Assembly (NCBI RefSeq): GCF_003555505.1
Contig: NZ_CP032152.1
Location: 1,907,001-1,971,000, forward strand
DNA from: Thermosynechococcus sichuanensis E542
Lineage (GTDB): Bacteria; Cyanobacteriota; Cyanobacteriia; Thermosynechococcales; Thermosynechococcaceae
DNA: 64,000 nucleotides
Reading direction: 5' to 3'
This document shows, in pieces, positions 1 to 64,000 of the stretch (positions are counted from its first letter, which is position 1; each line of letters starts with the position of its first letter). The notes below the pieces were generated by a model. That model was not told the origin of the DNA, ran no database searches, and saw only the letters and a program-made list of their open reading frames with translations. Both the position numbers and the translations under genes were made by a program.

Positions 1-1346
1 ATTTCAAGGGGAATTTTCCCCGGATTGGCCAAGCGGTGCACAGCCCCCACAGGGATATAGGTGGACTCATTCTCCGTCAGCAGAAACGTCTTGCCATTGC
101 AGGTAACTTCTGCCGTACCACTGACAACAATCCAATGCTCCGCACGGTGATGGTGCTGTTGGAGCGAAAGACTCGCCCCCGGTTTGACCGTAATCCGCTT
201 CACCTGAAAGCGATGCCCCGTGTCAATGGAGTCATAGTGTCCCCACGGGCGATAGACCACGCGATGATTGTAGGCCTCACTGCGCTGTTGGGCTTGCAGT
301 TGCTCCACCACGTGTTTCACCTGTTGTGCTGCCTCCTGATGAGCAATGAGAACGGCATCAGCAGTTTCTACAACAATGAGGTTTTCCACCCCCAGTAGAG
401 CTACCAAGCGGTGCTGACCGTGGACAAAGCAATTCTTAGTGCTATAGGTAAGGACATCGCCACGGCAACTGTTGCCAAATTCGTCCTTGGGCGTCACCTC
501 CCAGAGACTCGACCAAGACCCCACATCACTCCAGCCACACTCTAGGGGGACCACTGCTGCTTTTTGCGTCTTTTCCATCACCCCATAGTCCACCGATAAA
601 CTGGGACACCGACTCAGGGGTTCTTTGGCCAAGCGGATAAAGTCCAAATCCTCCCGACCCTCCCGCAGTGCCAAGCGGCAATTGTGCAAAATCTCTGGCT
701 GCTGCTGTGCCAATTCCGCCAAAAAGCTCTGGGCACGGAAGAGAAACATACCGCTATTCCAGAGGTAATGGCCATCCGCTAGATAGGCCTCTGCCGTTGC
801 CAAATCGGGTTTTTCGACAAACTCTGCTACCCGATAGGTGTGGGCATCACTGAGAGCTTCTCCCCGCCGAATGTAGCCATAGCCTGTATGGGGCGAGGTG
901 GGGGTAATGCCAAAGGTCACTAACCAGTCCTTGGCGGCGGGGGCAAGTGCCCGTTGTAGCCCTTGTTGAAAGGCGGCAACATCCTGAATCAAATGATCTG
1001 CTGGTAGCACCAAAAGAATGGCATCAGTGGCAAGCACTTCTGTGACATAAAGAGCAGCAAGGGTAATCGCAGGAGCCGTATTGCGCCCCAAGGGTTCGAG
1101 CAAAATCCGCGTTGGTGTCACCCCTAGCTCTTGAAATTGTTCCGCCACAAGGAAGCGATGGGCTTCATTGGCCACCACCACTGGCGGTTGCACTTGGGGT
1201 AACCCCTGCAAGCGCTGCCACGTTTGTTGTAGCAGACTCTGCCCTTCGGCAGTTAAGCGCATAAACTGCTTGGGATGGGCTTGGCGCGATAATGGCCACA
1301 GGCGACTTCCTGCTCCCCCCGATAAAATGACTGGAATACAGTGCAT
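1..1346 (-). CDS. manC: Mannose-1-phosphate guanylyltransferase / mannose-6-phosphate isomerase, 3' end outside window
   Basis: Makes GDP-mannose from mannose-1-phosphate and GTP for polysaccharide and glycan synthesis in the cytoplasm. Reading inward from an ATG at 1346, the protein begins with a nucleotidyltransferase domain with the pyrophosphorylase loop LSGGAGSRLWPLSR (residues 8-21), then PADHL near residue 120 and FVEKP near 180. The C-terminal part is a type II phosphomannose isomerase cupin (VKPGASLSLQQHHHRAEHW). About 448 codons are present and the frame is still open at base 1; family members are roughly 470-480 residues, so only a short tail is missing. It is transcribed away from ndhO, which starts about 120 bases to the right. 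Family assignment is firm; whether the isomerase activity is present is not shown by sequence alone. Confidence 0.93.
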   Translation of the reverse strand, partial: MHCIPVILSGGAGSRLWPLSRQAHPKQFMRLTAEGQSLLQQTWQRLQGLPQVQPPVVVANEAHRFLVAEQFQELGVTPTRILLEPLGRNTAPAITLAALYVTEVLATDAILLVLPADHLIQDVAAFQQGLQRALAPAAKDWLVTFGITPTSPHTGYGYIRRGEALSDAHTYRVAEFVEKPDLATAEAYLADGHYLWNSGMFLFRAQSFLAELAQQQPEILHNCRLALREGREDLDFIRLAKEPLSRCPSLSVDYGVMEKTQKAAVVPLECGWSDVGSWSSLWEVTPKDEFGNSCRGDVLTYSTKNCFVHGQHRLVALLGVENLIVVETADAVLIAHQEAAQQVKHVVEQLQAQQRSEAYNHRVVYRPWGHYDSIDTGHRFQVKRITVKPGASLSLQQHHHRAEHWIVVSGTAEVTCNGKTFLLTENESTYIPVGAVHRLANPGKIPLE

Positions 1347-1463
1347 GGTAAGGTGCCCCTCAGGTGATGCGATGCTTAAGTGTAGTGTATCGCCAAAGAA
1401 CTTCGCCTCATTTCAGAATTCTCTTTACGATAAAATGTGGGCTAATCAGCGTTAGGGTTTCCT

Positions 1464-1676
1464 ATGGCGATTAAAAAGGGAGATTTGGTAAAGGTCGTTG
1501 CTGAAAAATTGGCCAACAGTGTTGAAGCCTTGGCCAGTGATCATCGCTATCCCCCCTATCTCTTCGAGGGACGCGGTGAAGTGGTGGAGATTCGCGGTGA
1601 CTATGCACAGATTAAATTTCCTGTGCCTACCCCTACAGTTTGGCTGCGCCTTGATCAACTGGAGGTCGCCAAATAA
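1464..1676 (+). CDS. ndhO: NAD(P)H-quinone oxidoreductase subunit O (NdhO)
   Basis: Small stromal-side subunit of the cyanobacterial NDH-1 complex, which takes electrons from ferredoxin to plastoquinone in cyclic electron flow and respiration. The product is 70 residues, starts [19 protein letters not shown] and ends with [11 protein letters not shown]. It folds as a KOW/SH3-like beta barrel by family knowledge. It has the full family length and no membrane segment. It is monocistronic here: the upstream gene is divergent and the next gene starts about 110 bases downstream. A shorter overlapping frame on each strand is a shadow. Confidence 0.95.
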
Positions 1677-1787
1677 CTGCCATCAGTGTCTCTTACTAGA
1701 GTAGAAGCCAGTCGAAGAGTACCAGTGTTAGCAATTTTCAGCGTGTCTGGATATGATGGAGGCAATGCTGTTGCTTAACATTTGGTA

Positions 1788-3143
1788 ATGTTAGTTCAAC
1801 CTTCGCAACCTCAACGCTGGTTTCAGTGGTTCAAGGAGACGCTCCTTTTTGGGCAAGAACCCAGTGGCGAACTTTTAGCCATTTTGCTGGTGTATTTTGT
1901 CCAAGGGGTTTTGGGCTTAGCACGGCTGGCCATTAGCTTTTTCTTTAAGGATGAATTGGGGCTGTCACCGGCGGAAGTGTCGGCATTGATGGGTGTGGCT
2001 GCGCTGCCTTGGGTGATTAAGCCGGTGTTTGGCCTAGTTTCCGATAGCGTGCCGCTCTTGGGATTTCGTCGCCGCTCCTATCTTGTCCTGTCGGGCTTGT
2101 TGGGCTGTGGGGCATGGTTGAGCTTGGGGACGTGGGTGGCTACGCCTTGGCAGGCAACGGCAGCGATGCTAGCGGCCTCGATCGCCATCGCCCTCAGTGA
2201 TGTGATTGTTGATTCACTCGTCGTTGAACGGGCACGCCAAGAATCCACTGCCGAAACGGGAACCCTGCAATCCCTGAGCTGGGCAGCGACGGCTTTGGGG
2301 GGGATTCTCACGGCTTACTTTAGTGGCCAACTGTTGCAGTGGTTTAGTCCGCGTACCGTGTTTCAAATTACGGCGGTGTTCCCCTTGCTGGTGTCGGGGG
2401 TGGCATGGGCGATCGCCGAAGCACGGGTTACAGCTCGACCTCAACTGAGTCAGACTTGGGAACACATTAACCGTGTGCGCCAAGCAATGATGCAAAAACG
2501 AATTTGGTTGCCCGTAGCTTTCCTCTTCCTCTGGCAGGCGACCCCCGGCTCAGAATCGGCATTTTTTTTCTTTACAACGAATGAACTAGGCTTTCAAGCT
2601 GAGTTTTTGGGGCGAGTGCGCCTTGTTACAAGCATTGCTTCCCTCTTAGGGGTGTGGGTTTTTCAGCGGTACTTGAAGACACTGCCCCTGCGTACCATTT
2701 TCTTCTGGAGTACGATTCTCTCAGCGCTCTTGGGACTCTCTAGCTTGATTTTGGTGACCCACCTCAATCGCCAATGGGGCATTAGTGACCAGTGGTTTAG
2801 CTTGGGGGATAGTCTGATTTTGGCCGTCATGGGGCAAATTGCCTTTATGCCGGTACTCGTTTTAGCAGCCCGGCTGTGTCCGCCGGGAATTGAGGCGACC
2901 CTCTTTGCACTGCTGATGTCCATTAGTAACCTTGCCAATCTGGTGTCCCATGAGTTGGGGGCACTGCTGACCCACTGGCTGGGGATTACTGAGCACAACT
3001 TCGATCGCCTGTGGTTGCTGGTGCTGATTACCAACTTGAGTACACTATTGCCGCTACCGCTCTTAAATTGGTTACCGCAGCAGGTACCCACCCCCGTTTC
3101 TCAAGTCTCTGTCACTGTTGAATTGGAGCCAAGTGTCTCATGA
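1788..3143 (+). CDS. Folate/biopterin transporter family (BT1/FBT) MFS protein
   Basis: Polytopic inner-membrane carrier of the folate-biopterin transporter branch of the major facilitator superfamily. The 451-residue product has about 12 hydrophobic segments, the family signature GVAALPWVIKPVFGLVSDSVP around residues 70-90 and a following GFRRRSYL loop, typical of plant and cyanobacterial FBT proteins that carry folates. I chose the ATG at 1788; an in-frame TTG two codons earlier is possible. No strong Shine-Dalgarno sequence is visible. Its stop overlaps the start of the carotenoid oxygenase gene by four bases (ATGA), so the two are probably translated together. The substrate cannot be read from the sequence. 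Confidence 0.88.
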   Translation: MLVQPSQPQRWFQWFKETLLFGQEPSGELLAILLVYFVQGVLGLARLAISFFFKDELGLSPAEVSALMGVAALPWVIKPVFGLVSDSVPLLGFRRRSYLVLSGLLGCGAWLSLGTWVATPWQATAAMLAASIAIALSDVIVDSLVVERARQESTAETGTLQSLSWAATALGGILTAYFSGQLLQWFSPRTVFQITAVFPLLVSGVAWAIAEARVTARPQLSQTWEHINRVRQAMMQKRIWLPVAFLFLWQATPGSESAFFFFTTNELGFQAEFLGRVRLVTSIASLLGVWVFQRYLKTLPLRTIFFWSTILSALLGLSSLILVTHLNRQWGISDQWFSLGDSLILAVMGQIAFMPVLVLAARLCPPGIEATLFALLMSISNLANLVSHELGALLTHWLGITEHNFDRLWLLVLITNLSTLLPLPLLNWLPQQVPTPVSQVSVTVELEPSVS

Positions 3144-4603
3144 CTGGAGTTTTAGATCGCCCCTATACGATGGCGGATTGGCGGGGGGGTACCGAATCCC
3201 TCACTCAAGAGTATGACTACTGGATTGATGATGTCGAAGGTACGGTGCCCACAGATTTGGTAGGGACGCTCTACCGCAATGGCCCTGGGCTGTTGGAGCG
3301 TGGGGGAGTGCCCTTAGCTCATCCCTTTGATGGCGACGGCATGATCTGTGCCTTTCGTTTTGAGAATGGACGGGTGCATTTTCGCAATCGCTACGTACGT
3401 ACCGCCGGATTTTTGGCGGAGGAAAAAGCAAATCGCCTTCTCTATCGCGGTGTCTTTGGCACCCAAAAACCGGGGGGATGGCTGGCTAATTTCCTCGATA
3501 CCCGCGTCAAAAACATTGCCAATACCCATGTGATCTATTGGGGAGGCAAATTACTGGCACTCTGGGAAGCGAGCCTGCCCCACCGCCTTGACCCGGTGAC
3601 CCTAGAAACCATTGGCCTCGATAACTTAGACGGTCTGCTCAAGGAGAGTGATGCCTTTGCCGCACATCCCCGCTTTGATCCCCAGACGCAGCGACTAGTG
3701 AATTTTGGTGTCAAGCCTGGCCTCAGTACCCGCATTACGCTCTATGAATTTGATGCCAGTGGTCAGTGTGTCTCGCAGCCCGTGTTTCAGATTCCGGGGT
3801 TTGCCTTTATCCATGATTTTGCCCTCACCCCCAACTACGCCATTGTTTTCCAAAATCCGGTGCAGCTCAATCCCCTGCCCTATCTGCTGGGACTGCGGGG
3901 CGCTGCCCAGTGCATTCAATTCAATGCCAAGGAACCGACACGGGTTTGGCTGCTGCCTCGTCGGGGTGGTACTCCCCAGATGCTGACGATGCCCGCCTGT
4001 TTTGTCTTTCACCATGCCAATGCCTACGAAGCTGGGGATGAAATTCATGTGGAGTCCATTGCCTACAGCCACTTTCCCAATCTGGAACCGGGCATGGATT
4101 TTCGGGAGGTGAATTTTGCCGCGCTGCCCTCCAGTTTGCTGTGGCGGATTCAATTGAACCCCAAAACCAAGGCGGTGGATTGGCAAGTGGTGAGCGATCG
4201 CCCCTGTGAATTTCCCGTGGTGCATCCAGCGAAGGTGGGGCAACCCTATCGCTACACCTATTTGGCGGCGGGGCATGATCCGAAAACCAATGCGCCTCTC
4301 CAGGCACTGTGGCGGTGCGATCGCCAGACGGGCGAGGAACAGTTTTGGTCGGCGGCGCCGCGTGGTTTTGCCAGTGAACCGATTTTTGTGCCTCGGGGTC
4401 TGCAAAAGGGTGACTTTCTCTGGCAGGGTGCCCAAGGGGAAGAGGATGGCTGGCTCTTGCAAGTGGTCTATGATGCCAGTTGCCACAAATCGCAGTTACT
4501 TATTTTTGATGCGGCAGCCATTAGCGCTGGCGCCGTGGCACGATTGCGCTTGAAACACCACATTCCCTATGGTCTCCACGGTTCCTTCACCACAGCGGTC
4601 TAG
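3140..4603 (+). CDS. Carotenoid cleavage oxygenase (apocarotenoid-15,15'-oxygenase type)
   Basis: Non-haem iron dioxygenase of the RPE65/carotenoid oxygenase family. The 487-residue protein is a seven-bladed propeller by family knowledge. Four iron-ligand histidines can be placed: H176 (AAHPRF), H225 (FIHDF), H291 or H292 (FVFHHANAYE) and H480 (GLHGSF). Length and motif spacing match Synechocystis ACO, which cleaves apocarotenals to retinal; cleavage of full-length carotenoids cannot be ruled out. The start ATG overlaps the stop of the transporter gene, and the CYTH gene starts four bases after the stop, so these genes form one transcription unit. Retinal could serve as a chromophore or signal, but no rhodopsin gene is in the window. 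Confidence 0.9.
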   Translation: MTGVLDRPYTMADWRGGTESLTQEYDYWIDDVEGTVPTDLVGTLYRNGPGLLERGGVPLAHPFDGDGMICAFRFENGRVHFRNRYVRTAGFLAEEKANRLLYRGVFGTQKPGGWLANFLDTRVKNIANTHVIYWGGKLLALWEASLPHRLDPVTLETIGLDNLDGLLKESDAFAAHPRFDPQTQRLVNFGVKPGLSTRITLYEFDASGQCVSQPVFQIPGFAFIHDFALTPNYAIVFQNPVQLNPLPYLLGLRGAAQCIQFNAKEPTRVWLLPRRGGTPQMLTMPACFVFHHANAYEAGDEIHVESIAYSHFPNLEPGMDFREVNFAALPSSLLWRIQLNPKTKAVDWQVVSDRPCEFPVVHPAKVGQPYRYTYLAAGHDPKTNAPLQALWRCDRQTGEEQFWSAAPRGFASEPIFVPRGLQKGDFLWQGAQGEEDGWLLQVVYDASCHKSQLLIFDAAAISAGAVARLRLKHHIPYGLHGSFTTAV

Positions 4604-4606
4604 GCA

Positions 4607-5080
4607 ATGGGCATCGAAATTGAGCGCAAGTTCCTTGTCACAGGCGAAGCATGGCGATCGCTGGCCACGAGTATGTCCCAATTTGCCCAGGGCTACCTGT
4701 CCACAGTTCCTGAGCGCACTGTGCGTGTGCGTCTTGCGGGTGACCAAGCATGGATCACAATTAAGGGCAAAGCCAGCGGTGGCCAACGCCGTGAGTATGA
4801 GTATGCTATCCCCGTTGCTGATGCAAAGGAACTCCTCGAGGAATTGTGCCTACAACCCATCATCCAGAAAAACCGCTATCGCATCCCAGTGGGTGATCTG
4901 TGTTGGGAAGTGGATGAATTTACTGGCGCCTGTACTGGCCTGATTTTGGCAGAAATTGAACTGCCCCGTGCTGACTATCCCCTGACTTTACCCCCTTGGA
5001 TCGGCCTTGAGGTGACCGATGACCCCCGCTATACCAATGCCTACTTAGCGGAGCATCCCTATCAAGAATGGTCAACCTGA
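4607..5080 (+). CDS. CYTH domain protein (probable inorganic triphosphatase)
   Basis: The 157-residue protein begins with the CYTH signature ExExK (E4-I-E6-R-K8) and keeps the alternating acidic and basic strands of the triphosphate tunnel fold, including RVRLAG, WITIKGKA and the late acidic motif LAEIELPRADYPL. Characterised bacterial relatives hydrolyse tripolyphosphate, and some make cAMP or cut thiamine triphosphate; tripolyphosphatase is the most likely activity. It lies three bases after the carotenoid oxygenase gene and 46 bases before the M20 amidohydrolase on the same strand. It is a complete single-domain form without the C-terminal CHAD domain seen in some relatives. Confidence 0.87.
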   Translation: MGIEIERKFLVTGEAWRSLATSMSQFAQGYLSTVPERTVRVRLAGDQAWITIKGKASGGQRREYEYAIPVADAKELLEELCLQPIIQKNRYRIPVGDLCWEVDEFTGACTGLILAEIELPRADYPLTLPPWIGLEVTDDPRYTNAYLAEHPYQEWST

Positions 5081-5126
5081 ATTCCTGAGATTCGATAGGA
5101 TACAAAAATATCGCCACGCCTTCCCT

Positions 5127-6308
5127 ATGCTTGCTCGGATTCGCCAGATTACCCAAACCCTCACCCCCCGCCTCATTGAAATTCGTCGCCATCTGCACCG
5201 CTACCCCGAATTGAGTGGTCAAGAACACCAAACTGCTGCCTATGTGGCTGGGGTGCTCTCCTCCGCCGGCTTGACCGTACAGCAGGATGTGGGCAAAGTG
5301 GGGGTGATTGCGGAACTGGCGGGGAACCCCAAGGAGCAGCGGCTCTTGGCCATTCGCACCGATATGGATGCCCTGCCGATTCAAGAGCGTACAGGCCTAG
5401 AGTTTAGCTCGAAACATACTGGGGTGATGCACGCCTGCGGTCACGATGTCCACACAACAGTGGGTCTGGGCACAGCGATGGTATTAGCGGCCCTCAAGGA
5501 GGAGTTCCCCGGGCGCGTACGGTTTATCTTTCAGCCTGCGGAAGAAATTGCTCAAGGGGCAAGCTGGATGATTGCCGATGGCGCTATGAAAGAGGTGAGT
5601 GCCATTTTATCGCTCCATGTATTTCCGACCATTCCAGCGGGGGAAGTGGCGGTGCGCTATGGTGCCTTGACGGCTGCTGCCGATGACATTGAATTAACGA
5701 TTTTGGGCGAATCGGGTCACGGTGCCCGTCCCCATGAAGCGGTGGATGCGATTTGGATTGCCGCTCAAGTGATCAGTGCTCTGCAACAGGCCATTAGCCG
5801 CACGCAGAATCCCCTGCGACCCGTGGTGGTCACCTTTGGCAAAATTCAAGGGGGACGGGCTGCCAATGTGATTGCCGATCAGGTGACACTTCAGGGAACG
5901 GTGCGATCGCTCCATCCGGAAACCCGTGCTACACTGCCAACGTGGATTGAGCAAATTGTGGCCAATGTCTGCCATGCCTACGGTGCCCGTTACAAACTCC
6001 ATTATCGGCGGGGCGTACCGGGGGTGGAAAATACGCCCTACCTGTCGCAACTGCTGGCGGAGGCGGCGACTGATGTGGTGGGGGCGCCCCATGTGCATAT
6101 TCTGCCCGAACCGTCCCTTGGGGCAGAGGATTTTGCCCTTTACCTAGAGCACGCTCCCGGTGCCATGTTTCGCCTTGGGGTGGGGTTTCGCGATCGCCCC
6201 AACTACCCCCTGCATCACCCAGAATTTGATGTGGATGAACAGGCCATTCCCGTGGGCGTGATGACCCTTGCCCATGCCGCCTGTCGCTATTGGCAGATTC
6301 CCTACTAA
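5127..6308 (+). CDS. M20 family amidohydrolase (N-acyl-amino-acid hydrolase)
   Basis: Zinc- or manganese-dependent peptidase M20D member of 393 residues, related to hippurate, N-acetyl-L-amino-acid and IAA-conjugate hydrolases. Visible motifs are HRYPELSGQE near residue 25, MHACGHDVHTTV around 101-112 (metal ligands), FQPAEE around 135, a central dimerisation domain (ESGHGARPHEAVDAI) and SLGAEDFALYLEHAPG near the C terminus. Cytoplasmic: no signal peptide. It ends in a four-base overlap with the convergent permease gene. Its upstream neighbours on the same strand are close enough for one operon. The natural substrate is unknown. Confidence 0.9.
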   Translation: MLARIRQITQTLTPRLIEIRRHLHRYPELSGQEHQTAAYVAGVLSSAGLTVQQDVGKVGVIAELAGNPKEQRLLAIRTDMDALPIQERTGLEFSSKHTGVMHACGHDVHTTVGLGTAMVLAALKEEFPGRVRFIFQPAEEIAQGASWMIADGAMKEVSAILSLHVFPTIPAGEVAVRYGALTAAADDIELTILGESGHGARPHEAVDAIWIAAQVISALQQAISRTQNPLRPVVVTFGKIQGGRAANVIADQVTLQGTVRSLHPETRATLPTWIEQIVANVCHAYGARYKLHYRRGVPGVENTPYLSQLLAEAATDVVGAPHVHILPEPSLGAEDFALYLEHAPGAMFRLGVGFRDRPNYPLHHPEFDVDEQAIPVGVMTLAHAACRYWQIPY

Positions 6309-7444
6309 TGACGATTGGCATGGTAGAGCATCCCGAGGGCGATCGCACTGACGATCATCTTCGGTAACCAACTGGCTACGATGGGTGAGACGGCTCCCCC
6401 CTCGCCAAAGGCAGTGAAAATGAATGCCCCCACATAATAGCCAAAAATAATCGCCACACTGAGGCCAAAGGCACGCCCCTGTCCTTGGCGAGGAGAACTG
6501 ATGCCCAAGACAGCACCGACAACGGCAAAACTGAGGCACAAAAAGGGAAGGGAGAGCTTTTCCTGCAACTGCACCCGCCACTGCCGCAGACGTTTGGTAT
6601 CGCCACTTTCCGCCAAAACTTGCAAGTAATGATAGATTTCGCGGCTGGTCATAAACTCTGGCGCCCGCGTTTCCATCGCTAAATCAAGGGGAGTGCGGGG
6701 ATAGGGAAACCTTCGTTCTGCAAAGGTCTCGGCCGCATCATACTCGCGATCGCCCGTCAGGTGGTGGTAGGTGCCCTGCCGAAAGAGCCACGCCGAACCG
6801 TGCCACTGGGCTTCCTGCGCCGTAATAATTTCCCGCAATTGTCCCTGCTCAAAGTTCAAGACCGTCACTTGCCCCATGACCTCGCCATCAAAACGATGGG
6901 CAAAAAAGAGTTGCTGAAGTTGCCCACTAGCAAAACGACGGTAGAAAATATTGCGGGTCTGAAACGTGGGTTGGGGGCGTTGAATCGCCACTTCTAAGGT
7001 CTTGATGGCGCGGTAGGCCATGGGGGGTGCCACCAGTTCATTGAGGGCAAAGGTGAAGAGCAAGGCACAGAACCCCGCTAAGAGCGCTGGCCGCACCAGA
7101 CGCACCGCACTCACCCCACAGCTTTTACAGGCAATCAGTTCACTGCGACGGGAGAGCTGACTATAGGCAAGCAGCGAACCAAAGAGCATTGCCATGGGAA
7201 TGCCCAGCACCGCAAAGGTGGGCAAACGTAGAAAAAAGACTTGAATGGCACTGAGGATGCCAAGGTTGTGCTCCACCATATTGCGAATGAGGTAGAACAC
7301 CGTACCAATAACGGCAGCGATCGCCGTAAAAATGCCAAAACCAAAGATAAAGGGGCGAATCATCTCCCCCAAGATGTAGCGATCCAACAGGGAGACTCGC
7401 GGTTGCCAAGGCATCTTTTGTAGGGGTCGGGCGATCGCTAGCAT
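6305..7444 (-). CDS. LptF/LptG (YjgP/YjgQ) family permease
   Basis: Integral inner-membrane protein of the LptF/LptG family, which in E. coli extracts lipopolysaccharide from the inner membrane with the ATPase LptB. The 379-residue protein starts SLLDRYILGEMIRPFIFGFG after a short tail, has three N-terminal hydrophobic segments, a periplasmic jelly-roll-like region (about residues 140-270) and three C-terminal segments. Cyanobacteria usually carry one such gene. It begins three bases after the stop of the photolyase-like gene and belongs to a three-gene minus operon with an ABC ATPase. That ATPase is of DrrA type rather than a typical LptB, so a functional pairing is only a suggestion. Confidence 0.85.
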   Translation of the reverse strand: MLAIARPLQKMPWQPRVSLLDRYILGEMIRPFIFGFGIFTAIAAVIGTVFYLIRNMVEHNLGILSAIQVFFLRLPTFAVLGIPMAMLFGSLLAYSQLSRRSELIACKSCGVSAVRLVRPALLAGFCALLFTFALNELVAPPMAYRAIKTLEVAIQRPQPTFQTRNIFYRRFASGQLQQLFFAHRFDGEVMGQVTVLNFEQGQLREIITAQEAQWHGSAWLFRQGTYHHLTGDREYDAAETFAERRFPYPRTPLDLAMETRAPEFMTSREIYHYLQVLAESGDTKRLRQWRVQLQEKLSLPFLCLSFAVVGAVLGISSPRQGQGRAFGLSVAIIFGYYVGAFIFTAFGEGGAVSPIVASWLPKMIVSAIALGMLYHANRH

Positions 7445-7447
7445 GCT

Positions 7448-7858
7448 TTATAGCCCCAAGCGGGGTTTGGCCAATTTCCAATAACGAAAGAATCGTTTCA
7501 AATCGGCATCGGCAGGTAATGTGACAAAGGGTTCTGACTCTAGAATCTCCAGCGGATAGGCCAATTGCTGACAGATGGCGCGAAAGCGAGGGCTAGGACT
7601 GGCCATTGTGGCCACGCGATCGCCCCCGTGGACTTCGACAAAAGCATTCACTAAGGGGGCTACCTCACCACGATACATCTGCACCGGTAAATCCAGCAAA
7701 CACTCATAGAGAAAGACCAGCCGCTTCAGACGAATTTGCCACTCCTTGAGTAGTGCTACATCCCAAACAAAAATGGCCGGCGCACTCGGATAGCGCTCAA
7801 AGATGGGCGCCTTAGGGTCAAGACAATCCCCATGCACCCAAAGAATTGGCTGCCCCAT
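7448..7858 (-). CDS. Photolyase-like N-terminal alpha/beta domain protein
   Basis: A 136-residue protein resembling only the N-terminal alpha/beta (antenna-binding) domain of DNA photolyases and cryptochromes: PILWVHGDCLDP at the start, APAIFVWDVALL, then RLKRLVFLYECLLDLPVQMYRGEV and later VNAFVEVHGGDRVATM. The flavin-binding helical domain is absent. Its start codon overlaps the stop of the ABC ATPase gene by one base (TAATG), so it is translationally coupled. It could be a conserved stand-alone cyanobacterial protein or a reduced photolyase; the intact frame and tight operon position favour a real gene. No catalytic function can be assigned. Confidence 0.72.
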   Translation of the reverse strand: MGQPILWVHGDCLDPKAPIFERYPSAPAIFVWDVALLKEWQIRLKRLVFLYECLLDLPVQMYRGEVAPLVNAFVEVHGGDRVATMASPSPRFRAICQQLAYPLEILESEPFVTLPADADLKRFFRYWKLAKPRLGL

Positions 7859-8886
7859 TAGCGTTGCATGGCCTCTTTTTTCAACTGTTTGCTGTCCCGC
7901 TGCGCTGCTGCTGCTAAATCCGCATCCAAGAGCGTTTGACCTGTGGCCGCCAAATAGACATCATCTAAACTGGGTCGCGACTGTGCCAAGCTGAAAAGGG
8001 GGAGTCCTGCTTCCTCTAGCGCCGTTCTAATGGCTGCGATCGCCACGGTGGCATCTGTAACCACCAGATTCAAAGAATTGCCTTGGTTGGCATTAATCAG
8101 TACTGATTTTACGCAGTCCAATTGACTGACTAGGGCCTGTGCCATTTGTGCCTCCTGACGCGGTGTGAATTCCCGCACCCGCAACGTGACGCGATCGCCA
8201 CCAATATTGGCCTTGAGTTCCTCGGGGGAACCACTGGCAATCACCCGCCCCTGATCAAGAATCACCAAGCGATCGCTCAGGAGATCCACTTCCTCAAGGT
8301 AGTGGCTAGTCAAGATAATCGTCAGTCCTTGGGCCTTGAGATCCCGCAGCACATCCCAAATCACTTGGCGGCTTTCAATGTCGAGGCCGACGGTGGGTTC
8401 ATCTAAGACAAGCACTTGGGGTTGATGCAGCAGACCCGCCGCCAAATCAAAGCGTTTGCGAATGCCACCCGAGTAGGTACCACACTGGCGATCGCGCCAT
8501 TCCCATAAATCCAACCGTGTCAGTACTGCTTCAATGCGTTCTGGAATCAGGGCACGGGGAATGTGGTACAGCGCCGCCTGCAATTCCAGAAATTCTTGAC
8601 CCGTGAGGATTTTATCGAGGGCAACCTCTTGGGCAACATAGCCTAATTTTTGGCGCACTAAACGGGGTTGGTGGAGTACCGAAAGACCACAGACTTCCAA
8701 CACCCCAGCATCTGGTCGCGAGAGGGTACATAGACAGCGCAGTGTTGTCGTTTTCCCTGAGCCATTCGGCCCTAGCACCCCAAAAATTTCCCCTTGATGA
8801 GCGCAAAAGGAGACATCGGCCACTGCTGTAATGGCACCGTAGGACTTCTTGAGATGTTCGACCTTTACCGTGGCTGTCATGGTCAT
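7858..8886 (-). CDS. ABC transporter ATP-binding protein (DrrA/NatA-like exporter class)
   Basis: Cytoplasmic nucleotide-binding subunit of an ABC exporter, 342 residues. Walker A is GPNGSGKTT (about residue 39), the signature region is TYSGGIRKRFDLA, Walker B is VLVLDEPTVGLD, and the switch histidine follows in LTSHYLEEVD. A C-terminal extension of about 100 residues (ANIGGDRVTLRV to SLDDVYLAATG) is typical of the daunorubicin-resistance DrrA group. No ABC-2 type membrane partner is adjacent; the operon instead continues with a photolyase-like domain and an LptF/G-type permease. The cognate membrane subunit may be elsewhere, or be that permease. Confidence 0.88.
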   Translation of the reverse strand: MTMTATVKVEHLKKSYGAITAVADVSFCAHQGEIFGVLGPNGSGKTTTLRCLCTLSRPDAGVLEVCGLSVLHQPRLVRQKLGYVAQEVALDKILTGQEFLELQAALYHIPRALIPERIEAVLTRLDLWEWRDRQCGTYSGGIRKRFDLAAGLLHQPQVLVLDEPTVGLDIESRQVIWDVLRDLKAQGLTIILTSHYLEEVDLLSDRLVILDQGRVIASGSPEELKANIGGDRVTLRVREFTPRQEAQMAQALVSQLDCVKSVLINANQGNSLNLVVTDATVAIAAIRTALEEAGLPLFSLAQSRPSLDDVYLAATGQTLLDADLAAAAQRDSKQLKKEAMQR

Positions 8887-8985
8887 TCACTCTGTGTGTG
8901 ATTCCCTTAACATTTTGACAGATATTGCTTCTTGCTTTGGTGCACGTGCTACAACAGCAACTAGAGCCTATTGGGTAGGTTTCCC

Positions 8986-9942
8986 ATGGCCACTGCCGAA
9001 ACTGCGCCGATTGCCGAAGTTATGCACCTCACGGGCGATCGCCTGCGATTGCGGATTCAAGAACTGAAAACGGATGCTGCCTTTCGCGATTCCCTGAGTG
9101 CCTACCTGAAAACCCTCCAAGGTATTAAATCTGTTCACGTTAACCCCCTTGCCGCCTCAATTACCATTGAGTATCACCTCAAGCAAATCACGCCCCTACA
9201 ACTGCTGGCGGCCATTCAATTTTGGGGGGATGTGCAGATCATTGGCCAAGGCAATAAGGGCTTGCAAAACCTCACCCGCGCCTTTGATCTCGAACCCGAA
9301 GAGGTGGGCAACAAACTCACCTCCATGGGCGGATTTCTCATGGGCGGCTACGTGGGTGATCTTCTCGGTGGCATGGTGGGGGGAACGGCGGGTGGTCTGT
9401 TGATGGGGCCTGCGGGTGCGGTCATGGGGGTGCAAGTGGGCACCTTTGTTGGCGGTGTCATCGGTGCGCGACTGGGGATGGAAGCCACTGAGCAAATCAC
9501 CCAACTGCAATTTACTGCCCTTGAGGAAACGCCGGAACGGCTCGCGAAAACCCTTGAAATTCGCACGGGTGACCAAGTGGGTGGCATCGCCGGCGAAATT
9601 GCCGGCGGCTTGGCGGGGCAAGTGGTCTTGGGTCCTGTGGGGGAAACCGTCGGGCGGGTGGTGGGCAATATGGTTGGTTCGCAGTTGGGAGAAGATCTCG
9701 GGCGACAGTTGGCAGCGCCCTCCCCTGAGGAACCTCGTCCCCCATTCCTGTATCTAGAGTGGTGGGTGAAAACCAGTCAAGCCTTTACCAAGGAAACGCT
9801 ATTGGCGACCCTCGGGGGCATGGTGGCACGGGCAATTCTGGGGCCTCAAGCTGAAGTTGAGGGCATCCGAGCCGGTACCCGCATGAGTCGTCATCTGGAT
9901 ATGCAACCGTCCAACACCGCAGCAAAAGAGAAAAAAGTATAA
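8986..9942 (+). CDS. HMA-like domain and glycine-zipper membrane protein
   Basis: Residues 1-80 have the ferredoxin-like pattern of a heavy-metal-associated domain (HLTGDRLRLRIQEL, LQGIKSVHVNPLAASITIEYH) but lack the CxxC metal site, so it matches HMA_2-type non-binding domains. Residues 110-240 are rich in glycine-zipper repeats (GGMVGGTAGGLLMGPAGAV and similar), suggesting packing of helices in a membrane. The first ATG at 8986 fits the start; an upstream in-frame TTG adds only five residues. It precedes the PIN-TRAM gene by about 50 bases. Function unknown. Similar cyanobacterial proteins are annotated only as conserved hypothetical or HMA2 proteins. Confidence 0.75.
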   Translation: MATAETAPIAEVMHLTGDRLRLRIQELKTDAAFRDSLSAYLKTLQGIKSVHVNPLAASITIEYHLKQITPLQLLAAIQFWGDVQIIGQGNKGLQNLTRAFDLEPEEVGNKLTSMGGFLMGGYVGDLLGGMVGGTAGGLLMGPAGAVMGVQVGTFVGGVIGARLGMEATEQITQLQFTALEETPERLAKTLEIRTGDQVGGIAGEIAGGLAGQVVLGPVGETVGRVVGNMVGSQLGEDLGRQLAAPSPEEPRPPFLYLEWWVKTSQAFTKETLLATLGGMVARAILGPQAEVEGIRAGTRMSRHLDMQPSNTAAKEKKV

Positions 9943-9991
9943 TCCTAAAGTAATGGCCTGTGGAGATGTCCAGCGCGACAGGAGCGAACTA

Positions 9992-11071
9992 ATGCTCGAT
10001 ACCATCTTACTCCTCATTATCGTCGTGATGGGAATTGCCGTTGGCTTCAACAGCATTGACCTACTCCCAGAAACGGTTCTTGCTCAAGTCGCCAATGTGC
10101 GGGGATTGCAGTGGGTCATGGCTGGCTTTGGCGCCATCGTTGGCATTGCCCTTGGTTTATTGTTGCAGTCCCTTTACCATCGTCTCGAGCGCAGTATCCG
10201 CCAATTGTCCCCAGAAACGCTCTTGTCGCGGGCTGTGGGTCTGGTGGTGGGGTTGCTCTTGGCCAACTTGATGCTGGCACCGATTTTCCTGTTGCCCATT
10301 CCCAAAGATTTTTCCTTTATTAAACCCCTGATTGCTGTTCTCACCAGCATTCTCTTTGCCTACTCAGGAACCACTTTGGCCGATAGCCACGGCCCTGCCC
10401 TGCTGCGGCTAATTAACCCCAATGCTGTAGCCAGCAGCCTCTTAGCCGAAGGGATGCTTAAGCCTGCCCGTGCGAAGGTACTGGATACCAGTTGCATTAT
10501 TGATGGCCGCATTGAGGCGCTGTTGAATCTCGGGGTACTCGAAGGGCAAATCATTGTGCCCCAATTTGTGCTTCAGGAGTTACAACTGATTGCCGATGCG
10601 GGGAATGAGCAAAAACGGATTCGCGGTCGGCGGGGCCTCGATGTTCTCAATCGTCTCCAAGCTAGTTTGGGCGATCGCATTGTCATTCACTCCGCCGACT
10701 ATCCAGAATTAACGACAGTGGATGCCAAGCTAGTGCGGCTGTGCCAAGAGATTCATGGAACCCTTGTGACCAACGATTTGAATCTGAACAAAGTTGCCCG
10801 CTTCCAAAAAGTGGATGTCTTTAACGTCAACGAGTTAGCCCAAGCCCTGCGCCCCATCTATCTTCCCGGCGATACGCTGGAGCTGAAAATTCTCAAGGAA
10901 GGGAAAGAACCGGCTCAAGGGGTGGGCTACCTTGAGGATGGCACGATGGTGGTTGTCGAAGAGGGCGTCGATCACATTGGCGATCAGTTGTCGGTGGTCG
11001 TCACCAGTGCCCTGCAAACCTCGGCAGGCCGCATGATTTTTGCCCGTCTGCAAATGCCAACGATGGCCTAA
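9992..11071 (+). CDS. Membrane-anchored PIN/TRAM domain protein (YacL-like)
   Basis: A 359-residue protein with four N-terminal transmembrane segments (about residues 3-125), a PIN nuclease domain (LDTSCIIDGR, then VPQFVLQELQLIAD, and TVDAKLVRLCQE...LVTNDLNLN with the acidic residues of the active site) and a C-terminal TRAM RNA-binding domain (EGKEPAQGVGYLEDGTMVVVE). This is the YacL-type arrangement widespread in bacteria; an RNase role is inferred from the PIN residues. I chose the ATG at 9992 because GGAG lies about eight bases upstream and the membrane segment begins at once; the ATG at 9953 would add 13 unlikely residues. The cellulose synthase gene follows 31 bases later. Confidence 0.85.
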   Translation: MLDTILLLIIVVMGIAVGFNSIDLLPETVLAQVANVRGLQWVMAGFGAIVGIALGLLLQSLYHRLERSIRQLSPETLLSRAVGLVVGLLLANLMLAPIFLLPIPKDFSFIKPLIAVLTSILFAYSGTTLADSHGPALLRLINPNAVASSLLAEGMLKPARAKVLDTSCIIDGRIEALLNLGVLEGQIIVPQFVLQELQLIADAGNEQKRIRGRRGLDVLNRLQASLGDRIVIHSADYPELTTVDAKLVRLCQEIHGTLVTNDLNLNKVARFQKVDVFNVNELAQALRPIYLPGDTLELKILKEGKEPAQGVGYLEDGTMVVVEEGVDHIGDQLSVVVTSALQTSAGRMIFARLQMPTMA

Positions 11072-11102
11072 ATTCCCTCTTTCTTACCTAGGGGGGCTGC
11101 TT

Positions 11103-13313
11103 ATGACCCATGAGCCACCCAAGCCCGCTTCACCGCCGCAGTTGGTGTCTCCTTGGGTTTGGGGTTTTTTTGTTTTCAGCCTCCTATTCCTCTTTGGCGT
11201 GCTGTTGGCGATGGTGTGGCGACCGACGCTCTTTCCTGTTGATCTGGTGAATCCAGACCAGTTGCGGCCGCTACCTGACCTCTTGCAGATGCCGGCGGAT
11301 GACTTGAGTGCTTGGTGGCCGGTGGTTCTGGCGGGAATGGTGGCGATCGCCCTCAATTTTATTCCCAGCACCAATGTCACGCGCTTGGTGATTCGCTTCA
11401 TTGTTATTCTCTTTGGCTGCCGCTATCTGGTGTGGCGCGGCTGGGTGACCCTCAATGATGCCCACTGGCTGAGCTTTGCTGCTAGTGTTGGCTTCTATGG
11501 TCTTGAGGTGCTCTACTTTTTCACCTATTTGCTTTACTTCTATCAGACGGCATGGCTGACGACTGCATGGCGATCGCGACAAGCCGACTATTATCAACAG
11601 GCGGTTCTCAGTGGTGAATACTGTCCCAGTGTGGATATTTTCATTCCCACCTACAATGAACCCCCCTATATTTTGCGACGGACGATTGTGGCCTGTCAGG
11701 CGATCAACTACAGGAATAAAAGTATCTATGTCCTCGACGATGGTCGGCGCCCTGAAATTGCCGATCTCTGTCAGCATTTGGGGGTTAACTACCTCACTCG
11801 ACCCACCAATGAGCACCGCAAAGCCGGCAACCTCAACCATGCTCTGAAACACACTAGTGGTGAACTGATTGCCGTTTTTGATGCTGACTTTATTCCTTTT
11901 CAGAACTTCCTCACCCGCACCGTGGGCTTCTTTCAAGATGAGCAGGTCTCCATGGTACAGACCCCCCAGCACTTTTTTAACCCTGACTACCACTCCCAAA
12001 ACCTTGGCATTGAGTTTATGATGCCCGGCGATATGGAGTACTTTTTTGGCTTTATTCAGCCGGGACGCGACTTTGGCAACGCCATTATCTGCTGCGGGAC
12101 TTCCTATGTGGTGCGCCGCCGGGATCTTGAAGCTGTAGGGGGCTACTACACCCGCTGCGTGGTCGAGGATTTCCAAACCGGAACTAGAATGCAGATCGCT
12201 GGCTACCGCCTCGTTTACCTCAATGAAATCCTGAGCATGGGGGAGTCTCCTCGGAACTTTCAAGATCATCTGGAGCAGCGGCTGCGGTGGCTACAGGGGA
12301 ATATGCAAATCTATTTCTGTGGCGATGATCTCCCCATTTGGTCAAAACTGTCGTGGTTTCAGCGCAGTTGCCATATCTCGCTCCTATTACACAACATTAA
12401 TCCCTTTACCCGCACTTGCTTTCTGATTGGTCCTTTCTTAAGCCTGATGACGGGCATTTCCCTGACGGTCGCCACGTTTAGTGAGTATCTCTTTTATGCT
12501 CTGCCCTATACACTGCTGACGATCGCCACCTTTAGCTGGGCCACGGAAGGGCGGTATTTTTCCGTCTGGGGTGAAGTCTATGAGGTGAGTTTTGCCTTTC
12601 CGGGGATGATGCAACTGATTAAAATCCTCCGCAATCCCTTTGGCAAAATTGGCAGCATTGTCACCAACAAGGGCACCCTCTCCAATCGCAAGCGGTTAAA
12701 TTTGCGCTATACATGGCCGCTGGTGGCCTTTGTGATGGCAGTGGGAGTAGGCATCTTTATCCGCTATGGGGGTTACTGGCTCCATATCTGGCCACCGATG
12801 GAGTATGAACGGGCGGGGTTAGAGGTGATGTTGGCTTGGACGCTCTACAATGCCTTTATTGCCTTGATTGCGATTTTGTCCTCCATTGATCAGCCCACTC
12901 GCCGTCAGAGCGATCGCTTTCCCGTTTGCACTGTGTGTCGTTTCCAATTGGGGGATCAAACCTACTGGGGCTATACCCGCGATGTGTCGGAGACAGGCGC
13001 TGCCCTATTGCTGACCGCAGGGCGTTTTATCGCAGCCCAAGGAGAGACCGTTGGCACGTTGACCTTTTTGGAACAGGACTTTAGCGTGACCGCGGCCGTG
13101 GTGCGTACCCGCACTGAAGAGGAGCGGTGCTGTGTTTATCTGCGATTTTTAGAGGTCAGTGATGAGGCACAGCGGCACCTTGTACAACTGCTCTATGGTG
13201 GTCTTACATGGTGGCATAAACCGAAGGCCCCTAATGGGATAGATGCCTTTTGGCCAATGTTGATTCGTCTCTTTGATTTTCGATCGCTCTTTAGCCTCTA
13301 TAGCAATAACTGA
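11103..13313 (+). CDS. Cellulose synthase catalytic subunit with C-terminal PilZ domain
   Basis: Inner-membrane family 2 processive glycosyltransferase, 736 residues. Active-site motifs are D212-D213-G (UDP binding), D260-x-D262, D356 (VVED) and Q392RLRW396. Hydrophobic segments flank the catalytic domain on both sides. The C terminus has a PilZ domain with both c-di-GMP motifs, R601-QSD-R605 and D627-V-S-E-T-G632, so activity should respond to c-di-GMP. It resembles the Thermosynechococcus cellulose synthase (XcsA/Tll0007) linked to light-controlled cell aggregation through cyanobacteriochromes. The start was set at the ATG at 11103, preceded by a G-rich ribosome site (TAGGGGGG). No BcsB or cellulase gene is adjacent. 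Confidence 0.92.
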   Translation: MTHEPPKPASPPQLVSPWVWGFFVFSLLFLFGVLLAMVWRPTLFPVDLVNPDQLRPLPDLLQMPADDLSAWWPVVLAGMVAIALNFIPSTNVTRLVIRFIVILFGCRYLVWRGWVTLNDAHWLSFAASVGFYGLEVLYFFTYLLYFYQTAWLTTAWRSRQADYYQQAVLSGEYCPSVDIFIPTYNEPPYILRRTIVACQAINYRNKSIYVLDDGRRPEIADLCQHLGVNYLTRPTNEHRKAGNLNHALKHTSGELIAVFDADFIPFQNFLTRTVGFFQDEQVSMVQTPQHFFNPDYHSQNLGIEFMMPGDMEYFFGFIQPGRDFGNAIICCGTSYVVRRRDLEAVGGYYTRCVVEDFQTGTRMQIAGYRLVYLNEILSMGESPRNFQDHLEQRLRWLQGNMQIYFCGDDLPIWSKLSWFQRSCHISLLLHNINPFTRTCFLIGPFLSLMTGISLTVATFSEYLFYALPYTLLTIATFSWATEGRYFSVWGEVYEVSFAFPGMMQLIKILRNPFGKIGSIVTNKGTLSNRKRLNLRYTWPLVAFVMAVGVGIFIRYGGYWLHIWPPMEYERAGLEVMLAWTLYNAFIALIAILSSIDQPTRRQSDRFPVCTVCRFQLGDQTYWGYTRDVSETGAALLLTAGRFIAAQGETVGTLTFLEQDFSVTAAVVRTRTEEERCCVYLRFLEVSDEAQRHLVQLLYGGLTWWHKPKAPNGIDAFWPMLIRLFDFRSLFSLYSNN

Positions 13314-13322
13314 CCGATAGGC

Positions 13323-13830
13323 TCACGAGTCAAAAATTTGCCCTAGGGGACAATGAAAGTTCGGCAATAGGGGAGACGTTAACGTATCCTCTCGATAAAG
13401 GGTGAGAGCAAGTTTGAGCAGTCCCGCTTCACGGCGAAAGATTTCTACAGTTTGGCGTCGCCAATCGGCAATCCAGTACTCCAATACTCCTTGACTAGAG
13501 TAGAGTTTGAGTCTGATCTGGCGATCGCGCCGTTCATTTTCTGCGCCCGAAGACAAAACCTCAATCACAAGGTCTGGTGCCCCCGGACATGACCCGCGTC
13601 ATCAATCAAGGCCGTATATTTTTCCATGCTTAGCCAGACGACATCTGGAATCACATCATTGCTGTCACTAAAAATGACACCCACTCCCATGCAGGCGCGA
13701 CCGAGACCCGTCGCTTGTGACCATGCCTGAAGTTGGCTGTAAAAGTTTCCACAAATGTTTGATGTCGCCAGTGGGGGGCACGGGTCACCAATAGCTCTCC
13801 GTCAAAATTGATTGATCAACGCAGGTCATC
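13323..13830 (-). pseudogene. Uma2-family endonuclease (DUF820), frameshifted
   Basis: The last 82 codons (13323-13571) are an open Uma2 tail starting APDLVIEVLSSGAENERRDR and containing GVLEYWIAD. Reading back, the homology continues in two other frames. GNFYSQLQAWSQ through VIPDVVWLSMEKY to DDAGHVRG lies upstream of a shift near 13585, in a run of G where one base seems lost. DGELLVTRAPHWRHQTFV lies upstream of a second shift near 13750, again in a short G run. An in-frame stop also follows DDLR at the far end, and the N terminus is shortened. This is a decayed PD-(D/E)XK protein of the family expanded in cyanobacteria. Base-calling error in G runs is an alternative for the two shifts. Confidence 0.82.
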
Positions 13831-13939
13831 ATCGGCGCGAACCTACCTCAAGAAAGCCCTACGACTGAACCCCCATAATCAGCGCCTGTGGCGAGAGATC
13901 AATCGTCAGTTCGCTCGTCTCGAGCAGAGGTCACTATAA
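13802..13939 (+). pseudogene. C-terminal remnant of a TPR-like protein
   Basis: On the plus strand an open stretch without a start codon ends at a TAA at 13937 and encodes ARTYLKKALRLNPHNQRLW followed by REINRQFARLEQRSL. The ALRLNPHNQ pattern is that of the end of a tetratricopeptide repeat, as found at the C terminus of cyanobacterial TPR or DnaJ-TPR proteins. There is no upstream coding continuation: the region to the left is the Uma2 pseudogene on the other strand. I read it as the tail of a gene removed by rearrangement. It overlaps the 3' end of the convergent TPR gene by six bases. It is short, so chance is possible. Confidence 0.35.
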
Positions 13940-14428
13940 CCAAGCGGCCAAGAGTGTGACCACGCCCAAGCCCGTGAGGGCAAGCCAGATGAAGGCATTC
14001 GGTAAAGGCGTAGCAGGGGGCGGTGGGTCTTGGGGTTTTGGGGTGGCAGCCGATGGCTTTTTCAGGGAATGGCTGTAGGGGGAGGTGTAGGCGCGATCGC
14101 CCACATGGGATAGGTCGGGAATTTCGCTGTACCATTCCGGACGGCGTTTGAGTTGGGGAGCCTCCAAAATCGCCAGCAAGCGACGACTTTCCTGCCGCGT
14201 GTGATGATCCGGGTGCCGTTGGAGTTGACGGCAGAGGCTGACGGCTGCCCCTTGATCGCCAGCAGCACTATAGGCCGTGACTAACCAGAGGCTAATTTCC
14301 CCCGATCGCACCGCATTTCCCTCCGCCAGCGCTGCCGCTTGTCCCAAAAGAGCAATGGATTGCTGGTAGTTTCCCCGCTCGAAGGCCTGTTGCCCCTGCT
14401 GAAAGAGGACAGCCACTGCATCCGTCAT
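13934..14428 (-). CDS. Small TPR protein with C-terminal membrane anchor
   Basis: A 164-residue protein. Residues 1-95 form tetratricopeptide-like helical pairs (VLFQQGQQAFERGNYQQSIALL, WLVTAYSAAGDQGAAVSLCR). Residues 115-142 are a proline-rich linker and the last 20 residues (FIWLALTGLGVVTLLAAWL) form one transmembrane helix, giving a tail-anchored topology with the TPR part in the cytoplasm. Its ATG lies three bases after the ureC stop, so it is probably co-transcribed with ureC. Nothing in it resembles a known urease accessory protein. Similar small TPR proteins occur in other cyanobacteria without assigned function. Confidence 0.75.
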   Translation of the reverse strand: MTDAVAVLFQQGQQAFERGNYQQSIALLGQAAALAEGNAVRSGEISLWLVTAYSAAGDQGAAVSLCRQLQRHPDHHTRQESRRLLAILEAPQLKRRPEWYSEIPDLSHVGDRAYTSPYSHSLKKPSAATPKPQDPPPPATPLPNAFIWLALTGLGVVTLLAAWL

Positions 14429-14431
14429 CGC

Positions 14432-16150
14432 TTAAAAGAGAAAGTAACGTTGGGCAAGGGGCAAAACCGTCGCCGGTTCACAGGTAAGCAATTCGCCATT
14501 CGCCCGTACCTCATAGGTTTCGGGATCCACCTCAATGTGGGGTAAGTAGTCATTGAGCTTGAGATCTGCTTTGCGCAGTTGGCGGATGTGGCGCACCGGT
14601 AGCACCGTTTTTTGCAACCCCAATTGTGCTGGAATATTGTTGGCAATGCCCGCTTGGGACATAAAGGTTACCGATGTGGCGGTTCGGCAGCCCCCATAGC
14701 TAGCAAACATGGGTTGCATGTGCACTGGTTGCGGTGTGGGAATGCTGGCATTGGCATCCCCCATTTGAGCGTAGGCAATCATTCCTCCCTTGATCACCAG
14801 TTCCGGCTTAACGCCAAAAAAGGCAGGCTTCCAGAGGCACAGATCAGCGATTTTGCCCACCTCCACGGATCCCACATACTCAGCAATGCCGTGGGTAATG
14901 GCGGGATTAATCGTGTACTTGGCGACGTAGCGGCGGGCGCGAAAGTTGTCATGATCGGCTCCCGGCTGCTGGGGATCCCTGAGATGTCCCCGCTGTACCT
15001 TCATTTTGTGGGCGGTTTGCCACGTGCGAATAATACTCTCCCCCACCCGTCCCATGGCTTGCGAGTCTGAGGAGATAATACTAAAGGCTCCGAGGTCGTG
15101 GAGAATATCTTCGGCGGCAATGGTTTCTCTGCGAATCCGCGACTCGGCAAAGGCAACATCTTCGGGAATACTGGGGTCGAGGTGGTGGCACACCATCAAC
15201 ATATCCAAGTGCTCATCGAGGGTATTGACGGTGTAGGGGCGAGTGGGATTGGTGGAAGAGGGCAACACATTGGCTTGACCGCAGAGCTTGATGATGTCCG
15301 GGGCGTGTCCGCCGCCGGCGCCCTCGGTGTGATAGGCGTGAATGGTGCGGTTTTTGAAGGCGGCAATGGTATCCTCGACAAAGCCTGATTCATTGAGGGT
15401 ATCGGTGTGGATGGCCACCTGAATATCGTAGTCTTCAGCCACACTTAAACAGGTGTCAATGGCAGCAGGGGTAGTGCCCCAGTCTTCGTGGAGTTTGAGA
15501 CCCACAACCCCGGCTTGCACTTGCTCAATCAGTCCTTGGGGTTGGCTGCTATTGCCCTTGCCCAAAAAGCCTAAATTCACGGGAAAGGCATCGGCAGTTT
15601 GTAGCATGCGGTAGATGTTCCAAGGTCCTGGCGTACAGGTGGTGGCATTGGTACCCGTGGCCGGCCCCGTTCCGCCGCCAATCATTGTTGTAACGCCCGA
15701 GGCAATGGCAGTGGCAATCTGCTGTGGACAGATAAAGTGAATGTGGGCGTCAATCCCGCCAGCGGTGAGGATCATCCCTTCGCCGGCGATCGCCTCTGTG
15801 CCGGGGCCAATGATAATATCTACCCCCTCTTGGGTGTAGGGGTTTCCCGCTTTACCAATTTTGTAGATTTTGCCGTCTTTGATGCCGACATCGGCCTTGA
15901 CGATGCCCCACCAGTCGAGAATCACGGCATTGGTGATCACGACATCCACCGCGCCTTCTGCATTGGCAATGGGGGATTGTCCCATCCCATCGCGGATCAC
16001 TTTGCCACCGCCAAACTTGACCTCATCACCGTAGTGGGTGTAGTCGCGCTCAATTTCGATAATGAGGTCAGTATCCGCAAGTCGCAGGCGATCGCCCACT
16101 GTGGGACCATAGGTTTCGGCATAGGCTTGGCGATCAATGCGGTAGCTCAT
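14432..16150 (-). CDS. ureC: Urease subunit alpha
   Basis: Catalytic nickel subunit of urease, hydrolysing urea to ammonia and carbamate. The 572-residue product has the full family length. It shows [15 protein letters not shown] near the start, the metal-binding HIHFICPQ near 137, the carbamylated lysine K219 in GLKLHED, and the flap and catalytic region [22 protein letters not shown]. The start ATG at 16150 ([20 protein letters not shown]) fits the family. UreA and UreB are not adjacent: upstream is an unrelated 61-residue gene and downstream the TPR gene. ureG lies about 6 kb away on the other strand, so the urease genes are dispersed in this genome. Confidence 0.96.
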
Positions 16151-16202
16151 GGGGGTCTAAAGAGGTCAGGTGGGAGAGCAGCTTGGCACTCTCAGTCTAA
16201 AT

Positions 16203-16388
16203 TTAGCCCAATTCTTCGACAACAACGAGTCCCTTTTTGATCAAGGCTTGCAGGTCAGCATTGTGGGTTTTGCAGTTGCGCCAGCGCCGCTCATCGACAT
16301 TTTCATTGCGACCGGGCTGAAGGGTCACAGGCCCAAAGAAACTATCAAAGGTCATGGGCTGTTCGAGGTAGCTAATCACAGTCAGCAT
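16203..16388 (-). CDS. Small conserved-looking hypothetical protein, 61 residues
   Basis: Starts MLTVISYLEQPMTFDSFFGP, continues VTLQPGRNENVDERRW and ends with ALIKKGLVVVEELG. It is not UreA or UreB. The pattern of a short beta-rich start followed by a VDERxW and a predicted amphipathic helix recalls small phage- or mobile-element-borne proteins, but I cannot name the family. It lies 52 bases upstream of ureC on the same strand and about 75 bases from the divergent protease gene. The protein-like composition and the absence of another gene in this gap support it as real. Confidence 0.5.
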   Translation of the reverse strand: MLTVISYLEQPMTFDSFFGPVTLQPGRNENVDERRWRNCKTHNADLQALIKKGLVVVEELG

Positions 16389-16462
16389 GGCAGCAGACGT
16401 TCGACAAACTCACTATTTTCAGGATAAGGCTAGAGTGGATCTGATGCCGAGTTGGGTTGAGT

Positions 16463-17614
16463 ATGGTTCGCACACGGTTGAGTCTCGTTGGGATGGCGAT
16501 CGCCCTTGTGGCACTGACGGGCTGTCCATTGCGTTTGCCGGATCGCACCCCCCCCACCCCCAATACGGCGGAGTCTTTGCCTTCCCTTGCCCCCACGCAG
16601 CGACCCAATGTGGGCGAGAATTTCATTGTCAAGGTGGTTGCTGAGGCAGGGCCAGCGGTGGTGAGCATTGATACCCTACGCCTGCGCCGCAGTAAAGAGG
16701 ATAGTTTTCTCAATCCTTTGCCGATACCAGAGGTGCCAGTGCGCCAAGGTCAAGGCTCTGGGTTTATCTTTACCCCCGATGGCAAGATTATGACCAATGC
16801 CCATGTCGTGGAAGGCGCCAGTGCCGTGCGAGTCACGCTTCCCGATGGGCGTCAGTATGATGGCAAGGTGGTGGGTACTGATTCCCTGACGGATGTGGCG
16901 GTGGTGCAAATTGATGCTGAGAATCTACCCACGGTGCAACTGGGTAATTCCGATACCCTTGTTCCCGGCGAGTGGGCGATCGCCATCGGCAACCCCCTAG
17001 GACTGAGTAACACCGTCACCGCTGGCATTATTAGTGCAACGGGCCGTGCCAGTAATGAAATTGGCGCTGCCGATAAGCGGGTGAGCTTCATTCAAACGGA
17101 TGCAGCAATTAATCCGGGGAATTCCGGGGGGCCACTCCTAAACGCTGCTGGTCAAGTGGTGGGCGTCAATACCGCCGTGATCTCCCAAGCGCAGGGGCTT
17201 GGCTTTGCCATTCCCATCAATACCGCCTATCGCATTGCTGAGCAAATTATTACCACGGGTCGTGCCCAGCACCTCTATTTGGGGATTCGCATGGTGCAAC
17301 TGACACCGGAAGTGGCTGCCCAAATCCGTCAAGACCAGCCCAACTGGACACTCAATCAAACCCAAGGGACATTGATTATCGGTATTGCCCCCAATTCCCC
17401 GGCGGCTAAAGCGGGTTTGCAGGCAGGAGATTGGATTGCCAAAATTAACGATGTCAATCAACCCAGCCCCCAACAGGTACAAAGTGTTGTCGAGCGAACC
17501 AAGTTGGGAGAGAAAGTGACTTTGGAGATTCAACGGGGCGATCGCCGGCAAACCGTGAGCCTGCAACCAGAGCCAATGCCACCGGAATTGTATCCCTCCT
17601 CGCAGCCAGAATAA
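16463..17614 (+). CDS. HtrA/Deg family serine protease, lipoprotein
   Basis: Periplasmic or membrane-attached trypsin-like protease with one PDZ domain, 383 residues. The N terminus has a signal peptide ending in a lipobox (VALTGC, Cys near residue 18), so it should be lipid-anchored. The catalytic triad is H114 (TNAHVVE), D144 (LTDVAVV) and S221 (GNSGGPLL). The PDZ domain starts near residue 285 (GTLIIGIAPNSPAAKAGLQAGDWI). It corresponds to the HhoA/HhoB/HtrA group of cyanobacteria, which handle misfolded proteins; I cannot decide between the three. The ATG at 16463 gives the best signal peptide; a TTG two codons earlier is possible. Confidence 0.92.
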   Translation: MVRTRLSLVGMAIALVALTGCPLRLPDRTPPTPNTAESLPSLAPTQRPNVGENFIVKVVAEAGPAVVSIDTLRLRRSKEDSFLNPLPIPEVPVRQGQGSGFIFTPDGKIMTNAHVVEGASAVRVTLPDGRQYDGKVVGTDSLTDVAVVQIDAENLPTVQLGNSDTLVPGEWAIAIGNPLGLSNTVTAGIISATGRASNEIGAADKRVSFIQTDAAINPGNSGGPLLNAAGQVVGVNTAVISQAQGLGFAIPINTAYRIAEQIITTGRAQHLYLGIRMVQLTPEVAAQIRQDQPNWTLNQTQGTLIIGIAPNSPAAKAGLQAGDWIAKINDVNQPSPQQVQSVVERTKLGEKVTLEIQRGDRRQTVSLQPEPMPPELYPSSQPE

Positions 17615-17615
17615 G

Positions 17616-17987
17616 TTAGCGCCGAGGCTCCGGCAACACCGTCTCCCCCGTGAACCAGCGACCACAATAGCTGAGGCGCCCGTTAAAAATGCGACAGGTG
17701 CGGTAAGAATTGTTGTGCCATAGAACCGTTTCCCCCGTGAACCAACGGCCACAATAGCTGAGGCGCCCGTTAAAAAGGCGGCAGGTGCGATAGAAGTTGT
17801 TGTGAAGTAGAACGGTTTCCCCTGTGAACCAGCGGCCACAATAGCTGAGGCGTCCGTTAAAAATGCGGCAAACCCGATAAACATCACTGCGGGGCGTCTG
17901 GCTGAGCAATGTCGGCACCCTTTGCGCCTGTTCCAGCCCTATGACAAGGGCGGCAAGGATCTGAGCAACCATCAAAAAATCCCCCAT
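17616..17987 (-). CDS. Secreted cysteine-containing protein of three 29-residue repeats
   Basis: A 123-residue protein with a hydrophobic N-terminal segment (MVAQILAALVIGLEQAQ), probably a signal peptide or anchor, followed by three nearly identical 29-residue repeats. Each repeat contains CRIFNGRLSYCGRWFTGETV, with two cysteines ten residues apart that could form a disulfide in each unit. Units differ at only a few positions (I/L, LL/LW). I recognise no known family. The ATG at 17987 shares one base with the stop of the oxidoreductase gene (TAATG), so it is translationally coupled; a second ATG at 17972 would give a cleaner signal peptide. It converges with the HtrA gene one base away. Function unknown. 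Confidence 0.7.
   Translation of the reverse strand: MGDFLMVAQILAALVIGLEQAQRVPTLLSQTPRSDVYRVCRIFNGRLSYCGRWFTGETVLLHNNFYRTCRLFNGRLSYCGRWFTGETVLWHNNSYRTCRIFNGRLSYCGRWFTGETVLPEPRR
17635..17886 (-). repeat. Three tandem 87-bp coding repeats
   Basis: The segment GTGAACCAxCGxCCACAATAG recurs at 17650, 17737 and 17824, a spacing of exactly 87 bases (29 codons). The units are nearly identical at DNA level, not just protein level, which points to recent duplication or gene conversion. The third unit (nearest the protein N terminus) is complete up to the tyrosine codon. Confidence 0.9.
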
Positions 17988-19000
17988 TATGGGACGAGTA
18001 CCACCTTACCCTGCACCAAGCGTTGGCTGAGATAGCGATGGGCATCCGCCGCTGCACCGAGGGGAAAGGTTTTATCCACAACAACCTGTAGCTCGCCGCG
18101 ATCCACGAGGGTCGCCACCTGCTCAAGGATTTTTCCCTGATGGGCAAGGGCATCATTCAACCCCATGAGTTGCGGCGTCAGCATCAGCGTGAGTTGGATC
18201 AAGAGGTTGCGTTGGCGAGCAATTTTCCAAGGCGTATCGGCGGCGGGTTCCAAGAGGGTAGCGAGGGTGCCATAGGGACGCACTGCTTTGAAGGTTTCAC
18301 TAAAGGTGGTGCCGCCCACGGTGTCAAGAGCAAAATCAACCCCTTTGCCCCCTGTCCAGTCTAGGACTGCCTGCACCCAATCACTGGTGGTGTAGTTAAT
18401 GGCAAGGGTAGCGCCAAGACTTTCCGTAAAACGGGCTTTGGCTGTGGAACTAATGGTGGTGGCAACAGTTGCCCCCGATCGCCGTGCTAATTGAATGGCG
18501 AGATGCCCCACCCCGCCCGCCCCGGCATGAATGAGAACGGTTTTGGCGGTGGAGAGGACGTTCAAAGGCGGGACTGCACCGCGATCGCCCAAGGCTTCCC
18601 AAGCGGTAATCACGGCCAAGGGCAAAGCAGCCGCCTGAATAAACGAGAGGGACTTGGGTTTGTGGGCAACGGCGATTTCCGGGACAACGGTATATTCTGC
18701 ATAACAGCCGCCGCGATCGCCCAACCCCCCATAGCAAAAATAAACTTCATCCCCTACGCGAAACCGCTGCACCGCTGCCCCCACAGCCACAACCACCCCC
18801 GCCCCATCACAGCCGAGAATTGCTGGCTGGCGATCGGGAAAAAACGTGCCCCGCTGTCGCAACTTGGTGTCAATGGGGTTGACGCTGGCCGCCCGCAGTT
18901 GAATTTTCACCTCATTGGCAGCTTGCAGTTCTGGCTCGGGCACCTCCCGCAGCACTAAAACATCGGGGTCACCAAATTCGGTGATGGCGATCGCTTTCAT
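17987..19000 (-). CDS. Zinc-independent NADPH:quinone oxidoreductase (MDR family)
   Basis: Medium-chain dehydrogenase/reductase of 337 residues. It has a GroES-like N-terminal domain (MKAIAITEFGDPDVL, then LRAASVNPIDTKLRQRG), a Rossmann NADP-binding motif HAGAGGVGHLAIQLA around residue 153, and a C-terminal EQVATLVDRGELQVVVDKTF. The structural zinc-binding cysteines of classic alcohol dehydrogenases are lacking, as in quinone reductase and zeta-crystallin relatives. It probably reduces quinones or enals with NADPH; the real substrate is not known. The downstream repeat-protein gene starts on its stop codon. Promoter sequences would lie in the 97-base gap shared with the divergent ABC ATPase gene. 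Confidence 0.88.
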   Translation of the reverse strand: MKAIAITEFGDPDVLVLREVPEPELQAANEVKIQLRAASVNPIDTKLRQRGTFFPDRQPAILGCDGAGVVVAVGAAVQRFRVGDEVYFCYGGLGDRGGCYAEYTVVPEIAVAHKPKSLSFIQAAALPLAVITAWEALGDRGAVPPLNVLSTAKTVLIHAGAGGVGHLAIQLARRSGATVATTISSTAKARFTESLGATLAINYTTSDWVQAVLDWTGGKGVDFALDTVGGTTFSETFKAVRPYGTLATLLEPAADTPWKIARQRNLLIQLTLMLTPQLMGLNDALAHQGKILEQVATLVDRGELQVVVDKTFPLGAAADAHRYLSQRLVQGKVVLVP

Positions 19001-19052
19001 AGTGTTTCCAGCCGTTTCTCTAGTACCACAATAGCGGTTTAGGCAAAGCCTC

Positions 19053-19058
19053 TATACT
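19053..19058 (+). promoter_or_regulatory. Candidate -10 box (TATACT) for the ABC ATPase gene
   Basis: A TATACT hexamer sits about 40 bases upstream of the ATG at 19098 in the divergent gap. No convincing -35 hexamer is seen at the usual distance, so this is only a candidate. Confidence 0.3.
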
Positions 19059-19097
19059 AAGCTAAGATATCAACCCTCTGGCGATGTCTTTTGCACC

Positions 19098-19820
19098 ATG
19101 AGCTTGCTCCACGTTGCTGATGTCTATGCTGGCTATATTCCCGATGTGGATATTCTACGGGGCGTTAATTTTCGTCTTGAAGCCGGTGAGCTAGTGGCGG
19201 TCATTGGCCCCAATGGAGCCGGAAAATCAACCTTGGCAAAAACGATCGCTGGGTTACTGACGCCCCGTCTCGGCACAATTACTCTCGCTGGAGAAGATAT
19301 TACCTACTTGCGCCCCAACCAAATTGTCAAAAAGGGAATTGGCTACGTGCCGCAGATTGCCAATGTCTTTCGCACCCTAACCATTGAAGAAAATCTGGAG
19401 ATGGGTGCCTTTACCAAGAGCGGCAACCTGAAGGCGCTTAAGGAGCGCGTCTATGACACCTTTCCCCGCTTGGCGGAGCGGCGACAGCAACGGGCAGGGA
19501 CACTTTCGGGGGGGGAACGGCAAATGCTGGCCATGGGACGCGCCATGATGCTCGATCCGCAAATTATGGTCTTGGATGAACCCTCCGCTGCTCTCTCCCC
19601 AGCCCTCGTCAATGATGTCTTTGCCAAAATCAAGGAAATTAATGCCCAAGGCACCGCGATTATTCTGGTGGAGCAAAATGCACGGAAAGCCCTTGCTATG
19701 AGCGATCGCGGGTATGTCTTGGAAATGGGTAAAGATCGCTACGAGGGACTGGGCACTGAGTTACTGAATGACCCCAAAGTGGGGGAACTCTACCTCGGCA
19801 TTGTGCGGGCAGAGCCTTAG
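19098..19820 (+). CDS. Branched-chain/neutral amino acid ABC transporter ATPase (LivF/NatE-like)
   Basis: Cytoplasmic ATPase subunit of 240 residues in the LivF group. Walker A is GPNGAGKST (around residue 37), the Q-loop region is [22 protein letters not shown], the signature is [16 protein letters not shown], Walker B is [11 protein letters not shown], and the switch region is [15 protein letters not shown]. In cyanobacteria this subtype is usually NatE, paired with NatA, NatC and NatD in a neutral amino acid importer. The permease and binding-protein genes are not nearby, which is usual for the scattered nat genes. It ends in a four-base overlap with the convergent gmk gene. Confidence 0.85.
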
Positions 19821-20392
19821 GGGACAGGGCTAAAAATTGCCGTTTCGAGGGCAATCAGGCTTTTTTCCAAATCATCATTGACAATTTGGACATCAAATTC
19901 TGGAGCCGCAGCAATTTCGGTTTCCGCTTGCGCTAAACGGCGGGCGATCGCCTCCTCACTGTCTTGACCACGATTGCGCAGGCGGTGCTCAAGTTCTGCC
20001 AAAGAGGGGGGCAGAATGAAAATGTGACGCGCTTGGGGATAGGATTGGCGAACTTGGCGTGCCCCTTGCAGTTCAATTTCCAGGATCACCGTTTTTCCTT
20101 GGGCAATGAGTTGCAGCAGGGGATCCCGTGGGGTGCCGTAGTAGTGACCGGCAAACTCTGCCCATTCCAAAAGTTTGCCAGCGGCAATCATGGCTTGAAA
20201 ATCTTCCACGGACACAAAATAGTAATCTATGCCTTCTATTTCTGTGGGGCGTGGTGGGCGGGTCGTTGCCGAAACCGAAAGTGCCAGTTCGGGATGTCGC
20301 TGCCGCAGTTGGCGTAGGAGTGTCCCTTTGCCGACACCACTAGGGCCAGTAATCACAATGAGTTGTCCGGGCTGGGGCGTTGCAGTGGTCAT
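19817..20392 (-). CDS. gmk: Guanylate kinase
   Basis: Phosphorylates GMP to GDP with ATP in nucleotide metabolism. The 191-residue protein has the P-loop [19 protein letters not shown] near the N terminus, the GMP-binding stretch [23 protein letters not shown], the [16 protein letters not shown] motif and the lid region [20 protein letters not shown]. Full family length. It is divergent from the exbD gene, with about 75 bases between them. Confidence 0.95.
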
Positions 20393-20468
20393 CGTTGCAT
20401 GGGTGGGAAACTTTCTGATCGTACTGTGTTTGCTCAGCGTTTTATCATTGAGGCAGCGTGGTTGAGGA

Positions 20469-20963
20469 ATGGCCGTGAAGATTCATTTGCCCAGTGAGAG
20501 TGAAAATGTCCGCATTGAGATGCTGCCCCTGATTGATGTGGTCTTTTGTATTCTCACGTTCTTTATTTTGGCGGCGGTGAGTCTGACGCGGCAGCAGGCG
20601 ATTACGTTGAATCTGCCCCAAGCCAGTACTAGTCAAGCCCAGTCGCAAAAGATGCTGGTGGTGAGTATTGATCCGGCGGGGCAACTCTTTGTGGATAAAG
20701 ACCCCGTCAACCGCAGTGAACTCTATGAACGCTTGGCTACCTACTTGAAAACGAACCCCCAGGGCATGGTAATTTTGCGGGCGTCACAGGTAGTGAGCTA
20801 CAACGAAGTCATCCAAGTCTTGGATCTCCTGCGATCGCTAGGGGGCAATCGTGTGGCATTGGCCACGCAACCCGTTGAACAGCCAGTGCTGAGTACGCCG
20901 ACTAGCCCTAACCCGCTGCCTTCACCGCCAGCCAACGATCAATCCACGTCCTCCAATCCCTAG
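20469..20963 (+). CDS. ExbD/TolR-family biopolymer transport protein
   Basis: A 164-residue inner-membrane protein with one N-terminal transmembrane helix ([22 protein letters not shown], around residues 18-39). It includes the conserved Asp in PLIDV that is part of the proton path in ExbB-ExbD and TolQ-TolR motors. A periplasmic domain follows ([31 protein letters not shown]), and the tail is Pro/Ser-rich. No exbB/tolQ gene is next to it, so its partner must be encoded elsewhere. It lies nine bases before era and probably shares its mRNA. The energised outer-membrane receptor is unknown. Confidence 0.87.
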
Positions 20964-20972
20964 GGAGTCACG

Positions 20973-21896
20973 GTGGAACCGATTGCCAGCATTCCTGTTG
21001 CCCCGGAGGGCTTTCGCTCTGGCTTTGTCGCCTTAGTGGGTCGTCCCAATGTCGGCAAGTCCACCCTCTTTAACCATCTGCTGGGGCAAAAGGTAGCCAT
21101 TACTTCGCCTGTGGCACAAACCACCCGCAATCGCCTACGGGGCATCCTGACAACGGCAACGGCGCAATTTATCTTTGTGGATACCCCCGGCATCCATAAG
21201 CCCCACCATCGCTTGGGGGAAGTGCTGGTGCACAATGCCAAGGGCATTCTCAATCGGGTGGATGTGATTGTCTTTGTGGTGGATGCCGCAAGTCCGCCCG
21301 GTCGGGGCGATCGCTACGTGGCGGATCTGCTGACAACGACTCAATCTCCGGTTCTTGTGGCCATCAATAAAATTGACTTGCTGCCGGCAGAGGCGCGAGA
21401 ACAACGGCAACAGGACTATCAAACCCTTGGCCCTTGGCCAGCCTATCCTTGCTCAGCGCTCACGGGAGAGGGGGTTGGTTTATTGCAATCGGCGATCGCA
21501 GCGCAGTTACCCCTTGGCCCCTATTACTATCCACCAGAGATGGTCACCGATCAGCCGGAGCGATTCATCATGGCGGAATTAATCCGCGAGCAAATTTTGC
21601 ACCACACACGCGAAGAAGTCCCCCATTCCGTGGCGGTGACAATTGAACAGGTGCAGCAGGATCGCCACCTGACTCGTGTCCACGCTGTGATTTATGTGGA
21701 GCGTCCAACCCAAAAGGCCATCATTATCGGCCAAGGAGGTCAGTTGCTCAAACAAATGGGCACCGCTGCCCGCCAAGAAATTGAAACCCTCATTGGTGGC
21801 AAGATTTATCTAGAACTGTTTGTGAAGGTGCGCCCCCGCTGGCGACAGGATCGGTTGCGCTTGGCGGAGTTGGGCTATCGCATTGAGAAGGATTGA
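20973..21896 (+). CDS. era: GTPase Era
   Basis: Ribosome-biogenesis GTPase that binds 16S rRNA and helps mature the 30S subunit. The 307-residue protein shows G1 [10 protein letters not shown]3 [11 protein letters not shown]4 NKID, and a C-terminal KH domain with [21 protein letters not shown]. Translation starts at a GTG (20973) with AGGGAG a few bases upstream. It follows exbD by nine bases and is followed by ureG four bases after its stop, giving an exbD-era-ureG unit. Confidence 0.95.
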
Positions 21897-21900
21897 GGCG

Positions 21901-22503
21901 ATGGAGACAGCATTGCGAGTGGGTGTGGCAGGACCTGTGGGGTCAGGTAAAACCGCCCTTGTAGATGCCCTTTGTAAAGCTTTGCGCGATCGCTATCGCC
22001 TAGCGGTTGTCACCAATGATATTTACACCCAAGAGGATGCCCAGTTTTTGGTGCGCTCCCAAGCCCTGCCCCCAGAGCGAATTCTTGGCGTTGAAACGGG
22101 GGGATGTCCCCACACCGCTATTCGGGAGGATGCTTCCCTCAATCTGGCGGCTATTCAACAGTTGGAGGCGGCGCTGCAACCTTTGCATCTGATTTTTGTC
22201 GAGAGTGGTGGCGATAATTTAGCTGCAACCTTTAGCCCAGAGCTGGTGGATTTAACGATTTACGTGATTGATGTGGCCGCCGGCGATAAGATTCCCCGCA
22301 AAGGCGGGCCGGGGATTACCAAGTCAGATTTATTGGTGATTAATAAAATTGATCTTGCCCCCTATGTGGGTGCTGATTTAGAGGTAATGAAACGGGACAC
22401 CCTAAAAATGCGGGGCGATCGCCCCTATGTAATGACGAATCTGAAAACTGGCTTTGGGCTAGATCGAGTCATTGCCTTTCTCACATCCCATTTGGCAGCC
22501 TAA
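21901..22503 (+). CDS. ureG: Urease accessory GTPase UreG
   Basis: SIMIBI-class GTPase that drives nickel insertion into urease. The 200-residue protein from the ATG at 21901 has the P-loop [13 protein letters not shown], the metal-binding motif [15 protein letters not shown] (Cys-Pro-His), [17 protein letters not shown], and [17 protein letters not shown] start inside era would add six residues and is unlikely. It sits in an operon with era rather than with other urease genes; ureC is about 6 kb away on the opposite strand. Confidence 0.95.
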
Positions 22504-22619
22504 ATGTAAGGGTACGGAAGTTGACCCAAGGCACAAAAAATCACTGATCACCATCACTGGCACTGAAACAATTTTCCCCTTAGAATCGTCCTATCGCTGT
22601 CGTCAGGTAGGAAACTATT

Positions 22620-23525
22620 ATGAGCTACGCATGGGTGAGGGGTGCGACGCTAGGAGCAACGGGTTTAGTGGCCATAGCTTTACCCGCAGTGGGTCAAGTC
22701 CAACCCCTCAGTGGCGAACAAATTAACGAGATTGCCCGCAACATCACGGTCTTGATTGTGGGGAAAGATTCCCACGGTTCCGGTGCGATTATTTCCCGCT
22801 CCGGTTCGACCTACTATGTACTTACGGCAAAGCACGTTGTCAATCGTAAGGATAATTACCGCATAATTCCCATTGATCAGCAGGCCTACGCCGTTGATTT
22901 CAATAAGATTAAATTTTTGCCGAATACAGATTTAGCTATTGTGGAATTCACGAGCGAGAAAAAAGACTATCAGGTGGCGACTCTCACAAACTCTGACTTT
23001 GCCAAGGAAGGATCACAGGTCTTTATTTCAGGGTGGCCCCAGCCGGGGGGCAGTGGTCAGTTGGTGCGGCAGTTTACCGATGGCCGTATCTCCGGCTTTT
23101 TGATTGAACCCATTGATGGCTACAAAATGATCTACACCAATGTTACCCGTCGCGGCATGAGTGGTGGCCCTGTTTTGGATAGTGCAGGGCGTGTGGTCGG
23201 GGTTCATGGTCTCGGTGATACAGAAGACCCCCGCTCCCTTGAACGCCAAGGCTTGAGTCCAGAGGCGGCAGCGAGTATTGCCAGCTTGATTAAGCCGGGG
23301 TTTAATTACGCGATTCCCATTAACACCTTTCTGACAGGTGCGCCAGCGGCAGGTGTATTTCTCTCCCTGAAAGTGGATAATCAGGCGATCGCCAGTGACA
23401 CTGCGCCTGTGGTTGTTACCGTACCGAGTCAACCCGATAGTCGCGATCGCATTGAGAACATCAATTCAATTTTGAATACTGTCAATACGGGTGTAAGTAT
23501 CATCCGGAGTATCTTTGGCTTCTAG
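22620..23525 (+). CDS. Secreted trypsin-like serine protease
   Basis: A 301-residue protein with a signal peptide (about residues 1-25, ending near ALPAVGQ) and a chymotrypsin-fold domain. The catalytic triad can be placed as H72 (TAKHVV), D104 (NTDLAIVEF) and S181 (RRGMSGGPVLD). There is no PDZ domain, unlike HtrA; the last 60 residues are a linker and a short hydrophobic tail. Cyanobacteria carry several such proteins of unknown substrate. It is monocistronic with its own upstream gap of about 115 bases and is followed by a DUF928 gene about 70 bases on. Confidence 0.85.
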   Translation: MSYAWVRGATLGATGLVAIALPAVGQVQPLSGEQINEIARNITVLIVGKDSHGSGAIISRSGSTYYVLTAKHVVNRKDNYRIIPIDQQAYAVDFNKIKFLPNTDLAIVEFTSEKKDYQVATLTNSDFAKEGSQVFISGWPQPGGSGQLVRQFTDGRISGFLIEPIDGYKMIYTNVTRRGMSGGPVLDSAGRVVGVHGLGDTEDPRSLERQGLSPEAAASIASLIKPGFNYAIPINTFLTGAPAAGVFLSLKVDNQAIASDTAPVVVTVPSQPDSRDRIENINSILNTVNTGVSIIRSIFGF

Positions 23526-23594
23526 AAAAAATTCCAATGGCCTGTTGAACTGAGTCCCGGTTCATTGCCTGTTCAATTGCGAGGATTGAGTAAT

Positions 23595-24338
23595 ATGGCT
23601 ATTCAAGTTGGGATGCGTCCCATTGTCGTTCCCCTAAGTTTGGCAGTGGTGATGATTGGGGCGATCGCCCATGCCTCTTGGGCAAGTTATCGTCCACCCG
23701 CCAACATTGGCCGCCCGGGAAACCGTGAGGGAGCTGCAACGCGAATTGCCCGACCCATACTGCTGCGCGAGAGTACCGGTAGCACCGAAAGCTGTCTGAC
23801 TGAACCCAAACAAACTGTGGTTGCCCTCGTGCCCAAGGATAACAATGGCTTCAGCAGCACTCCCACCCCCACCCTCTATAGCTTCATTCCCGCCAACAAG
23901 GGCGCAACCCTAACCCTGACGCTGCGGGATCCCCAAGGCACAGAAGTCTATCGCCAAGAGCGTCCTGCCCCGACAGAAGCGGGTATTATTGGCTGGCTCG
24001 TGGAGCATGTTTCCCTCAAAAGCGGTGTGGATTACCAGTGGCAACTCACCCTCACCTGCACCAATAGCACCACAGCCGTCAAAACCATCAGTTGGTTTCG
24101 ACTAAAGCCCTTATCGCCAAGCCAACAGCAGCGAATTGTTCAGGCCAAAGATGTGGCGGATGCCTTTGCCATGGCGGGCTATTGGTACGATACCCTCGAT
24201 CAACTGGCCAAACAACGGTTGACTGAGCCGCAGAATGCCCAACTCCAGCAAAAATGGCAAGCCCTCTTGCAGTCTCCCGCTGTCCAATTGGCCAATGTGG
24301 CGAATCAACCCCTCGTTCCCTTACCACCCCAGCCCTAG
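23595..24338 (+). CDS. DUF928 domain protein, exported
   Basis: From the ATG at 23595 the protein has 247 residues, with a signal-like hydrophobic segment (IVVPLSLAVVMIGAIAHASWAS). The DUF928 domain follows: VVALVPKDNNGF, SFIPANKGATLTLTLRD, GVDYQWQLTLTC, and AYWYDTLDQLA-like residues near the end (AMAGYWYDTLDQLAKQ). DUF928 proteins are abundant in cyanobacteria, often near CHAT or TPR proteins, with no known function; the first half looks like a beta-sandwich. It ends in a four-base overlap with the convergent SbcD-like gene. Confidence 0.83.
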   Translation: MAIQVGMRPIVVPLSLAVVMIGAIAHASWASYRPPANIGRPGNREGAATRIARPILLRESTGSTESCLTEPKQTVVALVPKDNNGFSSTPTPTLYSFIPANKGATLTLTLRDPQGTEVYRQERPAPTEAGIIGWLVEHVSLKSGVDYQWQLTLTCTNSTTAVKTISWFRLKPLSPSQQQRIVQAKDVADAFAMAGYWYDTLDQLAKQRLTEPQNAQLQQKWQALLQSPAVQLANVANQPLVPLPPQP

Positions 24339-25591
24339 CTCTCTAGGGAGAGGTCTGCTAGCCACTTGTAAAGGTCAGGAATATTGGCATTGGGTTGAAG
24401 TAGATCTTCTTTTATGTGCATGAGCACCTTGGCCAAGGATTCGGCGCGATCGCGATACTCAGCGACACTGGCCAGCAGATCTGTAAACACCTGTTCTTCG
24501 ATCTGGGCGCGGGGGGGTGGCTCAGCCGTCGCATCACGGTAGGTTTGATAGGCCACAGGGGTTGCCGCAAACCCCACTCGAAAGATAAAGGCATTGGCCG
24601 CTTCTTGCAGTTGCCCTTGGAGCGATCGCACAGATAAATCGCCCCGCTCAAACCCCACTTCTCCTTTGAGGGTGACTTCCACAATTGCCTCTGCCATGTC
24701 TGCCCGATGCCGCTGCACCAGTTGCTGGAGTTGGCTCTCCACATGGCTCACGGTGTCACTGGGGGTAAGGGTAAGGGTGTAGCGATGGATGGGACGCTGC
24801 CAATAGTCTCGCTTGAGTTCCGCTTGGGGTACCCCTTGATCGAGGCTGACCAACAGTACCCCGCGGGGATTTTGCTGCTGATTTTCCTGAATCGAATTGG
24901 CCTCAACGGAGCCGGGATTAAAGATCCAGTCCTCCACGGCGTAATGGCGATGGATGTGCCCGAGGGCGAGGTAATCCACACCTGCTTGGCGCAGGGGTAG
25001 GAGTTCGTTGTAGCGCAATGCCCCTTGGTAGCGGGAGACTTGCCCCTCAAGACCGTGGTGAAAGAGCAAAATCGTCGCACCAGCAGCGGGCGGTAGCGCC
25101 TGAATTTGACTAGCAAGCTGTTGAATGGCACGGGGGGCACTGGCACCATACCAGCGGGAACCAATGACACGCACGCCACAGGGGAGATCAATATAGCCAC
25201 CCTGCGCTGCCTCGGAGTCCCACGGCTGTAATTGGCCACTTTCGTCAGGTTCCAGTAAGTAAAGATAGTCCTTTTCACAGAGGTAGCGTAGCCAATTGGA
25301 CTTGACACCGTAGGGGCAGTTGTCGTGGTTGCCCTCGATCGCCAGCACGGGAATCCCTGCTGATCGCACCTTGTCGAGGACATATTCCGCTTGATTGAGA
25401 ATGCCGGGGGTAATCATCCGCTCCTCAAAGAGATCACCGGCAATCAGGACAAAATCCACCTGTGCCTCGATGGCGTAGGTTTGCAGGGCACTGTCAAAGG
25501 CGGTGAAAAAGTCAAACGTGCGATCGGGATTGTCTTGACGGTACTTGTTGAAACCAAGGTGGACATCGGCAACATGAAGAAAACGTACCAT
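24335..25591 (-). CDS. SbcD/Mre11-type DNA repair exonuclease subunit
   Basis: Calcineurin-like metallophosphoesterase of 418 residues. Metal-binding motifs are HVADVHLG (residues 6-13), IAGDLFEER (around 50), EGNHDNCP (around 82), LFHHGLEG and LGHIHRHYAV. The N-terminal half is the nuclease; the C-terminal half is the capping and partner-binding region. It acts with an SbcC/Rad50 ATPase on DNA ends and hairpins; no SbcC gene is adjacent. It follows the SDR/CIA30 gene by 13 bases and is the last gene of the psb34-tsaB-CIA30-sbcD run. Confidence 0.87.
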   Translation of the reverse strand: MVRFLHVADVHLGFNKYRQDNPDRTFDFFTAFDSALQTYAIEAQVDFVLIAGDLFEERMITPGILNQAEYVLDKVRSAGIPVLAIEGNHDNCPYGVKSNWLRYLCEKDYLYLLEPDESGQLQPWDSEAAQGGYIDLPCGVRVIGSRWYGASAPRAIQQLASQIQALPPAAGATILLFHHGLEGQVSRYQGALRYNELLPLRQAGVDYLALGHIHRHYAVEDWIFNPGSVEANSIQENQQQNPRGVLLVSLDQGVPQAELKRDYWQRPIHRYTLTLTPSDTVSHVESQLQQLVQRHRADMAEAIVEVTLKGEVGFERGDLSVRSLQGQLQEAANAFIFRVGFAATPVAYQTYRDATAEPPPRAQIEEQVFTDLLASVAEYRDRAESLAKVLMHIKEDLLQPNANIPDLYKWLADLSLES

Positions 25592-25604
25592 TGGACCCTG
25601 TCTC

Positions 25605-27068
25605 CTAGGGGCGATCTAGGCAATCGCTGGGAAGTTGGGCAAGGCGTGCTGCCCAATTGGGATAGGCTTCTGCGGCTTGGTCTGTGGCCACCACTTCCAC
25701 CGTGCGGTAGCAGGCCACGGGCAAATTCAGCAGGCTGGCCAGAAATGCGGCTAAATCTTCACGACTCAGAGAACCCGTCAGGCGATCGCCTTGATCAAGG
25801 CGCAACTCTTTACCACCGGGCTGATCCGTCAGCCCACAGGGACGGACAATCGTATAGGGCAAGCCACTTTGGCGCAGCATATTTTCTGCCGCCAGTTTCC
25901 AAGTGAGGATGCCCCCCAGTTGGTCGTTGTATTGAACCGCCAAGGGTTGACCCTTCAGGTCAAGATCCGCTTGCTGCGGACGGGTCACCCCTGCAGAACT
26001 CACCTGAATCACACGCGGCAAGGGCAAGCCCCCATAGGCTTGGATTGACTCAATCTCTAGGCTGAGGGTGCCGGGGCGGAAGTGGGGGTTGAGGGCACCG
26101 TCATACTCAAATTTGCTGAGCATCAATTGCAGTGAGTAAATTTGCCCCACATTTAGGGGCGGCGCATTCGTGGCAGTGCGTGCTCGAAACACCGGAATAA
26201 AATGGCTAAAGGGCAACTCGACCGTGATCCACTGATCGGCCACCGTGTCAAAGGAGATAGCATAGCCGACGCCATCCCAAGCCGGATCACTGCGGAGGAA
26301 AAATTTATAGCGCTGGCCGTCGCCACGAACTCGCAGTTGAATCCCTGTGTACCCTTGCAGATTGAGGGGGGGGGTGAGGTTGCGGGTGCGAATCGAGACA
26401 AACCCCCCAGAGTTTTCCGTCGAAACCAGCCCCGTGAAGAGGGCACTGTGATCCTTAAGGTAAAACTGGCTGGCACTGACGCCACCCATAACCACATCAT
26501 CAAGGGCACCCCAAACTTCCTTCAGGGGGGGCGTGGGATAGCGATAGTCAAAGAGGGGATAGGTGTTGGGTTGATTTTGAAAATAGGGTTGGGCGCATGC
26601 CAACAGATGCCGCATGCCCTCAAATTCAACGGCCTCTGGACTCGCACCGACAATTTCAAGGCCGGGGGGTGGCGCGTTGGGGTTGGGCTGTACTTTTGCC
26701 CCGACACAGTTGATCACTGCTCGACTGCCCTGCAAGAGATCGGCAGGCAGGGGCTGAGTTACGTCGGCAACCACAATGTCTAAAAAAGGGGCTTTGGGAA
26801 GCACACTTTCAGCCTTGGCGCGATCGCGCACCCCTGCCCGCACAGCATAGCCTTGAGCCAAGAGGGTTTTCACCACTGCTTGACCAGTTCGACCCGTTGC
26901 CCCCATCACCACAACAAGGCCACTACCCCGATAGGCGGGCGGCTTAAAGAGATCTGGTAAAAGGGGTGCCAGCACAGGGCGCAGAGGTTCTAGGGTTCCC
27001 ACAAACGGTAGGGTTTGAAAAAAGCGCAGTGTATCGAGAAAGCGACCAAGTTCCCAGTTATTTGCCAT
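25605..27068 (-). CDS. SDR (NAD(P)-binding) protein with inserted CIA30 domain
   Basis: A 487-residue protein. Residues 50-180 form an atypical short-chain dehydrogenase Rossmann fold (VVVMGATGRTGQAVVKTLLAQG). A CIA30 beta-sandwich (about residues 165-350, beginning LFDYRYPTPPLKEVWGALDD) is inserted, and then the Rossmann domain resumes (VIQVSSAGVTRP, YTIVRPCGLTDQPGG). The same layout is found in the plant chloroplast protein HCF173, needed for psbA mRNA translation, and in cyanobacterial homologues. A role in photosystem II protein synthesis or assembly is therefore an attractive inference, helped by psb34 two genes upstream. The start overlaps the tsaB end by 11 bases. Confidence 0.85.
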   Translation of the reverse strand: MANNWELGRFLDTLRFFQTLPFVGTLEPLRPVLAPLLPDLFKPPAYRGSGLVVVMGATGRTGQAVVKTLLAQGYAVRAGVRDRAKAESVLPKAPFLDIVVADVTQPLPADLLQGSRAVINCVGAKVQPNPNAPPPGLEIVGASPEAVEFEGMRHLLACAQPYFQNQPNTYPLFDYRYPTPPLKEVWGALDDVVMGGVSASQFYLKDHSALFTGLVSTENSGGFVSIRTRNLTPPLNLQGYTGIQLRVRGDGQRYKFFLRSDPAWDGVGYAISFDTVADQWITVELPFSHFIPVFRARTATNAPPLNVGQIYSLQLMLSKFEYDGALNPHFRPGTLSLEIESIQAYGGLPLPRVIQVSSAGVTRPQQADLDLKGQPLAVQYNDQLGGILTWKLAAENMLRQSGLPYTIVRPCGLTDQPGGKELRLDQGDRLTGSLSREDLAAFLASLLNLPVACYRTVEVVATDQAAEAYPNWAARLAQLPSDCLDRP

Positions 27069-27675
27069 AGAGGGGCACCACCCTTGACCAATGGGGAAGT
27101 TTTTCCCCTGCCCTTAGTGTATCGTGCCACTGCTGGGCTGCCCATGTGAGCAAAGCGCGGCCATAGTCGGTGGGGTTGAGAGGACTCAAGTGTTTGTAGG
27201 GGTGAGGCCAAGTGGCTAAAAGCGTTTCTGCTTCGTGGTCTGCCAGCAGGCGATCGCCCCAACGAGAGATGAGACTCCCTGCCTGATAACGGTAAATGCC
27301 AAGGTATTGATGCCCCTGCTGGGCACGACGGGACACCACCCCATCCTGTTCTAGGAGTTCATCACGATAGTGCCACGCCATTGTGCCAAGGCTAGACAGA
27401 CCCAAAAGGGGCACTTCCAGTTGTTGTGCTAGGATGCGGGCAGTGACTACCCCCAAGCGCGTTCCCGTAAAGCTGCCCGGCCCACAACCAATGGCGATCG
27501 CCCCTAGCTCACCCCAAGTGTAGCGACCCATCAGTTCCCCAAGGCAAGGGTGAAGTTGGCTGGCCAGTGCTCGACCCAAAGGCCATGTTTTCACCGCCAG
27601 CAGTTGATCTGCCCCCAAGTCGTAGAGACCGGCCACCAGTGTGGCATCGCTGGTATCAAAACCTAGACAAAGCAG
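27058..27675 (-). CDS. tsaB: tRNA threonylcarbamoyladenosine biosynthesis protein TsaB, unusual start
   Basis: Inactive paralogue of TsaD that scaffolds the TsaBDE complex for t6A37 in tRNA. Visible motifs are LGFDTSDATLVAGLYD at the N terminus and GCGPGSFTGTRLGVVTARILAQ around residue 70. The first canonical start (GTG at 27636) would remove the conserved first strand. Homology extends back to a CTG at 27675, two codons after an in-frame TGA, with no ATG, GTG or TTG between. I therefore place the start at the CTG, one base after the psb34 stop, where translation could be re-initiated. The short GTG form cannot be ruled out. The end overlaps the CIA30 gene by 11 bases. Confidence 0.83.
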   Translation of the reverse strand: MLCLGFDTSDATLVAGLYDLGADQLLAVKTWPLGRALASQLHPCLGELMGRYTWGELGAIAIGCGPGSFTGTRLGVVTARILAQQLEVPLLGLSSLGTMAWHYRDELLEQDGVVSRRAQQGHQYLGIYRYQAGSLISRWGDRLLADHEAETLLATWPHPYKHLSPLNPTDYGRALLTWAAQQWHDTLRAGEKLPHWSRVVPLYGK

Positions 27676-27676
27676 A

Positions 27677-27847
27677 TTAGCTCACTCCGACGGCGATCGC
27701 TACCAAGCCAGCCACTAAGAGCAATCCGCCCACAACCAACAGGGCTGCCCGTACTTTTTGCTGAGGTGTCCAAGGCTGCGCTTGATAGACCTTGGGTTCA
27801 ATGGCAAAGTTGTTTAGGCGACCGCCCTCATCGATGGTATAGCGCAT
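27677..27847 (-). CDS. psb34: Photosystem II assembly protein Psb34
   Basis: Single-span thylakoid protein of 56 residues from the ATG at 27847: MRYTIDEGGRLNNFAIEPKV, then a C-terminal transmembrane helix (AALLVVGGLLLVAGLVAIAVGV). It matches the Thermosynechococcus Psb34 protein found in photosystem II assembly intermediates, where it binds CP47. A longer reading from a TTG at 27862 adds five residues and is not needed. It heads a minus-strand run into tsaB, whose likely start lies one base after the psb34 stop codon. Length agrees with the known protein. Confidence 0.92.
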   Translation of the reverse strand: MRYTIDEGGRLNNFAIEPKVYQAQPWTPQQKVRAALLVVGGLLLVAGLVAIAVGVS

Positions 27848-27899
27848 CGAAACAAACCTCAATTCAGCGTTACAGTGCAGCTATTCTAACAAGCCAGCT

Positions 27900-29054
27900 T
27901 TACGACTCTTGAGAATCCTTAACAATTTCTTGCAATTGACCGTGGCGATAGACCCGCAACCAGCGACCGCGCCAGTAGATGCGATTGCCAAAACAGCCCC
28001 CCAGCCAAATCAGGAAGCTCATCACATCCCGCAGGGGCAATAGCCAGAGCCACAACAGCAGCCGAGGGGTGCCCATTAAGATCATGCTGACAATGGCCTG
28101 CAACCAGCGAATACCTTGGACGCCCAAAAATACACCTAGTGTCCATGGGGCTGGAAACAGTCCCCACAGCAGGGCACTATAGACCGTACCAAACATCAAC
28201 ACCATGCCAAAATACTGATTGCCGCGATTGGAGCGAATACTGCGAGACCAACGCAATTCCCGTTGTACTGCCTTGACCAACGATTCATCAGCGCAGTCAT
28301 TGTCAAGGATATAGGTGGACAACTCCACTCGATAACCTGCTCGCCAAGCCGCGTATCCTAACTGATAATCCTCACCAATACGATCAAGAGCAATCTCAAA
28401 GCCACCAATTTTTTCTAAAGCCTCCCGCCGTAGCAATACCGTTGGTCCAATGGCAAACCGCAATCCCCGGTCAAGGAAACGGGCAATGAGCACACTGGGG
28501 ATAAAGTCAATACAACGCCCCATGGCCAGAAATGCTGCTCCCAGCCGCTGTGGGTGATGATCAATGTAACCACACGTAACGACCCCCACTTTTGGATCTA
28601 CTAACGGCTGGGTCAGAGTGGCTAAGTAATGGGAGTTGACACGCACATCACTATCAGTTTCCACAATGACCTCATGGCAAGCGTAAGCAAATAGTTGAGA
28701 CACATTGCTTGCCTTACGGTTGATGCCGCAAATTTTGTTACAAAGATACCAGCGTGCACGGTGCGGATAAGTCTTACAAATTTCCTTGAGTACGGGTATA
28801 GCTGGGTCATGGGGGTCTTGAACGCCGAAAAGCACTTCATAAACAGGGTAATCTTGCTCACACAGGGAAGACCAATTTTGCCAAGCCCTGGCTTCTAAAC
28901 CGCAAACAGGAACCAAGATAGACACCGCTGGCAACGGCTCAGGACGTTCCGTTCTCTTTTGGGTGAAAAATCGACAGGTTAGCACTGCCGCGACAATGTA
29001 GAAAAGCGTTCCCGTTAAACTCAGCAGGCTGAGGAGAATGAGGACAACTATCAT
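27900..29054 (-). CDS. HpnI/ceramide-glucosyltransferase-like family 2 glycosyltransferase
   Basis: Membrane glycosyltransferase of 384 residues. It has an N-terminal transmembrane helix, a GT-A domain ([41 protein letters not shown]) with the QRELRWSRS motif that matches the Q/RxxRW of processive GT2/GT21 enzymes, and two or three C-terminal membrane segments. Closest known types are ceramide glucosyltransferase and HpnI, which adds N-acetylglucosamine in hopanoid synthesis. In cyanobacteria a glycolipid or hopanoid product is plausible but unproven. Its start overlaps the thiG stop by four bases. Confidence 0.8.
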
Positions 29055-29884
29055 GATGCTGTCGTAATTGTCCCAGTCGTCGGCGAACTGGCACTGGCAT
29101 AGGCTTTGACCGGAATCCGACCCGCTAAGTAAGCAAGACGGCCAGCAGTGGTTGCGAGTGCCATGGCTTTGGCCATTGCTGGGGCATTTCCCGCTTGGGC
29201 GATCGCTGTATTAATCAAGAGTGCATCTGCCCCTAACTCCATCGCGGCGGCAGCCTCACTGGGGGTACCAATACCGGCATCCACAACGACGGGAACATTC
29301 GCCTGATCGATAATAATTTGAATGTTAGCGGCATTACGCAAACCTTGCCCCGAACCAATGGGGGAAGCTAAAGGCATCACAGTGACACAGCCCACTTCCT
29401 CAAGGCGTTTAGCTAGCAGGGGATCTGCATTGATGTAGGGAAGAACCGCAAATCCTTCTTTGACCAGTTGTTCTGCGGCAGCAAGCGTACCAAAGGGATC
29501 CGGCAGCAAATATTTCGGGTCGGGAATCACCTCTAGCTTGACAAAGTTGTTGTCCTCTTGACCCAAGAGTTTGGCCATTTCTCGGCCTAAACGGGCAACG
29601 CGAATCGCCTCTTCAGCGGTTTGACAGCCAGCGGTGTTGGGCAGCAGCCAGATTTTACTCCAGTCAAGGGCATCCACAAGTCCTTCGTGACCGGGGGCAT
29701 TGGTTTGAACGCGACGGACGGCTACCGTAACAATTTCACAGCCACTCGCGGCAACACTGGCCTGTAGATCCGCAATGGAACGATACTTGCCCGTACCGGT
29801 CATGAGGCGTGAACGGAACTGTCGCCCAGCAATCGTTAGCGGGGCATCTTCAATCAACAGCTCAGGAGGAGGCGCAGTCACCAT
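29051..29884 (-). CDS. thiG: Thiazole synthase ThiG
   Basis: Forms the thiazole phosphate of thiamine from deoxyxylulose-5-phosphate, dehydroglycine and ThiS thiocarboxylate. The 277-residue TIM-barrel protein has [13 protein letters not shown] near the start, VAVRRVQTN, the Schiff-base lysine region [11 protein letters not shown], and the phosphate-binding [23 protein letters not shown]. Full length. No TPP riboswitch is recognisable in the roughly 130 bases upstream. It is the first gene of a two-gene minus unit with the glycosyltransferase, overlapping it by four bases. Confidence 0.94.
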
Positions 29885-30017
29885 GATCCACTTGTGAAGT
29901 GAAAAGCACTAGGGTTTGCCTTTCTACGATATCAGGGTTACGCTCTTTGCTGCTGCGACCTTGGAAAACTTGTGGCATCATAGAGGCACCATAACTTTGG
30001 GAGTGCAACATTGGTGC

Positions 30018-30470
30018 ATGGCACATATTGGCAACAATGCCGCTATTCAGGCTGCCGATCGCCTGCTACGTCAATATGGATTTGATTTGGATGGCTCCTC
30101 AGTTGAGGTCATCCTAGATCGCTGGTTGCGCCATTTTCCTCCCCGCTGGATTCGCCTCGCACTGATTGAAGCCCTCTATCTGGGGCGCTATAAAGCCATT
30201 TCTGTAGAGCAAATTTTAGAGCTGTGGCAACGGCGCGAGCAACCAATTTATCACTTCAACAGTGAATTTGAAGCGATTATCTGCCAGTCATTACCGATCA
30301 GTGTGCCGGAACCTGCTTCCCCTCGCCTTGCAGAGACACCTAGCAATACAGGAATTAGTGAATTTCACCCTGATTTAGGGTCTGACCCATTTGTTAGCAA
30401 GTTAACCAGCATTGTGCGGCAGTGGCAGTCCCAAGACTTCCTTGTGGAGCAAGGCGATCGCTCCTCCTAG
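30018..30470 (+). CDS. Conserved cyanobacterial hypothetical protein
   Basis: A 150-residue protein starting MAHIGNNAAIQAADRLLRQY. The first 100 residues are helical and look conserved (FPPRWIRLALIEALYLGRYKAISVEQILELWQRR). A variable linker follows and the C terminus (DPFVSKLTSIVRQWQ) is again helical. The frame is open further upstream to a TTG at 29916, but conservation as I remember it begins at this ATG. No catalytic motif is visible and no domain name comes to mind. It lies upstream of ribH on the same strand, with a 47-base gap. Confidence 0.7.
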   Translation: MAHIGNNAAIQAADRLLRQYGFDLDGSSVEVILDRWLRHFPPRWIRLALIEALYLGRYKAISVEQILELWQRREQPIYHFNSEFEAIICQSLPISVPEPASPRLAETPSNTGISEFHPDLGSDPFVSKLTSIVRQWQSQDFLVEQGDRSS

Positions 30471-30482
30471 GCCGTTGCAGGT

Positions 30483-30488
30483 TATACT
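30483..30488 (+). promoter_or_regulatory. Candidate -10 box (TATACT) for ribH
   Basis: TATACT lies 30 bases before the ribH start codon in the 47-base gap. No clear -35 element is seen at the right distance. A short leader would result. Confidence 0.3.
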
Positions 30489-30517
30489 CTTTTGGTTAGG
30501 ATCTGCCACCTCCACCT

Positions 30518-31054
30518 ATGGCTGTTTTTGAAGGCACTTATCAAGTTCTGGGAACGCCTCGCTTTGGCATTGTGATTTCCCGCTTCAATGACCTAATTAC
30601 GACCAAGCTGCTCGAGGGTTGCCAAGATTGTCTGCGTCGTCATGGCGTTGACCCCAATCCCCACGGTTCGCAAGTGGACTATGCGTGGGTGCCGGGTAGT
30701 TTTGAAATTCCCCTTGTGGCAGCTCAACTGGCGGCTAGTCGTCGCTATGCTGCCATTATTTGTCTAGGGGCAGTCATCCGTGGCCAAACCCCCCACTTTG
30801 ACTATGTGGCTGCTGAAGTCACCAAAGGCATTGCCACCGCCTCTATGCAAACGGGTGTGCCGATTATCTACGGCATTCTCACCACCGACACGATGCAACA
30901 GGCTCTTGAACGTGCTGGCATTAAAAGCAATAAAGGTTGGGAATATGCCCTCAATGCCCTCGAAATGGCCAACCTGATGCAAACGCTGCCTAGCCCCATC
31001 AATCCACCAACAGCTCAACTCAGCCCCAGTCCCCCGGTTCTCACGGAGGGGTAA
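30518..31054 (+). CDS. ribH: 6,7-dimethyl-8-ribityllumazine synthase
   Basis: Penultimate enzyme of riboflavin synthesis. The 178-residue protein has [40 protein letters not shown], the catalytic region [23 protein letters not shown] (His in PHFD) and [20 protein letters not shown]. The last 20 residues are a Pro/Ser-rich tail beyond the usual family end. It probably has its own promoter. Confidence 0.95.
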
Positions 31055-31088
31055 TCCAAAACCGTGAAGCAGAAATTGCTCCCTGAGA

Positions 31089-34000
31089 CTACCAAGGGCT
31101 GCCAATCATCGTAAATCCTGCCCAAAAGTACGGATGGGAAAGTTGACGCCCACCCCCAGCTTGAACTTCTTGGGGCAAAGGAATTGCAAGCCCTCCCCGC
31201 GGTCCAGCACTACGCAGATGATTCTCCTCAATCACAACCTGCTGACGGATCAGGGCAAGCTGCCCTTGGCGCAAAGCCTCTGCTTTAATCGGGGCAGTTT
31301 TCAACTGGTCATAAAATGCTGTCATCAGTGCTAGTGTTCCCTCATCACTGACATACCAAAGGCTAGCAACCGAACTTTTCACACCTGCTTGGAGTGACAG
31401 TCCAGCAAATCCAAGCTCTGCATTGGTATCTCCCACCGCTGTGCGACAGGCACTTAGCGTCATTAGCTCTGTAGGTGGCTGGAATAAACGCAACTGCCGT
31501 AATTGAGTCATTGAAAGCTGGCTATCCCAAAACTGAATATAGGAATTTTGCGGCTTACCCGCATTAAATTCACCATGGGTCGCTAAATGCAGGATAGGGT
31601 AAAGACTGCGCCGCCGCTGGGTTTCCAAGTTTGAGACCGTAAAGGCTTCATTGAGGAATACTCTTCCTTGTCCTACCAGTTGAGTAATGGTTTGTAGCTC
31701 AATCGGAACCGCTGGCAAAGGACTTTGATTTGTGAACTGAGAGGCACCCATTGCCAATACAGAAGCATTTTGCAAAGACTGGTAGCGAGTATCTACTAAG
31801 TTAATGCTGGGAATCAAACTCAGATTATAGCGTTCCACTAGAAACTGGCCATTACGACCCATTGGACTATCACTGACTGCTGAAGAAACAAGATTTGACC
31901 CCGTGTGCAAAGCAGCCATCGGCATACTTCTTAACCCCTGATCAAGGGCAAAAACCAGTGTATTAATGCCTCGTGCTTGTAATTCAGCATCAACACCCCC
32001 CATGATCCATTGGTAAAGCTGCTGCGCAAAGGGTAAGTAGGATTCGCCATTAGTTTTCGTTGGATCTCGCACCTCACGATTAAAGGCAGCAATAACGCGG
32101 CGCACTGCCTCCTGAGAAACTCGAACAGGCTGATAAATGGGTTCTCCTTCTGGTGTAATGATGAAAATATCCAACTGTTCAGGTCGCCAAAAGACATAGC
32201 TCAGGGCAGGTTTTTGACCTGTTTCTTGAGCCATACGCCCCAGTAATTCTTTGATTTGATCAATGTCAAGAAACTGGAGTTCCTCTTGATTAGGCGTGCT
32301 CAACAATTCACCAAAGTACTCACTAAACTCAAAGGAATAAAGCTGCTGAAGCAGTTTAATAGCACTGTTGTAGTCTCCTTGATCAAAAGCAGTACTGATT
32401 TGCTGACGGATGATCTCAACACCGGGGAAGTAAACGACTTGAGCGGTATTCTGGGGCAGTTGAGTACCTTTTGTCTCCTCGCCGAATAAAATCCGACCCA
32501 GATTCTCTTGAATTTGGGGTTCTGGAGCTGTTGGTGTGGACGGCTCCGTGGGTGGGGTTGGTGGTGTGGACGGCTCCGTGGGTGGGGTTGGTGGTGTGGA
32601 TGGCTCCGTGGGTGGGGTTGGTGATGTGGACGGCTCCGTGGGTGGGGTTGGTGGTGTGGATGGCTCCGTGGGTGGGGTTGGTGGTGTGGATGGCTCCGTG
32701 GGTGGGGTTGGTGGTGTGGATGGCTCCGTGGGTGGGGTTGGTGGTGTGGATGGCTCCGTGGGTGGGGTTGGTGGTGTGGATGGCTCCGTGGGTGGGGTTG
32801 GTGATGTGGATGGCTCCGTGGGTGGGGTTGGTGGTGTGGATGGCTCCGTGGGTGGGGTTGGTGGTGTGGATGGCTCCGTGGGTGGGGTTGGTGATGTGGA
32901 CGGCTCCGTGGGTGGGGTTGGTGGTGTGGATGGCTCCGTGGGTGGGGTTGGTGATGTGGACGGCTCCGTGGGTGGGGTTGGTGGTGTGGATGGCTCCGTG
33001 GGTGGGGTTGGTGGTGTGGATGGCTCCGTGGGTGGGGTTGGGGGTGTGGACGGCTCCGTGGGTGGGGTTGGTGGTGTGGATGGCTCCGTGGGTGGGGTTG
33101 GTGGTGTGGATGGCTCCGTGGGTGGGGTTGGTGGTGTGGATGGCTCCGTGGGTGGGGTTGGTGGTGTGGATGGCTCCGTGGGTGGGGTTGGTGGTGTGGA
33201 TGGCTCCGTGGGTGGGGTTGGTGGTGTGGATGGCTCCGTGGGTGGGGTTGGGGGTGTGGATGGCTCCGTGGGTGGGGTTGGTGGTGTGGATGGCTCCGTG
33301 GGTGGGGTTGGTGGTGTGGATGGCTCCGTGGGTGGGGTTGGTGGTGTGGATGGCTCCGTGGGTGGGGTTGGGGGTGTGGATGGCTCCGTGGGTGGGGTTG
33401 GTGGTGTGGACGGCTCCGTGGGTGGGGTTGGGGGTGTGGATGGCTCCGTGGGTGGGGTTGGGGGTGCTTGAGAAACCCGATAGAGGAAACCAGAACCAGA
33501 GAATAGGGCAGGCTCAGGATAGACGGTGTCGAACTGCTCTGAACCCGTGAGGCCGCCATTGATATTGAGGTTTGGGTCAGTTGAATAAACTAGCCAACGA
33601 CCATTGGGGGTACTAAAGACACTAGAGCCATAGTTGTTAATAAAGTTATTTTCCGCAGCAAGGACAATCGCATCCCCAACGCCAAAGGCAGAAATTGGTG
33701 CATTGAGAACAATATCACCTGTTAATGTTTGTAGAAAAATGCTGCGCCCTGTAATGCCTGTGGGGTTAACACTGCCAACGGTGAGGGTACCGTTATTGAC
33801 AAATTGCAAATCACTCGAACTATTCAACTGAGCAGCTAGTGTTCCCACTTGGTTATTGGGGTTGGTTAGTATTGCGCTGCCATTTTGTAAAGCTAGACCC
33901 AAGCTACCAGCTTGGATAGGTGCACTTTGGGTTAGATTCCCATTACTTAAACGGAGAATGAGGGTGTTGCCGTTGGTATTGATGCCGGTGGTGAGGCCAT

Positions 34001-36899
34001 TTACACCATTATTGAAACTAATGATGTCTAGTGCACCTTGATTATCTAGATTAATATTGCCAGCAACATTTCCTGAGAGCGCTCGAAATTCATTGTTGGC
34101 ATTGTTGAGGGTGAAAGTTCCCTGCCCCAACAGTTGAAGCGTGCCCGCAGAAATAGCATGAGTGCCTTGGTTAACACCGCCACCGCTATTGAGCGTCAGA
34201 TTGCGACCATTGAGATTTGTCGTGCCAGAGCCATTGAACTGAATACCTAGGGAACTTCCGCTGGGGGTTTGTAGGGCGAGATTGTAGTTGAGGCTGAAGG
34301 GGCGAACATCAATGAGACCAGTACCACTGGGATGACCAATGGTAACCAAGGAAAAAACGCCTGTAATTTGGTTGAGGAGAAACTGATCAACAATCAAATC
34401 ACCTGCTGCCCCATCACCAACACCGACAGCAGTGTTACCATCAATGGGTTGAAAAACAAGGCGACCGGCTCCCGTACTTTGAATATCTAGCAGGGAAGGA
34501 GAATCACCAGAAATTTCAATCCCCCCTTGGGCTGCCAAGGTTAGCACACCATCTTGAACAGCGAATGTCAGGGAGTCAGAGACTTCCATGACCAGACCGG
34601 AATTACCATCAGTGCCGCGACCTTCGATAAGAATATTCCCATTCCCAGTCGTTCTGACTTCAGCAGGGTAATCTGTGTCAGTAGTAGCGATGAAGAGAAC
34701 ACCAGCACCGGATTCCCCCCCTGTGCCACTGAGGGTGATGTTGCCACCTTGACTGGTGATGCTGGTGAATCTGCTCTGGATGCCCTCTTGGTTGAAGGCA
34801 AAGCCTGTACCGCCAGTACCCCTTAGGGTAATATTCCCTGTCGTGGTTTGAATTTCTGACTCTTCAAGACCAATGCCAATGTTGGAAAATACTTCAAGGC
34901 CGTTGCCCCCGGTACCCGTTAAGGTCAGATTGCCAGCCTCGGCTCTGATTAAGGAGTTCTGAATCCAGATACCATCCACAGCGCTATAAACGCTAGAACC
35001 ACCTGTCCCTAGAATGGTGATCTCCCCAGACCCTGAGGTGAGGATTGAACTCTCACGGATCAGCACCCCTGCTTGGCCATCAGTTGTTGCACCGCTGCCA
35101 TGAATCTTAATGTGGCCGCCATTTGCATTGAGGGTAGAGTCTTCGATAGTAACGCCAGCAGTACTGACACCGATCGCTGGACTTGTGAAGGGATCAGAAC
35201 CACCTCCCAGAATAATATTGCCACCGTTAGAAATGAGTGAGACCGAATCTAACTCAATGGCACCGGCACCGCTGTTATCGGCATCGGCATGGAGAATGAT
35301 ATTCAGTCGGCCTACTTCTGACCGAATGTCATAGGTAACGAGAATGTCATTTGCAGCTTGCAATGTCAGGGAGGCATCGCCACCACTGGTTTTGGTGATA
35401 GGAGCAAATACAGAAATGTCGCCTGCTTGGGTGCCAGTCCCGCCTGTTGTGATTATGACACTGGTGCCTAGATTCAGGGCAGCTTCAATGGCGGTATTTT
35501 CAACAAAGGCATCATCAGTGGTAGGGGTAAAAATATCAGGATTGCCGCCAGAAAATGTACCCCCACTAGTCGTGTTGTAAATGATGACATTGCGTGGGTC
35601 CAGCAGCCATGTACCGGGCTGACCATTGACTGCACTGGCATCTACTGTTCCCCAAACGCTGAGCCATTCTCGCCCAGAGGTTTCCACAAAGCCGCCATTG
35701 CCACTAAGTTGCCCCCCGCGTGCGGTGATCGTGCCGGCAAATTGAGTGCTGTTGTCTGCCCATGCAATGACGGTGCCGCCATTTCCTTGATTGAAGGCAT
35801 CCGCTGCAATCATACTGTTGCTGTTGATGAAGAGATTCTGGGCATTGAAACTGCTATGCAGTCGTTTGGTGCCAGTGGTTCCCCCCAGGTAGTCACCCCC
35901 TAAGAGAATCGTGCCGCCGCCGAGTTGACCAGAGGCGGTTAGGTTGGCATTGATGAGGGCGATATTTTGACCAGTGATCGTGATTTGACCCCCCATACCG
36001 ATGGGATTGGCAACGGAAAGGCTGCCACTGATGACTGCGGTATTTGTTGAAAGAGGAATTTTGCTGGGGTCATGAACAAGACGAATTGTGCCGTCGGGGT
36101 TTTGAATAACGCTGTTGACGGATTGTAAACCATTGCCAGTGAGTAAGCTAGGCAAGTCCACGGCAGCGATCGCTCCCGCAGTGGGTAGTCGATCCTGAGG
36201 AATTTCAAGACTGAGCAGCATTCCTGCTTGGGAGACGCGCACCATTCCTGTTTCAGGGACAGTCGCAATGTGGATATTTCCTGCGGGGGCTGCGAGTGTA
36301 CCCGTATTGATCACTTGGTGCGCCATCAGGCTGAGGGTTTGACCACTGCCCACCCTAAGCTCGCCTTCATTGATCATCAGCCCTTTACTCAGGAATTCAA
36401 AACCCGTGGGCTGACCACTGAGGGATTGATAGAGGTTCTGGCCATTGACATCAAAGATACCTCCCTCAAACAGCACCCGTTGAGCAGTGGAGGCATGGAA
36501 GGCAGCGGGAAGATTCAAACGGGCATTGGGGCCAAAAACAATTCCCGCAGGATTGAGGAGATACAGGTTACTGTTGCCGCCCGTAATTTGAATCAAGCCA
36601 TTGATGTAACTGGGGTTGCCACCATTGACCCCCGCAAGAATATTGCGAATTTGCGGATTTGAGAGAAAGTTAGCGATTTGGCCGTTACGGACATTGAAGT
36701 CACGGAAGAGGTGAAAGAGGTTTTGACCATTCCCCGATAGGCTACCACCGCTAATATCAATCTGTTGACCATTTTGGATGACGGTGGTGCCACTGCCATT
36801 GGTGGCTGGGGTAATCTGGCTGTAAGCGGCGCTACTCAACAGTCCCCAAAAGGCTAAGGCGATGGGAAGTAGGTACTGTTGTAGAGTTTTCACGATCAC
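31089..36899 (-). CDS. Two-partner-secretion exoprotein with proline-rich repeats and CHAT protease domain
   Basis: A 1936-residue exported protein. Residues 1-28 are a signal peptide (IALAFWGLLSSAAYSQ). Residues 30-170 form the filamentous-haemagglutinin TPS domain, with NPAGIVFGPNARLNLPAAF. Beta-helix-like repeats follow to about residue 1130. Residues 1143-1455 are 31 copies of a decapeptide TEPSTPPTPP, some with a Ser for Pro. The last 330 residues are a CHAT caspase-like domain with likely catalytic H1775 (LATHGEF) and C1818 (LSACRTAVGD). TPS proteins are exported through a TpsB outer-membrane pore; none is encoded in the window. The combination suggests a surface-exposed or released protease. 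The gene stands alone between convergent ribH and divergent asd. Confidence 0.9.
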   Translation of the reverse strand: MIVKTLQQYLLPIALAFWGLLSSAAYSQITPATNGSGTTVIQNGQQIDISGGSLSGNGQNLFHLFRDFNVRNGQIANFLSNPQIRNILAGVNGGNPSYINGLIQITGGNSNLYLLNPAGIVFGPNARLNLPAAFHASTAQRVLFEGGIFDVNGQNLYQSLSGQPTGFEFLSKGLMINEGELRVGSGQTLSLMAHQVINTGTLAAPAGNIHIATVPETGMVRVSQAGMLLSLEIPQDRLPTAGAIAAVDLPSLLTGNGLQSVNSVIQNPDGTIRLVHDPSKIPLSTNTAVISGSLSVANPIGMGGQITITGQNIALINANLTASGQLGGGTILLGGDYLGGTTGTKRLHSSFNAQNLFINSNSMIAADAFNQGNGGTVIAWADNSTQFAGTITARGGQLSGNGGFVETSGREWLSVWGTVDASAVNGQPGTWLLDPRNVIIYNTTSGGTFSGGNPDIFTPTTDDAFVENTAIEAALNLGTSVIITTGGTGTQAGDISVFAPITKTSGGDASLTLQAANDILVTYDIRSEVGRLNIILHADADNSGAGAIELDSVSLISNGGNIILGGGSDPFTSPAIGVSTAGVTIEDSTLNANGGHIKIHGSGATTDGQAGVLIRESSILTSGSGEITILGTGGSSVYSAVDGIWIQNSLIRAEAGNLTLTGTGGNGLEVFSNIGIGLEESEIQTTTGNITLRGTGGTGFAFNQEGIQSRFTSITSQGGNITLSGTGGESGAGVLFIATTDTDYPAEVRTTGNGNILIEGRGTDGNSGLVMEVSDSLTFAVQDGVLTLAAQGGIEISGDSPSLLDIQSTGAGRLVFQPIDGNTAVGVGDGAAGDLIVDQFLLNQITGVFSLVTIGHPSGTGLIDVRPFSLNYNLALQTPSGSSLGIQFNGSGTTNLNGRNLTLNSGGGVNQGTHAISAGTLQLLGQGTFTLNNANNEFRALSGNVAGNINLDNQGALDIISFNNGVNGLTTGINTNGNTLILRLSNGNLTQSAPIQAGSLGLALQNGSAILTNPNNQVGTLAAQLNSSSDLQFVNNGTLTVGSVNPTGITGRSIFLQTLTGDIVLNAPISAFGVGDAIVLAAENNFINNYGSSVFSTPNGRWLVYSTDPNLNINGGLTGSEQFDTVYPEPALFSGSGFLYRVSQAPPTPPTEPSTPPTPPTEPSTPPTPPTEPSTPPTPPTEPSTPPTPPTEPSTPPTPPTEPSTPPTPPTEPSTPPTPPTEPSTPPTPPTEPSTPPTPPTEPSTPPTPPTEPSTPPTPPTEPSTPPTPPTEPSTPPTPPTEPSTPPTPPTEPSTPPTPPTEPSTPPTPPTEPSTSPTPPTEPSTPPTPPTEPSTSPTPPTEPSTPPTPPTEPSTPPTPPTEPSTSPTPPTEPSTPPTPPTEPSTPPTPPTEPSTPPTPPTEPSTPPTPPTEPSTPPTPPTEPSTSPTPPTEPSTPPTPPTEPSTPPTPPTEPSTPTAPEPQIQENLGRILFGEETKGTQLPQNTAQVVYFPGVEIIRQQISTAFDQGDYNSAIKLLQQLYSFEFSEYFGELLSTPNQEELQFLDIDQIKELLGRMAQETGQKPALSYVFWRPEQLDIFIITPEGEPIYQPVRVSQEAVRRVIAAFNREVRDPTKTNGESYLPFAQQLYQWIMGGVDAELQARGINTLVFALDQGLRSMPMAALHTGSNLVSSAVSDSPMGRNGQFLVERYNLSLIPSINLVDTRYQSLQNASVLAMGASQFTNQSPLPAVPIELQTITQLVGQGRVFLNEAFTVSNLETQRRRSLYPILHLATHGEFNAGKPQNSYIQFWDSQLSMTQLRQLRLFQPPTELMTLSACRTAVGDTNAELGFAGLSLQAGVKSSVASLWYVSDEGTLALMTAFYDQLKTAPIKAEALRQGQLALIRQQVVIEENHLRSAGPRGGLAIPLPQEVQAGGGRQLSHPYFWAGFTMIGSPW
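32535..33471 (-). repeat. 31 tandem copies of a 30-bp coding repeat
   Basis: A 30-base unit containing GGCTCCGTGGGTGGGGTTGG on the plus strand is repeated 31 times without interruption, giving the decapeptide repeat of the exoprotein. Variation is limited to a few positions (gtgga T/C ggc, ggt G/A tgt and ggt/ggg), spread in blocks, which points to expansion by slippage or unequal recombination. Because 30 is a multiple of three and the unit lacks stops in several frames, long spurious frames appear on the opposite strand. Confidence 0.97.
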
Positions 36900-37077
36900 A
36901 GCCTCCAGATGATTTATCGAGTCCTGCCGCTGGCGACTCTGTTTTGGGGAGTGCAGAGGCCGTTGTGGAAATTAGCTGTAGCCATTATAGATATGGCAGT
37001 AAAATTTCCAAAATGCCGTGTCTTGCGACTTCTTAATCCGCAACGATCGTAAAATGAGCTTAATATTCCTAGGAGTA

Positions 37078-38100
37078 ATGGTCTTGGCACAGGGATTACG
37101 GGTTGGCATTTTAGGCGCCACGGGTGCTGTTGGCACGGAAATTTTGGCCATTTTGGCGGAACGGTCGTTTCCAGTGGCAGAGTTGCGGCTGTTGGCTTCG
37201 CCCCGTTCAGCCGGTCAAACCCTCTCTTTTGGTGAGACGGTGCTACCGGTACAGGCGGTGAGTGAAGAGACCCTCAAGGGACTGGATTTGATTTTGGCGT
37301 CGGCGGGGGCAAGTGTGTCGCGGCAGTGGCTACCGATCGCCATCCAAGGGGGAGCGATCGCCATTGATAATTCCAGTGCCTATCGCATGGAACCCAATGT
37401 CCCCTTAGTGGTGCCCGAAGTCAACCCTGAAGATCTCAAAACACACCAAGGCATCATTGCCAATCCCAACTGCACCACGATTTTGATGACCGTTGCGTTA
37501 TGGCCATTGCATCAGGTGCGACCGATTCGGCGAATTGTAGCGGCAACTTACCAGTCTGCCAGTGGGGCGGGGGCAAAAGCGATGCAAGAACTCAAGGATC
37601 AAGCCCTTGATATTCTCAAGGGGCAGCCACCCCGTACAGAGGTCTTTCCCTATCCCTTGGCCTTTAACCTCTTTCCCCACAACTCTCCCCTCAATGACCA
37701 GGGCTACTGCCAAGAAGAAATGAAGATGGTCAATGAAACCCGCAAAATTTTCCATGCCCCAGAGTTGCGCCTAACAGCCACCTGTGTGCGTGTGCCTGTG
37801 CTGCGTGCCCATTCAGAGGCGCTGAATGTTGAATTTTTTGAGCCTTTTCCGCTGCAAGAAGCGCGCGATCGCCTGCAACAGGCGGCAGGAGTACAGTTTG
37901 TTGAGGATTGGCAGCGTAACTATTTCCCGATGCCCCTAGAGGCCACAGGTAAAGACCCAGTGCTAGTGGGACGGTTGCGCCAAGATATTTCCGAACCCAA
38001 TGCCCTTGAACTGTGGTTGTGTGGCGATCAAATCCGCAAGGGGGCAGCACTAAATGCCGTGCAGATTGCCGAATCGCTGATTGCCCAAGGACTCCTCTAA
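37078..38100 (+). CDS. asd: Aspartate-semialdehyde dehydrogenase
   Basis: Second step of the aspartate pathway to lysine, threonine and methionine, reducing aspartyl phosphate with NADPH. The 340-residue protein from the ATG at 37078 has RVGILGATGAVGTEIL, catalytic C132 (ANPNCTTI) and H245 (LRAHSE). AGGAG lies a few bases before this ATG, while an in-frame ATG eight codons upstream lacks such a site. It is divergent from the exoprotein gene (178-base gap) and converges on the helicase gene of the defence cluster, 11 bases away. Confidence 0.95.
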   Translation: MVLAQGLRVGILGATGAVGTEILAILAERSFPVAELRLLASPRSAGQTLSFGETVLPVQAVSEETLKGLDLILASAGASVSRQWLPIAIQGGAIAIDNSSAYRMEPNVPLVVPEVNPEDLKTHQGIIANPNCTTILMTVALWPLHQVRPIRRIVAATYQSASGAGAKAMQELKDQALDILKGQPPRTEVFPYPLAFNLFPHNSPLNDQGYCQEEMKMVNETRKIFHAPELRLTATCVRVPVLRAHSEALNVEFFEPFPLQEARDRLQQAAGVQFVEDWQRNYFPMPLEATGKDPVLVGRLRQDISEPNALELWLCGDQIRKGAALNAVQIAESLIAQGLL

Positions 38101-38111
38101 GCCAAAAGAGC

Positions 38112-40820
38112 CTACCACGGTTGGCTGAGGACATTGAGGATGTCTTGCCGTGCCAGTACCCGCGCACAGTTGCGCCATTGATCGGGATCGTCGCTGACAT
38201 GGCGTTCATAGCGCAGCTCAAAGGCGTTGCGGGCTTCTTGGCGGAGGTGGAGGTACTTGTCCATCAAGTCTTCGAGTTGCTCGATGTTGTCAATCCATTC
38301 ATCCTCAAGGGTGTCGGGCAGGCTGCCAAAGATGTCGTAGCGATCCTTCATACGGCGCGAGAGGGCTTCATAGATTTTTTCATCCAAGGTATTGTGATAA
38401 ACCAAGTTGAGCATTTCCACGGTGGGGCGGCGTTGGCCAAAGCGTTTGATCCGACCCAAACGTTGCTCGAGACGAGAGGGGTTCCAAGGAAGGTCAACGT
38501 TGATTAGGGTGCCAAGGGTTTGCAAGTTCAACCCTTCACAGGCAGCATCGGTGGCAATGACGAGGCGGATGCGGTGGTGCTTGACGCCGTCCTTGATGGC
38601 CTCGCGATCCACACTTGTGAATTGTCCCCCTTGCCAAAGACCGCTTTTGCCGACACCCGCATATACCGCAATGAGTTCTGTGGGGAGGGCTTGGGTTAGG
38701 GCAGTGGCTACGGCGGTCACGGTATCGTAAAACTGACTGAAAATAATGCAGCCATACTCTAGCCAAGGGTGGGGGTCGGTGAGGGGCTGGGTGAGGAAAG
38801 CCAAGACAGCGGTGAGTTTTGGATCGCGGGCTTCGGGACGCTCTAGCTCGGCAATGACTTGTTCGAGGGCGTGCTGCTCGGCAGGGGTGAGGTTACTGAG
38901 GATGGAAGTGGCAGAGGCAAGTTCGCCGTCCTCGTCGAGGGATTGATGGTTGAGGATTTTGGTAGCGGTGATCCGTCCAGCCGCAAAGCTAGAGCAGAGG
39001 CGTTGCAGGAGAATGGTTTTGAGAAAACCAGCGGTACGAGTGCGTTGACCAAGGGCATGACTAAATTCTTCGGCGGCTGTGTAGGCACACTCAAAGGTAT
39101 AGTTGGCCATGAGGCCGACACCTATAAAGGGAATGTCACCATAGGTACCTAGGGGGGCATCGGGTTGAGGGTGGACAATGACACCCACTCGCTCTAGGAG
39201 GCCTTTTTCTTCGAGGGTGCGGCGGCGGCGCACAACGGTATGGCGAACAATGGGATTATGGTGGTAGAGGAATTCAGCTTCTGCGGGTAGCTCAAGTTCT
39301 AAGCGTGTCTGGATAACAGTAGGAAGACTGGCAAATCCTGTGCTGACGCAGTACTCTTTGTCATCCAGTCCTAGCTGGAGTCGGATGGCGGAAAAGATTG
39401 GGTGCTCTTTGGCGGGGGGAAGGGGGTTTTGCAACCACTCCCACATTTCGCGGGGAGTCGGGGGAGATTGTTCGCCTTTGACAATAGGGAGAGCCGTTTG
39501 CCATATCTGCCAGCGGGAGTAGGTTCTTCCCAAAACAAAGCCTGCCCCTTGGTTGAGGATGCCTAGGAGATCCCAGAGTTCATAGACTTGGGTTTGAATG
39601 GGGGTGGCGGTACCCAAGAGGACGTGTCGGCTGCGTTGAGCAATTTGCTGCATGAAGTTTAGCAGGTGGTTGGGTTGGCCTGCTTTTTGACCAATACCCC
39701 CGTGCCGCCGCGCCCGATGGGCTTCATCGAGGATGACCGTGCCATAGCGGCGACTCAGCAAAACCTCACATTCGGGGGATTGCTGAATGATTAAACCCGT
39801 AGAGACAATGGCGATTTGTACGGGACAGCGGGCAATGTCTTCAACGCCACGGGTGCGGATGATGTGACCTTGGGCATCCTGCCAGTATTTGCCTTGGGAC
39901 ATCCAAACGGCGCTGGGAATGGCGAGTTTGTCGAGGAGTTCGGTTTGCCATTGCAGGGTGAGGGGGGCAGGACAGAGGATGAGAACAGGGCCATCCCCCA
40001 ATAGATTGGCCACAAGGGCAGCGGTGGCGAGGGAGAGGGTTTTGCCGACCCCCACTTCATCGGCTAGGAGGAGGCGGACTTGATCATAGGTTTGGCGGTG
40101 CTCAAGGAAGAGGGCAACAAAGTCCCGTTGCCACGGTTGGAGGGTTTCACCACGGCGGTAGAGGGGACTTTCGGCAAGGGTGGCGGCAGGAATATCTTGG
40201 GGGGCTAGATCAATTAGTTTGACTTCTTGGCGATCGCCAATGCGGTGGATCTGCTCAATAATCACTTCAGGCAGGGGAATGCCCATCTCCCAGAGGGCAG
40301 CAAATTCCGCTTCGACCCAAGCCACACCTTCGGGGGTGGGATCTTCCCAGAGGAGTTCATAGTTGGTGCTAAACGCCCGTTTGGACTCATTCACGGATCC
40401 AAGGAAGCAGGTTTTGTGGCCTGTGGCCGATTCAATCACCCCTGCTTTGCCGTGAAGAAAAAGCTGCTGGGCGGGCACAACGCGAATGTGGAGGTTGCCT
40501 TGGCGGAGCAGTTCATAGAGGCGACGGTATTGGGGGCGATAGAGGGCAGCTTCGAGGGCAGGATCCGCTTCTTGCCAGCGATCGAGGAGCGCAGCTTCAC
40601 GGGCACGGCGGGACACGTGCCAATCTTGGGGGTCAAGGTCACTGTTGCAGACGACTTGGATGGTGGGAATGGTACTGAGGAATTCGCCCACCAGTTCTAG
40701 GATGGAGCTACGGAAGTAGCCAGCAATGCGACGGTAGGCCACGGCCCCCTGCAAGCGGTCTTGAAGAAAGGTGCGATCGAGGGGCTGAAGACGGGAGGAA
40801 AAGCGATTCAAAGCACCCAT
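38112..40820 (-). CDS. PLD-SNF2 helicase of a DUF1156/DUF499 defence cluster
   Basis: A 902-residue protein. The N-terminal 190 residues resemble a phospholipase-D-type domain with one HxK motif (LFLHGKAGVIES, about residue 123). A superfamily 2 SNF2-like helicase follows: Walker A ADEVGVGKT (about 257), LDEAHRAR (about 366), GTATPIQ, and motif VI EQRLGRIKRFGQ (about 790). The first gene of its operon is the DUF1156 methylase, whose stop lies four bases upstream. Helicases with PLD domains accompany DNA methylases in several anti-phage systems (DISARM uses separate drmC and drmD genes). It probably translocates along or degrades unmodified DNA; nuclease activity is not proven, since only one HKD-like motif is clear. 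Confidence 0.85.
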   Translation of the reverse strand: MGALNRFSSRLQPLDRTFLQDRLQGAVAYRRIAGYFRSSILELVGEFLSTIPTIQVVCNSDLDPQDWHVSRRAREAALLDRWQEADPALEAALYRPQYRRLYELLRQGNLHIRVVPAQQLFLHGKAGVIESATGHKTCFLGSVNESKRAFSTNYELLWEDPTPEGVAWVEAEFAALWEMGIPLPEVIIEQIHRIGDRQEVKLIDLAPQDIPAATLAESPLYRRGETLQPWQRDFVALFLEHRQTYDQVRLLLADEVGVGKTLSLATAALVANLLGDGPVLILCPAPLTLQWQTELLDKLAIPSAVWMSQGKYWQDAQGHIIRTRGVEDIARCPVQIAIVSTGLIIQQSPECEVLLSRRYGTVILDEAHRARRHGGIGQKAGQPNHLLNFMQQIAQRSRHVLLGTATPIQTQVYELWDLLGILNQGAGFVLGRTYSRWQIWQTALPIVKGEQSPPTPREMWEWLQNPLPPAKEHPIFSAIRLQLGLDDKEYCVSTGFASLPTVIQTRLELELPAEAEFLYHHNPIVRHTVVRRRRTLEEKGLLERVGVIVHPQPDAPLGTYGDIPFIGVGLMANYTFECAYTAAEEFSHALGQRTRTAGFLKTILLQRLCSSFAAGRITATKILNHQSLDEDGELASATSILSNLTPAEQHALEQVIAELERPEARDPKLTAVLAFLTQPLTDPHPWLEYGCIIFSQFYDTVTAVATALTQALPTELIAVYAGVGKSGLWQGGQFTSVDREAIKDGVKHHRIRLVIATDAACEGLNLQTLGTLINVDLPWNPSRLEQRLGRIKRFGQRRPTVEMLNLVYHNTLDEKIYEALSRRMKDRYDIFGSLPDTLEDEWIDNIEQLEDLMDKYLHLRQEARNAFELRYERHVSDDPDQWRNCARVLARQDILNVLSQPW

Positions 40821-40824
40821 AACC

Positions 40825-43800
40825 CTAATTTAAGCGTTGATGCAAGAGGGCTTCGGCAAGAATGCGGGCAGCACTGGCTTCGGCGGCGCGGTGGTAGCGC
40901 AGGTGGTGTTCGATGTATTGGCAGACTTCGATAACTTGCTCCCGTTGACGATAAAAATCGGGCAAGTTGTGGCTCAAGTGCTGAATCACCACATCCACGT
41001 CCTCATCCTGTTGCAGTTCCATGAGGGCATAGAGGATGCCGCGCACTAGGGTACCCCCAAATTCACTGCCGCTGTCCATGAGGCTGCTGCCCAGTTCAAG
41101 GGCACTTTTGAGGCGGGCGTGGTTGGCGCGTTTGTCGGCCATTAGGGGATAGAAATCCCGCACTTTGAAGGCTTTGGCGAAGTTTTGATAGTTGTCTAGG
41201 GTTTTCAGCCCCCGCAGTTCAAGATCCAGCATTTTTAGGTAAAACCGCTCCATGGGTTGGAGTTCCTTCCAGAGGTCACGGCTCAGCCCCGAGGGTACAA
41301 GGTGCTGGTTGGCAATATCCACGGCAAAGGTAATCAGCTCATCCACAAACGTGGTTTCCCCCTTAAGGCGTGGCCGTAGGGCTTCGTTGGTCATATCACG
41401 GCCATCAATGCGGTCATATTGGGTCAAGACCCGCAGCGCAGCCGCATAGCCCGCCATCTGCAAATCGGCATCTTCAAAGACATTTTCATCGCGATACCAT
41501 CCCCGCGCCTGTTGATTTAGCCCCGTCAGCAAATTCACCTGCTGCTCCACTTCCTCTTGCAAGTCCCATGCCAAATCATCGCGGGTGGTACTGAGGTGGC
41601 CTTGGCGTTTGCGACACACCAGCAGAACGGTACCTTTGACATAACTGCCATTGCGCAACCCGCTATCCGTTTCAGTGACCACATACCACGCTGCTGTTAC
41701 CTGCAAGCCTGCTGCCCAAACAATGTTGGCCATGTCCGCCCAGATCGCCCCAGATTGATGGGTAAACATGATCACTTGCAGGCCATTGTCCGCCATGCAC
41801 TCCCTCATGCGACGGTAGGACTCAACCATATTGCGGCGAAACTCTTCCCCTTCCCCTTTAATGGCGAGGGCACGGCGACTGTCCCACACCCAATCGGCAA
41901 ACTCTGGCGGTGGATTTTTGCGCAACCAAGCAATAAAAAACTCGGTAATTTCTTCGTACTTCACCGCATCACCATAGGGCGGATCTGTAATGTAAATATC
42001 ATTATTTACACAGTGAGATTTAGCATCGTTATTATTGACTTTACAATGAACTATCAAAGGATATTTATTAAAGCTACGAACTAAAAAAGGTTTAATTTGC
42101 GTGAACGAACGACAGGCATAGTTAAAGAAAGTATTCAATGCCTGATTATAAAAAACATTTTGAGCATTATCACGGGATGTGTCCCAAACACAAAGCTTAG
42201 AGAAATAGTTCAGAGCGTAAGCATAATTAATATAATCTGTAGCTTTAGAAAATTTTCTAATCATGCTTCCAATTAATAACTGCCTAGGATTAAACAAGTG
42301 GTGCCAATACGTCCATCCCCGCTCCCATATTGGTTGCCTTGTATTGTGGCCTAATTCAATGGGCATATCAGGCACCCAGCCCTTTTCTTGCCATTCAGTC
42401 AGGTGTTTGGCGACATAGTCTTCAACAATTCGCTCCCGTTCTAAATCAGCGGCAGTGACCTCACGAAATTCGTATTCATAGCGGCTGGTGTTGGCAATGG
42501 GTCGCATCCACTGAATGCAGTAGAGTCGCTCTTGGAAAATGTCATCGGGGTGGGGTTTGAAGTCAGATTTTTGCCAGCGGCGGAGGCGATTAGCAGTTTT
42601 GCCGTCGGGGGTTTTGTAGTCGCCCCGCAGGGTAGAAATTTTGGTGCGATACTCACGACCGTTGACCGTGTGAATGAGGTAAGGGTCTTGGCCGCGTCCA
42701 TCGGAGCGCACAGTGCCTTTTTCGGCGGCTTTGAGGTCTGCATCGCTGACACCAGATCGAATGCGAATGCGATACCGTTGCTCGCTGGCCTCTGGCTCTA
42801 ATTCGGCAATGACCCGATAGCCTTTGCTAATGACCCGCGTTGGCAAGAGGGGCACCCACCAGCCCGTTTGTGGACAGCGAGTCTCAAGGCAATACAAAAA
42901 GACTTTGGCACGCCAACCATTACCATCCTCTTCAATGCCCAGTTGATCAATTTCCGCTTGGACTTTGGCCACCAATTCCTGTTGATCTTGCTCCAGTTGT
43001 GCCCGCTCTTCTGGGGTGCCGCCAACGATGTGAAATGCCCCCCATGTCAGCAAACAGGCAATGGGATTGAGATCACTGGCATAGACATCACAGCCAAGGC
43101 GAGCGGCTTCAAAGGGGATTTGCCCCGAACCGCAAAAGGTATCTGCCACCCGAGGGCGATGACCAAAGCGCAGAATACCCAACTGTTCAATGAGTTCGGG
43201 GAAGGAGTGGGCATGGGTTCCCAAGTGGGCATTGACCCGCTGCCAAATGTGATCGTGGACATCGGCCACTTCTTCAGGCCGGTAGAGGCTCTCAATGCGC
43301 TGCCGATAGGGCACTTTGGGCAAAAGTTCAGCTTCAAGGTGACGGCGATCCCACAGGGGCACATCATCGCGCCAAGATAATTTCACATTGGCATAGAGAG
43401 GGTTTGACCAATCCACAGGGGCGGAGCGCAGGAGCAACTGAGGTGGTGAAATATCAAAAAAATCCTGTAGGCGAGCAAAGGTGACCTTGGCAGCAATTTC
43501 TTTGGGCGTGGGTTTCTTTTTAGCGCGGGCAGCAAGGGAGGCATCGTCCATGCCCATCAGTAGCTCAAAAATTTCCAAATCACGCTGCGGGTCATCGGTG
43601 GCAGGCAACAGACACCCCAAAATGCAAGCCTTGGCCAGAATCAGCGGCTTGCGGCCTTTCCAATAGGAACCCAGAGCCGTGAGGGTTTGACCTGCCCCTG
43701 CCATGCGTTCCTTATAGACTTCGGCAGAGAGTTTCTGCACAGGTAAAAGGCGTTCAATGAGGGCGGGACGATGTGCCCAAGCACGGGGGGGGAGGGTGGG

Positions 43801-43833
43801 TGGGGATTCTGTAGTTGGGGGGCGATCGGGCAT
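40825..43833 (-). CDS. DUF1156 adenine-specific DNA methyltransferase
   Basis: A 1002-residue protein. DUF1156 is at the N terminus (RPALIERLLPVQKLSAEVYKE). The SAM-binding motif I is VADTFCGSGQIPFEAARLG (about residue 230) and the catalytic motif is DPPYGDAVKYEE (D617-P-P-Y), the layout of N6-adenine or N4-cytosine methylases in COG1743. Residues about 515-615, between these motifs, are encoded by a visibly AT-rich stretch (41990-42300) unlike the rest of the gene. This may be a replaced target-recognition segment. It should protect host DNA in the cluster. Start at 43833 is an ATG; the helicase gene follows after four bases. Confidence 0.87.
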   Translation of the reverse strand: MPDRPPTTESPPTLPPRAWAHRPALIERLLPVQKLSAEVYKERMAGAGQTLTALGSYWKGRKPLILAKACILGCLLPATDDPQRDLEIFELLMGMDDASLAARAKKKPTPKEIAAKVTFARLQDFFDISPPQLLLRSAPVDWSNPLYANVKLSWRDDVPLWDRRHLEAELLPKVPYRQRIESLYRPEEVADVHDHIWQRVNAHLGTHAHSFPELIEQLGILRFGHRPRVADTFCGSGQIPFEAARLGCDVYASDLNPIACLLTWGAFHIVGGTPEERAQLEQDQQELVAKVQAEIDQLGIEEDGNGWRAKVFLYCLETRCPQTGWWVPLLPTRVISKGYRVIAELEPEASEQRYRIRIRSGVSDADLKAAEKGTVRSDGRGQDPYLIHTVNGREYRTKISTLRGDYKTPDGKTANRLRRWQKSDFKPHPDDIFQERLYCIQWMRPIANTSRYEYEFREVTAADLERERIVEDYVAKHLTEWQEKGWVPDMPIELGHNTRQPIWERGWTYWHHLFNPRQLLIGSMIRKFSKATDYINYAYALNYFSKLCVWDTSRDNAQNVFYNQALNTFFNYACRSFTQIKPFLVRSFNKYPLIVHCKVNNNDAKSHCVNNDIYITDPPYGDAVKYEEITEFFIAWLRKNPPPEFADWVWDSRRALAIKGEGEEFRRNMVESYRRMRECMADNGLQVIMFTHQSGAIWADMANIVWAAGLQVTAAWYVVTETDSGLRNGSYVKGTVLLVCRKRQGHLSTTRDDLAWDLQEEVEQQVNLLTGLNQQARGWYRDENVFEDADLQMAGYAAALRVLTQYDRIDGRDMTNEALRPRLKGETTFVDELITFAVDIANQHLVPSGLSRDLWKELQPMERFYLKMLDLELRGLKTLDNYQNFAKAFKVRDFYPLMADKRANHARLKSALELGSSLMDSGSEFGGTLVRGILYALMELQQDEDVDVVIQHLSHNLPDFYRQREQVIEVCQYIEHHLRYHRAAEASAARILAEALLHQRLN

Positions 43834-43860
43834 TGTGGTTTTGATTGCTGTGAACCTAGT

Positions 43861-44145
43861 CTAGTTTTCGGAATGTTCCTGTAGCCAAGCATCTACCACC
43901 CCAAGGGAGGTCATATCAAGCAGGATTCCTGCCAAAGCACTAATTCTCTCTGGGGCAAGGTCTCTAATTTTTTCTTCCATCTCAGCAGGAAGATCGCCAA
44001 AGCACCGCGTTAGGAGCTGCAATATTGTTTCTTTCACCCCTTCTGCCTTTGCTGTGGTGTAAATCTCCTCATATAACTCACGATAGAAACGTGTTCGCTT
44101 CAGCTCATCCTTCGTGAATCCCAACGTCTCCTTTGCGCCTCCCAT
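43861..44145 (-). pseudogene. Truncated Rpn-family (DUF4351) nuclease, C-terminal part only
   Basis: About 94 residues from the ATG at 44145 (MGGAKETLGFTKDELKRTRFY). They match only the end of Rpn-family PD-(D/E)XK proteins: a helical linker (YRELYEEIYTTAKAEGVKET) and a DUF4351-like tail (LLTRCFGDLPAEMEEKIRDL, then LLDMTSLGVVDAWLQEH). The nuclease domain, normally about 200 residues, is absent. It lies between the two divergent arms of the defence cluster, 28 bases upstream of the methylase. It is most likely a remnant; a role as a small regulator or antitoxin-like protein is possible. Confidence 0.65.
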
Positions 44146-44204
44146 TTCCAGCACAGACAATGTTGTTATGATTGTTGTGATAGATCAAAGTCCTTAAGCG
44201 TTCT

Positions 44205-47200
44205 ATGGAATCTGTTCGTAAAGCCTGTGTTCTCCAGCCCAATGCTCTCAGTATTCGCGTTAGCGATCAAGTTGAGAAATTAGAAGAGCTAATCATTGCT
44301 GAAGGGGATGGTGTTGCCTTCTTTGAGCGTACCTATATCACTGAAGGGATGCGCTCGCTAATTGAGGAAGGGTTGAAACGCTTGGCAGGCTGCTCTTCGC
44401 AAGCGGTTTTTCATCTTAAGCAGGCCATGGGGGGTGGCAAGACGCATTTGCTGGTGGGCTTTGGTCTCTTGGCGAAACACTTGAGCTTACGACAACGGAT
44501 TGTTCCAGAATTGAGCGATCGCTATCCTTTTGAGAGTGCGGCGATCGCCGCCTTTAATGGCCGCAATGATCCACCCCGCTTTTTCTGGGGGGAGATTGCC
44601 ACACAACTGGGTCAACCAGAGACTTTTCAACGGTTTTGGCAGCAAGGTCCCGTTGCCCCAGCCGAAGAAGATTGGTTGCAATTGTTTGATCAGCCACAGC
44701 CGATTTTGATTCTGTTGGATGAATTGCCTCCCTACTTCCAAAACTTGGCGAGTCGCTCTGCGGGGATGGTAACGGTTGCTGATATTGCCACCCGTGCCTT
44801 TGCGAACCTCCTCACCGCTGCCAGTAAAAAAAGGAATGTCTGCGTTGTTGTCTCTGACTTGGCTGCTGCCTATGAAACAGGGAGTCGCTTAATTAACCGT
44901 GCCCTAGAGGATGCCCGCTCAGAATTGGGGCGTCAAGAACGGGTGATTACCCCTGTGGATCTTTCCACCGATGAAGTCTATAACATCCTGAAAAAACGGC
45001 TCTTTGCCCAGTTGCCGCCCCCTGAAACGATCCGTGCCATTGCCAATGCCTACGCTGCCAAACTTACAGAGGCAGCCAAAGCAAAAACGATTCAGCGGGA
45101 TGCAGTTGACCTCGCCAATGAAATTTATAACACCTATCCCTTTCATCCCCGCTTGAAAAATCTCATTGCCCTTTTCAAAGAAAACGAAAACTTTAAGCAA
45201 ACCCGTGGCCTACTCGAACTCACTTCCCTGTTGTTGCGATCGGTGTGGCAGCGACCCACGGATGATGTGTATCTTCTCGGTGCTCAACACTTTGACCTCT
45301 CGATTCCCGATGTGCGCGATAAGCTCACTGAAATTTCCCAGATGCGGGATGTGATTAGCCGCGATATTTGGGATGCCGAAGGTAGTGCCCATGCCCAAAT
45401 CATTGATCAAACGACCCAACATCGAGCGGCCACCGAGATTGCTACCCTCCTGTTGACTGCGAGTTGTTCAACTGCCGTGAATGCTGTCAAGGGATTAACC
45501 CCCGATGAAATTGTTGCGCACCTGCTGACGCCGACGACCCATGCCTCTGAGATTACTGCTGCCTTTAATGAGCTAAAGAATACTGCTTGGTATCTGCACC
45601 ACACTGCCGAAGGCCGCTACTATTTCGATCGCCAAGAAAATCTCACTAAGCTGCTCAAGAGCTTGGCCACCGAAGCCCCTGAGAATAAAATTGACGAGCG
45701 CATTCGCACTAAATTGCGGCAAATGTTTGAACCGAAGCGCAAAACTGCCTACACTGATGTACTGCCGCTGCCGCGTCTGGATGAAGTTGTCGAAAAATTA
45801 CGGCGCGATCGCGTGCTCCTGATTCTCGAACCCAATCATCCGATTCCTTCAGCGCAACTGACAGAATTATTTGCCAACTTGACCCAGAAAAATCATTTGC
45901 TTGTGCTCACGGGTGAAAAAAGCCACATGGCCAGTTTGACCGAGGCTGCCCGCTATGACTATGCCGCCCAAGAGGCCGATAAACGCATTCCCAAAGGCCA
46001 TCCCCAACGGGAAGAGCTAGAAAATAAACAAGCTGAGTATGCTCATCAATTTACCACCACCGTTGAAAGTCTCTTTGATAAAGTGGTGTTTCCCATTCAA
46101 CGGCCAGGGCGAGAACCACAGTTGGTCTCAAAAACCTTGATCACACGGGATCCCCACCAGCCCTTTGACGGCGAATTACAAATTGAGCAGACCCTGAGCC
46201 GTGACCCGATCAAGCTCTATCTTGATGTTGAAAAAGACTACAATGCCTTGGTGGAAAAGGCAGAACTGCTCCTCTGGCCTGAAAATCAAGATGATACGCG
46301 CTGGTCAGATGTGGGCGATCGCTATGCCGAACAGCCCGGCATGCCTTGGCTGCCCCCAAGGGGACTGGATCAACTGCGCACCCTCGCCTGTCAACGGGGT
46401 CGCTGGGAAGACCTCAGCAATGGCTACTTGACCAAGAAACCCAGGCCCAAGCGCACCAGCGTTCAAGTCATTCCAGAGTCAGGACCTGATGAAAAGGGCA
46501 CCGTCCGCCTACGGGTCACCCCCATCAATGTGGGTGCCAACGCCATGATTTTCTATGCCGAAGAGAGCGACACGGTCTCAGAGTTGAGTCCCCGTCTCCA
46601 AGAAACACATCTCACCACCAATGCCCTCAAGGTTACCTTCTTGGTTAAAGACCCCACGGGTAAGAGTGAAACAGGGGATCCCTACACTTGGCGCAATCAA
46701 CTGACCATCCGTAATCAATTGACTGTTCGCGATGGCCAGCGCTTCGTTGAATTATTTGTTGCCCCCCGAGGCAAATTGCGCTACACCCTCGATGGTTCTG
46801 AACCCCGCAATGGCATAGAGTACACTGAACCGATTCAGATTGGCGATGGAGAAGTGCTGCTGCAAGTTCTCGCTATCGCTGATGATCTCGAAACTAAAGC
46901 GAAATTTACCTTTCCTGCGGTTCACAGCCCCCGCGCTACCACACCCAGCATCGTTACCGACAAACCCGCGCAGTGGAAACCCCGCAAAGGGGCACTGATC
47001 AGCTCGCGGCAAAAGATTTTTCAAGGCTTGGAGGTGGCCGATCGCGCCCAAACAAAATTTCGCGGCGTTGTTCTCAACTTGGGTCAAGGAAAAGCAATCA
47101 TGTCATTGACCATTGGTTCTGATTTGGCAGTAGAGGCTGTCTTTCTCAAGCAACTACTGAGCCAGATGATGACACTCTTTCCCCCCGATGCCCCCTTGAC

Positions 47201-47300
47201 CTTGACCTTTCAGGAAGCCAATCTCACAACTGCCCATGATTTGCAGAAATTGGCCGAAGAGCTAGGGCTGAGTGTCTCCCACGACGACGTGTACCAGTAG
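44205..47300 (+). CDS. DUF499 ATPase of the defence cluster
   Basis: A 1031-residue P-loop ATPase. Walker A is in KQAMGGGKTHLLVGF (about residue 76) and a Walker-B-like PILILLDELPPYFQ is at about 165. The central part is AAA/STAND-like (DUF499, COG1483). Residues about 845-905 (APRGKLRYTLDGSEPRNGIEY) form a beta-sandwich repeat of the Fn3-associated type seen in glycosidases, which could bind a partner. DUF499 proteins are regularly found beside DUF1156 methylases and DUF3780 proteins in bacterial and archaeal defence islands. It diverges from the methylase and is followed by DUF3780 eight bases downstream. Confidence 0.87.
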   Translation: MESVRKACVLQPNALSIRVSDQVEKLEELIIAEGDGVAFFERTYITEGMRSLIEEGLKRLAGCSSQAVFHLKQAMGGGKTHLLVGFGLLAKHLSLRQRIVPELSDRYPFESAAIAAFNGRNDPPRFFWGEIATQLGQPETFQRFWQQGPVAPAEEDWLQLFDQPQPILILLDELPPYFQNLASRSAGMVTVADIATRAFANLLTAASKKRNVCVVVSDLAAAYETGSRLINRALEDARSELGRQERVITPVDLSTDEVYNILKKRLFAQLPPPETIRAIANAYAAKLTEAAKAKTIQRDAVDLANEIYNTYPFHPRLKNLIALFKENENFKQTRGLLELTSLLLRSVWQRPTDDVYLLGAQHFDLSIPDVRDKLTEISQMRDVISRDIWDAEGSAHAQIIDQTTQHRAATEIATLLLTASCSTAVNAVKGLTPDEIVAHLLTPTTHASEITAAFNELKNTAWYLHHTAEGRYYFDRQENLTKLLKSLATEAPENKIDERIRTKLRQMFEPKRKTAYTDVLPLPRLDEVVEKLRRDRVLLILEPNHPIPSAQLTELFANLTQKNHLLVLTGEKSHMASLTEAARYDYAAQEADKRIPKGHPQREELENKQAEYAHQFTTTVESLFDKVVFPIQRPGREPQLVSKTLITRDPHQPFDGELQIEQTLSRDPIKLYLDVEKDYNALVEKAELLLWPENQDDTRWSDVGDRYAEQPGMPWLPPRGLDQLRTLACQRGRWEDLSNGYLTKKPRPKRTSVQVIPESGPDEKGTVRLRVTPINVGANAMIFYAEESDTVSELSPRLQETHLTTNALKVTFLVKDPTGKSETGDPYTWRNQLTIRNQLTVRDGQRFVELFVAPRGKLRYTLDGSEPRNGIEYTEPIQIGDGEVLLQVLAIADDLETKAKFTFPAVHSPRATTPSIVTDKPAQWKPRKGALISSRQKIFQGLEVADRAQTKFRGVVLNLGQGKAIMSLTIGSDLAVEAVFLKQLLSQMMTLFPPDAPLTLTFQEANLTTAHDLQKLAEELGLSVSHDDVYQ

Positions 47301-47308
47301 CATCCCCC

Positions 47309-47863
47309 ATGACTAAGCCAGCGAGCAATTTTGGCGCTCCCATGTCTCTGGAGGGAGATCACTTTCGCGTCGAAATTCCCAGTCAGCGCAGCCAAGCGAT
47401 CGCCATCGTTGAAGTTTACGGCACCATTCCTCCTGAAGAGGAACCCCGCATTTTCATAGAACGACGGGTTTGGGTGGCCATTGCCGATATAGCCCAAAAG
47501 GAATTTAATGCCCGCCTACGAGCGGCAAAACTGCGTCAAGGACGGTGGCACACAGGCATGAATTACCTTGATCGCCTCCTCGGACGAGAACTCTGCGTTT
47601 TAGCTTGGGCAGCCGAACAGGCCAGTGACCCTCAAATCCCCACCATCTGCCGCAAGTGGCTGGCGCTCCGTCCTGAAGAACGCTGGTGGCTCTTTCTCAA
47701 AACGGTGGCAGAAGCGGGTTTCCCCGAAGATCGCGATCGCGGTTGGCGGCGTGCTCTGTATTTTGCCCTCTCCGATGCTTCGCCAACAACTCCCCGTTCA
47801 CCCCGTCCTGTAGAACCGCAGTTTACCGAGTTACCCCTTTTTAGCCTACCCCCACGGGAATAG
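47309..47863 (+). CDS. DUF3780 protein of the defence cluster
   Basis: A 184-residue protein beginning MTKPASNFGAPMSLEGDHFR with DUF3780 features: AIAIVEVYGTIP, RVWVAIADIAQKEFNARLRA, GMNYLDRLLGRELCVLAWAAE, and RPEERWWLFLKTVAEAG. The C terminus is a Pro-rich tail. The family is known almost only from clusters with DUF499 and DUF1156 genes. It has no recognised enzymatic motif and may be a specificity or assembly subunit. It is the last gene of the plus arm, eight bases after DUF499, and faces the interrupted DUF1838 gene across one miniature element. Confidence 0.8.
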   Translation: MTKPASNFGAPMSLEGDHFRVEIPSQRSQAIAIVEVYGTIPPEEEPRIFIERRVWVAIADIAQKEFNARLRAAKLRQGRWHTGMNYLDRLLGRELCVLAWAAEQASDPQIPTICRKWLALRPEERWWLFLKTVAEAGFPEDRDRGWRRALYFALSDASPTTPRSPRPVEPQFTELPLFSLPPRE

Positions 47864-47879
47864 GGACAGGTTGGTATTC

Positions 47880-48119
47880 TTGACATCCTCCCTGCCCTAA
47901 AGGACAGGGATTCCTACGGCGTTCAGGCACGGCATTGAGCTGCCCCTGATTCGCTTCGGTGGGTTCCTGGGCCGAGCGCGCAACCGCTGCTCGTGTCTCC
48001 TCAGGCGTAACTTCCGGCATGTCCTGCCGTAGGCCATAAATAGCAATTTGATTATAGGACAGCTGCGCCGTTCGCGCTATCCTTCCCCGCCCTGAACGGC
48101 GGGGCTTGCCGCGCACCAG
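47880..48119 (-). mobile_element. Miniature IS200/IS605-like element, copy 1 (240 bp)
   Basis: Read on the minus strand, it starts CTGGTGCGCGGCAAG just after TTGAC and ends GGGAGGATGTCAA. Subterminal hairpins are present at both ends: CCCCGCC/GGCGGGG around the loop at 48092-48097, and an imperfect CCCTG/CAGGG hairpin near 47890-47909. There is no flanking target duplication. These are IS200/IS605-type features, but no TnpA or TnpB gene is present. An internal frame ends NAVPERRRNPCPLGQGG, which recalls the read-through tail of TnpB genes into the right end, so this may be an internally deleted derivative. The TTGAC target contains the stop codon of the DUF1838 gene. Copy 2 differs at about two bases. 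Confidence 0.8.
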
Positions 48120-48120
48120 G

Positions 48121-49161
48121 TCAAGTTAGCGGGAACTGTGCTCCTTCCAAATAGGCCTCAAAGTGCTCCTGAAAATACAGCCAAGAGGTCATATCGGCGC
48201 CCTCGCGGTATTCGCTGGGGGCTTCACGGTATTGGGGCAGTCGCTCTAATTGCGCTTGCAGGAGAGAGGGCAGGTCTTCAACGGTGAGCGCTTTGCAGCC
48301 TGTGGCACTATAAATGAGATAGCCGGGGCGATCGCCCATCTTCATCCAAGGCAACCAAGGGCCCATCCGACTCCAGCAGAGATGCACATCGCCAATGGTC
48401 GGCGTATCTTGTTGTAGATCGGCCGTGGCCACCGTTAGCTTAAAGAGTTCTGCCGCTTGGTAGATCGGCTGGGGGCTATAGGCCTGAAACCGCTCCTCAC
48501 CCACAAGGGGATTCTCATAGTAGGGAAACAGATCAAACTGAAACGTCGTCGTGCGCTCACTGACTTGGGCAGGCACCTCACGGCGAAATAGCCCTTGTAC
48601 GGGATCATTGGCAACGGGAATCACGGCAACCACGTCCTCTGTCCAAGGATTGTGCCAGCGATCGCACAGGGATTGATTTTCTGGATCCAGATAAAACTTG
48701 ACATCCTCCCTGCCCTAAAGGACAGGGATTCCTACGGCGTTCAGGCACGGCATTGAGCTGCCCCTGATTCGCTTCGGTGGGTTCCTGGGCCGAGCGCGCA
48801 ACCGCTGCTCGTGTCTCCTCAGGCGTAACTTCCGGCATGTCCTGCCGTAGGCCATAAATGGCAATTTGATTATAGGACAGCTGCGCCGTTCGCGCTATCC
48901 TTCTCCGCCCTGAACGGCGGGGCTTGCCGCGCACCAGGTCAATTCACGGGAGAGAAAATACCAGCCTCCCTCGGGATGGGGCAAACAGCGAGCGGCACTC
49001 ATGCCAACAATGTTGAAGAGGTGACGGCGCCGCTCTTGGGGAACAAAACTATACACAGCTCCCTGCCACGCGATAAACGTGGTCTTGCCCGTCAAGTCCG
49101 CCCGTACCCGTACCCAATCGCGAGCACTCAACCATTTTTGAACAAATTCAGCAGTGGGCAT
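48121..49161 (-). pseudogene. DUF1838 family protein interrupted by a miniature element
   Basis: The N-terminal part (48943-49161; MPTAEFVQKWLSARDW to WYFLSREL) and the C-terminal part (48121-48697; FYLDPENQSLCDRWHNPW to EGAQFPLT) are two halves of a DUF1838 protein. Removing 48698-48937 rejoins them in frame (EL-T-FYLDPE) into about 266 residues, the usual family size. The insertion is after residue 74 or so. Translation of the first half now runs into the element and stops within 15 codons. DUF1838 proteins are widespread in cyanobacteria without known function. The gene would follow the membrane-anchored protein gene by two bases in the murD operon. Confidence 0.85.
48698..48937 (-). mobile_element. 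Miniature IS200/IS605-like element, copy 2 (240 bp)
   Basis: Same length and orientation as copy 1, 818 bases away, inserted directly after a TTGAC (GTCAA at 48938-48942 on the plus strand) inside the DUF1838 gene. Its left hairpin has one altered base (CTCCGCC instead of CCCCGCC). The in-frame repair of the host gene on removal defines the ends as CTGGTGCG and GATGTCAA. No transposase gene is encoded, so mobilisation in trans would need a related full-length element. Confidence 0.82.
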
Positions 49162-49163
49162 GG

Positions 49164-49841
49164 CTACTCCACAGGAATATTGGCAGCCTGCAATTGCACA
49201 TCCTGATTGGGATAGCTAGCAAGGCGCAGGGTCAAGGTTTTTGTATCGCCCAAAAGGCTTTTGGGAATGAGAATTGTGCCTTTGACCAGATCACTACCGG
49301 GGGGGAATTCCGTGGGTAGGCCTTCCGTGAGGGCACTCAAAAGGGTACCTTTATCATTTTTGATTTCAAGAAAGGTGTAGATAAACTGCACCCCTTGGCT
49401 ACTGTCGTTTTTCAGGCTGACATGTAGGGCTAAATCTTGGCCAATGGTGTCCACATGGCTAATTTCTAGGCGCACCCCCTTATCCTCAGCAACGATCGGC
49501 AGTGTTCGACTCACTTCTGGTTCCGCTGCTGGGGGTTCATTGGTCGTGGTCGGGGCAGGCACAATCTCGCGTTCTCCGGCACCTTCGGTCATTTCGGCAA
49601 TGCGGGCTTTGGTTTGGGCAATGATCTGTGCCTCGTCAAGAATGGGCGATCGCTCCCCTTGGGTTTGATCATTGGCATTCACAGCACTGCCAAGGATGGG
49701 ATTCACCACTGGTTGGGACACACCGCGCAATGATTCTCGTCCCAAATGGTAGCCAATAAAAGCCGTGACTATTGTAATGGCAGCGGTTGCACTGATGAGA
49801 ACAACAGAGGTGAGAAGTCCGGAATGAAAGGCACGCAGCAT
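49164..49841 (-). CDS. Membrane-anchored protein with C-terminal beta-sandwich domain
   Basis: A 225-residue protein with one N-terminal transmembrane helix (TSVVLISATAAITIVTAFIGYHLG), a low-complexity acidic linker (about 45-115) and a C-terminal domain (residues 118-225, GVRLEISHVDTIGQDLALHVSL and later FIYTFLEIKNDKGTLLSALTEG). The C-terminal domain has the pattern of DUF4352-type immunoglobulin-like domains. It should sit in the periplasm or cell envelope. It starts four bases after the AI-2E permease stop, and the DUF1838 gene starts two bases after it. No function can be named. Confidence 0.7.
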   Translation of the reverse strand: MLRAFHSGLLTSVVLISATAAITIVTAFIGYHLGRESLRGVSQPVVNPILGSAVNANDQTQGERSPILDEAQIIAQTKARIAEMTEGAGEREIVPAPTTTNEPPAAEPEVSRTLPIVAEDKGVRLEISHVDTIGQDLALHVSLKNDSSQGVQFIYTFLEIKNDKGTLLSALTEGLPTEFPPGSDLVKGTILIPKSLLGDTKTLTLRLASYPNQDVQLQAANIPVE

Positions 49842-49845
49842 TGTT

Positions 49846-51018
49846 CTACTCCACTGAGGATGGCTTCATTGAGGAAGACACAGGGGGCAAGGGGGGCGGA
49901 TTACTGGGCAGCGCAACGGTGGTATCCACCTCCTCGGCATTGAGGCGCGATCGCACACTCACAAGGAAAGTTTTAATCACCACTGCAATTGGAACCGCAA
50001 TCAGGACCCCCACCAAACCCGAGGCTCGCGCCCCCGTCAGAATTGCCAAAAAGACCCACACCGGATTCAGACCCGTAAAGCTGCCAATAATGCGGGGTGC
50101 CACCACATTTTCAAGAAACTGCTGAAAAAGAAAGGAAAATCCCGCCACCTTGAGGGAGAGCCAAACATCCTGAAGCGCCACCAGTAAACTAATGGAAATA
50201 ATCCCCACCGTGCCGCCAAAGGGCACCAAGGCCATCACGCCAATAATCACCCCAAAGAGCAAGCCATAGGGCACCTTCAAGAAGACATAAATCGTGGTTA
50301 GGCCGATGCCCATGCACAATCCCAGCACCAACTGACCAATAAAATAGCTCTCAAAACTGCGGCGTATCGTTTCTGAAACTGTGGGGCGCAGCGTATCAGG
50401 CAACCAACTGAGCAGGCCATCCCACAATTCGTCACCATGCTGTAGCAGATAGAACGTGAGCACAACGGTCAAAATCAGGTTAATCAGCACATCCACAGCA
50501 CTACTGAGGGTGCCCAAAATTAAATTCAGGGCTTCGCGCGCTAAGCTTTGCAGTTGATCCTTGAGTTTTTCCAAGAGTTGATTGGCAAGGGCATCCACAT
50601 CCACCGTCACTGGCAGGTTCAGGGAGTCCACCCACTGGCCAAATTCCAAGAGTCGCCGTTGGCTGGAGTTAAACCATTCCGGCAGACGGGCAATGAGTTG
50701 TTGCGCCTGATTAAAGACATTGGGCACCACCACCAAGGCAATGATGGCAATCAGGACCAAGGCCAGCAGAAAGACGAAAATTGCTGAGGGACCTCGGGGA
50801 TTACCCTGCTCCTCCATCCAACGCACCGGATAGTTCAGCAAAAAGGCAAAGAGGGACGCAAGAACCAGGACTGCCACCAGTGGCCCAAAGAACTTAAGAA
50901 CGGTGGCAAATGCCCAAAAGTTGAGTGTCAAAATCGGTCCTGCCAAGCCAATAATCAGAAATCGACTGGCAATGGAGAGGCGATTCCACCAGTGACCCGA
51001 GGCCGCAGATTGGCTCAT
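49846..51018 (-). CDS. AI-2E family transporter (PerM/TqsA-like permease)
   Basis: Integral membrane protein of 390 residues with about eight hydrophobic segments arranged in the family pattern: two at the N terminus ([39 protein letters not shown]), a soluble coiled middle (about 85-160), and a C-terminal group including [19 protein letters not shown] and [28 protein letters not shown]. Members export autoinducer-2, sodium or other solutes; the substrate here is open. Its ATG overlaps the murD stop by four bases, so I prefer 51018 to the GTG at 51030. Confidence 0.88.
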
Positions 51019-52379
51019 AGCTCTAAGCACAGTTGACGAAAGTGATCACCGCGTTCTTCAAAATTCTGATATTGGTCAAAGCTGGCACAGGCAGGGGAAA
51101 AGAGCACAGTTTTGATTGGGTACTGGGTCACCAGTTCAGCAGCCGCCGCCACTGCCCGATCCAGTGTCTCCATGATCTCATAATTTGTAAAGCCGATCGC
51201 CTCTAGGCGCTGTGCAAACTGTGGTGCCGCTTCACCAATTAAGAGCACCCAAGCGGCCTTCTCCTGAATCAAGTTGAGCCAAGCGCGATCGTCCCCCTTT
51301 TTGGCCTGTCCACCGGCAATGAGAATCACCGGACCTATCACAGAACGCAGACCAATTTCGGCGGCGTCATAATTGGTGGCTTTACTATCGTTGATCCACT
51401 CCACCTGTCGCCATTGACGAATCCGCTCTAGACGATGGGGCACACCGCCAAACCCCGCCACTGCCTTAGCAATTGTTTCGGCGGGAATACCCGCTAAATG
51501 TGCCGCTGCCACGGCTAGAAGAAAGTTTTGCTGATTGTGTTGCCCCGGCATTTGCAGGACATGGGTGGGCACCAAGGGTTGATCCTGAAACCACACTTGA
51601 TCCTCAGCAATATAGATGCCCTGTTCAATCCCCTTGGGTAGGGCTGCTGCCCCTTGGGTACTGATCCACCAAGCTTCCGGCCAACGATTCACCATGTGCT
51701 GACGCAGGTAGGGATCATCGCCATTGAGGATCACCTGTTTCGCACCATTCATTAGGTGAGCTTTGGTCTCTACATAGGCATCGAGGCTGCCGTGGCGTTC
51801 CAAGTGATCGGGGGTGAGGGTTGTCCAAAGGGCAAATTGGGGTTGTAGGGGAGGACTAGACTCCAATTGATAGCTACTAATCTCAGCAATCACCCAATCA
51901 AGGGCGCTGGCGGTCAAAGCCACTTCGCAAATACTGTTGCCGATATTGCCACAGGCAGGCGCATTGTACCCCGCTGCTTGAAAAATGGCAGCAGTGAGTG
52001 CCGTGGTTGTTGTTTTGCCATTGGTGCCCGTAATACATACCCACGGCAAATGGGCGAGGGTCTGCCAAGCAATTTCCACTTCCCCCCGCACGGGGATACC
52101 CGCTTGGCGAGCGGCAACGAGGGGCGGTGAGTACCAAGGGACACCGGGACTAATGACAATTTCATCCGGGACACGCAGACCGACATTGGCGAGGGTTTGT
52201 AAATCAAAGTCGTAGTTGAGTTGAACAGCAATGCCTTCAGCTTGTAGAAGTTGCTGCTGGGATTGTAGGGCGGGGGTTTGACGAGTATCACTCACCTCCA
52301 CTTGCCAGCCTTGACGTTTCAGTAAACGGGCGGCAGCGATGCCAGAGCGACCAAGACCAATCACATGAACAGTTGGCAT
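51015..52379 (-). CDS. murD: UDP-N-acetylmuramoylalanine--D-glutamate ligase
   Basis: Cytoplasmic peptidoglycan precursor ligase adding D-glutamate to UDP-MurNAc-L-Ala. From the ATG at 52379 the protein has 454 residues. The N-terminal domain binds UDP ([17 protein letters not shown]), the ATP-binding motif is [16 protein letters not shown] (about 110), and the Mur-ligase motifs include [15 protein letters not shown] and [15 protein letters not shown] seven codons upstream is less likely. It leads the minus operon with the AI-2E permease. Confidence 0.95.
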
Positions 52380-52530
52380 AGTTAAATGGGGTGAATCCAA
52401 TCGAGCAGGTACAGACTCGGGACAGCGGTCACTCAGGTGGTATCCTCAAGGCCAATAAGGCCGAAAGGCGATCGCTCCCGCTGAATGTTGCGTCTTAGAC
52501 TCTATTATTGTCACACCGAGTAAAAGAACA

Positions 52531-52965
52531 ATGCCTAGCTTACGCCCAATTTGGCTCTGTGGTCTGCTATTGACAACCAGTGTCGGGTTCTTGTCTCTTG
52601 ATGGTAGTCCCGCGATCGCCCGCCGTCGCGAAGCGCCCAAAGTGGTGCGCGTCACCGATGTCCAATTGCAGAGCGAGAATATTGCCGGTGTCTGGTACCA
52701 TCGCCTGACGGGGCGCGTGCGCAATGAAACGGCGACACCAGCGCGCAACGTCCAGATCTACTACGAGATCTATGACCCCACAAGCCAACGCCTTTTAGAA
52801 GCCGGCTCCACCCAGTTGCGCAATCGCGTGATTAATAGCGAAGGAGAGGCGGAGTTTCTCGTGATTCCGAATACAGGCGGGCATGTAAAAATTACCCTAG
52901 TGGAATGGCTGAGTGGCGATCGCGAGTACCGTTCGTTTCAGCAAATGCAGGAGTTTCCCCAATAG
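52531..52965 (+). CDS. Secreted FxLYD-like domain protein
   Basis: A 144-residue protein with an N-terminal signal peptide (LRPIWLCGLLLTTSVGFLSL, cleavage likely near PAIARR). One beta-sandwich domain follows with the pattern VTDVQLQSENIAGVWYHRLTG, VRNETATPARNVQIYYEIYD and GSTQLRNRVINSEGEAEF, as in FxLYD/DUF3426-like extracytoplasmic domains. It stands alone, convergent with the SH3 protein gene. No partner is known. Confidence 0.75.
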   Translation: MPSLRPIWLCGLLLTTSVGFLSLDGSPAIARRREAPKVVRVTDVQLQSENIAGVWYHRLTGRVRNETATPARNVQIYYEIYDPTSQRLLEAGSTQLRNRVINSEGEAEFLVIPNTGGHVKITLVEWLSGDREYRSFQQMQEFPQ

Positions 52966-52974
52966 CCGAGTGGC

Positions 52975-53442
52975 CTACTGAGGCATCTCACTGGAAGTGG
53001 GGGATTGAGCTGTTGTTTCTTGGACACCAAAGGCCAGTACCCAGCCTTCAAGATTATTTTTAGTGCGAACCTTCAGCCATTCCCCATCCTCACTGCGCTC
53101 TAGGATCGTTACCACCTCATCAAAGGCCACACCGCCTAGGGCATTTGCCTCGCGACTGGGGCGATCGCGCAACCGTAAACCATCGCCATAGATCACCCGA
53201 CCTTCAGGGTTTGGCTGCGGCGGGGGGGTTGGGGTTGGTTCACGAGTGGGTGAGGGCGAATTCGGTGGTGACTCTGCTGGTGTGGGAAGTGGCGAATGTT
53301 GTGCCTCAACCTCGGGACGCGGAGGGGGCCAGAGCAAGTTAAACACAAGTGGCGTAACGATAGCGGTGGCCGTAAGGGCAATCAGGCCTAAGCCTAGAAA
53401 GGTTCCCAAGAGCCATTGCAGCACACGCACAACCGGTTTCAT
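52975..53442 (-). CDS. Membrane-anchored bacterial SH3 (SH3b) domain protein
   Basis: A 155-residue protein with an N-terminal transmembrane helix (LLGTFLGLGLIALTATAIVTPLVF), a proline/threonine-rich spacer (about 40-78) and an SH3b domain (GDGLRLRDRPSREANALGGVAFDEVVTILE, then EWLKVRTKNNLEGWVLAFGV). SH3b domains often bind peptidoglycan or proteins at the envelope. It begins three bases after the ycf46 stop and so probably is the last gene of the pixD-yceD-ycf46 unit. Confidence 0.8.
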   Translation of the reverse strand: MKPVVRVLQWLLGTFLGLGLIALTATAIVTPLVFNLLWPPPRPEVEAQHSPLPTPAESPPNSPSPTREPTPTPPPQPNPEGRVIYGDGLRLRDRPSREANALGGVAFDEVVTILERSEDGEWLKVRTKNNLEGWVLAFGVQETTAQSPTSSEMPQ

Positions 53443-53445
53443 AAT

Positions 53446-54945
53446 TTAACGCCCTGTGGGGGGAGACAGGATCCGTGAAGCAAACCGTGCCCGACCCGAG
53501 GCCGCCCATTCTTGTAATTGGTGCACCTGTTCGCGAGCTGTCCGGGCCAAGGGGATAATTTCACTGGCAGCGTGAAGCAGATCTTCAGTGGTAAAGTCGC
53601 GATCTTGGCTAAAGGCAAGGTGCATTGCTTCAATAATACACTGCTCAATTTCAGCCCCAGAAAAGTCAATTGTTTCGTAGGCCAAGCGCTCTAAATCATA
53701 GTTTTGCAGGCGATCGCGCCGCACGCGACTGAGGTGCACTTCAAAAATGGCTCGCCGCTCATCCACATTGGGCAGCCCGACAAAAAAGATCTCATCAAAG
53801 CGCCCCTTGCGCAGCAGTTCCGGGGGCAACACTTGCACATTGTTGGCAGTTGCTACCACAAAAACAGCGGAGGTTTTCTCAGCCAGCCAAGTGATAATCG
53901 TGCCAAAAACGCGGCTACTGGTACCGCCATCCCCTCGGCCATCAATGCCCGCAAAGGCTTTATCCATCTCATCGATCCAGAGGACGCAGGGGGCTAGGGC
54001 TTCAGCAATTTGAATCATCTCGCGGGTACGCGCTTCGGATTCCCCCACAAGGCCGCCAAAGAGCCGTCCCACATCCAATCGCAATAGGGGCAGATGCCAT
54101 TGGTGGGCGATCGCCTTCGCTGTCAGGGACTTCCCCGTCCCCTGAATCCCCACCAGCAGCACCCCACGGGGATAGGGTAGCCCATAGCGCCGTGCCCGCT
54201 CAGAAAAGGCTCCACCGCGCCGCAGTAACCACTCCTTGAGGTTATCCAAGCCACCAATGTCGGCAATCGTCTCTTGGGTGGGGTAAAACTCGAGAATTTG
54301 GGTTTGCCGCAGGATCTGCCGTTTCTCCTCCAAGATCAGATCCACATGGCTGCCGTCGAGCATACCGTGGAGAGCAATAATGCGGCCAATGACCCGCCGA
54401 ATCCGCTCTAGGGTCAACCCCTGACAGGCACGAATCAATTCATCGAGAATGGGTTCTGGGGGAATGTTGCCGAGACTTTGGCAGAGCTTTACCAGTTCAA
54501 GGCGAATTTCCTCCCGTTGGGGTAAGGGAAACTCGACAACGGTAATCACATCCCGCAGTTCCGGTGGCAACTGCACTGTCGGAGCCAGCAAGATCAGGTT
54601 TTTCGGCTGGGACTTGAGTTGCCGCGCGAGGTTGCGCAGTTTGCGAGAGACCGCCACATCCTCAATAAAGCGGTGAAAATCCCGCAGCAAAATCATCGCC
54701 GCTGCCGGTGGCGGTAGTCTTTCAACAAATTCAAGGGCACTGAGGGGATTGCGCTTGGCCACCCCCAGATCATTGGGATTGCCCTGATACCCCTCGACAA
54801 AATCCCAAATATAGATGGGGCGCTGATTCAGGCGATCGCTAATTGTGTGCAGTGTCGCCTCAAGGCGTTCTTCCTCCGTTGTGGCCACATACAACAGGGG
54901 ATAGCGTGCCCGCAGCAACAGTTCAAGGTCAGACTGAGCACTCAC
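53446..54945 (-). CDS. ycf46: Ycf46 AAA ATPase
   Basis: AAA-type ATPase of 499 residues encoded in cyanobacteria and algal plastids. It begins [20 protein letters not shown]. The AAA core has Walker [18 protein letters not shown] (about 270), Walker [12 protein letters not shown], sensor-1 VVATANN, and an arginine finger region [14 protein letters not shown]. In Synechocystis the homologue Slr0374 responds to CO2 and influences inorganic carbon use. Translation starts at a GTG whose GTGA overlaps the yceD stop. It lies downstream of the blue-light receptor gene pixD, which raises the possibility of shared transcription. Confidence 0.9.
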
Positions 54946-55439
54946 GGCGATGGTTCCGAACGCTCCAGAGCCGATTGGAGTTGTGCCAACGCCGCCCAGC
55001 GATAATCAATCGGGGGTTCGGCAGGCGTGGGGGGGTGAATCCCAGCACAATTGGGATCGCAGTACTTGGGGTAGGGCAGGGCAAGGCACAGTTGCTGGTA
55101 GAGCCAGTCTGCCAGATCAAGGCGACCTGTAGCCGGCAAGGTTTCCACCAGATCATCGTCGGGCTGACTCGCTGGAGTTTCCGCCAGCCAAATAAGTTCA
55201 GTGGTCGTACACTCGAGGCGGTAGTTGTAGTACTGCAAACAGCGATCGCAACACAGGGTCACAATCGTCTGCACACCAGCACGCAGTTCTAAGTAGGTGT
55301 GGCGGTGAGTGGCAGTCACAATCCCTTGGACGGGAGTCAGCGTTGCCAAGTCTGGAAACTCAATATCCACCCGCCACTCATAGGTCTGGGCGGGCAGCCG
55401 CAGGAGTTCAGGAATGGTTAGCCAGTGGGCATGGGTCAC
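54942..55439 (-). CDS. YceD/DUF177 family protein
   Basis: A 165-residue protein of the DUF177 family, which in E. coli (YceD) and plants is linked to 23S rRNA accumulation. It has the typical CDRC-like pair (TLCCDRCLQYYNYRLE) and the C-terminal acidic motif with DPNCAGI. Two other cysteines (YCDPNC) could complete a metal site. Start is a GTG at 55439, one base after the pixD stop, and its stop overlaps the ycf46 start by four bases. Confidence 0.83.
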   Translation of the reverse strand: MTHAHWLTIPELLRLPAQTYEWRVDIEFPDLATLTPVQGIVTATHRHTYLELRAGVQTIVTLCCDRCLQYYNYRLECTTTELIWLAETPASQPDDDLVETLPATGRLDLADWLYQQLCLALPYPKYCDPNCAGIHPPTPAEPPIDYRWAALAQLQSALERSEPSP

Positions 55440-55440
55440 G

Positions 55441-55872
55441 CTAGGTTCCTTGACTCATCTCATAGAGTGCCTTCAGGAAATGGAAGCACTGCTCAGCCGT
55501 CATTGAGGTGGGCTGAAACGTTGCTGCTGGAGAGTATTTTAACCGCAGGTGCCGAATTGTATCGCTATCCATCTCGCCCAATTGCACCAAACGCATTGAC
55601 CAGTTGATAAAGCTGCGCTCTTCAATTGCTTTGAATTCAATAATTTCAGCGCTGTGGTGGCGGGGATCCTTGAGGATGCGGGCATAGGTTTCGCTCACTT
55701 TCTGGCGATCGCCCTCAAGGGTTTGTAGAAACATACCGTTGCCATAGCACAGCATTCCCGTAATGCCATCGCGGACATTGTTCACCTCTGACTTAGCCAT
55801 AATATCCCGCAGGTCTGGGTAGGATAGGCCATCGGTGGCACAACTGAGATAGATCAGGCGATGTAATCTCAT
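55441..55872 (-). CDS. pixD: BLUF blue-light receptor PixD
   Basis: FAD-binding blue-light sensor, 143 residues from the ATG at 55872. Key photocycle residues are Y8, Q50, W91 and M93 (HRLIYLSC, GMFLQTLEG, FINWSMRL). It is nearly identical to the T. elongatus PixD (Tll0078) as I remember it. In Synechocystis PixD forms a light-dissociated complex with the response-regulator-like PixE to control phototaxis. pixE is not adjacent here. The TTG at 55899 is an unneeded upstream extension. The downstream genes yceD, ycf46 and SH3b follow with overlaps or gaps of only a few bases. Confidence 0.94.
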   Translation of the reverse strand: MRLHRLIYLSCATDGLSYPDLRDIMAKSEVNNVRDGITGMLCYGNGMFLQTLEGDRQKVSETYARILKDPRHHSAEIIEFKAIEERSFINWSMRLVQLGEMDSDTIRHLRLKYSPAATFQPTSMTAEQCFHFLKALYEMSQGT

Positions 55873-55958
55873 AGGTTTCCAGTTCTCGAGTGAACACAAC
55901 CGATTTCACTATCCCATGAAAGGGAACCTTGCTAAAGACGACTCCCGTGATCTTTACT

Positions 55959-56930
55959 TTAAGTTTCGCGAACCCCCCTGACCACCGCGCTAGTGCCAGC
56001 ACTCGATTTAACAAATCCAGCAAAAGTAACCTTGGCTCCGTGACGTTCAAACATAGCAGCAACATCTTTTATTCTTTGGGGATTATCATACTCTGGAGAG
56101 AACATATCAAAAGTGTCTAAAATTGCCCATTCACGACGTTTTTGCTTATCGAGAGTACTGGGAATGGTTCGTAGATCAACGATTGGCAAAAATCGAGTCA
56201 GTACACCTAGTCTGACTTTTACTAAAAAATCAAATATCATCATTAAACTATCTATATTTCTCTCAATAATGCTCAAAAGAGTTTGATGAGACATCCTTTT
56301 TGTTAAAGGTCTTAGCAAATATTTTGCGTGTATTTTTGTCCAAAAGCCTTTAATTGGGTAGAAATCAACCACAATTTCAGCACCGATTTTTGCGTATTTA
56401 ATGAGACTTTTGACAGATTCTTCAAAGTTAGGTGTGTGTTGGAGGACGCCAAAACAAAACACCTTATCAAAAGAGGAGTCAGGCAAAGGAATTTCGTAGA
56501 TGCTCGCCTGAAATAGGTGTAATCTTCCACCAGCAATCTTAGAATTATTTTGCCAATTTGCCTCAACAGCTTCTGAATAATCAAAACTCCAAAGATGAGC
56601 AGATGTTTTTTCTAGGATAACCCGCGTAAATCTACCTGCACCAGAACCTGCTTCTAGAATGTTTTTGCCAGCAAGCTCCTCAGGCTGCCAGTTTGTTGTT
56701 GCAAAGAATCGAGTTTCAGATTGTTTTTGATCTGTATCATCTATTTGTGTTTTTGAGAATTTATTCCATTGCAGACTAAAACTTTGAGTATAGTTTTGGC
56801 TTGAATCTACGAATCTAGGAATCTGATTAACAATTGGATAAACAGAACCCGTCTCACTATAGTACGCAGTATCATCCTTTCTGAGTGGCGTTTTCGTCTT
56901 GGGGTCAACGTACTGAATGGAGATAGTCAT
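55959..56930 (-). CDS. SAM-dependent methyltransferase with Trm112-like N terminus, AT-rich
   Basis: A 323-residue protein. Residues 1-40 resemble a Trm112-like zinc-less start (CxxC absent; DPKTKTPLRKDD). The class I methyltransferase core has motif I NILEAGSGAGRFTRVILEK (about 88), SFDYSEAVEANW and FCFGVLQHTPNFEESVKSLI. The C-terminal third is specific to the protein. Base composition is clearly richer in A+T than pixD on one side and tgt on the other, so it is probably a recent import. It resembles methyltransferases of surface polysaccharide clusters. Substrate unknown. Confidence 0.8.
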   Translation of the reverse strand: MTISIQYVDPKTKTPLRKDDTAYYSETGSVYPIVNQIPRFVDSSQNYTQSFSLQWNKFSKTQIDDTDQKQSETRFFATTNWQPEELAGKNILEAGSGAGRFTRVILEKTSAHLWSFDYSEAVEANWQNNSKIAGGRLHLFQASIYEIPLPDSSFDKVFCFGVLQHTPNFEESVKSLIKYAKIGAEIVVDFYPIKGFWTKIHAKYLLRPLTKRMSHQTLLSIIERNIDSLMMIFDFLVKVRLGVLTRFLPIVDLRTIPSTLDKQKRREWAILDTFDMFSPEYDNPQRIKDVAAMFERHGAKVTFAGFVKSSAGTSAVVRGVRET

Positions 56931-56933
56931 TGA

Positions 56934-57404
56934 TTAACTCCTCAGAAAGATATTTAGGGGATTAATGTAAAATTCACCTGTTTGGAATAAACTGTACAGT
57001 CGCAGTCCGTAGTAGCCAAGATAAATCACCCCCAGCCACCCCCAGTTTTGAATACGTTCATTGATGTAACGAAAGGGGGTGTGCCGCAATCGCCGCCCAG
57101 TTCTTAGTTCAATGGCCATCAATATAGCGGCCACTGCAAATGCTAGAAAGAGCACAGGGCCAAAGAGATGCATTCTCAGGGCATCTTCAACATTGCCGCG
57201 AGCGATCGCCATAAAGGAACGAGTCAGGCCACACCCCGGACAGGGAATACCTGTGGTTGCCCGCAAGGGACACAGCAAAAAAGGTGGCGTCCCCGTATGG
57301 TTAAAGAGTGCCGCTCCCACTAAAGGTGCTGTGGTCAGTCCCAAAAAGCCCCAGCGGCTCAAGCGTTCCTGCCTTGATAAAACTGCATCAGAGAAGCGCA
57401 GCAT
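56934..57404 (-). CDS. DUF2752 membrane protein
   Basis: A 156-residue protein from the ATG at 57404 with three or four hydrophobic segments and the DUF2752 signature [20 protein letters not shown] (about 45-65). The family has no known role; it is common near the envelope genes of bacteria. An in-frame ATG at 57419 adds five residues, but AGGA lies at a good distance from 57404. The start lies inside the end of tgt (17-base overlap). The AT-rich methyltransferase starts four bases beyond the stop. Confidence 0.8.
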
Positions 57405-58524
57405 TGGGTTCCTCAGCATCCACCACTAGTCGCTGCTCCCATTCTGCCGCAAAGGCCGCAAATCGCTCCTCTAAAATTGCTTGGCGGGCCGCTTGGGTAA
57501 AGCGAATCAGTTCCGTCACATTATGAATCGAGAGTAAGGTATAGGCCAGCAGCTCCTTGGCACGCACGAGGTGGCTGAGGTAGGCACGGCTAAAGGTGGT
57601 GCAGGTATAGCAGGGACAAGTGGCATCGAGTGGCTCATAATCGCGGCGAAAGCGGGCATTTTTCAGGTTCCAGCGCTGCCCTTGGACGATGGCACAGCCG
57701 TGGCGAGCTAACCGCGTGGGAATCACACAATCAAAGAGATCAACCCCAGCAGCGATCGCCCGCAACATTTCTAAATGAGTCCCCACCCCCATCAAATAAC
57801 GCGGCTTATGGGCAGGCAAGAGGGGAGCCGTCACCGCCACAATTTCGTGCATGGCACGGTTGGGTTCACCGACACTCACCCCCCCAATGGCATAGCCCGG
57901 CAGGTCATAGGGCACCATCGCCGCAGCACATTCCCGCCGCAGGTCGGCATACACCCCCCCCTGAACAATGGCAAAAAGAGCTTGATCGGGTCTTTGTTTG
58001 GCGGCAATACAGCGCTCTAACCAATGCAGGGTGCGTTGCGTTGCTTGGATTACGGTCTCACGGCTAGCAGGGTAGGGGGGGCACTCATCGAAGGCCATGA
58101 CCACATCTGCCCCCAGGGCCTCTTGAATGGCGATCGCCCCCTCTGGTGACAATTCAATGATCTGCCCATCGTGGGGCGAACGAAACACTACCCCTTGGTC
58201 GGAAATTTGCCGCATTTCACTGAGGCTAAAGACCTGAAACCCCCCCGAATCCGTGAGAATTGGCCCTGACCAGCCCATAAAACGGTGCAGCCCCCCTGCT
58301 GCGGCCACAATGTCTTCCCCGGGTTGCAGATGAAGATGGTAGGTGTTGGCCAAGACCATTTGGGCGCCCGCCGCCTTGAGGTGCTCTGGGGTGAGGGTTT
58401 TCACATTCGCTAAAGTACCCACGGGCATAAAACGCGGCGTTGCCACTGCGCCATGGGGGGTGTGAAACAGGCCTGCCCGTGCTTGGGTATGGGCACAGTT
58501 CTGCTGGCAGACAAATTCAAACAC
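57388..58524 (-). CDS. tgt: Queuine tRNA-ribosyltransferase
   Basis: Exchanges guanine 34 of GUN tRNAs for a queuosine precursor. The 378-residue TIM-barrel enzyme shows [17 protein letters not shown] (catalytic Asp in TDSGG, about 92), [20 protein letters not shown], the base-binding IPTRLARHG (second catalytic Asp nearby in LFDCVIPTR) and the zinc site CPCYTCTTF with a later His. Its end overlaps the DUF2752 start. It is divergent from the ribosomal protein operon. Confidence 0.95.
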
Positions 58525-58892
58525 GCTGCTGCATCCACAAGAATGGCGTAAAAAATGTTACCAAATGCCTAGACAAACCCACAATTGCTGATCTATGATT
58601 AAAACTTGTGACCAAAAACGGATACTGAGTGGGTGCGATCGCCTCAACCCCCTTAAGTCCTTGGTTCCACTGATCCAGGGGTGGCAGCGTGTTCGCAACT
58701 TGCAATCATAGCCTTGCCATCTTTACCTGTGCCTGTCCTTGATCAATGATAGATGCGCCCTGAGCGTCATCGTCTTGACCGTGTAACTGCTGGGTCAATC
58801 CACCATTCCTAACTGGAGGAATCTGCCGAGGTGTAGCCCCGCGGCTGCTTCTCGCTGTTTTGTTGTGATTCGTATTTTTAAGGAACGCGATC
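58525..58892 (+). other. Divergent intergenic region and leader of the ribosomal protein operon
   Basis: These 368 bases between tgt and rplC hold no convincing gene. A short hairpin (GTAGCC/GGCTGC, stem at 58834-58839 and 58844-58849) and the G+A-rich stretch ACTGGAGGAATC lie within 100 bases of the rplC start, so a leader role is possible. I recognise no known ribosomal-protein leader motif. Promoter hexamers are not clear enough to mark. A 62-codon minus-strand frame here looks like chance. Confidence 0.45.
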
Positions 58893-59531
58893 GTGACAGT
58901 TGGTATTTTAGGGACAAAGTTGGGCATGACCCAAATCTTTGACGAGGCGGGCCGATCTGTCCCCATTACGGTGGTACAAGCGGGGCCGTGTCCGATCACA
59001 CAAATCAAAACCCCCCAAACCGACGGCTACACGGCAATTCAAGTGGCCTACGGCGAAGTACGGGAGAAAAACCTGAGTCGCCCCGAGCGCGGCCACCTCA
59101 ACAAATCGCAAACGCCCCCCATGCGTTATCTGCGGGAATTTCGCCTCGAGGATGCCTCTGCCTATCAATTGGGGCAGGCCATTACCGTTGATATTTTTAG
59201 CCCGGGGCAGCTTGTGGATGTCCACGGCACTAGTATTGGCCGAGGCTTTGCGGGCTATCAAAAACGCCACAACTTCAAGCGTGGTCCAATGGCGCACGGC
59301 TCGAAAAACCACCGTCTGCCCGGTTCTACTGGGGCAGGAACCACTCCGGGTCGGGTTTTCCCCGGCAAGCGGATGGCCGGTCGCATGGGCAATACGGCAG
59401 TTACCATTCGCAAGTTGCAGGTGGTGCGCGTTGATCCTGAGCGTAACTTAATCCTGATCAAAGGGGCACTGCCGGGTAAACCGGGGGCACTGGTGAGTAT
59501 TACCCCCGCCAAGGTTGTCGGTCGCAAATAA
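58893..59531 (+). CDS. rplC: 50S ribosomal protein L3
   Basis: The 212-residue protein begins [20 protein letters not shown] after a GTG start with AAGGA 8-12 bases upstream, and contains the conserved [21 protein letters not shown] loop that reaches the peptidyl transferase centre. First gene of the operon; S10 is not here, as usual in cyanobacteria. Confidence 0.97.
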
Positions 59532-59547
59532 GGGCTGGAGAGTAGTT

Positions 59548-60180
59548 ATGGTTGCATGTGTGGTTAAAGACTGGCAGGGTGCCGACAGGGGTGAAGCCAC
59601 CCTTGATCTGGCGACGGCAAAACCTGAAACCGCCAGTCATATTGTTCATCGTGCCCTTGTACGGCAATTGGCCAATGCGCGGCAGGGAACCGTTTCCACC
59701 AAAACCCGTGCCGAAGTGCGCGGTGGCGGTCGCAAACCTTGGCGGCAAAAGGGAACAGGGCGTGCCCGTGCTGGTTCAATTCGTTCTCCCCTCTGGCGCG
59801 GTGGCGGTGTGATCTTTGGTCCTAAACCCCGCGACTACAGCCAAAAAATGAACCGCAAGGAGCGGCGGCTTGCCCTACGCACAGCTCTGATGAGCCGAGT
59901 GGAAGACTTGATTGTGGTGCAGGAGTTTGCCGATCACCTGTCACGTCCCAAAACCAAGGAATTGGTGACGGCGCTGCAACGCTGGGGCATTGAGCCAGAG
60001 CAAAAGGTGCTGCTACTGGTGGAAGACATTGCCGAAACGGTGGCACTCTCAGCGCGAAATGTGCCCACCCTGAAACTGCTGCGTGCCGATCAATTGAATG
60101 TTTTTGATTTGCTCTATGCCGATCGCATTGTTGCCACCACTGGCGCGATCGCCAAAATTCAGGAGGTGTACGGTGACTAA
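59548..60180 (+). CDS. rplD: 50S ribosomal protein L4
   Basis: The 210-residue protein from the ATG at 59548 ([11 protein letters not shown]) has the L4 loop [24 protein letters not shown] lies nine bases upstream; the TTG at 59515 inside rplC is not needed. The 3' end overlaps the L23 start by eight bases. Confidence 0.97.
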
Positions 60181-60475
60181 AGTCCAACCCCGCGCCCTTG
60201 CGGATCTCATCAAGCGCCCCATCATCACAGAGAAGGCCACGGTTTTACTGGAAAACAATCAATACACCTTCGATGTGGATCGGCGTGCCACCAAACCGCA
60301 GATCAAGGCCGCGATTGAGGAACTCTTTAACGTCAAAGTCACGGCAGTCAATACCTATCATCTGCCCCCCAAAGAGCGCCGCGTGGGTCGGTTTGTTGGC
60401 CATCGTCCTCGCTACAAACGGGCGATCGTCACCCTTGCCCCCGACAGCAAGATCGTTCTCTTCCCCGAAGTTTAA
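60173..60475 (+). CDS. rplW: 50S ribosomal protein L23
   Basis: A 100-residue protein starting at a GTG (60173) with AGGAGG at 60161, inside the end of rplD. It has [16 protein letters not shown] and [15 protein letters not shown], typical of L23, which forms the trigger-factor/SRP docking site at the tunnel exit. Confidence 0.96.
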
Positions 60476-60486
60476 CGGAGTAGATC

Positions 60487-61353
60487 ATGGGCATTCGCGT
60501 TTACCGACCCTACACCCCCGGCGTTCGCCAAAAAACCGTTTCTGACTTTGCTGAAATTACCACTGATAAGCCTGAAAAGTCACTGACCCGTGGCTTCAAG
60601 CGCGACAAAGGCCGCAACAATCGCGGTGTCATTACCAGTCGGCGGCGGGGCGGTGGCCACAAGCGTCGCTATCGCATTATTGATTTTCGCCGCAGCAGCA
60701 AGCTCAATATCCCTGCCAAAGTGGCAACCGTCGAGTACGATCCCAACCGTAATGCTCGCATTGCCCTGCTCCACTATCGCGATGGCGAGAAACGCTACAT
60801 CATTCATCCTCGGGATTTGACCCCCGGCACCGAGATTATTGCCAGTCCCGATGCCCCTATTGAAGTGGGGAACTCCCTCCCCTTAGGCAAAATTCCCTTG
60901 GGTACCAGTGTTCACAATGTGGAAATTACCCCCGGTCGCGGTGCCCAAATGGTGCGCGCTGCCGGCGCCATGGCGCAAGTGGTGGCCAAAGAAGGGGATA
61001 TGGTCACCCTCAAACTGCCCTCGGGTGAAGTGCGGCTCTTCCGCAAGGAGTGCTATGCCACCATTGGCCAAGTGGGAAATGTTGAAGCTAACAACATCAG
61101 CTTGGGCAAAGCCGGTCGCAATCGCTGGAAAGGTCGTCGTCCGAAGGTGCGCGGTTCGGTGATGAACCCGGTGGATCACCCCCACGGTGGTGGTGAAGGC
61201 CGCGCCCCCATTGGTCGTCCTGGACCTGTCACGCCCTGGGGTAAGCCTACCCTTGGCTACAAAACTCGCAAGAAGAAAAAACTCAGCGATGCCCTCATTG
61301 TGCGCCGTCGCAAGAAGTCTTCCAAGCGGGGTCGCGGTGGTCGTCAGTCTTAG
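60487..61353 (+). CDS. rplB: 50S ribosomal protein L2
   Basis: The 288-residue protein starts [20 protein letters not shown] and contains the signature [16 protein letters not shown]-like motif ([19 protein letters not shown]). Core protein of the peptidyl transferase region. Full length. Confidence 0.97.
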
Positions 61354-61375
61354 GTTTTTGCGGAGAAGTTAGGTT

Positions 61376-61654
61376 ATGGGACGTTCATTAAAAAAAGGCC
61401 CCTTTGTGGCGGATCATCTCTTACGCAAGATTGAAGCCCTCAATGAGCGCAATGCCAAGGAAGTGATCAAAACGTGGTCGCGTGCCTCAACGATTGTGCC
61501 GGAAATGATTGGCCACACGATCGCTGTCCACAACGGCAAGCAGCACGTGCCCGTGTATATCACTGAGCAGATGGTGGGTCACAAACTGGGGGAATTTGCC
61601 CCCACCCGCAACTTCCGCAGTCATGTTAAGGGCGATAAAAAAGCCCGCCATTGA
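61376..61654 (+). CDS. rpsS: 30S ribosomal protein S19
   Basis: A 92-residue protein with [20 protein letters not shown] and [20 protein letters not shown]. Complete S19; 22 bases after rplB. Confidence 0.97.
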
Positions 61655-61683
61655 TTTCTTGTTCGCGTCTGGGATAGCCGTCT

Positions 61684-62052
61684 ATGGTTTCTACCTCTTC
61701 TCCTACTGCCCGTGCCTGCGCCAAGTATGTCCGCATGTCGCCCCACAAGGTGCGGCGGGTACTGGATCAACTGCGGGGTCGCACCTACCGCGATGCCCTG
61801 ATCATGCTGCGTTTTATGCCCTATCGTGCCTGTGAGCCGATTACAAAGGTCTTGCGATCGGCGGCAGCCAATGCCACCCACAACTTAGGCTTGGATCCTG
61901 CCACTTTGGTGATTAGTCAAGCCTATGCCGATCAAGGGCCTTGCCTGAAGCGGTTCCGCCCTCGCGCCCAAGGCCGTGCTTACCAAATTCGCAAGCCCAC
62001 CTGCCACATCACGATTGCTGTGGCACCCCAAAACACTGCTGACGAATCGTAG
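61684..62052 (+). CDS. rplV: 50S ribosomal protein L22
   Basis: A 122-residue protein with [20 protein letters not shown]-like N terminus and the late [20 protein letters not shown]. The C-terminal beta hairpin lines the exit tunnel. Complete. Confidence 0.96.
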
Positions 62053-62064
62053 AAGGATACCACC

Positions 62065-62781
62065 GTGGGACAGAAGATTCACCCAATTGGCTTTCGCCTC
62101 GGCATTACCCAAGAACATCGCTCCCGCTGGTACGCCGATAGCGATCGCTATCCTGAGCTATTGCAGGAGGATCACCGCATCCGCACGTTTATTAACAAGC
62201 AACTAGCCAACGCTGGTATTGCGGAAGTGCGCATTGAGCGCAAAGCAGATCAAGTGGAGTTGCAAATTCGCACCGCCCGTCCCGGCGTTGTCGTTGGTAA
62301 AGGTGGCCAAGGGATTGAGGAACTGCGCAAGCAACTGCGGCAAATGCTCCCTAGCAACCGCACCATCAAAGTGAACGTGGTGGAAGTCAACCGTGTCGAT
62401 GCGGAGGCCAGCCTCTTGGCGGAATACATCACCCAGCAACTGGAGCGACGCGTCGCTTTCCGACGGGCTGTGCGCCAAGCCATTCAACGGGCACAGCGAG
62501 CAGGCATTGAAGGGATTAAAGTGCAAGTGGCGGGTCGCCTGAATGGGGCAGAAATTGCCCGCACCGAGTGGACACGGGAGGGTCGCGTTCCCCTGCATAC
62601 CCTACGGGCAGACATTGACTATGCCTACCGCACCGCCCGCACAATCTACGGCATTTTGGGGGTGAAGGTGTGGATCTTCAAAGGTGAGGTACTGCCGGGA
62701 CAGAGCGAAGCCGGAACACGGGAACCCAGTCGCCGCAGTCCCCAACGCCGCCTACCCCAATTTGAAAATCGCTCTAACTAA
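62065..62781 (+). CDS. rpsC: 30S ribosomal protein S3
   Basis: A 238-residue protein with a GTG start (AAGGA upstream) reading [20 protein letters not shown]. The KH-type motif [19 protein letters not shown] and the mRNA-entry residues are present. A C-terminal basic tail ([12 protein letters not shown]) is slightly extended. Confidence 0.97.
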
Positions 62782-62795
62782 CAGGGAAGCCAGCG

Positions 62796-63227
62796 ATGTT
62801 AAGTCCAAAGCGTACAAAATTTCGCAAACAGCAGCGGGGTCGCATGACAGGGGTTGCCAGTCGCGGTAACTCCATCCACTTTGGCGACTATGCCCTTCAA
62901 GCCCTTGAACCCGCTTGGATCACCTCACGGCAAATTGAGGCCGGTCGTCGTGCCATGACCCGCTATATCCGCCGCGGTGGCAAAATCTGGATTCGCATTT
63001 TCCCCGATAAGCCCGTGACGATGCGGCCAGCGGAAACACGGATGGGGTCAGGGAAAGGCTCACCGGAATACTGGGTGGCAGTGGTCAAGCCCGGTCGCAT
63101 TATGTATGAAATTGCCGGTGTGCCGGAGGCGGTTGCCCGCGAAGCCATGCGCCTTGCTGCCTACAAAATGCCGATCAAGACCCGTTTTCTGGTGCGCAAT
63201 CAAGAGGAAGAACAACAGGAGGGTTAA
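62796..63227 (+). CDS. rplP: 50S ribosomal protein L16
   Basis: A 143-residue protein with [20 protein letters not shown] and [20 protein letters not shown]. Complete L16; two bases before rpmC. Confidence 0.97.
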
Positions 63228-63229
63228 GA

Positions 63230-63442
63230 ATGGCACTGACGAAAATGAAAGACCTGCGGGAACTGAGTGATCAAGAGGTGAGCGATCGCATTGCCGCGAT
63301 TAAGAAAGAACTCTTTGATCTGCGCTTCAAAAAAGCCACCCGCCAAGAGGTCAAGCCCCATCAATTTAAGCATCTGCGCCATGAGTTGGCACAGCTTTTA
63401 ACCCTTGAGAATGAACGTCGCCGCAGTGGAGGCCAAGGCTAA
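63230..63442 (+). CDS. rpmC: 50S ribosomal protein L29
   Basis: A 70-residue two-helix protein ([30 protein letters not shown]). Its TAA overlaps the rpsQ ATG by one base (TAATG). Confidence 0.95.
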
Positions 63443-63690
63443 TGGCAGTTAAAGAACGTGTTGGCGTCGTCGTCAGCGACAAAATGCAAAAAACCGTCGT
63501 CGTTGCCGTCGAAAACCGCGCCCCCCATCCCAAGTACGGCAAAATTGTCGTCAAAACCCGCCGCTACAAAGCCCATGATGAAAATAACGAAGCGAAAGTG
63601 GGCGATCGCGTGCGCATTCGGGAAACCCGTCCCCTGAGTCGCACCAAGCGTTGGGTCATTGCCGAGATTCTCAGTCCTCGCACTGCCTAA
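63442..63690 (+). CDS. rpsQ: 30S ribosomal protein S17
   Basis: An 82-residue protein with [20 protein letters not shown] and the late [20 protein letters not shown]. Starts on the stop codon of rpmC. Confidence 0.96.
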
Positions 63691-63702
63691 GGAGAGCCAG
63701 CC

Positions 63703-64000
63703 ATGATTCAACAGGAAACCTATCTCAACGTTGCCGACAATAGCGGCGCCAAAAAGCTCCTCTGTATCCGTGTGCTCGGCGGCGGCAATCGTCGCTACGG
63801 CAGTGTCGGTGATGTGATCATTGCCACCGTCAAAGATGCCACCCCCAATATGGCAGTGAAAAAATCCGATGTGGTTCGCGCTGTGATTGTGCGCACCCGC
63901 AAAACCATCCGCCGTGAAAGTGGCATGAGCATTCGCTTTGATGACAACGCCGCTGTCTTGATCAACCAAGAGGGCAACCCTCGCGGCACCCGTGTTTTTG
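63703..64000 (+). CDS. rplN: 50S ribosomal protein L14, 3' end outside window
   Basis: Starts [20 protein letters not shown] with GGAG ten bases upstream and shows [17 protein letters not shown]. The frame is open to base 64000, covering about 99 of the expected 122 codons. Confidence 0.96.

Follow-up and report, generated by a model that had tools for sequence, protein, structure and literature searches.

A caspase-like CHAT domain on a two-partner-secretion scaffold in Thermosynechococcus: a predicted exoprotein from a broad cyanobacterial class

Exoproteins of the TpsA type, such as FHA/FhaB, HMW1, EtpA, and HxuA, share a signal-like leader, an N-terminal two-partner-secretion (TPS) domain, and a beta-helix passenger. 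In CdiA and the polymorphic toxins, a TPS stick carries a C-terminal effector. The well-studied example of a CHAT protein, Craspase TPR-CHAT/Csx29 of the type III-E CRISPR systems, is a CRISPR partner inside the cell. A caspase-type fold is also found in the gingipains RgpB and Kgp, which work outside the cell and belong to another family and another secretion route than the protein analyzed here. The protease LepA of Pseudomonas aeruginosa is of another class than CHAT. LepA is exported as a TpsA protein, and the genes for TpsA and TpsB share an operon in most, but not all, systems (PMC5422565). HetF, a PF12770 protein, carries a transmembrane segment and is part of the divisome (PMC8406250). 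No description of a TPS-CHAT fusion was found in the open literature examined, which mostly lacks subscription journals, and absence from print is not claimed.

The window analyzed in this study is a stretch of 64,000 nucleotides (C1:1907001-1971000) from the genome of Thermosynechococcus sichuanensis E542, which consists of one contig of 2.65 Mb. The gene under study (31089-36899, minus strand) encodes a protein of 1936 aa in one open frame, with a TPS domain, a beta-helix, a proline array, and a CHAT domain in this order. The sequence-only reading had described one frame with a signal-like leader, a TPS domain, beta-helix repeats, 31 proline repeats over 310 residues, and a CHAT domain with a likely H1775/C1818 dyad, and this layout was confirmed. 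A caspase-fold protease on a TPS/beta-helix scaffold is supported, while an unusual nature of the fusion and contact-dependent killing are not. Unlike the TpsA exoproteins, the window protein ends in a CHAT domain, and TpsB is encoded at an unlinked position, one for two TPS-CHAT proteins.

The first start codon of the gene is GTG, with an in-frame stop 25 codons upstream. The sequence GGAGG is located 2 bases before this codon and 8 bases before a second GTG two codons in; judging by this spacing, the second GTG may be the true start. The gene stands alone. At its 3' end, ribH is convergent, with a gap of 34 bp and with thiG beyond it, and at the 5' end asd is divergent. A Pfam scan of the protein (E 0.001) found two domains only, TPS (residues 30-227) and CHAT (residues 1623-1934), and gave no match to the Peptidase_C14 profile of orthocaspases and metacaspases. 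The NCBIfam families name the TPS part only (TIGR01901, filamentous haemagglutinin N-terminal domain).

Residues 1-27 (36819-36899, minus strand) form a probable Sec signal peptide. The 12 residues starting at residue 10 make up a hydrophobic core (Kyte-Doolittle 2.25), after which comes AYSQITPA, with cleavage after AYS placed by eye; by hydropathy and position, the leader is consistent with a Sec signal peptide. The TPS secretion domain (residues 30-227; 36219-36812, minus strand) matches PF05860 with E 5.9e-32 (112 bits, cut-off 33.5) and TIGR01901. It is followed by a beta-helix passenger (residues 228-1145; 33465-36218, minus strand), which was modelled to residue 747 and is presumed to continue through the rest. 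The model of residues 27-747, built with 38 sequences, is a beta-solenoid with a pLDDT of 85. The best matches of this model were secretion proteins: HMW1 (Z 33.5), EtpA (Z 32.8), FHA (Z 26.2), and also HxuA. Haemolysin A had a Z of about 20, and unrelated beta-helices were at 15.1 and below. By this model, the N-terminal part of the protein is predicted to be a TPS domain with a beta-helix fold.

The CHAT domain (residues 1623-1934; 31098-32033, minus strand) matches PF12770 with E 2.8e-70 (237.5 bits, cut-off 24). The predicted catalytic residues are H1775 (codon 31575-31577, minus strand) within HLATHGEF and C1818 (codon 31446-31448, minus strand) within LSACRTAVG. Both are invariant in all 45 aligned CHAT domains. 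In addition, a set of 89 ORFs, each uniting TPS and CHAT within a single frame, was analyzed, including 36 from the own genome and its relatives and 53 from named loci. The catalytic Cys is kept in all 89 ORFs; the catalytic His was found by pattern in 88 and by eye, as HLGTH, in the remaining one, so the dyad is present in 89/89. This set holds no TPR-CHATs and no CHAT-only ORFs. It also leaves aside L061, L062, and L084, in which TPS was missed by phmmer and found by Pfam (L061, L062) or by open frame (L084). Alignment A2 omits L071 and L080, whose frames are cut by the stretch end, as well as rows with a TPS match of 150 bits or less.

Sequence searches of the PDB gave chance matches. The single protein had one match, Stress-induced-phosphoprotein 1, which fell on the proline stretch. 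Alignment A1 had six matches, all taken as chance; designed Pizza propellers ranked first (E 7.5e-4), and a cytidylyltransferase was also among the six. Therefore, fold comparison was needed. The modelled C-terminal module (residues 1497-1936; 31092-32411, minus strand), comprising a helical lead-in and the CHAT domain, covers the C-terminal 440 residues and was built with 41 sequences (pLDDT 91.2, pTM 0.92). Its best solved match was Craspase TPR-CHAT/Csx29 (7y84_C, Z 28.5, rmsd 3.1, 337 aligned residues), the chains of which ranged from Z 28.5 to 21; this protein was also first with Foldseek. Other matches included separase (top 5fby, Z 24.1), the transmembrane anti-sigma factor DdvA (Z 18.8), a SAVED-CHAT filament (Z 18.5), and the gingipains RgpB (4ief, Z 18.3) and Kgp (Z 17.0). 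The module is predicted from this model to have a caspase-like fold. In the model, the window protein and Craspase are alike in the CHAT fold and the His-Cys dyad. Unlike Craspase, the window protein has an export-type scaffold and no CRISPR partner, and sequence identity between the two is about 12-15%.

We consider it somewhat probable that the window protein is a TpsA-type exoprotein with a predicted catalytically competent CHAT cysteine protease (clan CD, caspase-fold). With a similarly slight lean in its favor, it would reach the surface through TpsB and work there as a protease on proteins of the surface or matrix, perhaps on itself. The protein would be exported by Sec, the one TpsB of the genome, although unlinked, would take up the TPS domain, and the beta-helix would fold outside the cell as a stalk. 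The proline array would be a stiff spacer keeping the CHAT domain off the outer membrane. The CHAT domain would cleave proteins of the own surface, the matrix, or sibling cells, and may cut its own linker, leading to self-release. We infer the passage of CHAT through TpsB, its activity, its substrate, and the role of the rod. In a phage-resistant Nostoc mutant, a mutation was found in a protein with a filamentous-haemagglutinin N-terminal domain, which its authors class as cell surface (PMC10811720).

The window protein contains one Cys, C1818, in 1936 residues, vs. 19.4 expected from the Cys content of 35 other window ORFs (1.00%). Counting from just before the TPS domain on, other cysteines are absent in 45 of the 89 TPS-CHAT ORFs and even in number in 39, including 34 with exactly two. 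The number is odd in five ORFs, which do not fit a pattern of paired cysteines. For this pattern P = 7e-8, a value that is indicative only, since the rows are related. Loss or pairing of cysteines is expected outside the cytoplasm, because spare thiols there are removed or paired. The pattern argues for export and would fit the periplasm as well as the surface.

The same pattern bears on the reading of the window protein as an ordinary adhesin, in which CHAT would be a leftover without catalytic function. Adhesins are a main class of TPS exoproteins (PMC5422565), and no TPS-CHAT activity is reported in the literature examined. However, the dyad is kept throughout the 89 ORFs, and the catalytic Cys persists in chains that otherwise largely have no cysteines or paired ones, so a non-catalytic CHAT end appears quite improbable.

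A profile search found five CHAT genes in the genome and two TPS genes, both of them TPS-CHAT. The window protein, TPS-CHAT 1, has one Cys, and in TPS-CHAT 2 the catalytic Cys is accompanied by two others. A further two of the five are TPR-CHATs, L012:5945-8635(-) and L013:5287-7878(+); their N-termini are signal-like, and from about residue 30 on they contain no Cys except the catalytic one. Both TPR-CHAT proteins of the genome are possibly exported too. In the fifth CHAT protein, which lacks a leader, 15 of the 806 residues are Cys. Thus, a signal-like hydrophobic N-terminus was found in four of the five CHAT proteins, and the earlier statement that CHAT proteases are usually cytoplasmic does not hold for this genome.

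In a FhaB-like alternative, the helix is outside and the CHAT domain is retained in the periplasm, where it would cleave its own protein or periplasmic proteins and so control stalk release. In FhaB, a C-terminal prodomain with a proline-rich region and a conserved extreme C-terminus is kept in the periplasm and processed by periplasmic proteases (PMC8263021). The window protein has the same order of helix, proline-rich region, and conserved C-terminus, and its cysteine pattern fits the periplasm too. On the other side, LepA provides a precedent for a protease that leaves the cell by the TpsA route (PMC5422565). Retention of the CHAT domain in the periplasm is considered rather unlikely.

The proline array (residues 1146-1455; 32535-33464, minus strand) consists of 31 repeats of 10 residues, 27 of them PPTPPTEPST and four SPTPPTEPST. 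It has 31 acidic residues and no K or R. At the DNA level, repeat detection found 31.2 copies of a 30-bp unit with 97% match, represented by five DNA types in irregular order. Because of these five types and their irregular order, a simple assembly artefact is disfavored, though the copy number may be wrong. The array is also overlapped by long ORFs in other frames (32300-33559, 32471-33550, and 32536-33471); these are by-products, since the 30-bp repeat has no stops.

Of the 89 TPS-CHAT ORFs, 64 show a proline-rich stretch before CHAT with a length of at least 20 aa. The longest is that of the window protein (332 aa by the same measure), followed by one of 168 aa. The proline linker before CHAT is a common feature, with different repeats in different lineages. 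The great length of the array is peculiar to the strain studied, the linkers of its close homologues being short. In five homologues, only 20-27 linker residues are aligned to the array, and in the G005 homologue the 10-residue unit is present two and a half times. Given these short linkers, the array has either grown in the lineage of this strain or been reduced in other lineages. The homologues with 20-27 linker residues in place of 31 repeats speak against the necessity of the rod for the surface protease proposed here. No conserved self-cleavage site stood out by eye in the linker.

The G002 homologue (L050, 3657-8599) is split into a TPS ORF of 638 aa and a CHAT ORF of 978 aa. This may be a broken gene or an assembly fault; thus the gene may be dispensable there, or misassembled. 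In the Thermosynechococcus NK55a genome, one unclosed gap lies in a repeat-rich haemagglutinin-like gene (PMC3907722), and the trouble in G002 may match this gap or not.

No TpsB gene was found in the 64-kb window, in agreement with the sequence-only reading. A search elsewhere in the genome found one TpsB gene, outside the window. The sole ShlB match in the genome (C1:1357271-1358239) belongs to an ORF (C1:1356641-1358365) located about 0.58 Mb from the window gene. This ORF encodes a 574-aa protein of the ShlB/FhaC type with ShlB and POTRA_2 domains and without cysteine. Since this TpsB is unlinked and is the sole ShlB match, its pairing with the window protein is by elimination, and a divergent TpsB could escape.

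Linked TpsB genes were found at other TPS-CHAT loci. Among 79 such loci, the window being excluded, 12 TpsB ORFs were found in 11, vs. 0.48 expected from the genome density of ShlB (93 matches in about 153 Mb, 39 genomes). Ten of these ORFs are located within 600 bp of the TPS-CHAT gene, and nine are divergent. In L061 and L062, the TpsB gene is directly upstream on the same strand, and the one following ORF contains both TPS and CHAT by Pfam. As controls, 33 loci with CHAT and no TPS-CHAT ORF were analyzed; in several of these, the CHAT frame runs off the contig and could represent part of a TPS-CHAT gene. TpsB was found in none of the 33 control loci (0.30 expected). In L059 (G037), an ORF at 4569-11012(-) combines a family 2 glycosyltransferase with TPS and CHAT, and a divergent TpsB gene adjoins it. 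The TPS domain there is not N-terminal, an arrangement at odds with simple Sec export of the product.

Several of the 39 genomes have more TPS than ShlB matches; therefore, TpsB service in trans may be common, and some cyanobacteria may use a single TpsB for many TPS proteins. In G012, 14 TPS matches and one ShlB match were found.

TPS and CHAT were found in one ORF in 21 of the 39 genomes, the own genome included (phmmer on fetched stretches). Pfam matches in one frame add three more genomes, G013, G018, and G020, giving at least 24 of 39; this is a lower bound, as the stretches come from part of the genomes. Two of the three added genomes were rescanned with Pfam. The fusion was also found in 47 of the 80 named loci, the top-ranking ones among 539 confirmed relatives; all 80 titles are cyanobacterial. 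Thus, the same domain order is widespread in cyanobacteria, which does not support the view that the fusion is unusual. Up to 40 CHAT matches were found in one of the 39 genomes. CHAT without TPS was found in L061:13068-14762 and in ORFs of about 450-540 aa, many of which have a hydrophobic N-terminal stretch by eye. These short CHAT-only ORFs are close relatives of the TPS-borne CHAT domains.

The slot between ribH and asd is also occupied by the homologues of G004 and G005 and by the split homologue of G002, and the G008 homologue lies beside ribH. The homologues of G001, G003, and G010 were recognized by similarity only, and their stretches show none of the flanking genes. Identity to the homologues of G005, G001, G004, G003, and G010 is 93, 85, 89, 80, and 80% in CHAT and 93, 92, 89, 79, and 81% in TPS, respectively, and 56-87% in the helix halves. 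The dN/dS values for CHAT are 0.120, 0.105, 0.116, and 0.062 vs. G005, G001, G004, and G003, the last with a saturated dS of 2.3; the value for G010 was not computable. For TPS and the helix, dN/dS is 0.05-0.16 and 0.10-0.26, respectively. By these alignments, CHAT is among the best-kept parts of the protein, and this conserved end is not the pattern of a polymorphic toxin.

The order of TPS, beta-helix, and C-terminal enzyme is the layout of CdiA, and the sequence-only reading had suggested competition by contact, in which a CdiA-like stick would deliver a CHAT toxin into neighbours. A toxin function is predicted for some caspase-like domains found at the C-terminus of toxins (PMC3482391). 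Unlike CdiA and the polymorphic toxins, the window gene has no apparent immunity gene beside it among the listed ORFs of at least 80 aa; the sole same-strand ORF at the 3' side (30764-31105) is antisense in ribH. In addition, CHAT is 80-93% identical over the five homologues vs. 56-87% in the helix, and the other TPS-CHAT protein encoded in the genome ends in the same way. Contact-dependent inhibition was therefore not upheld and is seen as very unlikely.

An anti-phage island (38112-47863) is present in the window, with a PLD-domain helicase, a DUF1156 methyltransferase, a DUF499 ATPase, and a DUF3780 protein. These four proteins exceed the NCBIfam cut-offs for anti-phage-associated proteins, and asd separates the island from the TPS-CHAT gene. 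At the homologue loci of the ribH-asd slot and beside ribH in G008, the island helicase is represented only by a 73-residue piece in G005, so the TPS-CHAT gene and the island do not travel together. An anti-phage role of the TPS-CHAT protein itself was rejected; for the CHAT region, PADLOC yielded no more than a weak match to BovA (E 3.6e-4).

A DUF928 protein with a hydrophobic N-terminus (23565-24338, plus strand; PF06051, E 1.6e-38) is encoded 6.75 kb from the 3' end of the TPS-CHAT gene and is a possible functional neighbour of it. In G004 and G005, too, a DUF928 lies near the homologue, at a distance of about 6.8 kb. In the window, a gene for a trypsin-like peptidase directly precedes the DUF928 gene on the same strand (22620-24338). 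Among the 79 other loci, 13 DUF928 ORFs were found in 12 (0.92 expected), six of the 13 within 300 bp of the TPS-CHAT gene, and 10 CHASE2 ORFs in 10 (1.03 expected). The order CHASE2-DUF928-TPS-CHAT on one strand, operon-like, was found in L075, L079, and L139. No CHASE2 was found in the 64-kb window. Genes for CHASE2 and DUF928 are clustered with WD40 genes in one cyanobacterium (PMC5587647).

These neighbours suggest a signalling module, in which an exported CHAT protease together with DUF928 and CHASE2 receptor proteins would form an extracellular proteolytic switch. The over-representation of both families (12/79 and 10/79 loci), the operon-like order in three loci, and DUF928 at 6.75 kb in the window are consistent with it. 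However, the 33 control CHAT loci also hold DUF928 (in four, 0.58 expected) and CHASE2 (in six, 0.65 expected, by the domain profile also applied to the 79 loci), so the link is one to CHAT genes at large. As TPS-CHAT-specific partners, CHASE2 and DUF928 are weakened by these controls. In the window itself, CHASE2 is absent, and DUF928 is separated from the TPS-CHAT gene by other genes. A dedicated module of this kind is thus held to be highly improbable.

A broader version is speculative and considered doubtful at best: the exported CHAT class, TPS- and TPR-borne and with several members per genome, would be a cyanobacterial extracytoplasmic signalling layer, in which a TpsB-displayed protease cuts DUF928 and switches CHASE2 and the rod sets the distance. 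If true, this layer would be a bacterial counterpart of protease-activated receptors, with a variable proline rod setting the working distance of the protease.

The window protein is a member of a broad, little-studied cyanobacterial class and not a single oddity. A widespread branch of CHAT proteins looks exported, with the catalytic Cys often being the only free thiol. The proposed surface protease makes it possible to test whether an enzyme of the caspase fold works in or beyond the bacterial envelope. The genome in question is small and encodes a single TpsB for its two TPS-CHAT proteins.
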